Below are positions 1-64,000 of a DNA stretch of 64,000 nucleotides, piece after piece. The translations under genes were made by a program, and so were the position numbers. This stretch comes from Dermatophagoides farinae (taxonomy: Eukaryota > Arthropoda > Arachnida > Sarcoptiformes > Pyroglyphidae). Location of the stretch: positions 620,001 to 684,000 of the forward strand of contig NC_134685.1 in NCBI RefSeq assembly GCF_024713945.1, given 5' to 3'. Numbering within the stretch: position 1 is the first letter of the stretch; each line of letters starts with the position of its first letter. The notes below the pieces were generated by a model. The model saw only the letters and a program-made list of their open reading frames with translations, did not search any database and was not told where the DNA came from.

Positions 1-169
1 TTACAACAATTGATCACGGAGATTGATGCAGATGGTAAGTATATATTATATTATTATTATTATTATTAATCATATTTCATCATTCTTTAATCGATTATTT
101 GTACACTCATTCATTCATTCATTCATACAAATGTGTTTTAATATCAAACAATCAATCAATCGATTAATC

Positions 170-204
<35 letters not shown>

Positions 205-598
205 TTATTGATCATTTTTTTTCCTTACTCACTATTTACTCACTACTAGGTAGTGGTGAATTAGAATTCGATGAATTCTTAACATTGACGGCTAGATTCT
301 TGGTAGAAGAGGATGCAGAAGCAATGCAAGAAGAATTACGTGAAGCTTTCCGTATGTATGATAAAGAAGGTAATGGTTATATACCAACAAGTGCATTACG
401 TGAAATTTTACGTGCACTTGATGATAAACTTACCAATGATGAATTGGATGAAATGATTGCCGAAATTGATACCGATGGTTCTGGTACTGTTGATTTTGAT
501 GGTAAGTAACAAAAAACAAAAACCACTCAGAAACATAAATTGCCAATAAAATTTTGTTTTGTTTTGTAGAATTCATGGAAATGATGACTGGTGATTAA
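1..598 (+). CDS. TpnC: Troponin C, 3' part (last three exons)
   Basis: Calcium sensor of the thin filament, binding troponin I and T in muscle. Exons read 1-34, 250-501 and 570-598 (TAA), joined by GTAAGT donors and TAG acceptors, both phase 1. Translation shows the end of EF-hand II (loop starting DADGSGELEF), EF-hand III ([12 protein letters not shown]) and EF-hand IV ([12 protein letters not shown]), ending EFMEMMTGD. Loop III ends in Ala where Glu is needed at position 12, so it probably does not bind calcium, a usual state in arthropod troponin C; loops II and IV keep acidic residues at positions 1, 3 and 12. Calmodulin is unlikely because of the [11 protein letters not shown] linker and this degenerate loop. 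The N-terminal EF-hand and start lie outside the window. Troponin C is a known mite allergen group (Tyr p 24), from family knowledge. Perlecan lies downstream, convergent. Confidence 0.95.
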
Positions 599-811
599 AA
601 AACAAAAATAAAAATAAACGGCGAACACACACTCACATGATAATAATGGTAACGAACCACATCCAATTATACAACAAATCAAAATCAAATCGATCGATCG
701 ATGAACACATGTGCTTATTATTATTCAAAATTGGAGATAAAAGGGCAAACAATGGATGATGATGAAAATTATTGATTATTGATTATTAATTTAATAATTT
801 TAATTATTAAT

Positions 812-817
812 AATAAA
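812..817 (+). promoter_or_regulatory. Possible poly(A) signal of troponin C
   Basis: AATAAA about 215 bases after the troponin C stop. Other AATAAA-like strings occur immediately after the stop (about 605-615), but that is very close. In DNA this A-rich the hexamer alone is weak evidence. Confidence 0.3.
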
Positions 818-1101
818 AAAAACCACATCAGTTATTTATTTGAAAACTAAATGAATGAAAAAAAAAACAAATTGAATTGTGAATCATCGTCGTCGTCGAG
901 AAAAAGAGAGAGTGTCTGTTTGTTCGCTGTACAAAAAAAAATTGAATTGAATTGAATTTTGTGCAAATTTTGAACACAGATTGGATAAATTGGCAAAATG
1001 CAGAAAAAAAATTTTCAAGTGTGTGTGTGAACAAACAATTTTATAGGTAAATTGACAAAAAGAAAAAAATTATCAAAAAATATTTTTTTTTTGTTTTTTG
1101 T

Positions 1102-1107
1102 TTTATT
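1102..1107 (-). promoter_or_regulatory. Possible poly(A) signal of perlecan
   Basis: AATAAA on the minus strand about 145 bases past the perlecan stop. It implies that the 3' UTRs of perlecan and troponin C approach each other within about 300 bases. The hexamer is weak evidence in A/T-rich sequence. Confidence 0.35.
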
Positions 1108-1251
1108 CGACACGGTTAGAACATTGCGTGTGTGTGTGTGTGTTGATATAGTCTCATGTTTTTTTTTTTTTTTTTTGGTGTATAAATAGATAGGGTATTT
1201 CAAAAAGAAAAGAGACAATTTCCGTTGATGTCATTGATTGAAGATGATTGA

Positions 1252-3862
1252 TTATTCATCGCATGGCACTAAATTTCGTGATTGTTTTGAGCTATTTACA
1301 ATGTTTATGGCATCAGAATCACCAATACCAATATCAATTAGACAACCATGAAATCCATGACGGTAAATACCATGTGTCATTGTTTGAAAATCTGGTAAAC
1401 CACCGAAATAAATATCACCATCAGCATTCAATGTATTTTTGTTACCAGGTGATTGTCCATAATAAATATTTTCATCGACACGTAAACTACCTTCTTGATC
1501 TTTTAAACGTAAAACAACGTGATGTAATTCACCATCATCGATTGGATAATCACTATGTACATGACCTTGTCCACTACCCAAATCAAATGTCATCTGTACA
1601 TGGCTATCATTTATTAAAGCGGCCAGAAAATCCGAACGTAAGCCTAGTGAGTAATCTTCATAATTTTCTGATGGACCATAAAATACTAGCAAAGCATTTC
1701 GAACAAATGTACGTAATTTGAATCGTATTTCAATTAGCGTAGGTTGATGATGATCCTCTTTAATGATGATCGATTGAGTAATGAATGATCGATCAAATCG
1801 TACATATGATTGACCATTCATACGAACTGAACGTGGATTGGCAAATTGTAACGGATGTTGACAACGTGTACCCGAATAGCCTACTGGACAATGGCAAAAA
1901 TAGGAATCCTGTTTATAATTTTCACATTCACCATTATTTTCACAAGGCATGGTATGTTCACAGATTCCCTTGATACGTTCACAATGTGGTCCAGTATGAT
2001 CATCATCACAAATACAACGATATGTTGTTTCATTAAGCTCCAGGCAATTTCCATTATTTAAACAAGGTGATCGTTGACATAAAGAAACTAGGCCACAATT
2101 TTCCAAATTACTGGATTCAATATGTTTTCGTGAAAAATCAATATTTTTATCGTTAATTTTCAACTATATTTTAAACAAACAAACAAACAAAAACACAACA
2201 GAAATTGAGTATTAAAGTTATTAGCAAATTATTGCACCACAGTTACCTGACTAATACAACCATTAAAATGGTCAATTTGATGATCAACGGTGTTTGGTAA
2301 TGAAATTCTTGTTCGATTATAACCACCAACATAAATCAGTGTTGCTAGATTCAGTCCAATAGTTTTACCCGGTGTACGACCGTAAATAGTATCCATTCCT
2401 TCAATTTGCAATTCAGCATCACGTCCATTACGACGGACAATTATTTCGATCCATTCATGATCCAAAAGAATCATTGTACTTCGAATAATTGCAGCACCAG
2501 AACCGGTATCGAAACGAAATTCAACAATTTTATTAACAATGGCCAATAAAGCATAATCACCGGTTCCATTTTCAAATTGGCCACAATATAATAATAATTG
2601 ATTCGATGATAATGAAAAATCTGGCTTTATACGAATGGCTAAATCGAATCGATTCAATGTATTGGATGGTGAACGCAAAGCAATATAAGCACCATTGTTG
2701 AACATTGGTTCCAGAATGGTAATTGATTGTTCACAATAACGACCAGAACGTCCGTATGGACACTCACATTTAAATTTCATAATTGGATCTTCGCGACAAT
2801 AACCATCATTACAAATACCTGGTATACAGGTTTCAGCAAATGATTGACAATCGTCACCACTGAATCCTGGTTGGCAAGAACATTCATAACCTTCAAGTTT
2901 ATGAATATTTTCACGACATTCACCACCATTCTGACATTGTTGTTGTTGTTGCATACCACATATATCACAATGTCCAATACCATATTGTTGAGTTGCATTT
3001 TTTATCAAATCAAATGATTGAGAATTTGATTCAAATAAACTTATACAGCCAACAAATCCATAATTATTAAATTGTAAACTCAAATCTGTATCGGGAACAT
3101 TTCCAATATACAATGGTGATGAAAGATCAAGACCGATAAATTTTGCTGATGAACTAGTCGATACCAAGTCTTGGTCATCAACACGCAATTTTCCAATATT
3201 ACCATTACGTGTTACGCGTATCAGATGCCAACGGTCCATTGTTACTGGTTCGGCTGAACGTATCGATGAAGCCCCACCACCCAATTCAAAATGAAATTCT
3301 ACATAATAATTTCGAAGGCCAAGTGAAATGAAATCTTCTTTGGAACCATCTTGTTGTTGTTGTCCACCGTTATAAAGGATTAGGCCATCTGGTTTTTCTG
3401 GTTTAACGCCGATAGTCAATTCTAATGATTGATGTGCATTCGCCAGTGTTGGTAATGTTAGAAATGATATCGGTGTTTGTGTAAAACGAGGTACATTTCC
3501 ATCAATCAATACGGTTATAGGAATCATAGCCGTTTGAATGGTTGTAATTCCATTATTCACCATACATACATAGGTTCCAGTATCTGAACGTGAAACATTA
3601 GTTATAATTAAGGTTCCATTTGGATATATTCGTATCGTAGAATTGACAGTAGATTCAATAATTATTTTTTGCTTGAAATTAGATGAATTATATTTGTACC
3701 ATGTAAATGATAATAATAATGGATCGGCCAATTGATTACCACGGAAACCACAATACAAGATAAGTTCAACACCTAATGGTATGATTCGTTTTTCGTCTAT
3801 TTTAACCGAATTTAGAGTTTGATTATGTTCATGAATTATTATCAAAGATGTTGGTAATGGTT
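1252..3862 (-). other. trol: Perlecan Ig plus domain V (LamG-EGF-EGF-LamG-EGF-EGF-LamG)
   Basis: Exon 29 (3862-2247) has one Ig, LamG1, two EGF repeats and LamG2; exon 30 (2163-1252) has two EGF repeats and LamG3, ending VPCDE and TAA. LamG strands are recognisable ([28 protein letters not shown]). This LG/EGF arrangement is shared with agrin, but the long Ig array and IV-A domains make it perlecan. In other animals this part (endorepellin) binds dystroglycan and integrin. Confidence 0.92.
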
Positions 3863-6800
3863 CTGTAGATGAAACAAAAAAATGTTTTTCAAATTTTAAA
3901 TTAAATTTTTTGAAAGAAATTCTAAAGCTTCTTACAAGATTCAAAGCAGTGTATTATAAAATTAAGGTTGATTATTATCATCCATGGAAAGCAATTATGG
4001 ACATGTTTAGCGAAATGATTAGTTTTTGTTACATTCAAAATAGCAATTAAAAAAAATAAATGAATGACCAGGAAATAAAAATAAATATCATTTCATACCT
4101 TGTATAACGAGAAGATAATTGGCATGAATTTTTGTTTGTTGATCAATCATTGAACATTGATAAACACCGCCATTCTCATAGGTAATACGATCGATTAATA
4201 ATCGATTTCGATCAATATGAACATTTGATTCAAATTGTCGATGATTTTTACCTTCATCATTATCGATAATTGACCATCTTATAGGTATTGATTCAGGATC
4301 ATCTTTACCATTCAATAAACATTTCAGTTCTAACGAATCATCCAAATTGATTAGATCTTTATCGGCTTTTATGCGTAGGTCATTAATTAAAATGGCTAAT
4401 TGAGAGAATGTAGAGAATAAAATTAATTTCTGTGTAGAAGAGAAAAAAAAATAAACTTACGAGCACAAGATTCTTCATCCGATCTATCCAAACAATCCAC
4501 AATCATATTACAACGTAACATAATATGAATACATTCACCACTTTGAACACATAGAAATTGATTATGGTCACAATTATGATATGTAGGTTCTTTAACCGTT
4601 AGAATGATAGCATTTTGTTCGACTAATGATCCATTCCATATAACGTGACAAAAATATCGGCCAACATGATCCATTTGAACTGAACCGATATGTAATTGAT
4701 TACGAATTATTTTCACATTATTTGGTAACATTTTTGATAAAGATTGATTATTCTGATGGTGATGATAATAATCAAATTCATTGGTAGAATCAAATTGCCA
4801 TTCAATATCTAAATCTTCATTTGGTTCAACAAATTCCGTTGGACAACGAAGCATTAAATTTGCACCCAAAATAGCTACTTCTTCACGAACATTTTGTGGA
4901 TCACGACCATCGACAACAATTATTTCCGATAATGCTTCCACACGACCAGCACCATTAACAGCGGTACAAAGATATTTCCCAGCATCCGTATATTCAATTC
5001 CATGAAATATTATACGACTTGTTATCGTTTTCGATCGAATACCACCATCACCATCGCCATCGATCATCAAATCATCACGGCGTACACCAACATTATCGGT
5101 AACAACAATACCAGTGGGCAGTTCACTATCAATACGGCTCCAAGTAATTTGGGCCATTGATTGCTGATGATGATTATTATAATCATGATTATTATGATGA
5201 CGATTTAGATTAATATCATAATCATAATAATTATCATCATTTACATCATTATTATGATCATCATCATCATTATCGAGAACCGCCACACAATCAATAATGG
5301 CAGTGTCACCTGGGCGTACTGTTTGTAATGGTGGATCAATTTGTATTCTAGGCGGAACTATAGGAAAAACAACAAAAGGAGAAGAAAAAATCAATTAATA
5401 AAAATCGATTAATAAATTTCAATAAGCTAACAAGCTAATACACTATATCTATGATCTAATGATTAGATTAATTGATTTTCAATAATATTAATTAATTAAT
5501 TATATTACCTTTTGCCCAGGTACCTTGCCGTGATCAATGCAAGCAGTATGATAATAAGAGAGGAAAGCAAAATGACAATGACCGCGCTCTCAATCAACTT
5601 ACCAACGACGGCTAAACGTGCACGATTCTTGAATAACATTTGTGATTGATGTGAATTTGGATCATCAAGATATCCGAGACAATAATAATCACCACTATCC
5701 TGTGGTTTCACCTGATCAATTGTTAATGTTCCATTCTCTACACGTGACATATCTGGCAATGATACATTATCGGCACGAATCCATTTGATTATGATATTAC
5801 GTTTTGTACCGCGTACAAAACATCTAAGTTCAGCCCGTGAACCTGCAGCTACGGTAACAACTTTTTCTTCAACATTAACATCAGGTACAGAATTGAAATT
5901 CTGTTCAACAATTAATTGTATTCGTTCTTCAGAATTGCCCATCGGTGATTGTAATGAACAAACATAGATTCCATTATCATCAAGTTGTACGGACTGTATC
6001 TGTAATGTTGCACGATTATCTTCAATGGAAACCAAATGCCGTTGTCGTTCTGAATTCATTGTTTGATTCATATAGTAGTTATGATGACCATTGCTTAATT
6101 TATGCCAATTAAGTTTTGTTGGCTGGCCACGATGATTCAAACGAACACTAGATTTACATTCTAATCGAACAAATTCATTTTGTCGTACACGATATGGTGT
6201 GTTCTGTAAAATTCGTACGCGTGGAATTTCTGGCATTGATAATGATGTTTGTGCCGTAGCACGACCAGCTAAATTTTCGGCACTACAAACATAAACACCT
6301 TCATCATGTTGATCAATTTGATCAAACTGCAATAGGCCACCATTAACCTGTGCATTCGATGTGAATGGTGAACCGTCCAATCGACGCCATTCAATCGTTG
6401 GTTCCGGTATACCGCCTGTGACTCGACATTGAAAATATGTACTATGCAAATACAAAATAAACATCAATCAATCAATTATCGATCTAAAACGATTAGTTAC
6501 CTGGAACCTTCACTAAGAACAACACGATCAATTTCAATCGATGGTATTTGCCGCCGTTCAATTTCAACAAAAGCTGATGCATTGCTAATGCCATCTATGT
6601 TTTCAGCACGACAAATATAAATGCCACGATCTTCAACTTCCATACGTCTGATGATCAATTGATCACCATCAATTTCATGACGTCCATATGGATCAATCTG
6701 ATCATATAATTTTAACCACGATATTGTCGGTCTTGGATTACCACTGGCGATGCATCGTAATTCACCACGTTGACCTTGTACAATTGTTTGTCTTGCAGGT

Positions 6801-9800
6801 TCAACACTAACGACTGGTGGTGATTTCCGTTTTGAACCACTAACAGCACCACCGTTAACACTTAGACGAACTTGTGCTTCAGCCGTTCCATAGGAATTAC
6901 TTGCAATACATGTATAGACACCATTATTATAATAATCAATATTCGTAATGGTTAATACATTGCCCATTACACGTGAATTATTCGGTAATTGACCAGCATC
7001 CAAACCACCTGAATCGGATGAAGATTGTCCGCCAACAAAAATCCATCGTACCGATGGTATTGGGCGCCCGGTTACATTACATTCAAATCTTACACGTTCA
7101 CCACGTATCGTATCCGATGTAGATGGTTGAACACGTGCCGTTGGTACAACACCATTAACATGGACGTATGCATATTTATGATAATCATGTACGAATAAAA
7201 CGGTTTTCTTTGAATCTGAACCAGCCGAATTTGTTGCATGACATTCATATTCAGCTTCATCGGTTTTCTTTGCTGATGGTATATAAAATATGCCGGTATC
7301 TGGTTGAAATGATGCCGAAGGATTAAGAATTTTATTATCCTGTTGTGATTGTTTCCATGAAAGACGTGGACGTGGAAATCCATCAGCCATACATTTAAAG
7401 GTTACTGGATTACCAACATGAACTTCCAGATATTCTGGTTCAATACGAACTTTTGGAGCGAATTTCTGCACCGATGGTCTTACGATAACAATTGTACGAG
7501 CTGTAGCAATACTTTCCAAATCGAAACCAGAACAAACATATGTACCACCATGTTCTGGTTGAATATTTGGTATTGTCAAGGTACCACTAGCTTCCGAATA
7601 AGCTGGAGGTAATTGTCCTTCCAATTTTATCCAATCCAGATTAAAATATTGACTTATCTGACTAGTACCGGTACATTTGAGCATAAGTTGCGAACCAGCT
7701 GGCACATGTTTCACTTTCGGTCCTTCAATATGTACACGAATCGTCTGATGTAAGTGTATTGATTCACAGCGGCTATTCGCTATGGATTCATTACGTTGAT
7801 AGCCAATATTACATATTTCACAATTACGTCCAGTATAATTTTTCATACATTGTAGACAGGTAGGCAAGCCATCAATATCTAATTTACATGTTGGTGAAAA
7901 ATTATTTGCCATGGATTCTGAAGGACATGGACAACGGCGACAAGCATCCGGAGTGCCAAGTGTTGCATCACCATAATAACCATCTGAACAACGATCGCAA
8001 TGATTACCGGATGTATTATGTTGACAATCTATACAATGACCAGTTATTGGATCACAACGATCCGAATGTTGATGGCAACGACAACGAATACATTTTGGTT
8101 GCTGATCATGATGATGATGATGATGATTCATATCAATTTCACGAATATAATTTGATGCACATTTTTCGCAGGATAATCCTTCATAAGCTTCCGGGCACTG
8201 GCATTGTTCAACTTCATATGCAAATGGTCGTAGATCACCATTGGTTTCATCACCTAATGATTCGACAGCCACATCTAATCCAATATTGGATAGAAATGAT
8301 TGTTTCATCTGTGTATGAAATGTTGCACGTATAGCAATCATTTCAACGTTGACTAATACATTCAGGAAATCTAAACGATTGGCCATACCGGTAGCTTGTG
8401 TTTGATGATCAATTTTTTGCCACATTTCATCTTCGGCTTGTAAACCAATTTCAAATCTTTGATCAAGATTAGCAGGAAATTCAGCTGAACTAATATATTG
8501 AAGCATTATGCCGTTGCCCAAAAGAAAAACATCAGCATCATTAATAAATTGGCCAGAATTCTGTACAATATATCTTCGTGTAAAACGTAGACGACCACCA
8601 TATGATGATAATCGATTACCAAGAAAATGCCGTGGTAAAAACCAATATAATGTTTCCGGATTTGAATCAGGTTCCAGTGGATTTTCATGTAGCCAAAAAA
8701 GTGAATAAAAATGTGCTTCATTCGTAGAGAAATTATATGAAATACGATCAGTATAACGAACTGTTTGAAAACGAGTAGCCAATTCTAATTTTGAATCAGC
8801 AAAATAATTCTGTGAAAAATCCATCCAAATTGTTGTACGACGTAATCGGCTACTTTGACATTGATCGGTAACACCAAAACAAAAACAAACTGAACATCCA
8901 TATGGATTATTAGCGGCTAGATTAAAATGGCCATCACGACATTGGTCACAATTATCACCAATGACATTAAGCTTACAATCACAATTCATTATCGTTGCTG
9001 TTGATGATGATAATGATGATGGCTGACATTCTGAATTTTTTGTTCCATTACGATTACATTGACAATCAGTGTCATCAACGATCGATAATGATCGGCTATT
9101 AGCATCACCATGATGTTGATGTTGATAATAATGATTACCACTACCAATTATAGTTGGACGACAATCATCAGATGTACCATAGGTAGCATTACCATCATAA
9201 CCAGATTCACACTTGTCACAATATAGTCCAGTTGTATGATGTTTACAATCCTAAAATTAAATTTAAAATTTAACAAAAAATTTCGTTCAAAATTTTTCTA
9301 CACATACCATACAATGGCCAGTCAATGGATCACAATCAATTGAATGTCCATTACAAAAACATGGTACACAACGATGAAATTGACTATTGGTGTCATCATC
9401 ATAAATACCATCTTGATTCGTCATTAAATGCATTTTAAAACCCGGTGCACAACGTTCACAAGATGTACCAGAATATTCTTGTGAGCAGCGGCATATTTCA
9501 ATTGTATTAACTTTTGACATTGATGGTGGTGACCATGATGATAATGCCATATCAGTTGCTGTTGTTGTCATCATATGAAGCTCAACACTTGTATCTAATG
9601 TAATGGCAATCAGACCAATCCAGCTGATATCGTTTGTAACGGTGGCCAATAAAAGTATTGAATCAAGATTTGCCAATATTATCATTAAATCACGACGACT
9701 AGCTGGTTGACCATCGTCACTACGATGCCATTGATTTTCAAATAATGCAATACTAATAGTTGTTGCAATCAATGGATGTAACGGCTGTTGATGATAATAT

Positions 9801-12800
9801 TCTAATGATTGATTATTGCCCATAATTATGGCAAATGGTTTACGATGACCATCATGACCACGTTGAAAATAATTTCCTTGAAATCTGAATGTATAATTCA
9901 AATAACCACCATATGATGTGATACGATTACCAAGAAAATTGAATGGTAATTGCCAATATAAATGTGCTGATGTTTGGCTAAAATTTTGAAAAATAATTTC
10001 ACGGTTTAAATGGTCAAATGTTAACGATTCTGATGATGATTGTTGCTGAGTAGCCATTTTATTTAAATCACGATCACGTAATATGAATCCATGTGAATAA
10101 CGATCAATATTCGCAGCAATATGATTACGATATAAATTTGTTGCACCATTACAAACATTGGTGATACCGAAACAGAAACATTCTATACATCCAGTATGGC
10201 TATAATCATTTAGATAAAATGAACCATCCTGGCATTTATCACATAAAATTCCTGTAACTAGCTTTTTACATTGACAATGTTGTCGATGTTGTTGTTGATG
10301 ATGAGAAAATTCTTGTTGAAATTGGCCATTACTGTTATCGATATCATCGATATTCAAACGAGTAGATGTTGTTGTCATATTCGGATGGACACTTCCCACG
10401 GGATGGCATGCTATTAACGGTTCTATATTTATATGAATGAAAAAAAAGACGAGACAAAAAAGAGAAAAAAAAAGTGAAAACAAAAATTTTTTTTTCAAAA
10501 AAGAAAAAAAAGTCATTCTCATCTGACATTCTCATATACCATGCTGATGATGATAATGATGATGATGATGATGAAAGATGTTGTTGTTATATTGTCGATT
10601 GTTATTATTATTATTATTATTATCATCATCGTTATAAATAACAACAAAATGTTGATGATTATGGCAGTTAAATTCATCACTATCATCAAGACAATTGGCT
10701 ATACCATCACAATAATAATGATAATCGATACAATGACCATTAATTTTACATCTAAACATTCTATGATCACATGCTTTTGTTTTGTAAAGATATCATGGGT
10801 TTCCAATCACAAAACATTTTCAAGAAGAGATAGATAGATAGATAGAGAGGAATGAACAGGAAAACATGGAAATAACAAAAAAAAAACGGGCAAAAACATA
10901 TATATTTAGACAGACACAGACACATATTCCAAAATGAGATGGACCATGTTGTACATAGAGCAGGACAAAGAAAGATATCACGAAAAAAAAGAAGAAAAAA
11001 AATGACAAATCAAAGAAAAAGTTATTTCAAGCAAAAAAAAAACAAACATGCGACGATTAGAAAAAAAAGGATCAAAAGTGTCTACATTGCTTGTGTGTTT
11101 TAGACTCATAAATAAACAAAAAAAATTGATGGACATGAATGTTTTTTGTGTGTGTGTGTGTGCCTGTATGTTTAATTACCATACATACCACAACCAAATT
11201 CATCATTACCATCCGGATGACAATCGATCATTGAATTACAACGATAAGATTTATCTATACATGTACCATTTGAACATTGAAATTGATTACCGGGACAATC
11301 CACTATAGAATCCAAGATGAACAAAAAAAAAAGAAAATTCAAATTATTAAAATGGGCCACAAAACGATAAATAATAAAAAAAAATGGCCATTACAATAAT
11401 CACAATCACGATTATTATTAATATCGTTTATTACGACACACATACCTTTCAATGAACAAAATTGTTCACCCGTTGTATCGTTAATCTTTTTCACATAGCC
11501 ACGTTCACATTTGTCACAATGTTCGCCCTTAATGTTCCAAACACATATCATTATTGAAAAAAAGGAGAAAAAAAAAGAATTAGCCATTTTTTTTAGCCAG
11601 AATAAAATGAATGAGAACATACCTCATAACCAATTGGACAGGCATCACAAACTACATTTTGTCGTCTAGAATCATAATGGCATGGTATCAGTAGCCTTAA
11701 TATGTGTGTGTGTGTTATCAACAACAACAAAAACGAAAACAAACGAATGAGAATGAATTAGATGACAGTAGTGGTGGATATGGAATAAATAAATAAAAAA
11801 AAAACAGAAACGAAAAAACAAAATTTATATCCAGATAACCGAAAAAGTAGAAAATTAACTTCTTTAAACAAACAAAACTACTACCACTATCACTTACCAA
11901 GTTGATGGAAATTCTGTCCATTCCAAGTCGTCTACACTATTATATAGTATATAACAATAATATGAAAGGAAAATCCCAAAGCAAAAAAGAAAAAAAGTAA
12001 TTTCAAAAAAAAAAAAAAACAGAAAAAATTTTTCATTTCAAAAAAAAAGAAAACTTACATATTATCATTAAGTTGATGATTATGATGATCAACATTATTA
12101 CTACCACATGGACATTTAATACAATGATGATGATTTATATCATCGTTATATCCAGTAATAGTAGTAGTAGTAAACGTTGATGATGATGATAATGGTAATG
12201 GATGATGATGATAATAATAACCACGTTCACATTGTTCACAATAAAAACCTTGTGTATGATTTTTACAATTTAAACATTGTCCAGTATATGGATCACATTC
12301 ATTTGAATTGCCATTACAATCGCATTGTATTTCCATTTCCGGTTGATTGTTCAATTTTTCACAAGATGTACCAGAATATCCTTGTGGACATGAACATTGT
12401 TCAACAAAAGCTGAACGTTTTCGATTCAAATGGTCATCAGTGATTCGGCCAGATTCTAATTCAATATCCATAATAGATGATTCTAAAATGATTGAATCAT
12501 ATGATGCTTTAATCAATATATCATCAATATTTGAAATAATTTGTAGAATTTGTTGTCGATTCAAATCGCCTACGATGAATGATGAATTTTGATCGTTCGT
12601 GATTGTTGGTTCATTTGATTGCCATTCACCAATCCAGAAACGGACTGATCTTCGATGATTATCATCATCATTATCATCATCATCAATGTTGTTGTTTTTG
12701 CTGTTGATTGAATGTGAATATTTTCGATAATGATACATTGTTCTATTTCCATTACGAATAATAACATCGGGTAAATCATCTAACGGACTTGGTGTGAATG

Positions 12801-15077
12801 GTTGTCGATAACGAACTAAATAATGTAAATGGCCACCATAGCTTAATAAATGATTACCACGAAATGGTTTCGGTAACCGCCAATAGAAATAAACACTATC
12901 TGGTGTATGTACCGAAGCTATTGTTGAATCAATTGTATGTTCACGTGTTATTGGATCCAATTGAATGGCATGTTGATTTGGTGGACAACGATCCGATACA
13001 TCCACATAGTCACCGGTCCATATTCGACCAATAGCTGTAACGGTCAATTTCATTTGATCATTCAATGTAATCGATTCTTGCTGTATGGATGAACTATAAC
13101 AAGTGTCTGTATGACCAAAACAATAACATTGTAAACATTCACTTTGATCATTGGCCAGATCATTGAATAATGGTGGTTGACATAGTAGATTTATTGCTGA
13201 ATTTTTTTTTCAAGGAAAAAAAATCATTTTAAAATTCCAACAAAAAACCGAAAAAAAAACTTACGTTTAACAATCAAAATCGTTTCATCATTAGCCAATT
13301 CTGAATGTTTTGAATTAATTGCTTCACAACGATAACGACCTTGATCATTAAACATAACATCAGTCAATGTCAACGTTCCAATACCACCATTAGAAATGGT
13401 CGTAATTTTTGGCGAATCCGGTATTGGTTCATTATCATTTTTACGCCAATTAATCAACGGGATCGGTAAACCAATGGCACGACATGTTAATGTTACTGGA
13501 TAGGAAGATAAAAAAAATCAATCAAAACCAAAAGTCAAAAAAAAATTATTATTAATGGGTGGTGAATCGAATGGCAAACAAACAAAAACAAAAACAAAAT
13601 GAAATTGTCCATGCAAAACATGCAAACACAATTAATTAATTAAGATTTCTTTTTGCACCAATGAAAATATGAAAAAAAAATTGGTTCCTCCCCAAAAAAA
13701 AGACGAAATAAATGATTTATGATTTTGACAACATACCGGTTTCACCTTCTACCGCAATGATTGTACGGCTTGGATTCTGTACAATCGTTGGTTTTGAGCA
13801 GCCAATCTATGTGTGTGTGAAAATGAATTAAAGATTGATTGGTTGATTGAATGAATGAATGAAAAAAATAAAATAAATACCTCATCACTTTTATCCTGAC
13901 AATCGAAACGTCCATCACATTGGAAACTTTTCGGTATACCTATATATCTCGGAATGGAAAACGGAATTAACAAAAAAATTTCGCAATCAACCTTTGTGTG
14001 TGTGTGATTCACAATACATACATTGATTACCCGATTCACATTGATATTCATTCATTTTACATGTTGACGATGAATTCATCATATGATTCATTTCATCTTG
14101 ATCTACCCACACACACACACACCATGATAATTTCAATGACAATTGAGATGTTGGAAATGATGGTGAAAAAAAAAGTAAACAAAAAAAACAAATATCGTTA
14201 TTATGTAATCAGTATATGAATGAATTTGAAATATATAAAAAAAAAATAAAATCAATGAAAATGAAAACTGATGAAAGGAAAAAAAATGAAAAATTTGTAG
14301 GCGACCCCATCATCATCATCATCATCGTTATAATTTTGGGTTTGGGAAATATTTTATTTGCTGTGAAAAAAAAACTTTAAAACTAGGGCATACATACACA
14401 CACACAAAGCAGGTTAATGAAAATTAATGTCATATATACACCCACACACAGCCACATTCATACATAAATTATAGACATGCAATGCAGGAAAAATAAAATT
14501 GTGTTGTGCAATAAAAAAAATTCATTTTTTTCGAAACATAAGAAAAACAAATTGGACCATAATGACATTTACCACATGATTGTTCATCACTATAATCACC
14601 GCAATCATTTTCCATATCACATCTTTATTTATTTGGTGAAAGATATTTGGATTTGAATGAAGCAAGTGGTTTGCATATATATTGGTTAATTGATTTGGAT
14701 TGGAAAATGTGAAATGAAAGAAAAAAAAGAGAGAGAGAGAGAGAAAGAAAAAAAATGGAAATTGATGGAAAAATGTTAATTTCATAATTTGGTTGATTGA
14801 TTGATTGGGAGAGAGAGAGAGAGAAAAATACCTATAAACTTTCAATATACAAAGACCATTTGTACAACGAAATTCATTTGGTTCACATTGACAATTTTGT
14901 TCATCACTTTGATCGGAACAATCAAGATCTTTGTCGCTTTTGTTTTTGTTAAATAAATTAAAGGTGATTTTTTATAAAAAAAATTCATTCAAATAAAATT
15001 GGTTGATTTTCATACCATACATGCTCTTTCATAATACATTCACCATTAGTACAAATGAATTCATTTTCATTACATCC

Positions 15078-15109
<32 letters not shown>

Positions 15110-17273
15110 CATCATCATCATCATCATCATTATCATCATTCATATCTATATCAACATCATCGTCATCATCAACAATGGTCGAAACAGTGGATGATGATGA
15201 TGATGAATAAGTTTCTGATTAAGCAAAAACGATCAATTGGTTAAAGTGGCAAAAAAAACAAACAAATCAAGCAAGGGTTAACACAATGAGAAAATCATTA
15301 AGAGAAAAGAAAATTATTGTTATGCAAACCTCCTTGATCATTTTGAGGTAAATGATTGATCATTATCTCATAATCGTAAGCTTGTAGCGTTTGTAAAGGA
15401 GAGAAAAAAAGAAAGATTTTTTTTTCAAGTTGAAAGCAAATCCACAATAAAAAAAACTTACTTGGTTGAACAGTAAGATAAGCTGCTTTTTGTGCCAAAG
15501 GTACATCAGAAACACTAGTGGTAGAACAAACATAAACACCAGCATGATCCAATTGTACATTGAATAATAATAAACGACCACGATTATCAACAGCTTCCGG
15601 TGGCAATGATTGTCGATTTTCACGTCGCCATTCTACTTGTAAACGAGAATCACCTTCATCACGACAACGAAATACGGCTTCTTGTCCTTGTCGTACTGTT
15701 TGTCTTTCTGGATAGATTTGTAATGCAATCTGCTGTCTAGGACAATCCTGTTCATCTGAACCATCTTGACAATCTTGTATATCATCACATCTTTGTCGTT
15801 GATCAATACAACGACCATTTGCACATGTATATTGACCTTTTTGACATATCCCTATAAATCCGGAAATGTGTGTATGAATAAATAAAGATTAAATTCATTC
15901 AGATTCAGATAAACAAAAAAAAAGTTTGATCATCAACAAAGATCGATACTTACAACATTCCAATTCATCGGAACGATCCGGACAATCAGATTCTCCATTA
16001 CAAAGTAATGCACGATCAATACAAAGTCCAGTACTGCAACGAAATTGTGATAGACGACAAGTTCGATTTTCTGAATGAAAAAAAAGAACAGAAAAAGAGA
16101 ATAGAGAAAAACCAACCGGAAAAGAAGAAAAATTATTCAGTTCTCAAGAATATCAAATCAAAACCAAAAAAGGAAAAGAAAAGAAAAGAAAAAAAAATTT
16201 AAGAAATGAAAAAAAACACCACTGACACACACACACATATAACCCCTTTGACTTTTAGTGTGTGGTGGTGGTGGTGGTTAGTGAGAAACACTTAGCTAGA
16301 TTAGATTTGGCAAAAGAAAAAAAGACAGAAAGAAAAAAAATTGCCAAACTATTCATTAAGCAAACAATGATGAATGTGAGAGAAACAAATTGGCTTTGGA
16401 ATGGTAAAAAAAAATTCCAAATCAAAGTAAAACTACTACCTAATCAATTCTGAAAGTGAAACGCAAAAAAAAACTTTTTCATCTGATTTTGATCATATTT
16501 TTTTCTTCACTAATTATCAATGAATTGTATGCATGTGATGTGAAAAAAGGCTAATTAAATAAAGGGAAAAAAATTGAATCACAATTGATTGACAGCTGAT
16601 TGGTTGGTTGGTGTGACAATAAGATGGTGGTGAAACTTTTTTTTACGGTAACAACAACAAAAAAAATGTCAAAAAATTATATTTACCACAATATTGTTCA
16701 TCAGAAAAATCGTAACAATCGTAATAGCCATCACATCTGCATCACACACACACACAGACAGACAGAGAAATAAACATGACAAAATCATCATGAAATTTGT
16801 AAAAAAGAAACACAAGTTAAAAAAGCATTGAATTGTTCGATTGTTGTTGTCAGCATTGTTGATGATTATAATTAGATTAGATTATTATGTTATTGAACAG
16901 AATGAAAAAAAAATTTGAATAAAAAGATTACATTAGTAAAAAGCATAAAATTGATGATCAAATGAAAAAAAAAAATGTTTACCTTAAAGATTCATGTATA
17001 CAATTGCCATCTGTATGGCATTCAAATTCATGTGCACCACAAATCACTGATTTGTTATCATGATGATGATGATGATGAAAATTTTTTTTTTACCCACATG
17101 CAACAAAGTAGCAGCAGCAAAAAAAAAAGAAAGCATTAAAAATGAGAAATGTAAACAGAATTAGTTAGTTAGATGGATGTAGATGTTTATACATTTAGAT
17201 TCTTGTTTACGAATCATCAAATAAAATTAAGGGAAAGAAACATATTGAAAACAAATTCAGCAAATACAAACAC

Positions 17274-17310
<37 letters not shown>

Positions 17311-20300
17311 ACATACGATTTCCGTTTCGTGTATATGTGTGTGTGTGTATGTGTGGGTATTTGATAAATAAATATATAAAAACAATATATATCGAAATCA
17401 AAGAAGAAAAAGATTGATCGATCAATGGAATGGAATGGAATGAAATGAATTGTGACTTACTTTGACAATCAAGCTCATCGCTACCATCAAAACAATCTTT
17501 ATGAAAATTACAACGGAAATCTTTCGATATACATTGGCCATCACGACAACGAAACATATTGTTATCTTCATTACATTCATTGTTGTTTACTGATCAATGA
17601 ATGAATGAATGAATGAATGAATGAAATGAAATGAAATGCAAAGACAAAATCGATGAAATTGAAACAGGAAATGCATGTCGAAATGTGGAAAAAAAAGAAA
17701 TAGTAAAAATCAATGATATGATTAAAGATTATTGATCGTTTTTTGTTTGTCTGTGTATGTGTGTGTGTGTGTGTGTGTATGTTTTTCAATGATGATTATC
17801 ATAATTACATACCGATACATTGAAGTTCATCACTACCATCGAAACAATCATATTCATTATTACATAATAATTGTTTTGAAATACATTTCTGGCCATCATG
17901 ACATCGAAATTGATCTGGACGACAATGTTTTACTAATTTAAAAAAAAATTGAAATAAAAAATTTATCATCATTTATTTTTTAAAACCTTAACAACTTACC
18001 CATACAATCGTCGATCATTTCATCGGATCCATCAAGACAATCTTTAATTGCATTACATTTTAAACGTTCCGATATACATTGGCCATTTGAGCAACGAAAT
18101 TGTCCAAATGCACAAACATTTTCTTCTAGATTATCAATTGAAATGAAAATGAAAAACAATTCAATTCAATTAAATTAATTAATTTTTTTTTTGAAAAAAA
18201 AGTAAACGAAAAAAAAAATTGAATGAAATAACATAACATACCACAATGAAGCTCATCAGTATGATCAAAACAATCATATTTATAATCACAACGTAAACGG
18301 CTATCAATACATTGAAAAATTGAATGGCAACGAAATTGATTTGCTTGACAATGGCAATCACGTTCATCACTACCATCATGACAATCAGGATGATCATCAC
18401 AACGTTGTCTTTGTGAAAGGCAAAGGCCATCATAACATTGAAATTCATCTGGACGACATTCTGTGTGTGTGCAATGTGAATAATGAGAAAAAAGCCAAAA
18501 AAAAAAAATAAATATCCACACCCACACACACATTCAACAAAGAAATAAAACAAAACAAAAAAAACGTTATCAAAAATCGATCACAATCAATCACTCTATA
18601 AAATCTGGGATACTAATCGAATTCTATCGTGATATAGTCATTCATTCAATAATAAAATGATATTCATTCACAATTCATTCATTCATTTATTCATTGCAAT
18701 TCAAACCTTTTGTAAATGAAGCTGAACAATCATCTTCATCGGTACGATCCGTACATTGTATCCAACCATCACAACGTTGTTCAATCGGTATACAATAACC
18801 ATCTATACGGCAATGAAATTCATGTTTTGAACATAAATCTTCATCAATATTGGTGGCTGTGGTTGTCGTCGTCGTTGTCGTTGTTGTTGTCATTGTCGTT
18901 GTTGCCATTGCAGCAGTAGCAATGGTGACATTTGTAATGGCAGTGATAATTGATGATGAATTTATAGGCGGTGGTTCATCATGATGATGATGATGAATTA
19001 TCTTGATATGCGAATTATTATTATTATGATTAAATTGGGCCAAATTTTCATCATCTTCATTTTCATCGTCATCGTCGTCGTAGTTGTTGTTGTAGTTGTC
19101 AGGTTCATTATCTTCATCATTATTTTCAATGTGTGATTCTTTTTGCTGATGATGATCTAAATCTGATCCGACCTTTGACTCTTGATAAATATCCGGTCGA
19201 TTATCTTCATAAATATATTCAAATTCATCATCAGCTTCATCATTGTCTTCGTCGTCGTCATCGTCGTCGTCATCGTCTTCATCGTCATTGTCAACATCAT
19301 CATCATCATCATCGATATTATCCGATTCGGTTGGCCAAAAAACTTGATGTTTATTTTTTCTCTTACCATTATTGGTTTTTTTCATCATTTTCTTTGAATT
19401 TTTCCATTCGATTCCTTTCTGTTGTTGTTGTTGTTTTTGTTGTTGAATAAATCGTTTTTTGTGATTTAAATTTGAATGAAATTTGATCGAAATAGCTCTA
19501 TGATTATTATTATTGTTGTTGTTACCATTGTCGTTATCGATAATGGGATCATTATTCTTTTTACTTGACAATTTAGATTTAAATTTTCGTCGTTGTCGTC
19601 TTCGTTGTTGTTGTCGATGATTTGATGATGATGATTGTTGTTGTTGTTGTTGCTGTAGCAAAGATGAACGTTCAAGATTATGATGATGATGATGATTATG
19701 AGGGACGGAATTTGTATTTTTTAATAATTTTTTCTTTTTAAAATTTTTTCGTTGCGATCGATCATGTACTGATAGATTTGGATGATTTTTACCATCATTT
19801 GATGATAATTGATGATTATTAATGGTCTCATCATGATGGATAATTGGTGTATGTGATTGCAAAATTTTGGACCAAAATTTTTTTGGATTTTCATTGTAAA
19901 CATAATTGCTACTACCACCACCACCACCACCAACCTATAGGTTTGGAAAAAAAAACAAAGAATAAATTCGAATGTCAACAGGAAAAAAATGTCGTATTCA
20001 TAAATGATGTTATGGAGTGATTTCGAATGTTCCAAAAATCCAATCCTATCATCATCATCGGCCATGAGAAACCAAAGCCGAAAAAAAAGAAAGAAAAAAC
20101 CATTCCGTTGCCATTTTTTTTTTTTTTGTTGCAACCACCAGAAAACGAATCAAAAAATTGAAATCACAAATTCATTTTTCATTATATTGTTATAAATGTG
20201 TGTGTGTTTGTATATGATGATATAATGATACCACTTTCATTTTCATTTTCATTTCATTCATTTTTGGGTGATGATCATTTCGAACACGAAACATACATAC

Positions 20301-23227
20301 ACACACACACACACATTGAAATGTGATAATGTTTCATAAATCATGATTTCCCAACCAACCAACCAACCAACCAGTTAGATGGAGGGGAAAAAAAATCTTT
20401 GAATTTGCTAATGCTTTTTTTCTGTATAAAAATAGTCAAGTCATGCAATAATGCAATACAAAAACACCGTCACCACCACCACCACTACACAACAGATATA
20501 TCTTTAAATCTTTTCAACGAATAAATTCTTCATCCATAAGATGTATTTGAGGTGTAAGTAGAATTTTTGTTTTTCTTGTCAACAATACATTCTTCATCCT
20601 AAGATATTTGAGGTGTAAGTAGAATTTTTGTTTTTCTTGTTTCAACACATTTCCTAAGAAATTCTATAGAATTTCTTGTCAATTAAAAAAAAAAATTTTT
20701 TTTTTTGTGAAAAATGGATCGTCATTATTTTTTTTTTTTTTTTTTTTTGGTTCCAAGTACATAAAAAAATGATATGATATGATATGATTATGATTATTAA
20801 TTATAATGCACTGTTAGCAGTCAATCAGTTAGCTGCGCATGGCAAAAATCCGGCTATTTACACACACACACACACACACATACTTCCCATTTCAACCAAA
20901 CAACATTACAGCAATTAAGTGTGAAGAAAAAAAAAAGGTAAGTGGATGTGTGTGTATCGTGACTGCGAAAAAAAACTAAAAGAAAAAAAATCAAATGTCG
21001 AAAATGAATTTGATTTTGGTTGGTTGGCTGGCTGGCTTGTCGGGTAATTACAGGATTCTTTTTTTTTGTTGCACCAACCAACCAACCAACCAACCAAAAA
21101 AAAAAGTGTGAAAGAAAAGAAAAGCTAAATTTACATATTTATATACATCGTGCACACACACACACGCATAATCATGTTTGAGATTTTTGTCACCATCATC
21201 ATCATCATGTCATCATATGCATAATATTTCAACACTTCAACCATTCATTCTCAAAACACTTGTGCATGTTATGCTGTGTTGAACAAGGTGATCATTAGTG
21301 GATAAACAAAAACTTCGTATAAAACACCAAACTATTTGTGTGTGTGTGTGTGTGTGTATGTGTTAATTTTAGATTCTTGAATAACTTTTTTTTATTCTAT
21401 AGTTCAAGTTTCTTTTTTTTTATTCTTCATTTTGCCCAAGTTGCACATAGATACATTGTGATTCAGAATATGATTTTGAAATCGAAGAAAAAACTTTGAT
21501 TTCTAGCTCTCTTTCTCTCTCTCTATCTTGGATTGAATTTGGAATTTGAATCCAAAAATCCAGCAAGAAAAAAGATACTCAACAACTATATTATTGAATT
21601 GAAATTGATTGATCCTAAAAAAAAAATGAATGTCATCATTCAAAATTGGAACATGAAATAACATGAACCAAGAGTTTGATAGTGACACAGCAACAACAAC
21701 AAAAAAAAACATGAAACTTTTTCGCCAAAAAACCATTCATTCGTGCATATTTATGCTATACAGTTATGTGATTTACACACCGACACACACACACATTAAG
21801 TATTAATCATTATATTATACTTGAACAACAACAACAACAACCACGACAAAATGGCAATAATAATTCTTGTTCCAGAATAAAAATTATTTGGAACAAAAAC
21901 GAAATAATAATGATCATTGTGTGATTAAAGGTTTTGAATTGAATGAACGTGAATAAATAAATAAATAAAATTCATGAATTCATCAAATGAAAAAAAAATT
22001 GGCAAAATTGAAATGGAAAATGATCATCATCATCATCATATCTAAACCCGATCATTATAGTCATGACAAATGATGATGATGATGATGATGATGATGATTA
22101 TAATAATGGTAAGTGTCACATACACTCACACTCGCAAAATTTTGATGATTATGACATGTGTTAGATGACAAAACCATCACCATCATCATCATCACCTAGT
22201 TTTATGTAAAAAAAAGAATGGAAATAATTTGCATATATTCATTTCTCATACACTAACACCAAGTTAAGAAACGCCCAACATGATATACACAAACAGAATC
22301 TGTCCGCCCAATCATCATCCATATGATGAAGCTAATCATGATAATCAAGAATTGAAAAATGAAAATTCCAAAAAAAAAATGAATTCAATGAACTCAACAT
22401 GCACACAATTAATCATTTGAATTTTTAAATGATTCAACATCATATTCTTAACAAAATATTCTTGGTTCTTGTTCGGCAACGAATGGAAAAAAAACAGAAA
22501 AAAAAAGAAAACAGAAAAAAAATTCCAAAGCAATTAACGAGAAAAAAAATCGGTTTTTTTCTTTCAAACAAGGAATTAAAGTAAACTTGTTTTCCATGAT
22601 AATGATGACAAGAATAACAACAAATAAATAAATATAAAGAAAACCAGAAAATCCAGAATAATTACAAAAAAAAAGAAAACCAGATGAACAACCAAAATGA
22701 ACATCTTGCCATTCGCTAATTTTTTTTTTTTTTTTTTTTTGCTAGTATACACAAATCTCCTTAGGGTTGTTTTCGAACATTTTCAAACGGCTATTTTTAC
22801 AACAACAACTGAACAACGACAACAAAAACTGAACCAATTTTAGTTATTTTGGCCGAATGCTTTCTTTGTTTTTCAAAAAAAAAATTCCCGGATTCTTCAT
22901 CTTTTATCTTTTGCATTCATTTACAACAACAACAACGAAAACAAGAAAAAAAAATAACAACAACAGAGCAAAATTCAACGAATTCGATATTGCCGAAATC
23001 ATCATCATCATCATCATCAATCTATCTTCAGGCCGTATTCATGAATGAAATACAAATCAACAAAGAAAAAAAAATTCTTAACAAGAATCTGCATATTTAA
23101 TCACCAGACTGACATGTGTGTGTGTATTACTCAGCTTAAAAACATCCAACCATCCAATCTTTTTGTACAATTCTATCAAATGCTTTACTCTTGTGTTCCA
23201 GTAACCTTTTCAACAATGTTCATTTTC

Positions 23228-23259
<32 letters not shown>

Positions 23260-25273
23260 AATGTTGTTTTCCATGGATAATTTCTTTTTATTTTCATTTC
23301 AAAATAAAACAACAACTACAACAACAACAACAACAAAAAACTTATTCTTATTTCATCATTAATGATGATGATGATGATGATGAAAAACACAAACACACAA
23401 AGAGCCAAAAAAAAAACACAAAGATACAAAAAAACAACAAGAAAAAAAGAGAAAAAAACATGACATTTTGTTTTCTGTTTTCTGTTTCGTTTTTTCTACT
23501 TTTTTTTTGTTCTTGACATGTATGAACAAATGAAAAAAAAAATGATTTGAATGAATGTTTTTGTATTCGCATGACTTTTTGTTTTACACTGGAATATTCT
23601 TTTTTTTTTTTTTGTTTTGTTAGAATTTAGAGGTAAGGTAAGGTAAGGTAAGTAAGTAACTTTTTTTTTGTTTGTTTGGCAGATAGATGATAAGGTAAGT
23701 GGGTGTCTGTGTGGGCGTTGTTGTTATCTTTTTTCCTGTTTATGTTGTTGCTACTGCTGATGATGATGATGATGATGATGATCGATAATTGATGGATATT
23801 TCTAATGGAAGGAAGAAGTGAACAACACCATCATAACAAAATAAAAATTGATCTTTTTCTTTTATTCAAGCACATTCAATGAATCGATGATTGATCCAAA
23901 TGTTTTTTGATTGTAATGAATGAATGAATGAATCTTATCCATAATTACATAATGATAATAAACTGAATATATAATATACAACAATCTCAACAGCAACAAT
24001 AATCGGAAGAAGAAAAAAAAACATTGTAAACAAAGACGATCATCATCATCATCATCATCTATTTTATGCTGTCGACAGATAATGTTTTTTTTTGTTTTGT
24101 TTTCATTTCTTACAACCAAAATAAATGAATGAATGATCCTGGAACTGTGTATCATCATCATCATCATCACCATGATCATGAATCACCTCAAGACTTTCTT
24201 TTTCTCTTTCTCTCTTTTTTTTGTGTGTTCCTGGAATAAAAATAGAAAAAAAACAAAGAAAAAAAAAGTTTAAGAAAAAAAAGAAGTGAATGGAAACCAA
24301 GAAAAAAAACTTTCTATTCAGGGTTCTTGAAAATCGATTCGATTTATCTTCTTTTTTTTTGTTTCGTTTCGTTTTCATTCCACTTTGGACTATCTTACTT
24401 TCACTTACGTTATATGCCATAATAATAATAATGGCTCATAATAATAATAATAATAATGGTGGTGGTGGTAAGGGTGGCAATAACTAAATCTCTTGGTGTA
24501 CGACAAGACAAGACAAAAGAGATTTTCAAGAATTTTTTTCTTTTTTTTCGTTATTCTTCTACGTTATACTTACACCCACTTTCATGCATAAAAAAATAAA
24601 CGAATACATACATAGTATAAGAATTTAACTGTTTTGTGAATGAATGAATGGAAAAAAATGATGAAAAATTACTTTTGATTCTTTTTTTTCAACATCAAAT
24701 TAAACATGGAAAAAAAGGGTTAAACTTTTTTTTGTTGCTGCTGCTGCTGTTGAGCTACTGTTGTTGTTGTTGTTGTTAAACAAAATGTTATCGTCATATT
24801 TAAACATGGAATATTCTGCTAGGGTGTTGGTGTCAGAATCAGAACATCATCATCATCATACAGAGGCCATATTGAATAATTTTATTCTCGAAAAAAAAGA
24901 GAGAAAAAAAACTCGAGTTTTTTTTCTTTGTTATAAAACAGGGGCGAAATTGAAAAAAAACTAATCATTTTGCCATTATGATACATTGCAGCGTTTTTAT
25001 TTTTTTTTATTATTTCCAGCATACAATGATGATTATGGTAACGAATATTTCAATGGATGCAAATTGAAAAAAAAACCTATAGACCATGGATATATTCGGT
25101 AAGTGATTTTTTTTCTCGTTTTTCAAATCTATGGCCCATTTTGTATTTTGAATAAATCAATTTTTTTTCTTTCTTCTCATTCAGTCGTGGTGGTCGTGGA
25201 ACAAAAGAAAAATGGATGAAATTTTTTTTTGGAAATTTTGACATGAAAACAAGATATTATAATACCGTATTAC

Positions 25274-25307
<34 letters not shown>

Positions 25308-28077
25308 GGTATTAAACAAAAAAAAAATTTGACATTTTTCTATGCACTGAAAATCTGAAAATGGATACAAAATAGACATCACCACCACTATTGATTGATG
25401 CTATAGCAAAGCAGATATTTGATGGATTTTCATTCACAATATATATTAAAAAAAAAACACAGAAAATCCCATCTAGCATACTACCAAAAAAAAAATGTCA
25501 AGTCATTTCAATGGATCAAAATCTATAATCATGTCAAAAACAAGGTGAATATCGAGATTTTCTCTTTTTTTTCATTGAAAAAAAAATCCAGGATAATTTT
25601 TTCTTATGGAAAAAAATCATTTTCTTGGGTTTTTGGAATATTTCAATCTTCTTTTCTTTTCTTCTCATCGAGATTCTTGTTATTTAGAGTTTAGATTTCT
25701 GGTTTTTATTTTTTTTTTCTTGTTGGTTCTGGCTATTTTTTTTTTTTTTGCAAATAAGAAAAAGATTTGTTTTCTCTTTTTGCATCCATTCTCACATAGA
25801 ATTTTTTTTTTGCCCTGGCTTTCCATTATTCTCTCAGATTTCTTTTTCATTTTTTCCGCACTGATGATGATGAAGATGACGACGGAGATTGAAAGCATAA
25901 ATGGAAAATTCATTTTTTTTTGCCACATTACTTTTCCATCTTGTGTTTTGTTTCACTTGAATCGATTGAATTGAGAACAAAAAAAAAGCAAGTTAAATGT
26001 TAAATGAAACACATACACACATGAAAAGAATGTGAAAAGAGAAATTTATTCATTCATTTTTCGAGAACACTTTAAAATTTTTTTTTCTTTCTCTCTCGTC
26101 ATACCAAAGAATTAATTAAAAGAATCACTGAATATTTATATAGATATATAGATAATTTATGTACCTCTATGGATGACCTGAATTTAAAATTCGAAAATTG
26201 ATTGAATACAATGTATCAATGTGTGTTTATTTTTGCCCTCATCATCATCATCATCATTTGTTGTTTATAATTTGATATATACAGAATACAGAATTCATTA
26301 TTTTATATTCTCAATTTTGAATGAATGAATAAATAAAAGCAACAACAAGTAGTAGTAGACTGTTTGAATCTATTATATAGACACAAGAAAGAAAATCTGG
26401 AAATTCTTTTTCTTTTTTTTTTTTTTTTTGGTTACTAAATTTAGGTTTTTTTTTCTTTCATTCACAATTCACAATTCATTCATTCATTCAATGTGAATTT
26501 GTCGATTTGATTGACTCTCAGTGTGTGTGTGTGTGTGTGTGTGTGTGTATTTGTTTTTGATTTTGATACAGTTTTCGTCGAGTTTTTTTTCTTGGTTTTT
26601 GTATATACAAAAAAAAAATTTTGTTTTTCTTTCATTTTTTTTTTGGTTCAAATCAAACCAGCAAATAAATAATCAATCGCACACACACCCACCCACCCAC
26701 ACAGACCACCAAAATACTAATCATCATCATCATCATCAAAAATTGGATCAGTTCTGGTTTTTTTTCTGATTCAATGTTTATTTGATGTTATTTGTGTATA
26801 ATGTGCATACACAGCATGTTTATAGAATCAATAACCCAGGAAAAATATAGAGAAATGAAAGCTAAACATTTTCAAACAAAAAAAATTTTCATCATCATCA
26901 TAATCAAATTCGTTATTTTGTAAACTGAAAAAAATTTCTCTGTTAGATTCACAATTCTATCCACCTGTTTTATTAATAATAAACAGGCTACGAAAAAAGC
27001 CAATAAAATTCTTTTTCCTTTTTTTTTCAACCTTTTCATTCTTTATTTATTTAAAAACACACACACACACACACGCCCACATTATCATATTAGTTACATG
27101 TGGAAAATATTATTAATTTAGCACAACTTTGCATCTACCAAACACAAACAACAACAACAACAATAATGATGATGATAATGATGCTTACAAGACACTGACA
27201 CATCATCATTATTATCAATAGAGTATGAGAGTTGAGAATTAAGAGCTTCTGTGTAGTTGAAGTGCAAAAACAAAAAATAAAAATTGATTCCAAAGAATAT
27301 CTATCTATCTACTAAAATTCTTCCGTATACAACTTTGAAATGAGTTTTTTTTCTGCTCACTTTTTTGTGGACAAAATGGAATAAGAATTTTTTCTATTTA
27401 TGTCTGGTATGGTAATCATCATCATTCGAACAGAAAAAAAGTGTTTAGAGAATTATTTTCTCTCTCACTCTCTCAGAAAGAATTTTTTTTTTTTTTGATT
27501 CGTTGGTCGGTTGATTGCTTTTTGTTGTGTAATTCTGGATCGGTTATTTTTCTTATATTCTCTCTACTGGTAACTGGTTTCAATCATCAATTTTTCACTA
27601 TCCAGTTTTTTCAGTTTTTTTTGGTTGAAATGTTCCAGGAACATCAGAAAAAACGAACGAAAGAACGAAGAAACTTATGCATCAACACACAAAATAATGT
27701 ATTAGTGAAATTTTTTTTTCTTCAATTTCAATTTTTTCGATTAGAAAATCAAAAAAAAAAAAAAAATAAAAATCACTTACATTTGAATCAGCCATAACAT
27801 AGTATGATGATGTTGTTGTTCCAGTGATGGATGATTCAGATATCGATAGTGATGATGATGATGATGATGATGGTAGAATAATAATTGCCGTCATGATAAT
27901 TATCATCATTGATAATAAAAATGATAATGATGGTGATGATTTGATTGTAAATAAATTATTCACAATTCTTATCATCTTCATCATCATCATCGTTGTTGTT
28001 GTTGTTGTTTTATTCATTATTATCGATATCGATTTTGAATTCAAATTTGATTGATCATCATTGATTATTGGCAACAT
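1252..28077 (-). CDS. trol: Perlecan (basement-membrane heparan sulfate proteoglycan core protein)
   Basis: Large secreted basement-membrane protein that in other animals organises matrix, growth-factor signalling and muscle attachment. I join 30 exons, 5' to 3': 28077-27781, 19934-18707, 18460-18242, 18125-18000, 17932-17813, 17589-17461, 17046-16983, 16736-16687, 16070-15954, 15851-15462, 15380-15330, 15214-15016, 14936-14832, 14622-14573, 14102-14022, 13939-13881, 13806-13737, 13495-13265, 13196-12059, 11695-11623, 11527-11446, 11302-11189, 10773-10540, 10422-9308, 9250-6501, 6441-5603, 5357-4461, 4395-4099, 3862-2247, 2163-1252. Lengths sum to 13,653 bases, exactly 4,551 codons with the stop, which supports every phase choice. 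Domain order is signal peptide, charged low-complexity region, LDLa array, two Ig, laminin IV-A/LE blocks, eleven Ig with an embedded LDLa, then LamG-EGF2-LamG-EGF2-LamG, the perlecan signature. Length is close to human perlecan (about 4,390). The first exon is the least certain. Confidence 0.93.
4099..6441 (-). other. trol: Perlecan Ig array (domain IV) with embedded LDLa
   Basis: Exon 26 (6441-5603) holds the end of one Ig and two more, with standard YVCSAEN, YVCSLQS and YYCLGY strands. Exon 27 (5357-4461) has two Ig domains and then an LDLa module with the core [16 protein letters not shown] at its 3' end. Exon 28 (4395-4099) is one further Ig. The boundary after exon 26 is GTAAGT in phase 1, but reading through it stays open (see the separate entry for 5505-5602). 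Confidence 0.88.
5505..5602 (-). other. In-frame transmembrane extension of perlecan exon 26 (candidate alternative C-terminus)
   Basis: Reading past the exon 26 donor gives 32 more residues before TAA at 5505-5507: a short linker KLIE, a hydrophobic helix of about 21 residues ([20 protein letters not shown]) and a basic tail ARYLGKR. The helix follows the last strand of an Ig domain, a sensible place for a type I anchor. The stretch uses codons such as GCG, AGC, CTG, GGC and AGG, which are rarer in the surrounding exons, and is visibly richer in G/C than adjoining intron. A second donor-like site (AAAAG then GTAATA) overlaps the stop. Whether it is ever translated cannot be told from DNA. 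Confidence 0.5.
6501..13495 (-). other. trol: Perlecan Ig and three laminin IV-A / laminin-EGF blocks
   Basis: Exon 18 finishes an Ig domain. Exons 19, 24 and 25 each encode a laminin IV-A (domain B) globule, recognised by repeated sequence such as [31 protein letters not shown] and [18 protein letters not shown], flanked by Cys-rich laminin-type EGF repeats. Exons 20-21 carry a split LE repeat, and exons 22-23 two more LDLa modules. After the third IV-A globule exon 25 continues through LE repeats into four complete Ig domains and part of a fifth. This matches perlecan domains III and IV. Confidence 0.9.
13737..18460 (-). other. trol: Perlecan LDLa array with one complete Ig and the start of a second
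   Basis: Exons 3-17. Eleven LDL-receptor class A modules follow the first one, each with six Cys and the calcium-cage DxSDE motif (for example [24 protein letters not shown]). Most are single exons bounded by phase-1 introns; three are split inside the module (17046/16736, 15016/14936, 14832/14622), and one runs over three exons (14102-13737). Exon 10 (15851-15462) carries an LDLa plus a complete Ig domain; exons 11-12 add a Ser-, Asp- and Gln-rich linker. Exon 17 closes the last LDLa and opens the next Ig, which is finished by exon 18. In vertebrates only four LDLa modules occur here; arthropod trol arrays are longer. Confidence 0.85.
18707..19934 (-). other. trol: Perlecan exon 2: charge-segregated low-complexity region plus first LDLa
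   Basis: About 409 residues. It opens with a Gly run after the acceptor (CTATAG), then a His/Gln/Lys/Arg/Asn-rich basic half, then a strongly acidic half (long Asp runs with Glu and Asn), a Thr-rich stretch, and one LDLa module with the [16 protein letters not shown] core. Vertebrate perlecan has a SEA domain and Ser-Gly-Asp glycosaminoglycan sites here; I see neither a SEA-like fold nor any Ser-Gly dipeptide in this exon. The exon leaves in phase 1. Confidence 0.8.
20526..20640. repeat. Imperfect tandem duplication (about 64-base period)
   Basis: Copy one at 20526-20579 and copy two at 20590-20640 share nearly all bases (TTCTTCATCC, then ATTTGAGGTGTAAGTAGAAT, then TTTTGTTTTTCTTGT). They differ by a few indels near ATAAGATGTA versus TAAGAT. 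Only two copies. Confidence 0.8.
23632..23657 (+). repeat. GGTAA pentanucleotide repeat
   Basis: About four GGTAA units followed by GTAA units, which on the plus strand make a run of strong splice-donor-like strings. It lies on the non-coding strand of the perlecan intron, so it is probably just a microsatellite. Confidence 0.7.
27781..28077 (-). other. trol: Perlecan exon 1: signal peptide
   Basis: Open frame ending at a consensus donor (AAT then GTAAGT) in phase 0, matching the phase-0 acceptor at 19934. It contains a basic stretch followed by a long hydrophobic run ([17 protein letters not shown]) and Ser-rich sequence, as expected of a cleaved signal. Two starts are possible, ATG at 28077 or ATG at 28017; the latter puts the hydrophobic core nearer the N-terminus. 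Assignment to perlecan rests on strand, phase, signal-peptide content and absence of other coding sequence in between, so it is inference. Confidence 0.6.
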
Positions 28078-28140
28078 GATTGTTATCGAAATACAAACAC
28101 ACACACACACACAGACTAAACAAATATATAAGACAATCAA

Positions 28141-31100
28141 ATTCTTTCTATTCTGGAAAAAATTGCCATTTACAGAATTATTTCCATTTTCAAATTCATT
28201 GTGACATTTTAGTCTTTTGTTAGCACATTAATTTCTTTTGTTGTTGTTGTTGTTGTTGTTGCTGTGTTGTTGTCGTCGTTGTTGTTTATCGTACACACAT
28301 ATATTATTACAATGATGAATATTTTGTTTTTCAGGGATTAAATCCGTATTAATATACGTATATATATTTCATTATATGATGTTAATCTTGGATCTTGGAA
28401 TCTTGTAAAATATTGCACGATTACAAAACATACATACACAGAGACACAGATGGAATTAATCACAACAACAAAAACAACAAGATGATCACTGTCAGAGAGA
28501 GAAAAAAAATTCAAATAAGAAGAAGAAATAGAAAAAAGCTCACGAAGAAAAAAACAAAAGAAGATGAAATTTGATGTTTTTTTCTTGTCGATTGATTGAT
28601 TCTTCTTAGGTCATCATCAACATCGTTGTCGTTGTCGTAATGGATTTGATTGGAAATCGATTTCAATTTTGCTTTTTTTTGTTGTTGTTTTTTTTGCTTT
28701 GGCACAACAAGAAGGAAAGAAACAACTACTGCAATGATGATTGTGACCGAAATTTTGTTTTGTTTTTTTTTCGTTGCTGGAACAGCAGTAAAAGCCAAGT
28801 GAAAACAATTTCGAAAAAAAACCAAGAAGAAGAAGTAGTGATGTGATCGGTTACTTTACTGGTTGATTTACTAGAAAAGTTGGTTTCTGGTTTTTTTTCC
28901 CAATCTCACTGGTCGAGTTTTAGGCTTGAATGAATTTTTGAATGTTTTACCCTCGGAAAAAAAACCAACCATTCCAGAATTGTACTACTACAACTCGAAC
29001 GATTCAACAGCAGCACTATTCCCTGGGTCTTGAGACACTACCAAAACAAAATTTGACAATTTGACTTGTTTTGCTTGCTTGTTGGTCGTTTCACATGGAA
29101 TGAGAATTCAACTGACTGTATGTGTGGCAATGGTGTGTTCACTTGATTCAAATAAACTATTTTGAATATTGAACTTGGTGAAAGCGAAAGTTTCATAACG
29201 ATGGTTGGTTAGGCTTCTGTAGCTGCTGCTGGTGCATTCTCATCGTTGTGCTGGTCGATTTGATTTGATTCGAATCGGGAAAAAATTTTTTTTTTTGTTT
29301 CTTATGGCATTTTGAATAATGCTACTACCGGGATATTCGTCGTCGCGTTTGTTGCGGATTTTTTTTTCGCTGTTTCGTCCACTATTCCTCAATTCTATAC
29401 ATTTTTTTTTGTTTTGTTTTGTTATTCGATACAAACGATACATTCGTCGTGAATGGTAGAACTGTAAGATTTTTTTTCTTGTTTGTTTGTTTCCATTTTG
29501 TTGGTGGTTTTTGTTTCGGTCCCCATAATTCATCCACATTCATGGTTTCACGATTGTGTGTGTGTGTGAATGTGGCCACCATTTCGAATCGTTTGTTGTG
29601 CTTGTTCTGGGGGCTTTTTTTTCCTTGTTTACAAAAGAATTAAGAACAGTTCAACAATGGCCTGGAAAAAAAGAAAGAATGAATGAATGAATGTTGATAA
29701 AAGTTTTTTTTTCATTTCTTGCCTTTTTGCCTTGGTAGTAGAACACTTGAAATTCATCCTTTTTTTGTGTCCAAAAAATTTTACAGATAGTCTTCTTGCA
29801 AATCCATTTCATGTAACAATAGTAGGATTTGGATAAAAGAAACAAAAAAAAATGCAGTGAATGATGTGTTGAAATGAAAACAAAAGTTAATTCCAACTTT
29901 CGACATTTGTTCGTTCATTCATTCATTGATGATGATAAATTCTCTCTATGTGGATAATCTTTTAGTAATGAATCCGAAAAGAATGGACCACTAAAATTAT
30001 AGTCCACTATTATAAATTTACAATTCTTTATTATTATCTTGACAGTTTCATTATCTTCATTCTTTTTGATGGTTGATGAACCAGATGCCCTAACGAAAGA
30101 CTAAAGGGAAAAATAAAATATTTTCAAGATGAATTATTCACTGTATATAAATGAATTGAAGAAAAAAAGATACACCTGTAATGTTGGATCATATCATATC
30201 ACATATATGGATAGATAGATAGATAGATTATACTTGAATGTATTTGTTTGGTCTCATTAGTGCCGTTTCTATAGAGTCTCATTAATGATAACAATTTTCT
30301 GTTTTTTGGTCGATTATCGTTACCAAATGCTGCTGTTATGACATTTTCTCTTGATGATGATGATGATGATATTATCATCATAAATGACCAGGAATATTTT
30401 GCTTTGTTTGTTGGTTTTTTTTTGTTCTGTTCTAGATTCGTGGTTGTTGTCGTTGTTGTTGTTTTACCAACCTGGAAAATAAAAAAAAAGAAGAAAAAAA
30501 TAATAATTAATTATCATCATCATTATCATTATATAAATGAGAAGTTCTGGTGTACTCATAAACTTGAATGAACGAAATAAAAAACAATGAAATTTTCTCA
30601 TTTTCATCTTGTTTATGATGAAAAATTTTTCTTGGTTTGTCATACACACACAACGAAACCCACGCACACGAATCTCAGAATTTATAAAATTAAAAACATA
30701 AATAAAATGACCATGAAATGACCAGATATCATCAAAACAAAGAAAACTAATACAGTGGGTGAAAATGGGAGACAAAAAAAATCATCATCATCATTATCCA
30801 ATCATCAAACAGCAGGTGTACACAGTATGGTTAGTTGGTTGATTGGTTGGTTCCACACACACACAAACCAATTTTCGATCATCACTTGGATATATATCAC
30901 ATTAGGTTCATGATAATATCAATAATTTATAGATAAAAATGTCATACCTTTTCCCTTACGCCTTACTAGACTCGTTTTACATATCTCAATTTTGACATTT
31001 TTTTTTCAATGTTGAAAACTATGACATACAATGGTGCGCCAATGGTGGTGGTGGTTCATGTTGGCCACACACATGATTTCATTATTCAATGTGGAAAATT

Positions 31101-33092
31101 TTCGATTAAATCTTTGTCGTCTTGTTTTCTTCATAATCGATGTATATTATATGCACACACACACAGACAATGATAATTTTTTGAAAAACAATAAATGGTA
31201 AATGAATGAATCACAACAACAACAACAACATGATGATGATGATGATGATCTTCATTTTTTTTTGTTCGTTAATTTGTTGATAGTTTTTGTTTGATAATAT
31301 AATATAATCAGGGCGAATTTTTTTTTTGTTTGAGAATGAAGAGGTTGAATTGAATGTAACCAGAATTGAAGAAAAAAAAATAGTAAACACGCCCAAAAAA
31401 AAATTCATGTTTGTTATAACAATTTTTTTTTTTGGCAACCACAACAACAATGGCCGAGAATCCGAATTATCCGGTTCTTTACATATCGAGACATGATGAA
31501 TAAACCTATTATGGATCAGCAGGAAAAAAAAAGAATTAGATTTTGGAATAGAAAAAAAATTTTTTTTTTTGTTTCTCATAAAATGTAATACCCCATATGA
31601 TGAAACGATAAGTGACAGCAGCGAAAATGAGAAACAAAACTAAAAAAAAATTCTTGACCAACGTGACCGACGATAGCAAAAAACAATTTTCGTACAATAA
31701 TAATTCCTAATATAAAACCCGGAATATATTTTCGGTGAAAGGTGTCAATTCATGCGAATACCCGATAGAAATAATTTTCTGTCATTATTATCTTTTTGTC
31801 CATGTGGAGAGCGAACGAATGAGTGAAAAAGAGAGAGAGAGAGAGAGAAGAAGCTTATAGTCCAAAGTCGGTGGTATATTTTCTTTGAATATAGCCAAGT
31901 GGATGGTTATTGGGTTTTTTTCTTTTGGATTCTGGTCTTTTTTGTTGTTGTTGTTGTTGTAGTTTAAATCCGATTATATGTGGGCATCCTATTTGGCCAA
32001 TGATGATGATGATGATGATGATGATGTCTTTATTGCCCATTTTACAGTCTTCATCACATTTTGTTGGTTTTTGTATTCGGATATTTCGATCGTAGTCATC
32101 GTCGTCGTCGTACAAAATGATTCATTTTCCTCATTTTTGTCTTTTGCCATAGTCTTATCGAATACACTATGGTGTACCCCAAGATAATAAAATGAATGTT
32201 GAATGGTAATGAATTTGACCGCAAAAAAAGAAAGTTAATTGAAAACAAAGCGACTGCTGAAATCATCGTGCGTGATTCATTGAAAATTTTAATTATTTTC
32301 TTATGAAAAACAAAACAAAAAATATAAATTTAAATTGAAATTCAAATGAAAATCACAAAATAAAACCGGATATAATCATCAAATGATAATTATCATCATC
32401 TGGATAATGATGATGATGATGATGGTTTATCGTTCGATTTGACCGTTCATAAATGACAGGCTCATTATCACCATCATCATCATTATCATTAATGTCCAAG
32501 TTTTTTTTTGAGATTCTTTCATCGAATTTATCTTATTTTTTTCAAATTTAGATTCTTAAATAATTTTTTAATGACCTAGACAACGTAAATGACTTTTTAT
32601 TTTTTTTTCGGTGGAAAACATTGTTGTTGTTTTGTTTTCTTGGATGATGAAAACATCCGGTACAAAACATGAAGAATTTTTTTTTTAGTTTTGTTTGTGA
32701 AACAGATTTTATGTTTTTTTTTTATTTGTAATGATAATTAATTTACAATATATACAATCATAATAACAACAACAACAATGACGACGACGACGACGACCAA
32801 GAGATAAGAACCAGAAACTTTTAGTTTTCCAAATTTTTTTGATGAACACCCACCAACCCATTGGGTAAGTGGAACAGAAGAAAATCTTGAGTCATAATGA
32901 TGAACTGGACTGGACTGATTGAAGTAGAGTAATTATGGCCATTTGAGAATTTGTCCGAAAATCATTTCAATGATGATGATGATGATGATGATGAGTCAGC
33001 GAAAATGGACCAAACCGAATGAAAACAAAAAATCTCAACCCAAACATAATTGTCCTGATTTTTTTTTCACATGTCATCAACATTGACGATAA
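28141..33092. other. Intergenic region upstream of perlecan; possible promoter zone at 28.8-29.6 kb
   Basis: No coding sequence recognised. Most is microsatellite and poly(A/T). Between about 28,850 and 29,600 the sequence is more complex and has more CpG (for example around 29,340-29,360, GTCGTCGCGTTTGTTGCGG), which would suit a promoter or 5' UTR exon of perlecan transcribed leftward. That is inference only. Confidence 0.3.
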
Positions 33093-34881
33093 TTATTCGA
33101 GATCACTGGTATCATCGCAATCGAATGAATTTTCATTATAATAAACAGTTTTTGGTGAGTATTCATTAAAATTTTCATCAAGTTTAAAATCTGTGAAAAA
33201 AACAGACAAAAAAGAATAAAATAAAATTACCATCCATCTAAAATTTAATAAAAATTTACCCTGTTCATCGTAACCAACATCTACTAGATAAAGACCACAT
33301 GCCGGTACCATGGTGGATAATCGTTTCTGAATGTTACGCGATAATGGCCATCTTTGTCGTTGCATTATCATAATTTCTTTTCCATTCGAATCAATATCAT
33401 CATCATCATCATCATTTTCCGGTATCATTGATCGTAATTCTTCGATGGTAATATGGCCAAGACCAACATCAATAATGGCGGCAACCATACGACGAATTTG
33501 ATTATAGAGAAAAGAATTGGCTTGTATGAAAAATTCATAAAATTCAATATTGGAATTTCCACCAATAACAACAACATTATCGAATGTATCAGAAATCGAA
33601 AGTTTTTGCAAATAAAATTTTTCAATAGTCTTTCGTGGATCTTTTTCACGATTATCACTTGAAAGTGTTGTAAAGTTACAAAAATTATGATAACCACAAA
33701 GTAACTTGCACGATTCATTCATTGCTTCTAAATTTAATGGTCTGAAAGAAAGTAAAAAAAAAAGAATGAAAAACTAAAATTAATTTCATTTTCGACAATG
33801 AAATCCAAAAATCAAAATCAAAACCAATAGTAGTTACCCAGCTATAATGTGGCATCGATTCACTAATGTTATTGGCAATATTGAACGAAATTGATTATAT
33901 TGGATTTGTTGTTGTTGTGCCGGTTTATAATGATTATTATGGTTATCATCTGTGTTGGGCAAAATAATCGAAGCAAACCGATATTTATACGAACGATATT
34001 TGGCATTAATACGGCTATGAAAATGTGATGAAACTAGACGTGCATCCAATATTCTATAGAGTTTGAAAATAAGAAAAAAAAATTTTTTTTTTTTTTTCTT
34101 GATTAAAGTTCAATTTTTTTTTCTTTGGTTCACAAATCAATCCATTTTTTTTTTTTTTTGATAAATAAATACATACGTTATATCGTGACCAGCATAGGAA
34201 AGTAGACGATTTGTGGCGGCCACAATGAATGATGGACGATAAATTGTAACTGGTAATGGATGTGTTAGATCAACATTTGCCGTATTCATTAATGCATGAA
34301 CACCAGAATCGGTACGTGAACTGAGGGCCAAACGAGCACCATAAACTGGACATAATGCACGATTCAATGAATTCTATGTGTATGATGAGAAAAAAACAAA
34401 CATTCAAAGTTTCTTTTTTTAAAATTTTTTTCAAGAATACAATTTACTTCAATGGCCGCTTGAATGGTACCATCTTCATCATCATTTTGTTTGTTCAAAA
34501 TTCCACCACCACCACCACCACCGAATAAATCGCCATCATTATAATCATCGATGATGGCTGCTTTCATGTTACGTCGAGTTTGTCGTTGTACACCTCTGTG
34601 TGTTTGTATTCATCAGAAAAAAAAATTTAAAAAAAGAGAACATGGAATCAAATGTTGAAAAATTAAAAACAAAAACAAAAACAAAAAAATTCCAATTTCC
34701 AATTGGAAATTCGAATGATGCTCGGTGTTTGTGTGTCAATATTTAACTTTTTTTTTGTCATCTTGTCGATTCGTGTCGATTACACACACACACACACACA
34801 AACATACTTGTATCTGGTTCCAATATACGCAATTTTAAGGAAATATCTACATGTACATAATAATTTTCCAATATTTGACAT
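33093..34881 (-). CDS. PUSL1: TruA/PUSL1-type tRNA pseudouridine synthase
   Basis: Isomerises uridine to pseudouridine in tRNA. Six exons: 34881-34808, 34595-34448, 34373-34177, 34053-33838, 33741-33260, 33190-33093 (TAA). Lengths total 1,215 bases, giving 404 residues with all phases agreeing. The catalytic motif SRTDSGVHAL is in exon 3 (Asp is the nucleophile), preceded by IAYIGTRYKGVQRQ in exons 1-2. Exon 4 has the HFHSR and KYRSYKYR strands, and exon 5 has NSFLYNQIRRMVAAIIDVG, the TruA C-terminal signature. GVHA rather than GVSA favours the bacterial/mitochondrial TruA-PUSL1 branch over PUS1 or PUS3. An Asp-rich insert follows the RRM helix, and a Gln/His insert sits in exon 4. Mitochondrial location is likely for the family but no clear presequence is seen. 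The start ATG at 34881 is the only one that leads into the conserved N-terminus. Confidence 0.88.
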
Positions 34882-35407
34882 TTTCTTTTTTTTTTGTTGC
34901 TGGTTGAAAAGTAAACAACGAAAAAAAATAAATAAATAAATGAAAAGAAACACTTTTGAAAAAAAATTGTAAAACAAAATTTACCATGTGTGGTGGTCGA
35001 TCAATCAGCTGATCATCATCATCATCATCGCCATCATCAGCAATTCAACTAATTTTCTGATGTCATGCAGCAAAGTTGTCATTTTTCGTTCTTGTATATT
35101 ATATTGGTCCAGGATTATGAATTACCGCGGTTATATTGATTATTATTAATTAGAGATCATATTCATCAAGAATCATTTAGAATCATATCATGTCATCTAT
35201 GAATGGAACACAATCGTGTTAATTTTCTAAATAATCAAAATCATTTCCATTTTTATTATTATCTCTCTTGTAATTATTAATTATTAATTAATTAAAATAT
35301 CAAATACAAACAAACAAACAAACAGATTAATTGATGCTAAAATCTTATTTTAGATAATTGTTGTGGGGAAAAACAAATCAATTTGAATTAAAATTTTTCG
35401 ATGATGA

Positions 35408-37920
35408 TCATGATGATGATGATGGTGGTGGTGGTGGTTCATTTGATTCACTTGTATGTCGTTTATTATCATTAGTAATATTATTGGCAATTGGATTAGT
35501 AGCAGTAGTAGCATCCAATGAAGATTGTGATGATGAATTTGTATTATTTAATGCTTTTACAATTTTTGGATTATAAAGTTTTGGATCCGATACCATTCGT
35601 ACGAAAAAACTACGTTTATATCTTAAGCTCATCTGTCGTTTACGATCCAACATGAATACTTCATCAACAGCTTCATTATCTTCAATATTTGTTGTTGCAA
35701 TATTATCATCGGTTTTTACTGTTATTGGAACTGTTTCTTCATCTATATCGTTTGTTGCCGTAGTCGTCGTCGTAGTCGTTGTCATTGTTGTTGATAATGG
35801 TTGCTTTTTCTTATCTTCCATTTCAATTATTTCAAATAGATCGGTTGCAAATTGTGAAATCACAGTGTAAGCATGATCAATATCCGAATCGGTTGCATTT
35901 TGTGCACAAACACAAAATCGGGTTACATATTTTCCATTTAATGATGCTGGTACCATATGCAGTTTACCCGATGCATTAACAGTAGATAGAAATTTTTGAT
36001 TCGTTACATCTGAACTCTAAAAAAAACAAAAACAAAAAGTTTTAAAACAAAAAAATAAAACAGACACTTGATCAACAACACCTTTAAACGAAAACAAACA
36101 AGACCAAGTTTAACCTGATTAACAACTTCGAATCGATCATCCTGTCGTACTAGACGTTCGAATCGTTTAGCCAATCGAACATGCTAAATTTCAACAACAA
36201 AACAAAATCATTAAAATTAAAAACAAAAAACAAAAACAATGAAAACACTTACCTCGCGAATATAACGTTGCAGGCCTTCGATACCATAATTACGTATAAC
36301 AAACCAAAGTTTTAATGAACGAAATCGTCGTGATAACGGTATACCCCAATGCTTTGATTGAGTGATTCAGTGATTGATTAAAATGTGTTTCATAAACAAA
36401 CAAAAATGACACTTACTCGATAATCGATAGCACGTTCAGAAAAACTATGCTGTAAATATAATGGATCCACCACCAATGCTTGTGTCAATTTAAAACGATC
36501 ACGAACCCATAATAATGAACAATCAAAATTGACCAACATCCATTTGTTTGGATTCATGTTGAATGATGATGCATGCTTAATGAATTTGAATGATGGAAAA
36601 AAAACAAGAGAAAGAAATAAAAGTGTTAAAAAAAATTTCAATTTCAAACACTAAGATTTTTGTTCAACATTACCTCAATTCCTTTCATAAGATATTGAAA
36701 TTCTGGACAAATAAATGCATTACCAGCATATGCTGCATCAACATGTAACCAAAGATTTTCACGGCTACAAAGTGGTCCAATTTCATATAATGCATCAAAT
36801 GAACAACATGAAGTTGTACCAAGTGTAGCGGAAACAAAAAATGGTATCAGCCCGTTACGTTTATCTTCTTCAATGGCTTCTTGTAATGCATGGCCACGTA
36901 ATGAAAAATTTTCATCAGTATCCAATATACGTAATTTGACCAATGCAATCATTGCTGCTTTTTCCACACAAGAATGTGCTTCTTTTGAACAATAACCAAC
37001 TAATTTTGATAGTAATGCACCATCATCTATTACTGGATCATCATTATTATTAGTGCCAATACCATCTTTTGCACGTAATTTTTTAATTGCAGCACATCTT
37101 GCTGCCAATAATGATACGAGTACACAATCACTTGCTGAACCCTTTGAAATATTTGGGTTAATTAAGAGAAACAAAAATTAAAAATAATTTAACATACCTG
37201 TATAACACCACCACCACGACTTGAATGATCACTGAAACAAAGAAATTGTTCCGGTAGACCAATCATTTTTCCAACCCAATCTAACATAATGATTTCCAAT
37301 TCCGTACAGGCTGGACTTGCAGCCCACGAAAATCCTACACAGCCAATACCATCGGAAATCATATCGGCCAAAATGGATGGATAAGAATTACCAGCTGGAA
37401 AATATGCATGAAAACGTGGATGTTGCCAATGTGTAACACCGGGCATAATAAGTTTTTCAAAATCATCCATAATATGATCCCATGTTTCTCCTTGAATTGG
37501 TGCCGATTCTGGTAGGAAATCCTTTAGATAACCAGGTTCAACATTTGGTGTTACACGACGTTTATGAATCGTTTCCATATAATCAGCAATATAATCGACC
37601 ATTTCCTTACCACGACGTCGAAATTCTTCCGTATTCATACAGGTACCAGGCGGTGTTGATGGTTGTTGTTGTTTACATTTAATTTTTTGCCTACCATTAA
37701 TTATGGTGGTACGATGATGATCAAGAAATGGTGGATCACAATCATCATCGCCATCATCATCATCATTATTATTATTATTATTCAAGCAATCATTATTGAT
37801 CGATGTTGTTTGATTCGACGATAATGGACTATGCAATTGTGTTGTGAAATTTTTAAAATTTTCTTGTAAATCATTGAAAAGGCATTTAAATTTTTCAGCA
37901 TGATTTAAATTCATCATCAT
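35408..37920 (-). CDS. Tdc: Tyrosine decarboxylase (PLP-dependent, group II)
   Basis: Converts tyrosine to tyramine, the precursor of octopamine, in invertebrate neurons. Six exons: 37920-37198, 37141-36674, 36575-36417, 36351-36253, 36183-36082, 36016-35408 (TGA), all phase 0, giving about 719 residues from this start. Conserved pieces are [67 protein letters not shown] and NMNPNKW, whose Lys should bind PLP. The C-terminal segment [17 protein letters not shown] is typical of arthropod Tdc and argues against histidine or DOPA decarboxylase. The open frame continues upstream of 37920 through Ser/Pro, Asp/Glu and Asn-rich sequence to about 38.3 kb with no in-frame ATG, so either translation starts at the MMMN cluster or a 5' exon is missing. 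The conserved domain begins at [17 protein letters not shown] poly-Pro/Ser tail ends the protein. Confidence 0.92.
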
Positions 37921-38319
37921 CGATTGTGATGTTGGTGGTGGTGGCGATGATGATGATGATGATGATGATTTCGTTTTATTGATTCTTTTCCAATTATTGT
38001 TAATAAAATTATTTTCGTTTTCGTCTTCGATGATGGTTATGATTTTCTGTGATTGATTCTGTTGTTGTTGTCGATTGATAATATCTTCGTCGTTTTCTTC
38101 GTCGGAGTCGACGGTTTTGTTGTCGTTGTCGTTGTTGTTGTTGGCGGTGGCAACTACCGTCGTCGTAGATGTACCGTTCAAAAATGAACGACATTCGCCT
38201 AATAGGCGTAAATAACATAGCCAATCGAAATGCCACAGTTTGTCTGATGTTTTTTTATTGTTGTTGTTGTTGTTCGATCGTCTTTTTTTTGCACTGGTTT
38301 GTATTTCTATCGATTATTC

Positions 38320-40918
38320 TAATAGACAGGGTGATCCAATGATTTTTTTTTCTTCTTCTTGTTCTTCACAATGATGGACGGAAAATGAAAACGTTCGAAT
38401 TTTGAGCACGTATTCAATATTTCAATTGATGGTGGTTGTCGAAGAAAATAAAATCAGGAAATACAACAACAAAAAAATCTTTTGGCTGGTGATGATTTTA
38501 ATAGAATTGATGATCAATAATTGACCACTCGATTGTCCTGTTTTGTTGTTGAAAATCGTGAGCAAAAAAAAAAAAAATATTATCATCATCATTGAATTTT
38601 TTTCAATTAAAACATTTTCCAAATAAATACATACTACAAACAAACACTAACACAACGGTTCAGCTTTTTTTTAGATCACAAGAAAAAAAAATTAACGTCT
38701 CGATATGAGTGGTTCAGCTTTTTGATGATGATCCGGATGTGTTTTTTTCTCGAATCGAATCGAATCGAATCAATTTGTTTTTTGTTGTTATTGTTGTTTG
38801 ATTTACCATCCATCCAATAATATTACATCGTAGCTATATTAAAATCTTGAACATAAACACACACACACACACTATATCCACCTAACTTTGTCATCCAAAA
38901 ACATTATCATCATCATCATCATCACATTGTTGTTGATTCTTTATTTGCTGGTTATCCACCACCACCACTTCCTTTTTTACTCCATATAACTAAATTAAAA
39001 TGAAAAAAATGAATGTCAATTGAAATGATGATGATGAATAACCATATACTACTACCATTATGGATGATGATGACATTTTTTTTTATCACATGATTCAATA
39101 TAGAGGGGTTAATATTATGTGTTCGAACACAAGTGGAATATATGATTGAAATTTGAAATCTAAAAAAAACCAAGGGGAAAAAGAATTTAACAACACAACA
39201 CCAACAACAAGAACAACAGGCACAAAAATTATTCCAATCACTCCTCCCCCCATTTGAACAACAAACACCAACTCAATTTATGTTCGACGAAAAAAAAAAT
39301 TCCAAAGAAAGAGAGAGAGAGAGATAATTGATTCGACACTGATCATCATCATCATCATCATCATCATCGATATGACATTCCATTTATTAACAACGCCCCC
39401 TATATTCCCCACTTTCATTCATAAATTCTATTATCATTACAAACAAAAAAAAAATATATTCTCACATTGTATTGGATCTATTATCTAGTCTAGTTTTTTT
39501 TTCTCTATTTTCATCATCTTTGTTGTTGTTTTCATTCATTCATTGTCGGTATTTATATATTAAATTAATTCTCGTCCATCTTCTTCTTCTTTGTCGATGT
39601 CGTACATTTTCTTATCCAAAACACTCGGATATTTTTTGCGTACAAGTGAGTATTATATATGGATGATGATGATGATGATGATGATTGTCATTGTGTGAGA
39701 AAAAAAAAATTCCATAGTAGAAAAAAAATCAACCAACCAACCACCAGAACGAACAAGGGTGTTTTTTCCCGTATTTCACACACACACACACAATAAGGAA
39801 TAAAACGAGAATATATTTATTTCAGCCACCAGCAAACACTGTATTGTATTAAAATTGGAATTGTTGGAAATTCTTATTCTTCATTATTATTATATTCTTT
39901 CTCTCGTTTCTTTATTTTTTTCCAATTCCAATTCCAGTTCAATGAGAACTAAATAAAAAAAAACTTTTATAATAATAAGAATGAGATCAAGAGTTAGAGA
40001 GAGAGAGAAAGAAAACATTCACGACAATAGAAAATATTTCCGTCGATCTTTGATAATCGGAATGAAAAAAAAAAATTTTTTTTTTCGATTATCTTGGAAC
40101 GAGAATAAAACACACACACACACACAAACACTGTGTGAATGAATATTGATGGATCAGAAAAAAAAATTCAAATTCAAAAAAAAGACATCGATGCCATCTG
40201 TTGACGATATTCGTTACTAAAAAAAAATTAATTTAATCGGATCGATTTTTTTTATTGATTTTGATTTTGAAAAAAATCAATCAAATCATTATTATTATTA
40301 TTATTGTAATAATCATTATATCATGCTAATTAAAATAAGCAAATAAAAAAACATAATGAAAAGAGATGTTATGTTATATAATAATTAAATATAATATATA
40401 TTTACAAACATTGAAAGAAAAAAAAAACCAACCGAAATCATATATTGCGACAAAAAAAAAATATGAAAACCAATCAACCGATGATAATAATTGGAATTAG
40501 CGTCGAAAGAGACAGAGAGAAAAAAAAGAAACTTACATACAGCGTGAAGAAAAAAACATACCGGACCAAAAATAGTGTCGAAAAAGATGAAGAAATGTCA
40601 TCGTCATCATCATCATCATCACAATCATAAATAGATAGATCAAATGAGTGATAAGATTAGTAGATAGATGTGAATTACATTTTGAATGAATTGTGTCTAT
40701 GTGTGTGTGAGTAAAAAAAACCAATTAAAATAAAAGGAAAAAAAATTATTGATCCATTGATTCGGATCGTATTGCATTCATTTTTTTTTTTTAGTATCTC
40801 TTTTTCTTTGATCGATTTATAATTTGATGTGAAATGAATGATGAATAGATATGAAATTTCGTTGATTGAATATCATAAAATTGCACAATAATAATCATCA
40901 TTGATTGATTGATTGATT
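38320..40918. other. Intergenic region, no gene seen
   Basis: Between the tyrosine decarboxylase 5' end and the peptidase stop. Contains poly(A/T), (ATC)n, (CA)n and GAGAGA runs; open frames are short and repeat-derived. A 5' UTR or promoter of tyrosine decarboxylase should lie at the low end, but nothing specific is recognisable. Confidence 0.5.
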
Positions 40919-43900
40919 TTACCAAACACTACATTTTTCACGTGGATTCATTGGTGTACCCGGTTGACATTCATATGCTTTTGAAAATTCGGCAAAATTA
41001 CTCAATGTACCAATCACACGAAATTTACCCAATGAATGACGCCATGTTTTCAATGCTTCAACCATACCTTCATCGGTCATTATTTGGCACCAGCTTTGTG
41101 CAAATTTCAAGAAAAAAAGCTGATCATGTGTCATATTTAAACCGGGTAAATAAAATTCATTTGGTCGCTGTAATAGAGATCGTCGAAATGCACGATATGA
41201 TTGTTTAACACCACCATTGTCGGCAATATTCTCACCAAGTGTTAGCAATCCATTTGCCTATTACATCATCATCATCATCATCATTATCAAATCGGATTCA
41301 ATAATTAAAGAAAAAAAAATCAAAAGATTAATGATAACAACATTTGTGCAAAAAGACGAAAACAACATACATTCAATGTTTCACCATGAATTTTAACTGT
41401 ATAATTATTATATTGCATAATCATACATGATGATTTCTTTATAAATCTATCAACAGTATTTGGATGCCACCAAAGTCTTTGATTACCAAATTGATCATGA
41501 TGTCGGCCATTCGAATCGAAACCATGTGTTAATTCATGTCCAATGACCTGTTGTTGATAATGATGAGAAAAAAAATCAATAAATAAATCAACAACAACAA
41601 CAAAAACGAAAAAAAAATGGATTTTCAATTGAAAATTTGTCTATTCGATTGATAATTGCCATTCAATAAACGTGCCTATGGTGTCTGTGTGTAAATTAAT
41701 GTCAAGATCAAGTTTGTTGAAAATCCAGTTCTGACCAATAATAATAATATATATAAATACTAGGTCAAAGGATTTCAATTTACAATCGATTTCTATTTTG
41801 TTTTTTTTTCTCTTTGAAACATAGCATGAAACCGCCACACGCAAATAGAGTTCATGGATAAAACATGAGATTATCATATCATTATCAAAATACTACGATA
41901 TCGACAAAACTATTGCGCTTTGTTGACATTGAAAATTGGAGAAAAAAAAATTTGAAATTTTCGTCCGTTTGTTTTTATGAAATATGCATAAAAACATAGC
42001 GAGAAAAAAGGATTGAAAATAGAAATTGCGCCACAAACAAAACAACGAAAAAAAACTAAACAAAACAAAAATTTGTCACACACGACCGAATATACGACTA
42101 CAAAAAAATCATTAATAAATGGACAGAGATTTTTTTTTCAGTTTTGTCAAACTTACCGAACCAATAGCTCCATAATTCAATGCAGGTGGATAATTTTTAT
42201 TGAAAAATGGTGATTGCAAAATGGCTGCCGGAAAACCTTAAAATATATTAAAAATGGGCGTTTATCAATCAATGAATCGTAATTAATACAAAAAAAAGTG
42301 ATTATATCTCCATTAAAAAAAACTTACTCATCAAATTACGAAATCGATGATATTGAGCATTTACAACGCTTGGCATAACAGTCCATCTATGATTCAAAGA
42401 GAAAAAAAAATTATCAAAATCAATCATTTCAGAATGATCCATCAATCGCTTACTTGGTACGATCATCAACAGATGATAATTTTGCCTGTGATTTTGTCGT
42501 CGAATTACGTAGATATCCAACAACATTTTCAAAATAGGTTGTGTTTTCAAATTCCAACTAAAATAAATAGACACATAGTTGCCAACAAAAAAAAAGTGAA
42601 AAAAATGACACCAAACATTCATTCGAAAAAAAACTTACATGTTCAAAATCTTTATCCAATAAAACCGGATCAAGTATATAATCGGGAAATCCAATATGTT
42701 CTTCCATCATTTCGGCCTGTTTCAAAAAAAAAAAAAAATAAAATATGAATAAATATGAGTTGAAAAAAGGCGGATATTTAGACGAAATGAAAGATAAATT
42801 ATATCCGAATTAAGATAAGACACTGATCTTTAGTGCACTGAACACAGACACACCTTCTTTTTAGCATCATTGCGTGTTTCATCATCCATCCATTCAACTT
42901 CATCCAATATGAGCATAAATTCTTTTTTAATATTCTTAATCATTCCTTCGGCCTATTTTGCAATCAAATGAAGAAAAAAGACAATTGTTAAATACACATA
43001 GTGAAAACATAACATGTATGTTCAGAGCACTTACCTTTTGTTTACTTTCAAGATCAAAATATTTTCGCACATATAATGCACTGACTGCTGTACCAAGATT
43101 TCCATTAACAAATTCAATACATTTTTTCCATCGTGCCGGTATCGATTTCGTACCATATTGATCACGATAATAAGTCTTCCAATATATTCTCGAAACGTTG
43201 ATCCAAATTTTTAATACGATTCATAACAAAACGCCATAGTAGATAATTTTTGATGATTCTTTAGGATTTGATGGAAAAAAAAGCAATAGCAATTCAATTG
43301 AAATCGGAAATTGACATTTGATTGATTGATTGATTGAATAAAAAGGGAAAAAAATAACAGGAGAGAAATTATCAATTGTTGTTGTATTGGACAATTGTAA
43401 AGAAAGAATGAGAAAAACATAAACTAGAAAAAATGGCCATCATCATTATCATCATCATCAATGATGATGACAAGTGACAAGTAAATGCATACAAAAGACT
43501 TCCTTATTTTGCAAAAAAAGAAAAAAAAATTCAAGTGTTTCTAGCAATCAAAAAGTCACACTTTTATGTGATTTTTTTTTTGGCTGTGGTTGTTGTTGTT
43601 TTCCGACAAACAAATTTTTTTTTCATATATCGTAACATATCGTTTTCAACAATTGTTTGCGGTTTAAAATGACTTACCGTTCCGGAACTGTTTGTGTTAT
43701 ATCCTGAACATCGAGAAAATAATCAAATCCAAATATACCGATAGATTCAGTATCATTCAATGGTTGTGGTATGGTTAATTCAAAATATTTTTGCCAATTA
43801 ATCCTCGGTACTAGTTTAGCCAATTTATTCACTTGCATACGTTGATAGGCGGCACCGCCAGTTTTTTCAAACATTGAAGATATATTTGCTAAACGTGTTT

Positions 43901-46040
43901 CAAATTCTAAAATATCATCAATATCTGTATTGATACGTTGAATCGTTTCATTTGATTGATGCTGATGCTGATGTTGTGATAATGATGATGATGATGATGA
44001 TGATGGTTGCATCAAAAGATTAACTGTTTTAACCATTAATTGTCGATATGATTGATAATTTTTACTCGATTTATTTAGGTAAAAATCACTACTTGACATT
44101 CCTAGACCACCAGGATAAATCTAAATATAGAATAAGAGAGAAAGAGATTGTTACAATAACCGTTTTTCAAAATATATAAAATGATGATGACATTCACATT
44201 CAATGAATGTCATCACAACAATAATATAAATATAATATACCTTGATGGAATGAAGTGATGAATTAGCATCATGTGGTCCAACATTATGTCCAATGATTAT
44301 TTCGTTATTATATTGTCGTAATGTACCCATCATTGTAACCTAAAAGTGATAGAAAGAGAAAAATGATGAAAATGGCATTTTTTGTCATTCAAAATCAATA
44401 ACAACAACAAACAGAAAGATTAAATAGAGAGATGAAAGCATCCTATTTATAGCCAAAAACACAACAACAATAATTCATCAATTGCACCTATTGAATATCT
44501 AGATAGATGAATGGATCACCAATTTTGTCACACACACACAAAAAAAAACGAGCAATGTGCTTCTTGTTGTTATTGATGACGATGATGATGATGATAATCA
44601 TAATAGCTCGATTTGATGATGATTGTACATCCAAAATATTCATTCATTCATCATTATAATGATGATGATGATGATGATGATGATCGGGGTAATTTTCTTT
44701 TTTTTTTTTGAAAATCATTTCAATCATAAGAAAAAAAACTAACCAACCAACTAACCGATCATCGATATTGAATGGTTGAAGAAGAAAAGAGAAATCATCA
44801 AAACGAAAAAAAAAGAATGAATGAATTTATGTTGTTCATTTTTTTCATTCTGGAACCTTTATCATTTCCGAATGGAAAACCAAAACGGTTTTCAATCGTT
44901 TTTGTAGTTGTTGTTGTTGTTGTTCAATCGATTTTTGTTTGAATCTAAACAAACAAACAAACGAAATAAAAATTTTCTTTTTGAAGATACATCGGTGCTT
45001 GACCTGTCCATCTCGTGTGTGTGTGTGTGTAATTGACCACTTTTTTTCATTCATAAATAAAAATGATGAATTTCGATTTTTTTTTCTTTTTTTGCTTCTA
45101 AATTGTTCAATTGAGCAATGTTTGATGGTTAAGGATGACGAAGATGATGATGATTATCTCTTATTTTTCTCTCTCTATAGCATGTCAAATCGATCTAGTT
45201 CACTATGAATATTTTGCAATGGCAAACAAACAAATATATGATGAAAAAAATTTCCATACCCAATCCATTGATGATAATTTTTCCGTTTCACGACCAATTA
45301 ATGACCAACCACCAAATTCATTATCCAATAGATCCAATAATGGTCGTTCACCACGACGTTCAATTAGTTTTAAATCCACACATGATATGTAGAAATTTTT
45401 CACTTTACGTATTGCTTCACTATCGGCTGTTGTAATCGGTTCTTCTAGTAAAACTTTAATAGAAAAAAAATAATTTAAATGAAATAATAAAAAACATTTA
45501 AAACACACATACGTTTTAATTTTTCCGACATTTGATTACGAATAACCGAATATGTATCGGCACGTGATTCATCATCGGACATTGAATTCGAACGTATCCA
45601 ACCACCACAAGCATATTCATAGAAATCAACACAAGGATCAATTTCTGAATTCATACTGGTCAACATTTCCGCTGATGCCGTTATACAATCAACACTAAGA
45701 CAAAGACTAGAATGATTATGTTGGCTACGCATGGTCAGTATTAGGAATCCAATCAATAATGATATTAATATGAATATTAGACATAATAATATCAATATCC
45801 ATGACCATAGATGACTACGTACGAATGTGATACGGCAACGAAATTCACTTGATCTACACCCCACCATCACACAAACAAAAAAAAAATTAATAAATAGAAA
45901 TCACACACACACAGAGAGAGAAACACATACTTTAATTTATCTTCACTGGTAAAACTATTTTTTCCAACTGATGAAGCACTGCCACCACTTTCTGAATCAA
46001 TATTTGTATGAATTATATTGTTCATTTTTTCATTTATCAT
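40919..46040 (-). CDS. Neprilysin-like M13 zinc metallo-endopeptidase, with one apparent frameshift
   Basis: Type II membrane ectoenzyme family that cleaves small peptides, including neuropeptides. Thirteen exons: 46040-45931, 45853-45513, 45453-45260, 44339-44241, 44120-43678, 43258-43035, 42952-42854, 42716-42639, 42557-42454, 42386-42328, 42236-42157, 41547-41371, 41257-40919 (TAA). The sum is one base more than a multiple of three, matching a single extra base in exon 6 near 43172; otherwise about 781 residues. Exon 2 gives the signal anchor (SWILILLCLIFILISLLIGF) and the first M13 motif DPCVDFYEYACGGW. Active-site parts are VVNAQYHRFRN, GHELTHGFDSNG (zinc HExxH), GENIADNGGV (third ligand Glu), FRVIGTLSNFAEF and the CSVW end. 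All catalytic residues are present, so the frameshift may be an assembly error or allele rather than an old pseudogene. The alternative start at 46025 is also possible. Confidence 0.88.
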
Positions 46041-48776
46041 CGAAAAATCATACTATAGACCACAACACTAACACCAAAAAAAAATAATAATAACAGAGTT
46101 GAAAATAAATCACTTGTTGTTCACTTTCAAATTCAAAATGATGATGATGATGACCGGGGAATGAACTGATTATTTTGATTCAATTTTTTTTTCGTTTTGT
46201 TTTTTTTTCTTTTTGAAGATCAAGATTAATATCTCACTTACAATTATTATTAAACAAGAAAAAAAAGGAGAGAGAGAGAGAAAAAAGGGAGCCACCACCA
46301 AAATTAAAATTGAAAACTTTAATTTTGATCTTAAAGATTTGATGATGATGATGATGATGTGTGTTTTGTACATCCGACAACGATTTTGAATTTTTTTTTT
46401 CATTTCATTTTGAAGATCAATAAGTTCCAGAAACACACACACACACACAGTATACACACTTGTTGTTGTTGATGAGAACTTTTTTTTTCAACAAGTTTTT
46501 TTTTCTTTCTTCTATTTTTCTTTCGCTTCTTTCACCATCATTTTATTACTTGCTTCTTTTTCTTTTTAGTTGAAATGAATATAAAATGTGATTTTCATCA
46601 TATAAATAAAACACAACAGTGAAATGTTGAAATTATATCTACCTTGTTGTTGAAAAGAAAAAAAAGAAGTGGAAATGGAAAATGAAAAAAAATCCACACA
46701 CAAACAGAGGAGAGAGAGAAAGATAACAGTAACTCCTATAAAATAAAAGAGAGAAAGTGTTTTATAAATCGATCCAAAATCAAACAACGACAATAATGAT
46801 GATAAAATGCAAAAAAAATGCCAAAACAAAGACAAAAATGAATTGGTCAAGAAAGGTGAAATATATTTAGAGAGAGAGAGTGTGTGTGTGTGTGTGTAAA
46901 GAGATAACGGGTGGAAATGGAAAGAGAGAAAATGAAAAGAGAAACGAAAAAAAAAATTTCTGTCTGTTCATTCATCATTCATCACTTACCGATTGTTTGT
47001 TATGATGATGATGATGATGATGAGGGTGTTTCTGGATCAAAAAAAAATTTGAAAAATAAATCAAGTTTAAATGATGACCATTGTATGATTATTACATTCT
47101 CGTTTTTTTTCCGGTTATTATTATTATCACGTGAATTTCATCAATCGATCAATCAATGTTTGTCCATCAAATACAATAATGTTGTGATGATGATGATGAT
47201 GATGGTCAAAGACGACGACCAACTAAAAATTTCAAACATTTGCAAATATTTAGGTCGATAAATTGTAAGCTTCTGCTTATTGTTGTTATTGTCGATGTAC
47301 TGATGAAACTAGATTGTTGTTTGTTCCAATATAAAAAAGAAAAAGAAAATGAGTATAAATGTTTGTCTTTTTCTTCAATCAGAATGAATCAATGAATATA
47401 TAAAAATGTTGAGAAAAAAAAAGAAAAGAGAACAAAAAAAAAGAAAACCATTAAAAAGAGATGATGATAGTGGTTGGAATCTTAAATCTTACAAAATGTC
47501 CACATAACACAACATTGTGCTTTACACTACTTACAATATATAATATTATTATAAATGATAAATGATGATGATGTCTGTTAGCCAATGATGATGACATTTA
47601 TCATCATTTCAAATTGTAATAAAATGTTTTAAATTTCATCATCATAATTCTGCAATTGAATCCAATTGAATTGAATTGACAAGAAAAAAAAATGGTGACA
47701 AAATTGAATATAAGAACAGGGTATTCATGACGGGAATTTTTTTTTGTCTCGTCATCATTAATTGATTTCAATTTAAAACAATTGTTTTTTTTAACCAGTC
47801 AACATCGATTTTGATTATTGGTTATAAGAGGATGTTTTTCTTTCTCATCATCATCATTTGAATGTAATTGAAAGCATGATATAATAAAGCTGAAATGAAT
47901 AAATAAATAAAAAAGAAAAATGAAAACAAAAATTATCGAGGATATTAAATTAAGTCTACTACCCGAATGACAAAAATGATGTAATTAAGTCAATCAAAAA
48001 CGATGATGATGGTGGTGACAAAGACAAATGATGATGTTGATGTCATCATTATTATTCATCATATAATCTTGAGAAACAAAAAAAACGAATGTTCGTGCCC
48101 ATTTTGTTTTTCTTTTGATGGCTAGTGATATTATCATCATCATGTGTGGAATATTTATATTTGTAAAACAGGAACAAAGTGTTGTTGTTTATATCACAGT
48201 CGGTATATATGAGAAATCGTTTTTTTTTTGTTCAACCATAAAAACAGATCATCTTTTTTTTCTCCAAAATGATACTTCCTGTGTTTGTATGCGCGTGGGA
48301 GAGATGTAATAAAATGAACAGATTATGATGATGATGATGATAAAAACAATTTTGGAACTTTTGGTGAAAAATTTTAGAAAAAAAAATCAAAATAAAAACT
48401 CGGAATGGAAAATGAATTGGACAAGCAACAAAAAAAAAACATGATAAACGTTCGATTTGGAACGCCTGTTCATATAGAACGTACGGATACATTCGAATTC
48501 GAATGTTCGAGAATATATTTGTCATCAATTTTTGTTTATGTATCAATCATTGATGATGAATATTGTTGTTTTTTTAATATAAATTGTAAATCAATCAATC
48601 AATCAATTGAATAATGAGAAAGGAACAAATATCCTCCTTGATCATTATCAAATTGTATGGTGTGTAAAAATTGAATTCAATTTACATTTCATCATAAAGA
48701 TTGAAACGACAACAACAGCCATTGATACTAGTTATTTGATCTTGTGATCCATAATAATAATAATAATAATAATTAA
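46041..48776. other. Intergenic region between peptidase and receptor array, no gene seen
   Basis: A/T-rich with (GAT)n, GAGAGA, GTGTGT and poly(A) runs. No convincing coding exon on either strand. Likely contains the peptidase promoter on the left side. Confidence 0.5.
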
Positions 48777-49230
48777 ACGAAGATTGGAACATTTGCCGTA
48801 AGACTTTTTTTACAATTTTTGCAGGTAAATTTTTTTATTGCAATTTGAACTTGAAATTTATGATGATTTACAAAATTCATTTCCTCGTTTTGTAAAATTA
48901 GCTCAGTTGGATTTTGTTTCGAACGTTTCGAAGGAAAATGTGCATTGATCGATGATTATAATGTTCATCGTTGGTAATCAATCATATATAATATCATTGC
49001 ATTGGGAGTCATAATCTATATTAATTTACCTGTTATTATTAGATCAACGATGCCAAAATTCAATGGACACGGGTCAATTATGGCCATTGTTCGATCAAAT
49101 GACTCATCTATATCAAGAATATTTCCATATGAATCCTTATGATCTTTTCATTTATGATCAACAATTCATCGTTTCAAAGATCATATTCGGAACGAATTAT
49201 TTCGTGTTACTTCTACAGACGGAAATTTAA
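48777..49230 (+). pseudogene. Gustatory-receptor-like pseudogene 1 (internally deleted)
   Basis: The start of exon 1 matches its neighbours (GCCGTAAGACTT, then a donor-like GGTAAAT), but the initiator is ACG instead of ATG and one extra T shifts the frame. A short degenerate remnant of exon 2 follows (GGATTTTGTTTCGAACGTTTCGA), then a direct jump to the 3' end. From 49033 the frame reads LLLDQRCQNSMDTGQLWPLF, then, skipping about 20 residues present in the intact copies, HLYQEYFHMNPYDLFIYDQ and YFVLLLQTEI with TAA at 49228-49230. The central transmembrane region is lost. Confidence 0.85.
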
Positions 49231-49546
49231 AAAAAAATTCATCGGCTTATCAACGTTGTTTTATTTGTTTTTATTGTCTTCTTTATAATAGTGTTGTGTT
49301 ACGATCGAATCGATTCGATCGAATGTCTCTCAATCATCTTATTTGTCAATTTAAATTGTCAATTAACTATGTTTGAAACAGGAACAAATATCGATCATCA
49401 CCTCAATCATGATCACATGCTGTATATTCAAATTGTATTCAATTAACTTATCATTTCATTATATTGATCGTCTCGTTTGGAACAACAAAAAAAAAATAAC
49501 CACGACCACGACCATTATTACTTGATCTTGATCAAATGATATAATA

Positions 49547-50533
49547 ATGAAGATAAAAATATTTGCCGTAAGACTTTTCTACAATTTTTATAGGTAAATT
49601 TTTTTTATACTTTGAACTTGAAATTTGCAAAACAGAAATTATAATTTCCACTTTTTCACTTTTTGATTAGCATATTTGGATTTTGTTTCGGACGATTCGA
49701 ATGGGAACATCGATGGTCAATGATTAAATGTGTAATTATGATTACAATATTCATTAATGGCATATTTTATATGTTTGATTATAATCAACATGAATATCAT
49801 GGTATATCGGCAACTAAAATTAGTCAAAATGCATTCGGTCTTTTAATTGACAAGATAAATGCAACATTATATCTTATGGCATTTATTGTATCATACATAG
49901 TTTATTCACTGAATGGTTATGATTTAATCCGTTTGGCTGATTCATCAATATTTACGGCAATGTATCCGGATAATTGGAAACATCGCATCATATCAATGGC
50001 TTTAATTTTAATGGCAATTGTTGATAGTATAATAATGTTTTATTGTTTTGGTGAATGGGTTGTTAGTTTCGACACAATACAAATGTCAATTATAAATCTA
50101 CTAAAATTTTATATACCAAAAAAAATGGAATGAATGGAATGGGTTGTTATTTTTTTATTTTATTTTATTTAAAGCATTTATATGTTATTGGGTATTGATG
50201 GATTATTTATTTTAATTTTCATTATTGAATGGACATTTTACTTATTATATAACTTTTTAACAATTCATATGAACGCAGCAAGTATCATTCAATTGGTAAT
50301 CGTCATTTTCAATGGATCATTTATATGTTATTGGGTTTTTTTTTTTTTTTTTTTTTTTTTTTACCAGTCCTAAATCATGTAATCAGAGTAGATATTTTGA
50401 AATGATTCATCTATATCAAGAATATTTCCGTATGAATCTTTATGATCTTTTTGTTTATGATCAACGATTTTTATTTTCAATGATTCTATTTGCTAACTGT
50501 TATTTCATATTGATAATACAAACAGAAATTTAA
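49547..50533 (+). pseudogene. Gustatory-receptor-like pseudogene 2 (deletions and poly-T)
   Basis: Exon 1 (49547-49593, MKIKIFAVRLFYNFY) and the start of exon 2 (from 49671, IFGFCFGRFEWEHRWSMIKC) are intact and spliced like the functional copies. Exon 2 stops at 50133 after the fourth membrane segment; a deletion then leads to an out-of-place fragment (50182-50330, LLGIDGLFILIFIIEWTFYL). A run of more than 25 T at about 50336-50362 replaces roughly 75 residues before the 3' end (50363-50533, YFEMIHLYQEYFRMNLYDLF, ending LIIQTEI). Three separate frames are needed, so no full protein. The surviving parts are still very similar to the intact neighbours, suggesting recent damage or an assembly problem at the T run. 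Confidence 0.85.
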
Positions 50534-50954
50534 AGATTTCGAAAATAAGATGATAATTTTAGTGATAATTTCTGATACCAGATGGTGATTTCGGAAACAA
50601 ATTTGAAAGCTGATCTATCTATATATTTGTTTATGGACAAAAATTTCTTGAATCAATGATTCGATGATATAAGTCAAAAAATAAATAAAGTACAAATTAT
50701 TGTGCGTCAAATAGTAATATCTATCATCATGAAAAGGAAAAATTTATCGATTCATTATCAACGGTTTCCATAGTTTATTATTTTGTTATTTTCAGATCAA
50801 TTATTCAATTTAACTAAATGTTCAATTATGATGAAACAAGAAAAAAAATTATCGATCTATTACCGATTTTCCATCAAATTGATTGTCTTGTTTGGAACAA
50901 CAACAACAGCACAACACCATTACCATTTTTATTTGGTCTTGATCCAATGATATA

Positions 50955-52226
50955 ATGGCGATAAAAATATTTTCCGTTAAACTTTTTCATTATTTTTACA
51001 GGTAAATTTTTTCATTTAATTTATTATTCAATTATCGTTTTTTTCTCATTTATCTCTTTTAATAAACTAGTTCTATTGGATTCAGTTTCGGATGTTTCGA
51101 TTGGAAACATCGATGGTCAATCATCAAATGCATTATTATGAACATATTGTTCATCAATGCTATATATCATATAATGGATTATAAAAAGCATGAATATACC
51201 GACTTAAATGACACAGCATTTAATCAAAAAATATTTGGACGTTTTATCGATAATATATCTGCTTCTCTTTATATTGGATCTTTTTTCGTATCATATCTAA
51301 TATATTCATTGAATGGTCATGATTTAATCAAATTGGCTGATTCATCAATATTTCAAAAAATATATCGTAATGATTCGAAAAATCTTATTGTATCAGTGGT
51401 CATACTTATAATGGTCATTTTATATAATTTAATTATGTATTATAATTTCGGTAATTGGAGTGGACGTTTTGAAGAAATATTAGAATCCTTAAAAAATCTA
51501 ATCAAAACTTATATGATAATAATGATGTATTTCAATCAAATTCTCGTAAAATTGATGTTTTATTATTTTAAAAATGCAATACGACAATTATTACAACGAA
51601 TCGAATGTCAATTGGATTCCAATGAAATTACCGAAATAGAATGTATGAATAATATACGTGAATTGGCACAAATTTCGATGAAATTCCATTTCAAAGCTGG
51701 TTATTTAGCATTAATTCTCATCATTGAATATACATGTGAACTGATGTATATAATGTTGAAAATTCAAATGCAATCGACGAATATGATTCAATCAGCACTA
51801 ATGATTTTCAACATATTCAACATATCATTTATATTCTATTTGGCATGGATGGATAATCAAATTCAACAAACATTACGGAATATTATCAAACATCTTAGCT
51901 ATCGAAATGATCGACGACAACAAAATTTTAAAATTCAATCAGCAAGATCAATGGATCGCCTGTTGTCATTATTGGATCGACAACGCAAAAATTCAATGGA
52001 CACCGGTCAATTATGGCCATTGTTCGATCAGATTGGTGCCATTTGGATGATGAAAATACGACCAAAATCACGTAATCAGATTCGATATTTTGAAATGATT
52101 CATCTATATCAAGAATATTTCCGTATGAATCTTCATGATCTTATTGTTTATGATCATCGATTTTTACTTTCATTGAACATATTTGCTGCCAGTTATTTTG
52201 TGTTGCTAACACAAACGGAAAATTAA
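50955..52226 (+). CDS. Gustatory-receptor-like seven-transmembrane protein, copy 3 (intact)
   Basis: Probable ligand-gated chemoreceptor of the insect-type gustatory family. Two exons: a 47-base exon 1 (50955-51001, MAIKIFSVKLFHYFY) and exon 2 (51071-52226), joined in phase 2 across a 69-base intron; 400 residues. About seven hydrophobic segments are visible, with an intracellular-type loop rich in Arg/Lys/Gln (RNDRRQQNFKIQSARSMD) before the last one. The C-terminus SYFVLLTQTEN resembles the TYxxxxxQ motif in the last helix of gustatory receptors. Identity rests on topology, length and this motif, not on a database match. Upstream it shares GATC-rich sequence with copy 2. Confidence 0.72.
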
Positions 52227-52590
52227 AAATTTTAGTAATAATTACCGGGCATCAAAATATAGTAGAACTTTTCTATAGAAATTCATCAACGGTTGCCATG
52301 TTTCCAATGTCTTCATCATATTATTTTGTTTCAAATTCAACCAATTGATCGAATGTTTAATTATGTGAAAATTAATTTGCTATAAATCGATCAATCAATC
52401 AATCAATCAATCAATAAGAAAACAGGAATAAATATTGATCCTCTGAACATTATCATTATCATAATAATTACATGGTATGCTATTCTATTTATGAATTTAC
52501 TTGACTTTAGTTTCATTATCATCATTACATTTTTGGCATTCATTTGTTTCATTTTGCAACAACAACAACAACCATCTTTAATAAAAAAAA

Positions 52591-53883
52591 ATGAAGATAA
52601 AAATATTTGCCGTAAGACTTTTTTACAACTTTTATCGGTAAATTTTTCAACTTTGAACTTGAAATTGAAATTATAATAATGTTGAATTTTTTTTCCACGT
52701 GTTACTTAGAATGATTGGATTTAGTTTCGGACGATTCGAATGGAAACATCGATGGACAATGATTAAATGTACAATCATGACTACATTATTCATTAATGGC
52801 TCTTATCATGTATATATTCATAATAGTCAAGAATACGATGGTGTATCAGCAACTAAAATTAGTCAAAATGCATTTGGTCGTTTAATTGATATGATTGGTG
52901 AATTTCTATATTTGATAACATTTATTGTATCATATCTAGTTTATTCATTGAATGGTTATGATTTAATCCGATTGGCTGATTCATCAATATTCACTATAAT
53001 TTATCCAGATAATTTGAAACATCGTTTCATAGCGATAACATTTTTGATCATAACAATTATTGATTGTTCATTGTTGTTTAATTATTTCGCCAGTTTGACC
53101 ACAAGTTCAATGGCGTCAATATCAATGATGAATTTACTTAAATGTTATATTATGGTGATGATGTATCTTAGTGAAATTCTTTTACGATCATTGTTTTATT
53201 ATTTCAAAAATGCCATCCGACAATCATTACAACGAATTGAATTACAATTGAAATCAAATGAAATCACCGATGAAGAATGTATTAGTACTATACGTTTATT
53301 GGCTTATATTTCATTGAAATTCAATTCTAAAGCTGGCTTTTTTGGTTTTTTATTTATACTTGAATGGACATTCTATCTTATACATACATTGCTTACGATT
53401 CATCAAGGGCAAGCTACTGTTTTTTCTATGATTATTTTGGCTATTAATTCATCATTTACATTTCTTTGGATATGGATGGATAATCGAATTCAACGAACAT
53501 TACGTAATATTATCAAACATCTTCGCTATAGAAATGATCGACGACAACAGAATTTTAAAATACAATCAGCAAGATCAATGGATCATCTGCTGGCATTATT
53601 GGATCTACAACGTCAAAATTCAATGGACACTGGTCAATTATGGCCATTATTCGATCAAATTGGTGCCATTTGGATGATGAAAATACGACCAAAATCACGT
53701 AATCAGATTCGATATTTTGAAATGATTCATCTATATCAAGAATATTTCCGTATGAAATTTTATGATCTTTTTATTTATGATCAAAGATTTCTACTATCAA
53801 TGATTATAGCTGCTTATGGTTATTTTGTGTTATTGATACAGACAGAAAATAATGAAGAAAAAAATCAAAATATGACAAATTAA
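52591..53883 (+). CDS. Gustatory-receptor-like seven-transmembrane protein, copy 4 (intact)
   Basis: Same structure as its upstream neighbour: exon 1 52591-52637 (MKIKIFAVRLFYNFY) and exon 2 52710-53883, phase 2, total 406 residues. N-terminal segment GFSFGRFEWKHRW, then hydrophobic helices, SLNGYDLIRLADSSIF after the second, and the conserved loop WPLFDQIGAIWMMKIRP before the final helix ending YFVLLIQTEN. The N-terminal two thirds differ clearly from copy 3, while the last third is almost identical, including synonymous sites. It has a slightly longer tail (NEEKNQNMTN). Function as a taste or contact chemoreceptor is inferred. Confidence 0.72.
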
Positions 53884-56181
53884 GAACGACAGACATTAGA
53901 TGGCAGCACTAATCTCGAAAAAAAATGATTTATCAAAATATCAATTTTCAAAGTTCAAATTAAATTATAATTTTCACATTCATCATTGAGATGATGATAA
54001 TGATCATCATCAATAATAATAATTCAATTCAATTTACACAAAAAATAATCGATATATCGCCTTACATAATAATAACAATAACAATAATTATAAACACATC
54101 AATGAAATGTATATAAAAATCCGGAAACAAGAATTTTTTTTTTTTATTAATGTGAACAACAATGAATGAATGAGACAACATAAAATATAATAATATACAA
54201 AAAACATATATAAATCCATCCAGAAAAGAATCGAGAGACATTAATCACAATATAATGATTATCGATTAGAAATGAATGGTGGTGGTTGGGGTAAGGGGGA
54301 AAAAAAGAATGGCGTGATGATGTTGTCGTGTGTGTGTGACTATCGGTCAGTCAAGGTCCAACAACAACAACAACAAAAACAACAATGATTAATGGATGTT
54401 TTTTTTTTTTTGGCCATTATTTAGGTGAATGTGTGATAACAATGTTATAATGATGACCAGAAAAAAATTTTGAAAATTTCGTTTTTTTTTTCACGGTTGT
54501 CATCGATTTGTGAATAGAGGGAAAAAAATTTTCGTTTTTTTTTCACAATTCTATTTTCGTACATCATAAATGTGTTATCTCTGTATTCGTGCGTGCATGT
54601 GTGTGTGTATGTGTGTTTTACATCGTTCATGAATTGATAAACATATACAACAAGAAAAAAAATTGTCAAACACATTCGTTAATGGATCATAAAAAAAAAT
54701 GATGACTATAAATGATGATAATCAAAATCAAATCAATCATTCTCATCTTTTTTTTTTTGCTAGTTGTCATCGTTTAATGTGATAATAAAGATGACCAATG
54801 TCACGTTGTTGTTGTTGTTGTTGTCATTGAACCACAGTGATTAGAATTCCATTTATATTCACACATATATACATTATTATACTTGTGTTGATGATGTTTT
54901 GATTGAAAGTTGATTAAGATTTTTTGAAAATGTTTGTCGAAATGTTTTTGTTATTTTACTGAAATCATTCTATAAATTATTTTATCGAAATCATTCAATT
55001 GAAAAAATAGAGAAAAAGAGAGAAAAAAAAACATGATTAGTTAGTTAGTGATGGGATTTTATAATAATGAGGAGAGGAATATAAGAATCATCATGCAAAT
55101 GACTGAGGACAAAAAAAAAATTCTGATATTCGAAAAACGAAAAAAAAAAATCATGGATAATTCTATGATAATCACTATCATTATAAATGTGATGATGCTG
55201 ATGATGAAATTAAACATTTCAAAACAAAATCTTTCATCAAATGATGATGATGATAATGATAGAGACATTCATTCATTTATTCATACAAACATATAGTGAC
55301 ACTGTTTCTAAATCAAGGCAATAATTATCATGAATAAAACCTAAATAATTCTTTCGTTTCTACTAAACCCCATCAACTACTAATCATTTCATTGGTAAAA
55401 TGAATTCAGATTTCATATCTATCTCTTTATATATATTATTCTATAAAAATGAAAAAAAAAATTCTTCTCTACCATAACATGTGATGATGATAATAATAAT
55501 AATAATATTATATTAATAATTAATAATTATAATCATCATCATGATCATCATAATCATCATGTAGATCACGAAATAAAACAAAACCAAAAAAAAAAAAAAA
55601 ATTCCAAGATTCTATATATACTCTTTCTTCATCTGTAAATCCATTTGAATATCCATGTTTCTTTCATATAATTATCAATGGAAGTTAATACACATTGTTG
55701 TTGTTGTTGTCGTTGTTTTTTTTCTGGTTAGAAACACCCGACCGGATATTGAATTGAATCAAAAAAAAAAAAAAACGAGAAAAAAAAAAAAAAAAAAAAA
55801 GAAAAACGAGAAAATATTTCGAAATTCAAAATAAAAAAAAAAAAAAAAAAACGAGAAACGAGAAAATATTTCGAAATTCAAAATAAAACGAGAAAAAAAA
55901 ATTTGGTAAACGACACAACGAAACCAATGTATATCATCATAGATATAAATAAAAAAAAAATTCTTGGAAAAACCTAAAGTAACTTTTTTTTTCATTGATT
56001 GCCAAAAACTGAAAAGAAACTGATTGATTCATTTTCGAATGGAATGTGTAATTGATACAATTAATGAATGAATGAATGAATGTTTCCAATTTTCACATTA
56101 TCACACCATCATCATCATCAAATTATTAATAATACAAATAAAACTTTCTCTCTCTCTCTGTATTTTTTTTTTGGTACTTAC
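53884..56181. other. Intergenic region; GPCR 3' exon(s) not found
   Basis: Repeats dominate: (CAA)n, (AAT)n, poly(A). The C-terminal tail exon of the leftward GPCR should lie here, after the donor at 56181, but I could not choose one with confidence. A weak candidate acceptor (CTTTTCAG) is near 56010. Confidence 0.4.
55807..55888. repeat. Direct repeat separated by poly(A)
   Basis: The 30-base unit CGAGAAAATATTTCGAAATT followed by CAAAATAAAA occurs at 55807-55836 and again at 55859-55888, with A-rich sequence between and ACGAG fragments around. It contains the palindrome TTCGAA. Confidence 0.8.
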
Positions 56182-58806
56182 CCGAAAACTTTTACTCATA
56201 AATGAATAGATGATTGGATTGACAAAACTATTTGCCATTGCCATCCAATGGCAAATAAAATAAAGACAAACCATTGCATATAATTCACGTTCAGTACAAT
56301 AGGCAATTAGACCATAATCATTGAGAAATTGATACAATTTGATTGGCATCCAACATATACCATATAATAATATAACGGTGAACATCATTTTGATTGTCTA
56401 TTTATTATTGGTTTTTTTTGGAAAGTGGAAAGTGAAAAATAAACGAAAACAAAAAAAATCTGCTATATTAAACAAATTACAAACAACAATAACACAGATA
56501 ATCTTCAAACAAATGGATTGAAAACAAATCGATCGATCGATCAATGAATTGATCATCGATTCGATTATGGTGTAAATTAAAACTACGACAACAACTAGAT
56601 TATATATCAACAGACAACAGTAGACAAAAAAAAATTGTATGAAAATCAATTTTCATTTTACTAAATAATTGATTACTGCTACTACTAAAATAGTAATAAT
56701 GGATTTGATGATCCAAAATGGAGTAAAAAAAACGAAAAACTTTTTTTTTCTATATATCACCACGCTTAATAAACAAACGAATTGAACATCATTTATATAT
56801 AGAGATTAAATTGAAAGATGAAATGTTTCAACAAAGTTTCTGTTTTTTTTTCATGCACTAAATAATATACTTGGAACGCAAAAAAAAACGATTACAAATT
56901 GAATCGCTCAAGATTGTTGTTGTTGTTGTTGTTGTTGTTCGCTTGTTTGTTTGTTTCACATTCACTAATAATGATGGATTCTATGATATAACAATCAATG
57001 AATGATTCACATTTATTATTCCATTATCGTCATCAGAATAAAGAATGAGAGCGTGTGTGTGTGTGTGTGTGTGAGTGTGAGAGAGGTAAAAAAAACGAAA
57101 ATTTCACTATTTTCATCGATTTTTTTTTGCCATACTAAATTTATGTCTCTGGTTTTCCGTTTCCGTATTATTACCCATCATCATCATCATCATCATCATT
57201 ATGAATTGACAATGATAATAATAATAATAAAAAAGTTGAAAGCAGAAAGAGACATTCTTTTTTTTTCTTTGGTATTTGATATTGAAATAAGTTTTTTTTT
57301 TTTTGATTTGATTTGATTTCGTATATCAACCAACCATTCAATCAAACCAACACTACCGCCACCACCACCACCATTACATAATGCATTCAATTCACTCATT
57401 GGATGGCAACAAAATCGTTTCCGGTTGACAAGAAACGAAAAAATTCAATTTGTAATTGATTGGGTATTTGCGAATATTTTTTTTTAATTTTTATTTTTTT
57501 TTTTTTTTTTTGATTAAATTTTTATGCTCGCTTAGTTTTTTTTTTTTTGGTTAATATGTCTATTGTGTATGTGTATCTCATCAAAGTTCATTCATTTTAT
57601 TCATTCACAATAATTTAATATTCTAAACACACACATATCATCAAATATCAATATTCAATATATATTCATTATTATTGTTTGTCGATATATATTGTTTTTT
57701 TTTCATCAAACGAAAAAAAAAAAATACAACATACCTTTGAACGATGATTAAATGGCGTAGATTTTCTTAAATCAATCTGACTAGTTGATAATTGTTGATT
57801 TATGGATGGTGTTGGAGGCGCACTAGATGATGAATTTGTTATCATCATTAATTCTTCCGTAGGACATAGACGGCCATTTGAAAAGCCAACCAAATTGTTG
57901 TTATTGTTCGTCGATAAACAAGGCCCCGATTGCTGTGGTCGTTGTTGTTGATGATGACAATGATCACATGAACATAATGTTCCATTATTGTTATTGTTAT
58001 TATTATTAATTTCACTAATAATTGATGGTTTAATTATTTCCATTTCCGGTGAATTTTTTGCATTCGTTACATTGGTCGTTACTTGTATGGGTTTTAAATG
58101 TTTCGATGATGATGATGGTGATGATGATGAACAGCAGCTACTACAATTATTTCGTTGTTCATTTGTTTTTTTAATCATTTTAATCATATGATTATTATGA
58201 TGACAATTAACCGGAAGTACAGAATTGGACGATAACGGTAATGCGGATGGTAATGATGATGATGATTGTGAATCACTATTATTTATACTACATGTACTAG
58301 ATCCACCATTATTATGATCATCATTAATCATCATATCAGTCATATAGTTAATTTTTCGTTTCATATTTATATTCGGATTTTTATTTTTATTTTGATTCTG
58401 ATTCTGATTCTGTGAATTACTATCCGTTGATCGACATATTGATGATTTAAATTTTACACCATATGCATGATTAGATGATTTACGAAAACGTTTTTCATCT
58501 GCAATCAATTTACGCATTATTGCCGAATAGCTGAATATTAATACGGTTAATGGTAATATGAATGTAAGCACAATATTTGATGTCATAAATAGTCGTAATT
58601 TCAATACGGAAACACCATTATCATATGTACATTCATAATATGTTGTCTGATTATCTGTTGGTAACATAAACGGTCTGGTGGCCGTATTTTCAAACGGTAT
58701 ATATGCATATGCTGCACCGAATACCCATGTTAATGCCAACATTATATGTGTATGACATTCAAGCCAATGATGTAATGATGAAAATGGATGCAATGTTGCC
58801 ATATAT
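56182..58806 (-). CDS. Rhodopsin-class GPCR, partial (end of TM3 to start of C-tail)
   Basis: Two exons recognised: 58806-57735 and 56397-56182, phase 2 in and phase 0 between and out. The first begins just after the DRY position (R)YMATLHPF and gives TM4 (IMLALTWVFGAAYAYI), an extracellular loop with the expected Cys (YYECTYDNGV), and TM5 (IVLTFILPLTVLIFSYSAIM). A third intracellular loop of about 250 residues follows, rich in Asn, Ser and Gln. The second has TM6 (VILLYGICWMPIKLYQFL) and TM7 (NSFVNPIIYSFMSKSFR). The FxxCWxP and NPxxY motifs are present. The CWMP/HWMAM style suggests a neuropeptide receptor; the ligand is not identifiable. Exons for TM1-TM3 are not found up to the window end, so they are probably beyond 64 kb; the last exon is unresolved. 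Confidence 0.85.
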
Positions 58807-61161
58807 CTATAGATGAAAACAAAAACAAACAAAACATAACAACTTTGTTGATTCGAAAAATGTTTTGACAGTATATCGATAGTAATCACGATTACTTTTG
58901 AAAACAAAAAAAAAATTCGTTCATCACACATATATGTGTTTATACACTAATTGTTAAGCTTATCATAATGAAAAAAATGAACACTTGAAACTTTTTTTCT
59001 TTCACATTCACATTCATCAATAATAATAATCATCATCAATCAATCGAATTATTATGATAAGAGAAAAACCCATCCCCATTCTCCATCATCATCATCATCA
59101 TTGGCAAAAAAAAAATTTGGGCGTTCCAAATTGATTGGAAAAATCTTATTAAATTAGGATTAGTCATGTAGTCGATTTGTTTAGTCGTTTCTATCCAAAA
59201 CAAAACAAAACAAAAAAAATTGATCATCGTCGATCAACAAGAGAAACAAAAAAAAGATCAAACAATCGATAATGATATAGCATGATTGGTTTTTTTTTCA
59301 TTTTGTTTTGTGATGAACAATTTTTTTTTGTAGATAAACTATAAAAACAAACTACAAAAATACTGCTTTGATCAGCTTGGTATTATGATCGTCTCGGTTA
59401 TCATCATCATCATGATCATCATCGCACAACAAGAACATTTAAAGATCCAACCGGTAAAGACAGAGAGAATCAAGTGGAATAAAAAATTTTCAAGTGATCA
59501 TTGTATGTTGTGTTTTTTTTTAAAAAAATCCCATTTTCTCTCTACAATTCGGTAATTCGATTTTCATTCTTCATTCTTTCTTTGAAGAGAAAAAGGCACA
59601 ACGTCAGCAGAATATCTTTAAAGTAAAAAAAAAAAAATTCTGAAATCAAGAATCCACAAAAATAAGAATCTCAATCATCATCAACATTTTTTTTTCAGTA
59701 TTAATAGTTTTTTTTTTCTTGTGTCCATCCCAAATCGGATAAATCATCTAATCAAGATGGCCAATGATAAAACCATGATGATGATGATGATGATGATGTT
59801 TAACAATGAATTTGAAAATTGAATTCTGATACAAACAAACAAACAGACAAACAGAAAAGAAATTTTCCGGAAAAATAGATTACAATGAAATGAAACAAAA
59901 AAATTTTCCAGAGAGAGAAAAAAAAATCGTATGTTTTTGTAACAAACAACGGAAAAAGTTTTGATTATTTCTTCTTATCTTTTCCGCCACTACTAGTTCA
60001 GTCTAGTTTTACCGGCCATAATGGATGCTGTTTTTTGTTTTTGGAGCAACAAAAAAAATAAAAATCATTGTTTTTATCAATAATACGAAACAAGAAAAAC
60101 AAAATTTTCATTTCATTTCATCAGAAAACATTTGGTATTTGTGAGGATTTTTTTTTGTTTTCGTTTCCTACCATAGAATAACAACAACAACAACAACAAA
60201 ACAACAACAACAAACGAAAATCTTTCACTCAATCATCATTATCATTAGAGAATTTTTTTTTTTGATTTTACTTACTGGATTATGTATCAGCAGCAGCAGC
60301 GAGATATAAAAAAAAACAGAATCCGTTGGAAACAACGTTTTTTTTCCTCGCTAATTCGTTGAGTGGAAAAAAATGGAAAATCTTTCATTTTTATTTTCAT
60401 TTTTCAATGACAAACGAATATTTTTTTTTGTTCATTTGTTCAAATGCATTTACACGGAATGGAAACGAAAAAAAAAATTTTCATAATTTTTGAATGAATG
60501 AACCATTCAAAATGAACAAGAGAGTGAGAGAGAGAGAAAGAGAGAAAACCAGAAAATTGAAATCTGAATTTATGAATACATGCATGAAACACACAATGAA
60601 ACAAACGAAACGTAAAACCCTAAACCCAGTAAAGCCAACCAACCAACCAACCAACGAGTGATTAAAAAATGAAAAAGCAAGCAAAAAAAATCAACGGGAA
60701 ACGAACGGTTTTTTTTTGATCATATTTCTAATTTGTCATGTCAGTGTGTGTGTGTGTAAACATTTGTTTGTTTTTTTTTGCATATATGCTAGGACCGGCT
60801 AGCGAAAAAAAAGACCTTGGAATAATAATTGCCGGTCATGGTTGACAATAAAAACACAATCCTTTCATCATCATCATCATCATCATAATGTGTGTCGGTT
60901 TTTTTTTGTCTTGGTGCATTATTCATTTTGAATTCATTTCAACAAACAAAACCAAAAAAAAAAAAAAAAAAAAAAAATCTGACATTTCAAGAGAAAAAAA
61001 AGTATTGGCCATCCGGAATCAAAAGAATGAAATGGAATATTTTTTCTTTGAATTGAAATTATGGAACAAAAAAAATTTGAAAAGAAAAAGAGTGAAATTC
61101 TTTTCAAACGAAAATGCAATGCAATGGTCACCGTAGAAAACCAACAAAAAATGAATTTTGA

Positions 61162-61193
<32 letters not shown>

Positions 61194-61922
61194 TTCATAT
61201 ACATGATGATTATACTAAAACTAAAACAAACAAACAAAAATGGATTGAATATGGAACCGGAAAAAACTGGACTAGATTCTTTATCGAAAAAAAAAATGAA
61301 AATGAAAACAAAAAAATTGACATAACTTTTTCAACTGTTTTTTTTTTTTTTGAATGAATGAAAAAAAAACACAGTTGAATGCCATGGTACCCAGGGCAAA
61401 GAAAAAATGGGCTCAAATACAGTTTGTGTGTGTGTTTTGTTGAAATCATCGAAACAAAACAACCACAACAACAACAACAAACGTCAATCATTGGTTTGGT
61501 TTGGTTCGATTTTTTGTTTTGTTTTGAAATTCAAGCCAAAATTATTCATTCATTCATTCATCGATCAATCAATGACAATCAACAATAACTTGTCATTAAA
61601 TTTTAAACAAATTTCCGTTCAAATATCATTAGTTTCTCTCTTTCTCTCTATCTCTGTTTCGAAATTCAAATTCACAAGCAAAAAAAAAAAAAAAAAAATG
61701 AGAGCGAGAGAGAGAGAGAACATAGTTTTCAAATGACAATTAACCTTGAATCAAAAAAATTTTTGTTTTCCAAATGGCAAAAAAAAATGACGATGATGAT
61801 GGTGATTTCAAAATTTTCAAAACGAAAAAAAAATTTTTTCTTCATTTCTCATTTCATCGTCCATCATTATATTTGCATTTTCAAATCTTGATTACAAATA
61901 AATTGAAAATTGAAAAACAAAC
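58807..61922. other. Probable GPCR intron, no coding sequence seen
   Basis: Poly(A/T), (ATC)n, (CA)n, (CCAA)n and GAGAGA tracts; no exon resembling TM1-TM3 of the receptor and no other gene recognised on either strand. Confidence 0.45.
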
Positions 61923-63468
61923 ATGTTGTTTAGAGTGAAAAATTTCATCTATAATGCCATGAAACATATTGGTGATGAATATGGATCCAGCCATTATCGA
62001 CGATTACATAGAATGGACATGATTCTTTGTATTTATTCATTTATACGATTATTAATCATTGGCTTAATGTATATGGATGTGGATAGATTTCCATTATATA
62101 AATATGATTATGCATCATTGTATTGTTGGGAAAATCGTAAAATAGTCAATAAATTCTTTATAATCATTCAAATATTGATTACAATGATTGAATTTGTTGG
62201 TATAAAAACATTTTTCTATACACCATCCAATAGGCTTAGTATTCAGATTCTATATGATTGTATTGTTTATAATACGGATCAATATTATAAAAGTTTTGAT
62301 AAGCCTGAAAATATTGCAACAAAAATGTCTATTCGTTTTGATAATCATTATTGTCAACATATCCATCATCATTGTCATCATCATTGCTGTTCATCTATGG
62401 TGATGAAAAAATTATTTATATCAATCATCATTAAGCATTTGATTTACATTAAAGTTTGGCTAAAATCATGGCTAGAAATGGATCATATAGACAGGGAAAT
62501 GTTTGAAAAAATCAATAAAATGAAACTATTTCCATATGCAACAGCTAAATGCCGTTATAATGTTGTATTGTTTGTAATGATTATCGATTTTTGCACTTTT
62601 ATTGGCCATTTTATTGCAAGTCTATTTTTTGCTTTACCATAAACAAATCATTAATGAATTTCATTTCATTATCAAATAAAATAAAGTATCACTAATCATC
62701 ATTGGTTTCATGGCAACTTTCAAACAAATTTTTCAATATCAAATTGTTCAAAATTCATTAATAATGAAATTATTGATCATAATGGAATGTCCAATAGTCA
62801 TACATAATCTATTACAATTATATCAATATGCAGCATTATTATCATGTACAATAATGGCAACATATCAATTATTTCATTGTGGATTGAATGAATTGAATAG
62901 AAAATTTTATAAAATTATTTTGGATAATAAAAAACGACAAAAACAAAAATCAATCAATCAGAATGAATTACAACAATTACAATTCATTTATAGACAACAT
63001 AATCGTCTATCATATTATGAATTATTGACCAATAAACAAACATGGAGCCATTCATTATATTATTTTACTATCATTAGTTTACCGATTAATATTACATTTA
63101 TATGTGAATTGATTTTCGAAGATTTATCCATACAAATACAATTATTATTCATATCGATTATAATCATCCATATGTTAACTGGTCTATTACCATTTCTGAC
63201 ATTAGCAAATGTTTCAAATGATTTTCATAGAATTAGAAATTATATTCTACCAATGCAACCACTATTAAAATGTCGACAACATTTACGAATGAAAATCAAA
63301 TATGATTGTCTTTATGAACGATTAATGTTTGGCAAAAAAATTGCATATACAATTGGACATCTAGCCGAGATAACATTCACCGGTTTAGTGGAAGCATTTT
63401 TACATTATTTTGTTGCTTTTTTTCTAATAATTGGTTTCTATATGAAAGAACAAAATTATAATTTATGA
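61923..63468 (+). CDS. Multi-pass membrane protein of unknown family (possibly chemoreceptor-like)
   Basis: Two open frames that I join by a short intron: exon 1 61923-62619, intron 62620-62686 (GTCTAT...AAATAAAG), exon 2 62687-63468; phases agree and the product is 492 residues. If unspliced, the first frame ends at 62642. Hydrophobic segments include LCIYSFIRLLIIGLMYM, FFIIIQILITMIEFVGI, VVLFVMIIDFCTFIGHFI, YYFTIISLPINITFICELIF, LLFISIIIIHMLTGLLPFL and FLHYFVAFFLIIGFYM. A His/Cys cluster (HYCQHIHHHCHHHCC) lies between the second and third. No TYxxxxxQ ending, so gustatory-receptor membership is doubtful. The donor is weak, and the acceptor lacks a pyrimidine tract. Probably lies inside an intron of the opposite-strand GPCR. 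Confidence 0.6.
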
Positions 63469-63503
63469 ATGAATGAATGAATGAATGGTGAAAATTGAAT
63501 TAA

Positions 63504-63509
63504 AATAAA
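63504..63509 (+). promoter_or_regulatory. Possible poly(A) signal of the 61.9 kb gene
   Basis: AATAAA 35 bases after the TGA stop of the membrane-protein gene, a normal spacing, followed by a T-rich run. Confidence 0.4.
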
Positions 63510-64000
63510 ACTTTTTTTTTGTTTCACTTTTCAATTACAATTCAATTATTTTTTCATTGGTCAATAGTATATGATAGATATATGACCAAAAAGAAAAACC
63601 GGTGCCGGAACAACTTTCATTGTGTATATATGTGTACAGTGTACAATGTACACCCACACACATATCTTTGTTGTTGCTGTTATTGTTTGACAGCTATACA
63701 AGCATGAAGAATATCAATATCACACACTGACATATGTGTGTGTGTGTGTGTTAATGGCTCCAATAGAGAATAATAAAATATTCTCTCTTTTGCAGTGAAA
63801 CTAACCATTTATTTAAATTAGTTTTTCTTTATATTTTCAAAATAAAAACGACAAGAGAACGAGAAAAAAAAAGAAAAAAAAATCACAAATAAAATAGCAT
63901 ATATTCTACAACCAAAGGCCATTATATATGTTTAACAAAACAAGACAAGAATTTCGCTATTTCTGTAAACTGTAGATTCTTCTTGGATCGTTTATTCAGT
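63510..64000. other. Terminal stretch, no gene seen
   Basis: Contains a GTGTGT run and A-rich sequence. A TM1-TM3 exon of the minus-strand GPCR was looked for and not seen. Confidence 0.4.

Follow-up and report, generated by a model that had tools for sequence, protein, structure and literature searches.

A conserved hydrophobic tail encoded at the start of a perlecan intron suggests a membrane-anchored form of perlecan in the mite Dermatophagoides farinae

Directly behind the exon 26 donor of the perlecan gene of Dermatophagoides farinae, the reading frame continues into the intron and codes for a short, strongly hydrophobic and conserved tail that ends at a stop codon. We consider it likely that this intron start is retained in mRNA, whether by intron retention, intronic polyadenylation or use of a more distal donor, and that the resulting perlecan is a type I membrane protein. 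Membrane-anchored perlecan is our best reading of the locus, and its main rival is an element acting at the RNA level alone. We propose that perlecan would have two C-termini in D. farinae. Splicing at the strong donor at 5602 would lead on to further immunoglobulin (Ig), LDL-A and laminin-G domains and a secreted protein. Should splicing pass over this donor and leave the intron start in the mRNA, the ribosome would read on in frame into a stop-transfer helix followed by a short basic tail in the cytosol, and the LDL-A, laminin and Ig domains would be displayed on the cell surface without the laminin-G end. The initial annotation had put forward a membrane-tethered perlecan lacking the laminin-G region as a candidate, and the finding of conserved tails and stops in 16 of 19 related frames argues for it.

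The window is a stretch of 64,000 nucleotides (assembly GCF_024713945.1, contig NC_134685.1, positions 620,001 to 684,000 of the forward strand), and coordinates below are counted from its first base. Perlecan lies on its minus strand. A hand-built model of 27 exons (19934 to 4461, minus strand) contains 3523 codons and no stops, and all 26 introns are GT-AG with consistent phases. The gene extends past the model at both ends; the model begins at an internal exon (19934), and coverage beyond exon 27 consists of a scan for open frames. Domain order here is LDL-A, laminin IV/EGF, Ig array and laminin-G/EGF, which is that of HSPG2; the laminin, Ig, EGF and laminin-G domains were assigned by Pfam and the upstream LDL-A repeats read by eye from the model. 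A perlecan name appears in at least one source for six of seven database matches to a search region that ended before the tail, and over that same region the database protein P0002 (Dermatophagoides perlecan variant 5) is 100% identical to our model. The start methionine of P0002, which stands for 15 member sequences, is internal in the hand-built model, and annotation of the perlecan gene in Dermatophagoides looks unsettled. The upstream exon at 19934-18707 (minus strand) codes for ~400 residues, with Asp, His, Asn and Gln abundant in much of this part and the first LDL-A repeat at its end; such an exon looks unusual where perlecan has its attachment end.

Exon 26 (5603..6441, minus strand) codes for most of three Ig domains, with three stretches each matching Pfam Ig_3 and I-set, and its last strand runs directly on into the tail. 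It ends at 5603 in phase 1, at the main 5' splice site TTG/GTAAGT (5597..5605, minus strand; the slash marks the junction). P0002 is spliced at this donor and represents the spliced form. In the secreted form exon 27 (4461..5357, minus strand; one Pfam LDL-A match) is joined as RARLAVV/VPPRIQ, and it would be lost from the anchored form. Past the donor, the 98 bases at 5602-5505 (minus strand) fill up one split codon and continue for 31 codons to a TAA (5507-5505), giving a tail of 32 residues composed of a linker (GKLIES), a nonpolar core of 20 residues and a basic end (RYLGKR). This agrees with the original reading of a frame open for 32 codons past the exon 26 donor, given there with no strand, and running through a linker, a hydrophobic helix of ~21 residues and a basic tail to a stop. 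As had also been noted, the piece is G/C-richer than its surroundings, with 42.9% GC compared to 18.4% in the other 147 bases of intron 26 (5358..5504, minus strand). An origin as a copy of a repeat or mobile element was rejected, as the 98 bases match one place and the 39-residue peptide one place in the species' own genome (62.4 Mb, 22 contigs; highly frequent words are passed over in the DNA search).

Thirty-two open codons in a row arise easily by chance, as they did in 16% of 20,000 simulated introns. In 0.14% of these introns the read-through reached a Kyte-Doolittle mean of at least 3.0 over 19 residues, and so hydrophobic a stretch appeared in 1 of 20,000 shuffles of the tail (0.005%). 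At the same time, one of the 25 other perlecan introns (17460-17047, minus strand) also reads through to a hydrophobic stretch, with a Kyte-Doolittle value of 3.08, which we took as chance and used as a control. Hydrophobicity alone is insufficient for the claim because of this second intron, and the combination of open-frame length and hydrophobicity was set aside as too weak a proof of an anchor. On a biological insertion scale, the tail scores -5.1 as opposed to +2.7 for the control intron.

Predicted structure points in the same direction. AlphaFold2 (AF2), run with a 20-row alignment (mean pLDDT 80.6, pTM 0.45), places Ig strands up to residue 288 and then one 28-residue helix at 291-318, in keeping with the earlier statement that the tail directly follows the last Ig strand. 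By block, pLDDT is 68 for residues 291-300, 95 for 301-310 and 83 for 311-320. Stop-transfer anchors consist of a hydrophobic run followed by basic residues, and judged by the hydrophobicity scales and AF2 the tail has both the ~20 nonpolar residues and the basic, cytosolic flank of such a signal. Perlecan is the textbook secreted basement-membrane proteoglycan, and it is only the predicted read-through form that would depart from this description, the spliced form being without a membrane anchor here.

It is because of its conservation in relatives that the tail stands far above chance. With the whole open frame of exon 26 and its read-through (320 aa) as query, a protein collection including frames from assembled public DNA yielded 19 related proteins of 176-560 aa out of 1618 candidates. 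The tail and the same stop residue are present in 16 of these 19 open frames. In each of the 16, between one and five of the 32 residues differ from those of the window, for the most part by conservative changes; P0011 almost coincides with the window (98%). For the 17 tailed rows (16 relatives and the window, 136 pairs, with an insertion in P0024 falling outside the counted columns), mean pairwise identity was 0.951 in the tail compared to 0.667 in the adjoining last Ig domain, and the tail was the more conserved of the two in 134 pairs. Even the best 32-column stretch of Ig sequence reached only 0.776 (226 stretches examined). Twenty-three of the 32 tail columns are invariant, while the nine variable ones contain I/M, V/I, I/L (twice, once also F), L/M, T/S/A, R/K, S/G and G/D, and substitutions within the core preserve hydrophobicity. 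Insertion scores of the 16 tailed relatives range from -4.6 to -5.8, all strong on this scale. The sole indel is the one in P0024, which is in frame, lies between linker and helix, and leaves the helix intact. Stops, indels and an absence of hydrophobic conservation in related mites had been named at the outset as the pattern that would speak against an anchor, and what we observed is the opposite.

Three of the 19 frames are without the tail. P0019 ends in KNRGK, and its exon seems to be cut earlier by an extra intron, making it uninformative. The distant P0025 and P0026 (37% identical) end in VTGKYL and VVGK, within four codons of what is apparently the same donor, so that in these two the donor seems to be present and the tail absent. 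Four other frames (P0014, P0017, P0018 and P0020) begin with apparent unspliced intron pieces, and P0014 also contains one, which suggests that the relatives' frames come from genomic DNA. These pieces differ among themselves, while the tail does not. Judging by likeness, the relatives behind the 19 frames would be mites. No DNA of relatives turned up in four scans of sequence collections that used the Ig and tail alignments, and among 39 candidates for the tail of a near full-length query, covering proteins of ~1592-5066 aa only, no long protein carried the tail at E <= 10.

In a tree built on the Ig parts with the tail removed, P0021 and P0022 fall outside a well-supported 16-row group that holds the window, and the branch joining them to this group, as against two spiders, has a support of 76/78. 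This branch, which has the 17 tailed rows together with P0019 on one side, is not firm. In the Ig part, P0021 shows an identity of 58% with a spider and of 50% with the window; its tail differs from that of the window in 1 of 32 residues. As a feature of the sequence, the tail is real and deeply conserved, and it is probable that the related animals, too, possess a cell-bound, so far undescribed perlecan.

One point against the anchored form is the strength of the donor that has to be skipped, which scores 10.08 on a matrix derived from the other 25 donors of the gene. The expression of this form, its RNA route and its location at the cell surface are what we infer, and several routes can be envisaged. 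A rather unlikely one, which forms part of the main reading and would still yield a membrane form, is the use of a distal donor at 5523 or 5508, extending the exon through the anchor and joining it out of frame to exon 27. The two possible 5' splice sites are AAG/GTACCT (5518..5526, minus strand), use of which would give ...LITASSA and a stop, and AAG/GTAATA (5503..5511, minus strand), which overlaps the tail's own stop and would give ...ARYLGKSSA and a stop; in either case the helix would be followed by SSA and a stop. The tail's two AGG codons each create an AG/GT site, AGG having a share of 0.00 among the Arg codons of the gene, and the conserved KR-stop could equally represent a conserved AG/GTAA. 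Their scores of 5.70 and 4.55 compare with 4.22-12.32 for the 26 modelled donors but are well below that of the main donor, and a stop that is actually used would explain just as well why 15 of 16 relatives end in KR (P0016 has KK). With full retention, the product would comprise 3256 residues from the first exon of the model and lack the Ig, LDL-A and laminin-G domains that lie further on; such an mRNA, having a long 3' part with downstream junctions, would likely be a target of decay. For intronic polyadenylation, a scan for 12 poly(A) hexamers detected only a weak AATATA at 5506, with no AATAAA or ATTAAA anywhere in intron 26. Both distal donors, retention and intronic poly(A) would all therefore give an anchored protein.

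Codon use in the tail supports a different explanation, in which the conserved element works at the nucleotide level, controlling splicing or RNA fate (one example being a decay switch located at the donor), with the hydrophobic peptide as a by-product that is either unmade or irrelevant. G or C occupies the third position in 19 of 32 codons (GC3 of 59%), with 6.1 expected from the gene's own codons (GC3 of 18%); none of 100,000 simulations and none of 3491 in-gene 32-codon windows came as high. Outside the gene, 26 of 14,680 such windows did, these being drawn from 264 kb of genome and from open frames of at least 200 codons that are not verified as genes. Hydrophobic segments in four other frames of the window have a GC3 of 0.25-0.30 compared to 0.50 in the tail core. 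The initial annotation had remarked on unusual codons in the tail, and these counts bear that out. Since the codon use is so far from that of the gene, in an A/T-rich genome, a constraint on the nucleotides is suggested: synonymous sites of the tail may be held too, perhaps for splicing control, which counts against the simplest, coding-only reading. Three possible donors within 100 bases, and a stop that could trigger decay if kept, would suit such an element as well.

Against a purely nucleotide-level role, a long and strongly inserting helix followed by a basic end and a stop is not expected of non-coding sequence, as the shuffles indicate, and the changes in relatives are mostly conservative, with the indel in frame. 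The eight distinct core changes are weak proof in this respect, given that ~75% of random amino-acid changes would also stay nonpolar or Ser/Thr. A structured RNA was rejected, as the fold z-score (0.91) shows no RNA structure and Rfam gave no match for 5300-5700. On balance, we regard a nucleotide element without a functional peptide as unlikely. The tail avoids the codons TTA, CTA and TCA (P 2e-4, given the codon usage of perlecan), and because of their absence the in-register antisense frame at 5496-5615 (plus strand) runs through 39 codons without a stop.

It is very improbable that the hydrophobic end serves instead as a GPI-attachment signal giving a lipid-anchored perlecan. By eye, a short C-terminal hydrophobic segment does follow small residues, but the segment is long, strongly inserting and succeeded by RYLGKR, a combination that fits a stop-transfer helix better than a cleaved signal. 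A chance open frame, for which the hydrophobic read-through of the control intron might be cited, is refuted by the 16 of 19 relatives that conserve the tail, and we give it practically no weight.

Returning to membrane-anchored perlecan, a more far-reaching version can be put forward tentatively, though we would stop short of calling it probable. Tethered perlecan may be old and general in a large arachnid group and have been missed by gene finders that always splice at the strong donor, the 98 bases may be nucleotide-constrained to set a switch between secreted and anchored forms, and the helix may be specific and probably bind a membrane partner, because its conservation goes far beyond what simple anchoring requires. 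More broadly, the case shows that conserved ends of coding sequence can lie concealed where an intron begins, outside the view of annotation.

Elsewhere in the window, several long frames are found at 49645-53880 and 61914-63465 (plus strand), three of which (49645, 51066 and 52669) share a motif like SFGxFEWKHRW; they are perhaps a chemoreceptor-like family. Frames at 40922-41257 and 41323-41640 (minus strand) contain GENIADNGG and HELTHGFD, which we take to be motifs of M13 peptidases (neprilysin).

Perlecan/HSPG2, known as trol in Drosophila and unc-52 in C. elegans, is the same gene as that of the mite and has the same domain order. For trol, 25 splice variants of 2853-4489 aa are predicted (PMC10328508), and unc-52 has several isoforms (PMC6266596); perlecan is called secreted in the accessible text of both papers. 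No membrane-spanning form figures in these portions of either source, in contrast to the mite gene with its conserved C-terminal helix coded at an intron start. Several perlecan isoforms are among the proteins detected in a trombidid mite, and the accessible text of that report is likewise without a transmembrane perlecan (PMC6275457). None was listed in searches of the open-access literature. If the anchored form is real, the producing cell would hold matrix, or matrix-bound growth factors, at its own surface, and syndecans and glypicans would be joined by another membrane heparan sulphate proteoglycan. Switching between secreted and anchored isoforms is known in itself; in perlecan an anchored form would be new, as we know of none. 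Agrin, also a basement-membrane proteoglycan, has secreted and membrane forms, with an N-terminal anchor supplied by an alternative first exon, whereas the perlecan anchor would be C-terminal and of type I. Syndecans are type I membrane heparan sulphate proteoglycans, as anchored perlecan would be, but have an unrelated core protein. The immunoglobulin heavy chain offers the same kind of switch, in which soluble or anchored forms depend on splicing versus reading past a donor. With IgM, the secreted form results from reading on and the membrane form from splicing; in perlecan the direction would be reversed, with reading on giving the anchored form.
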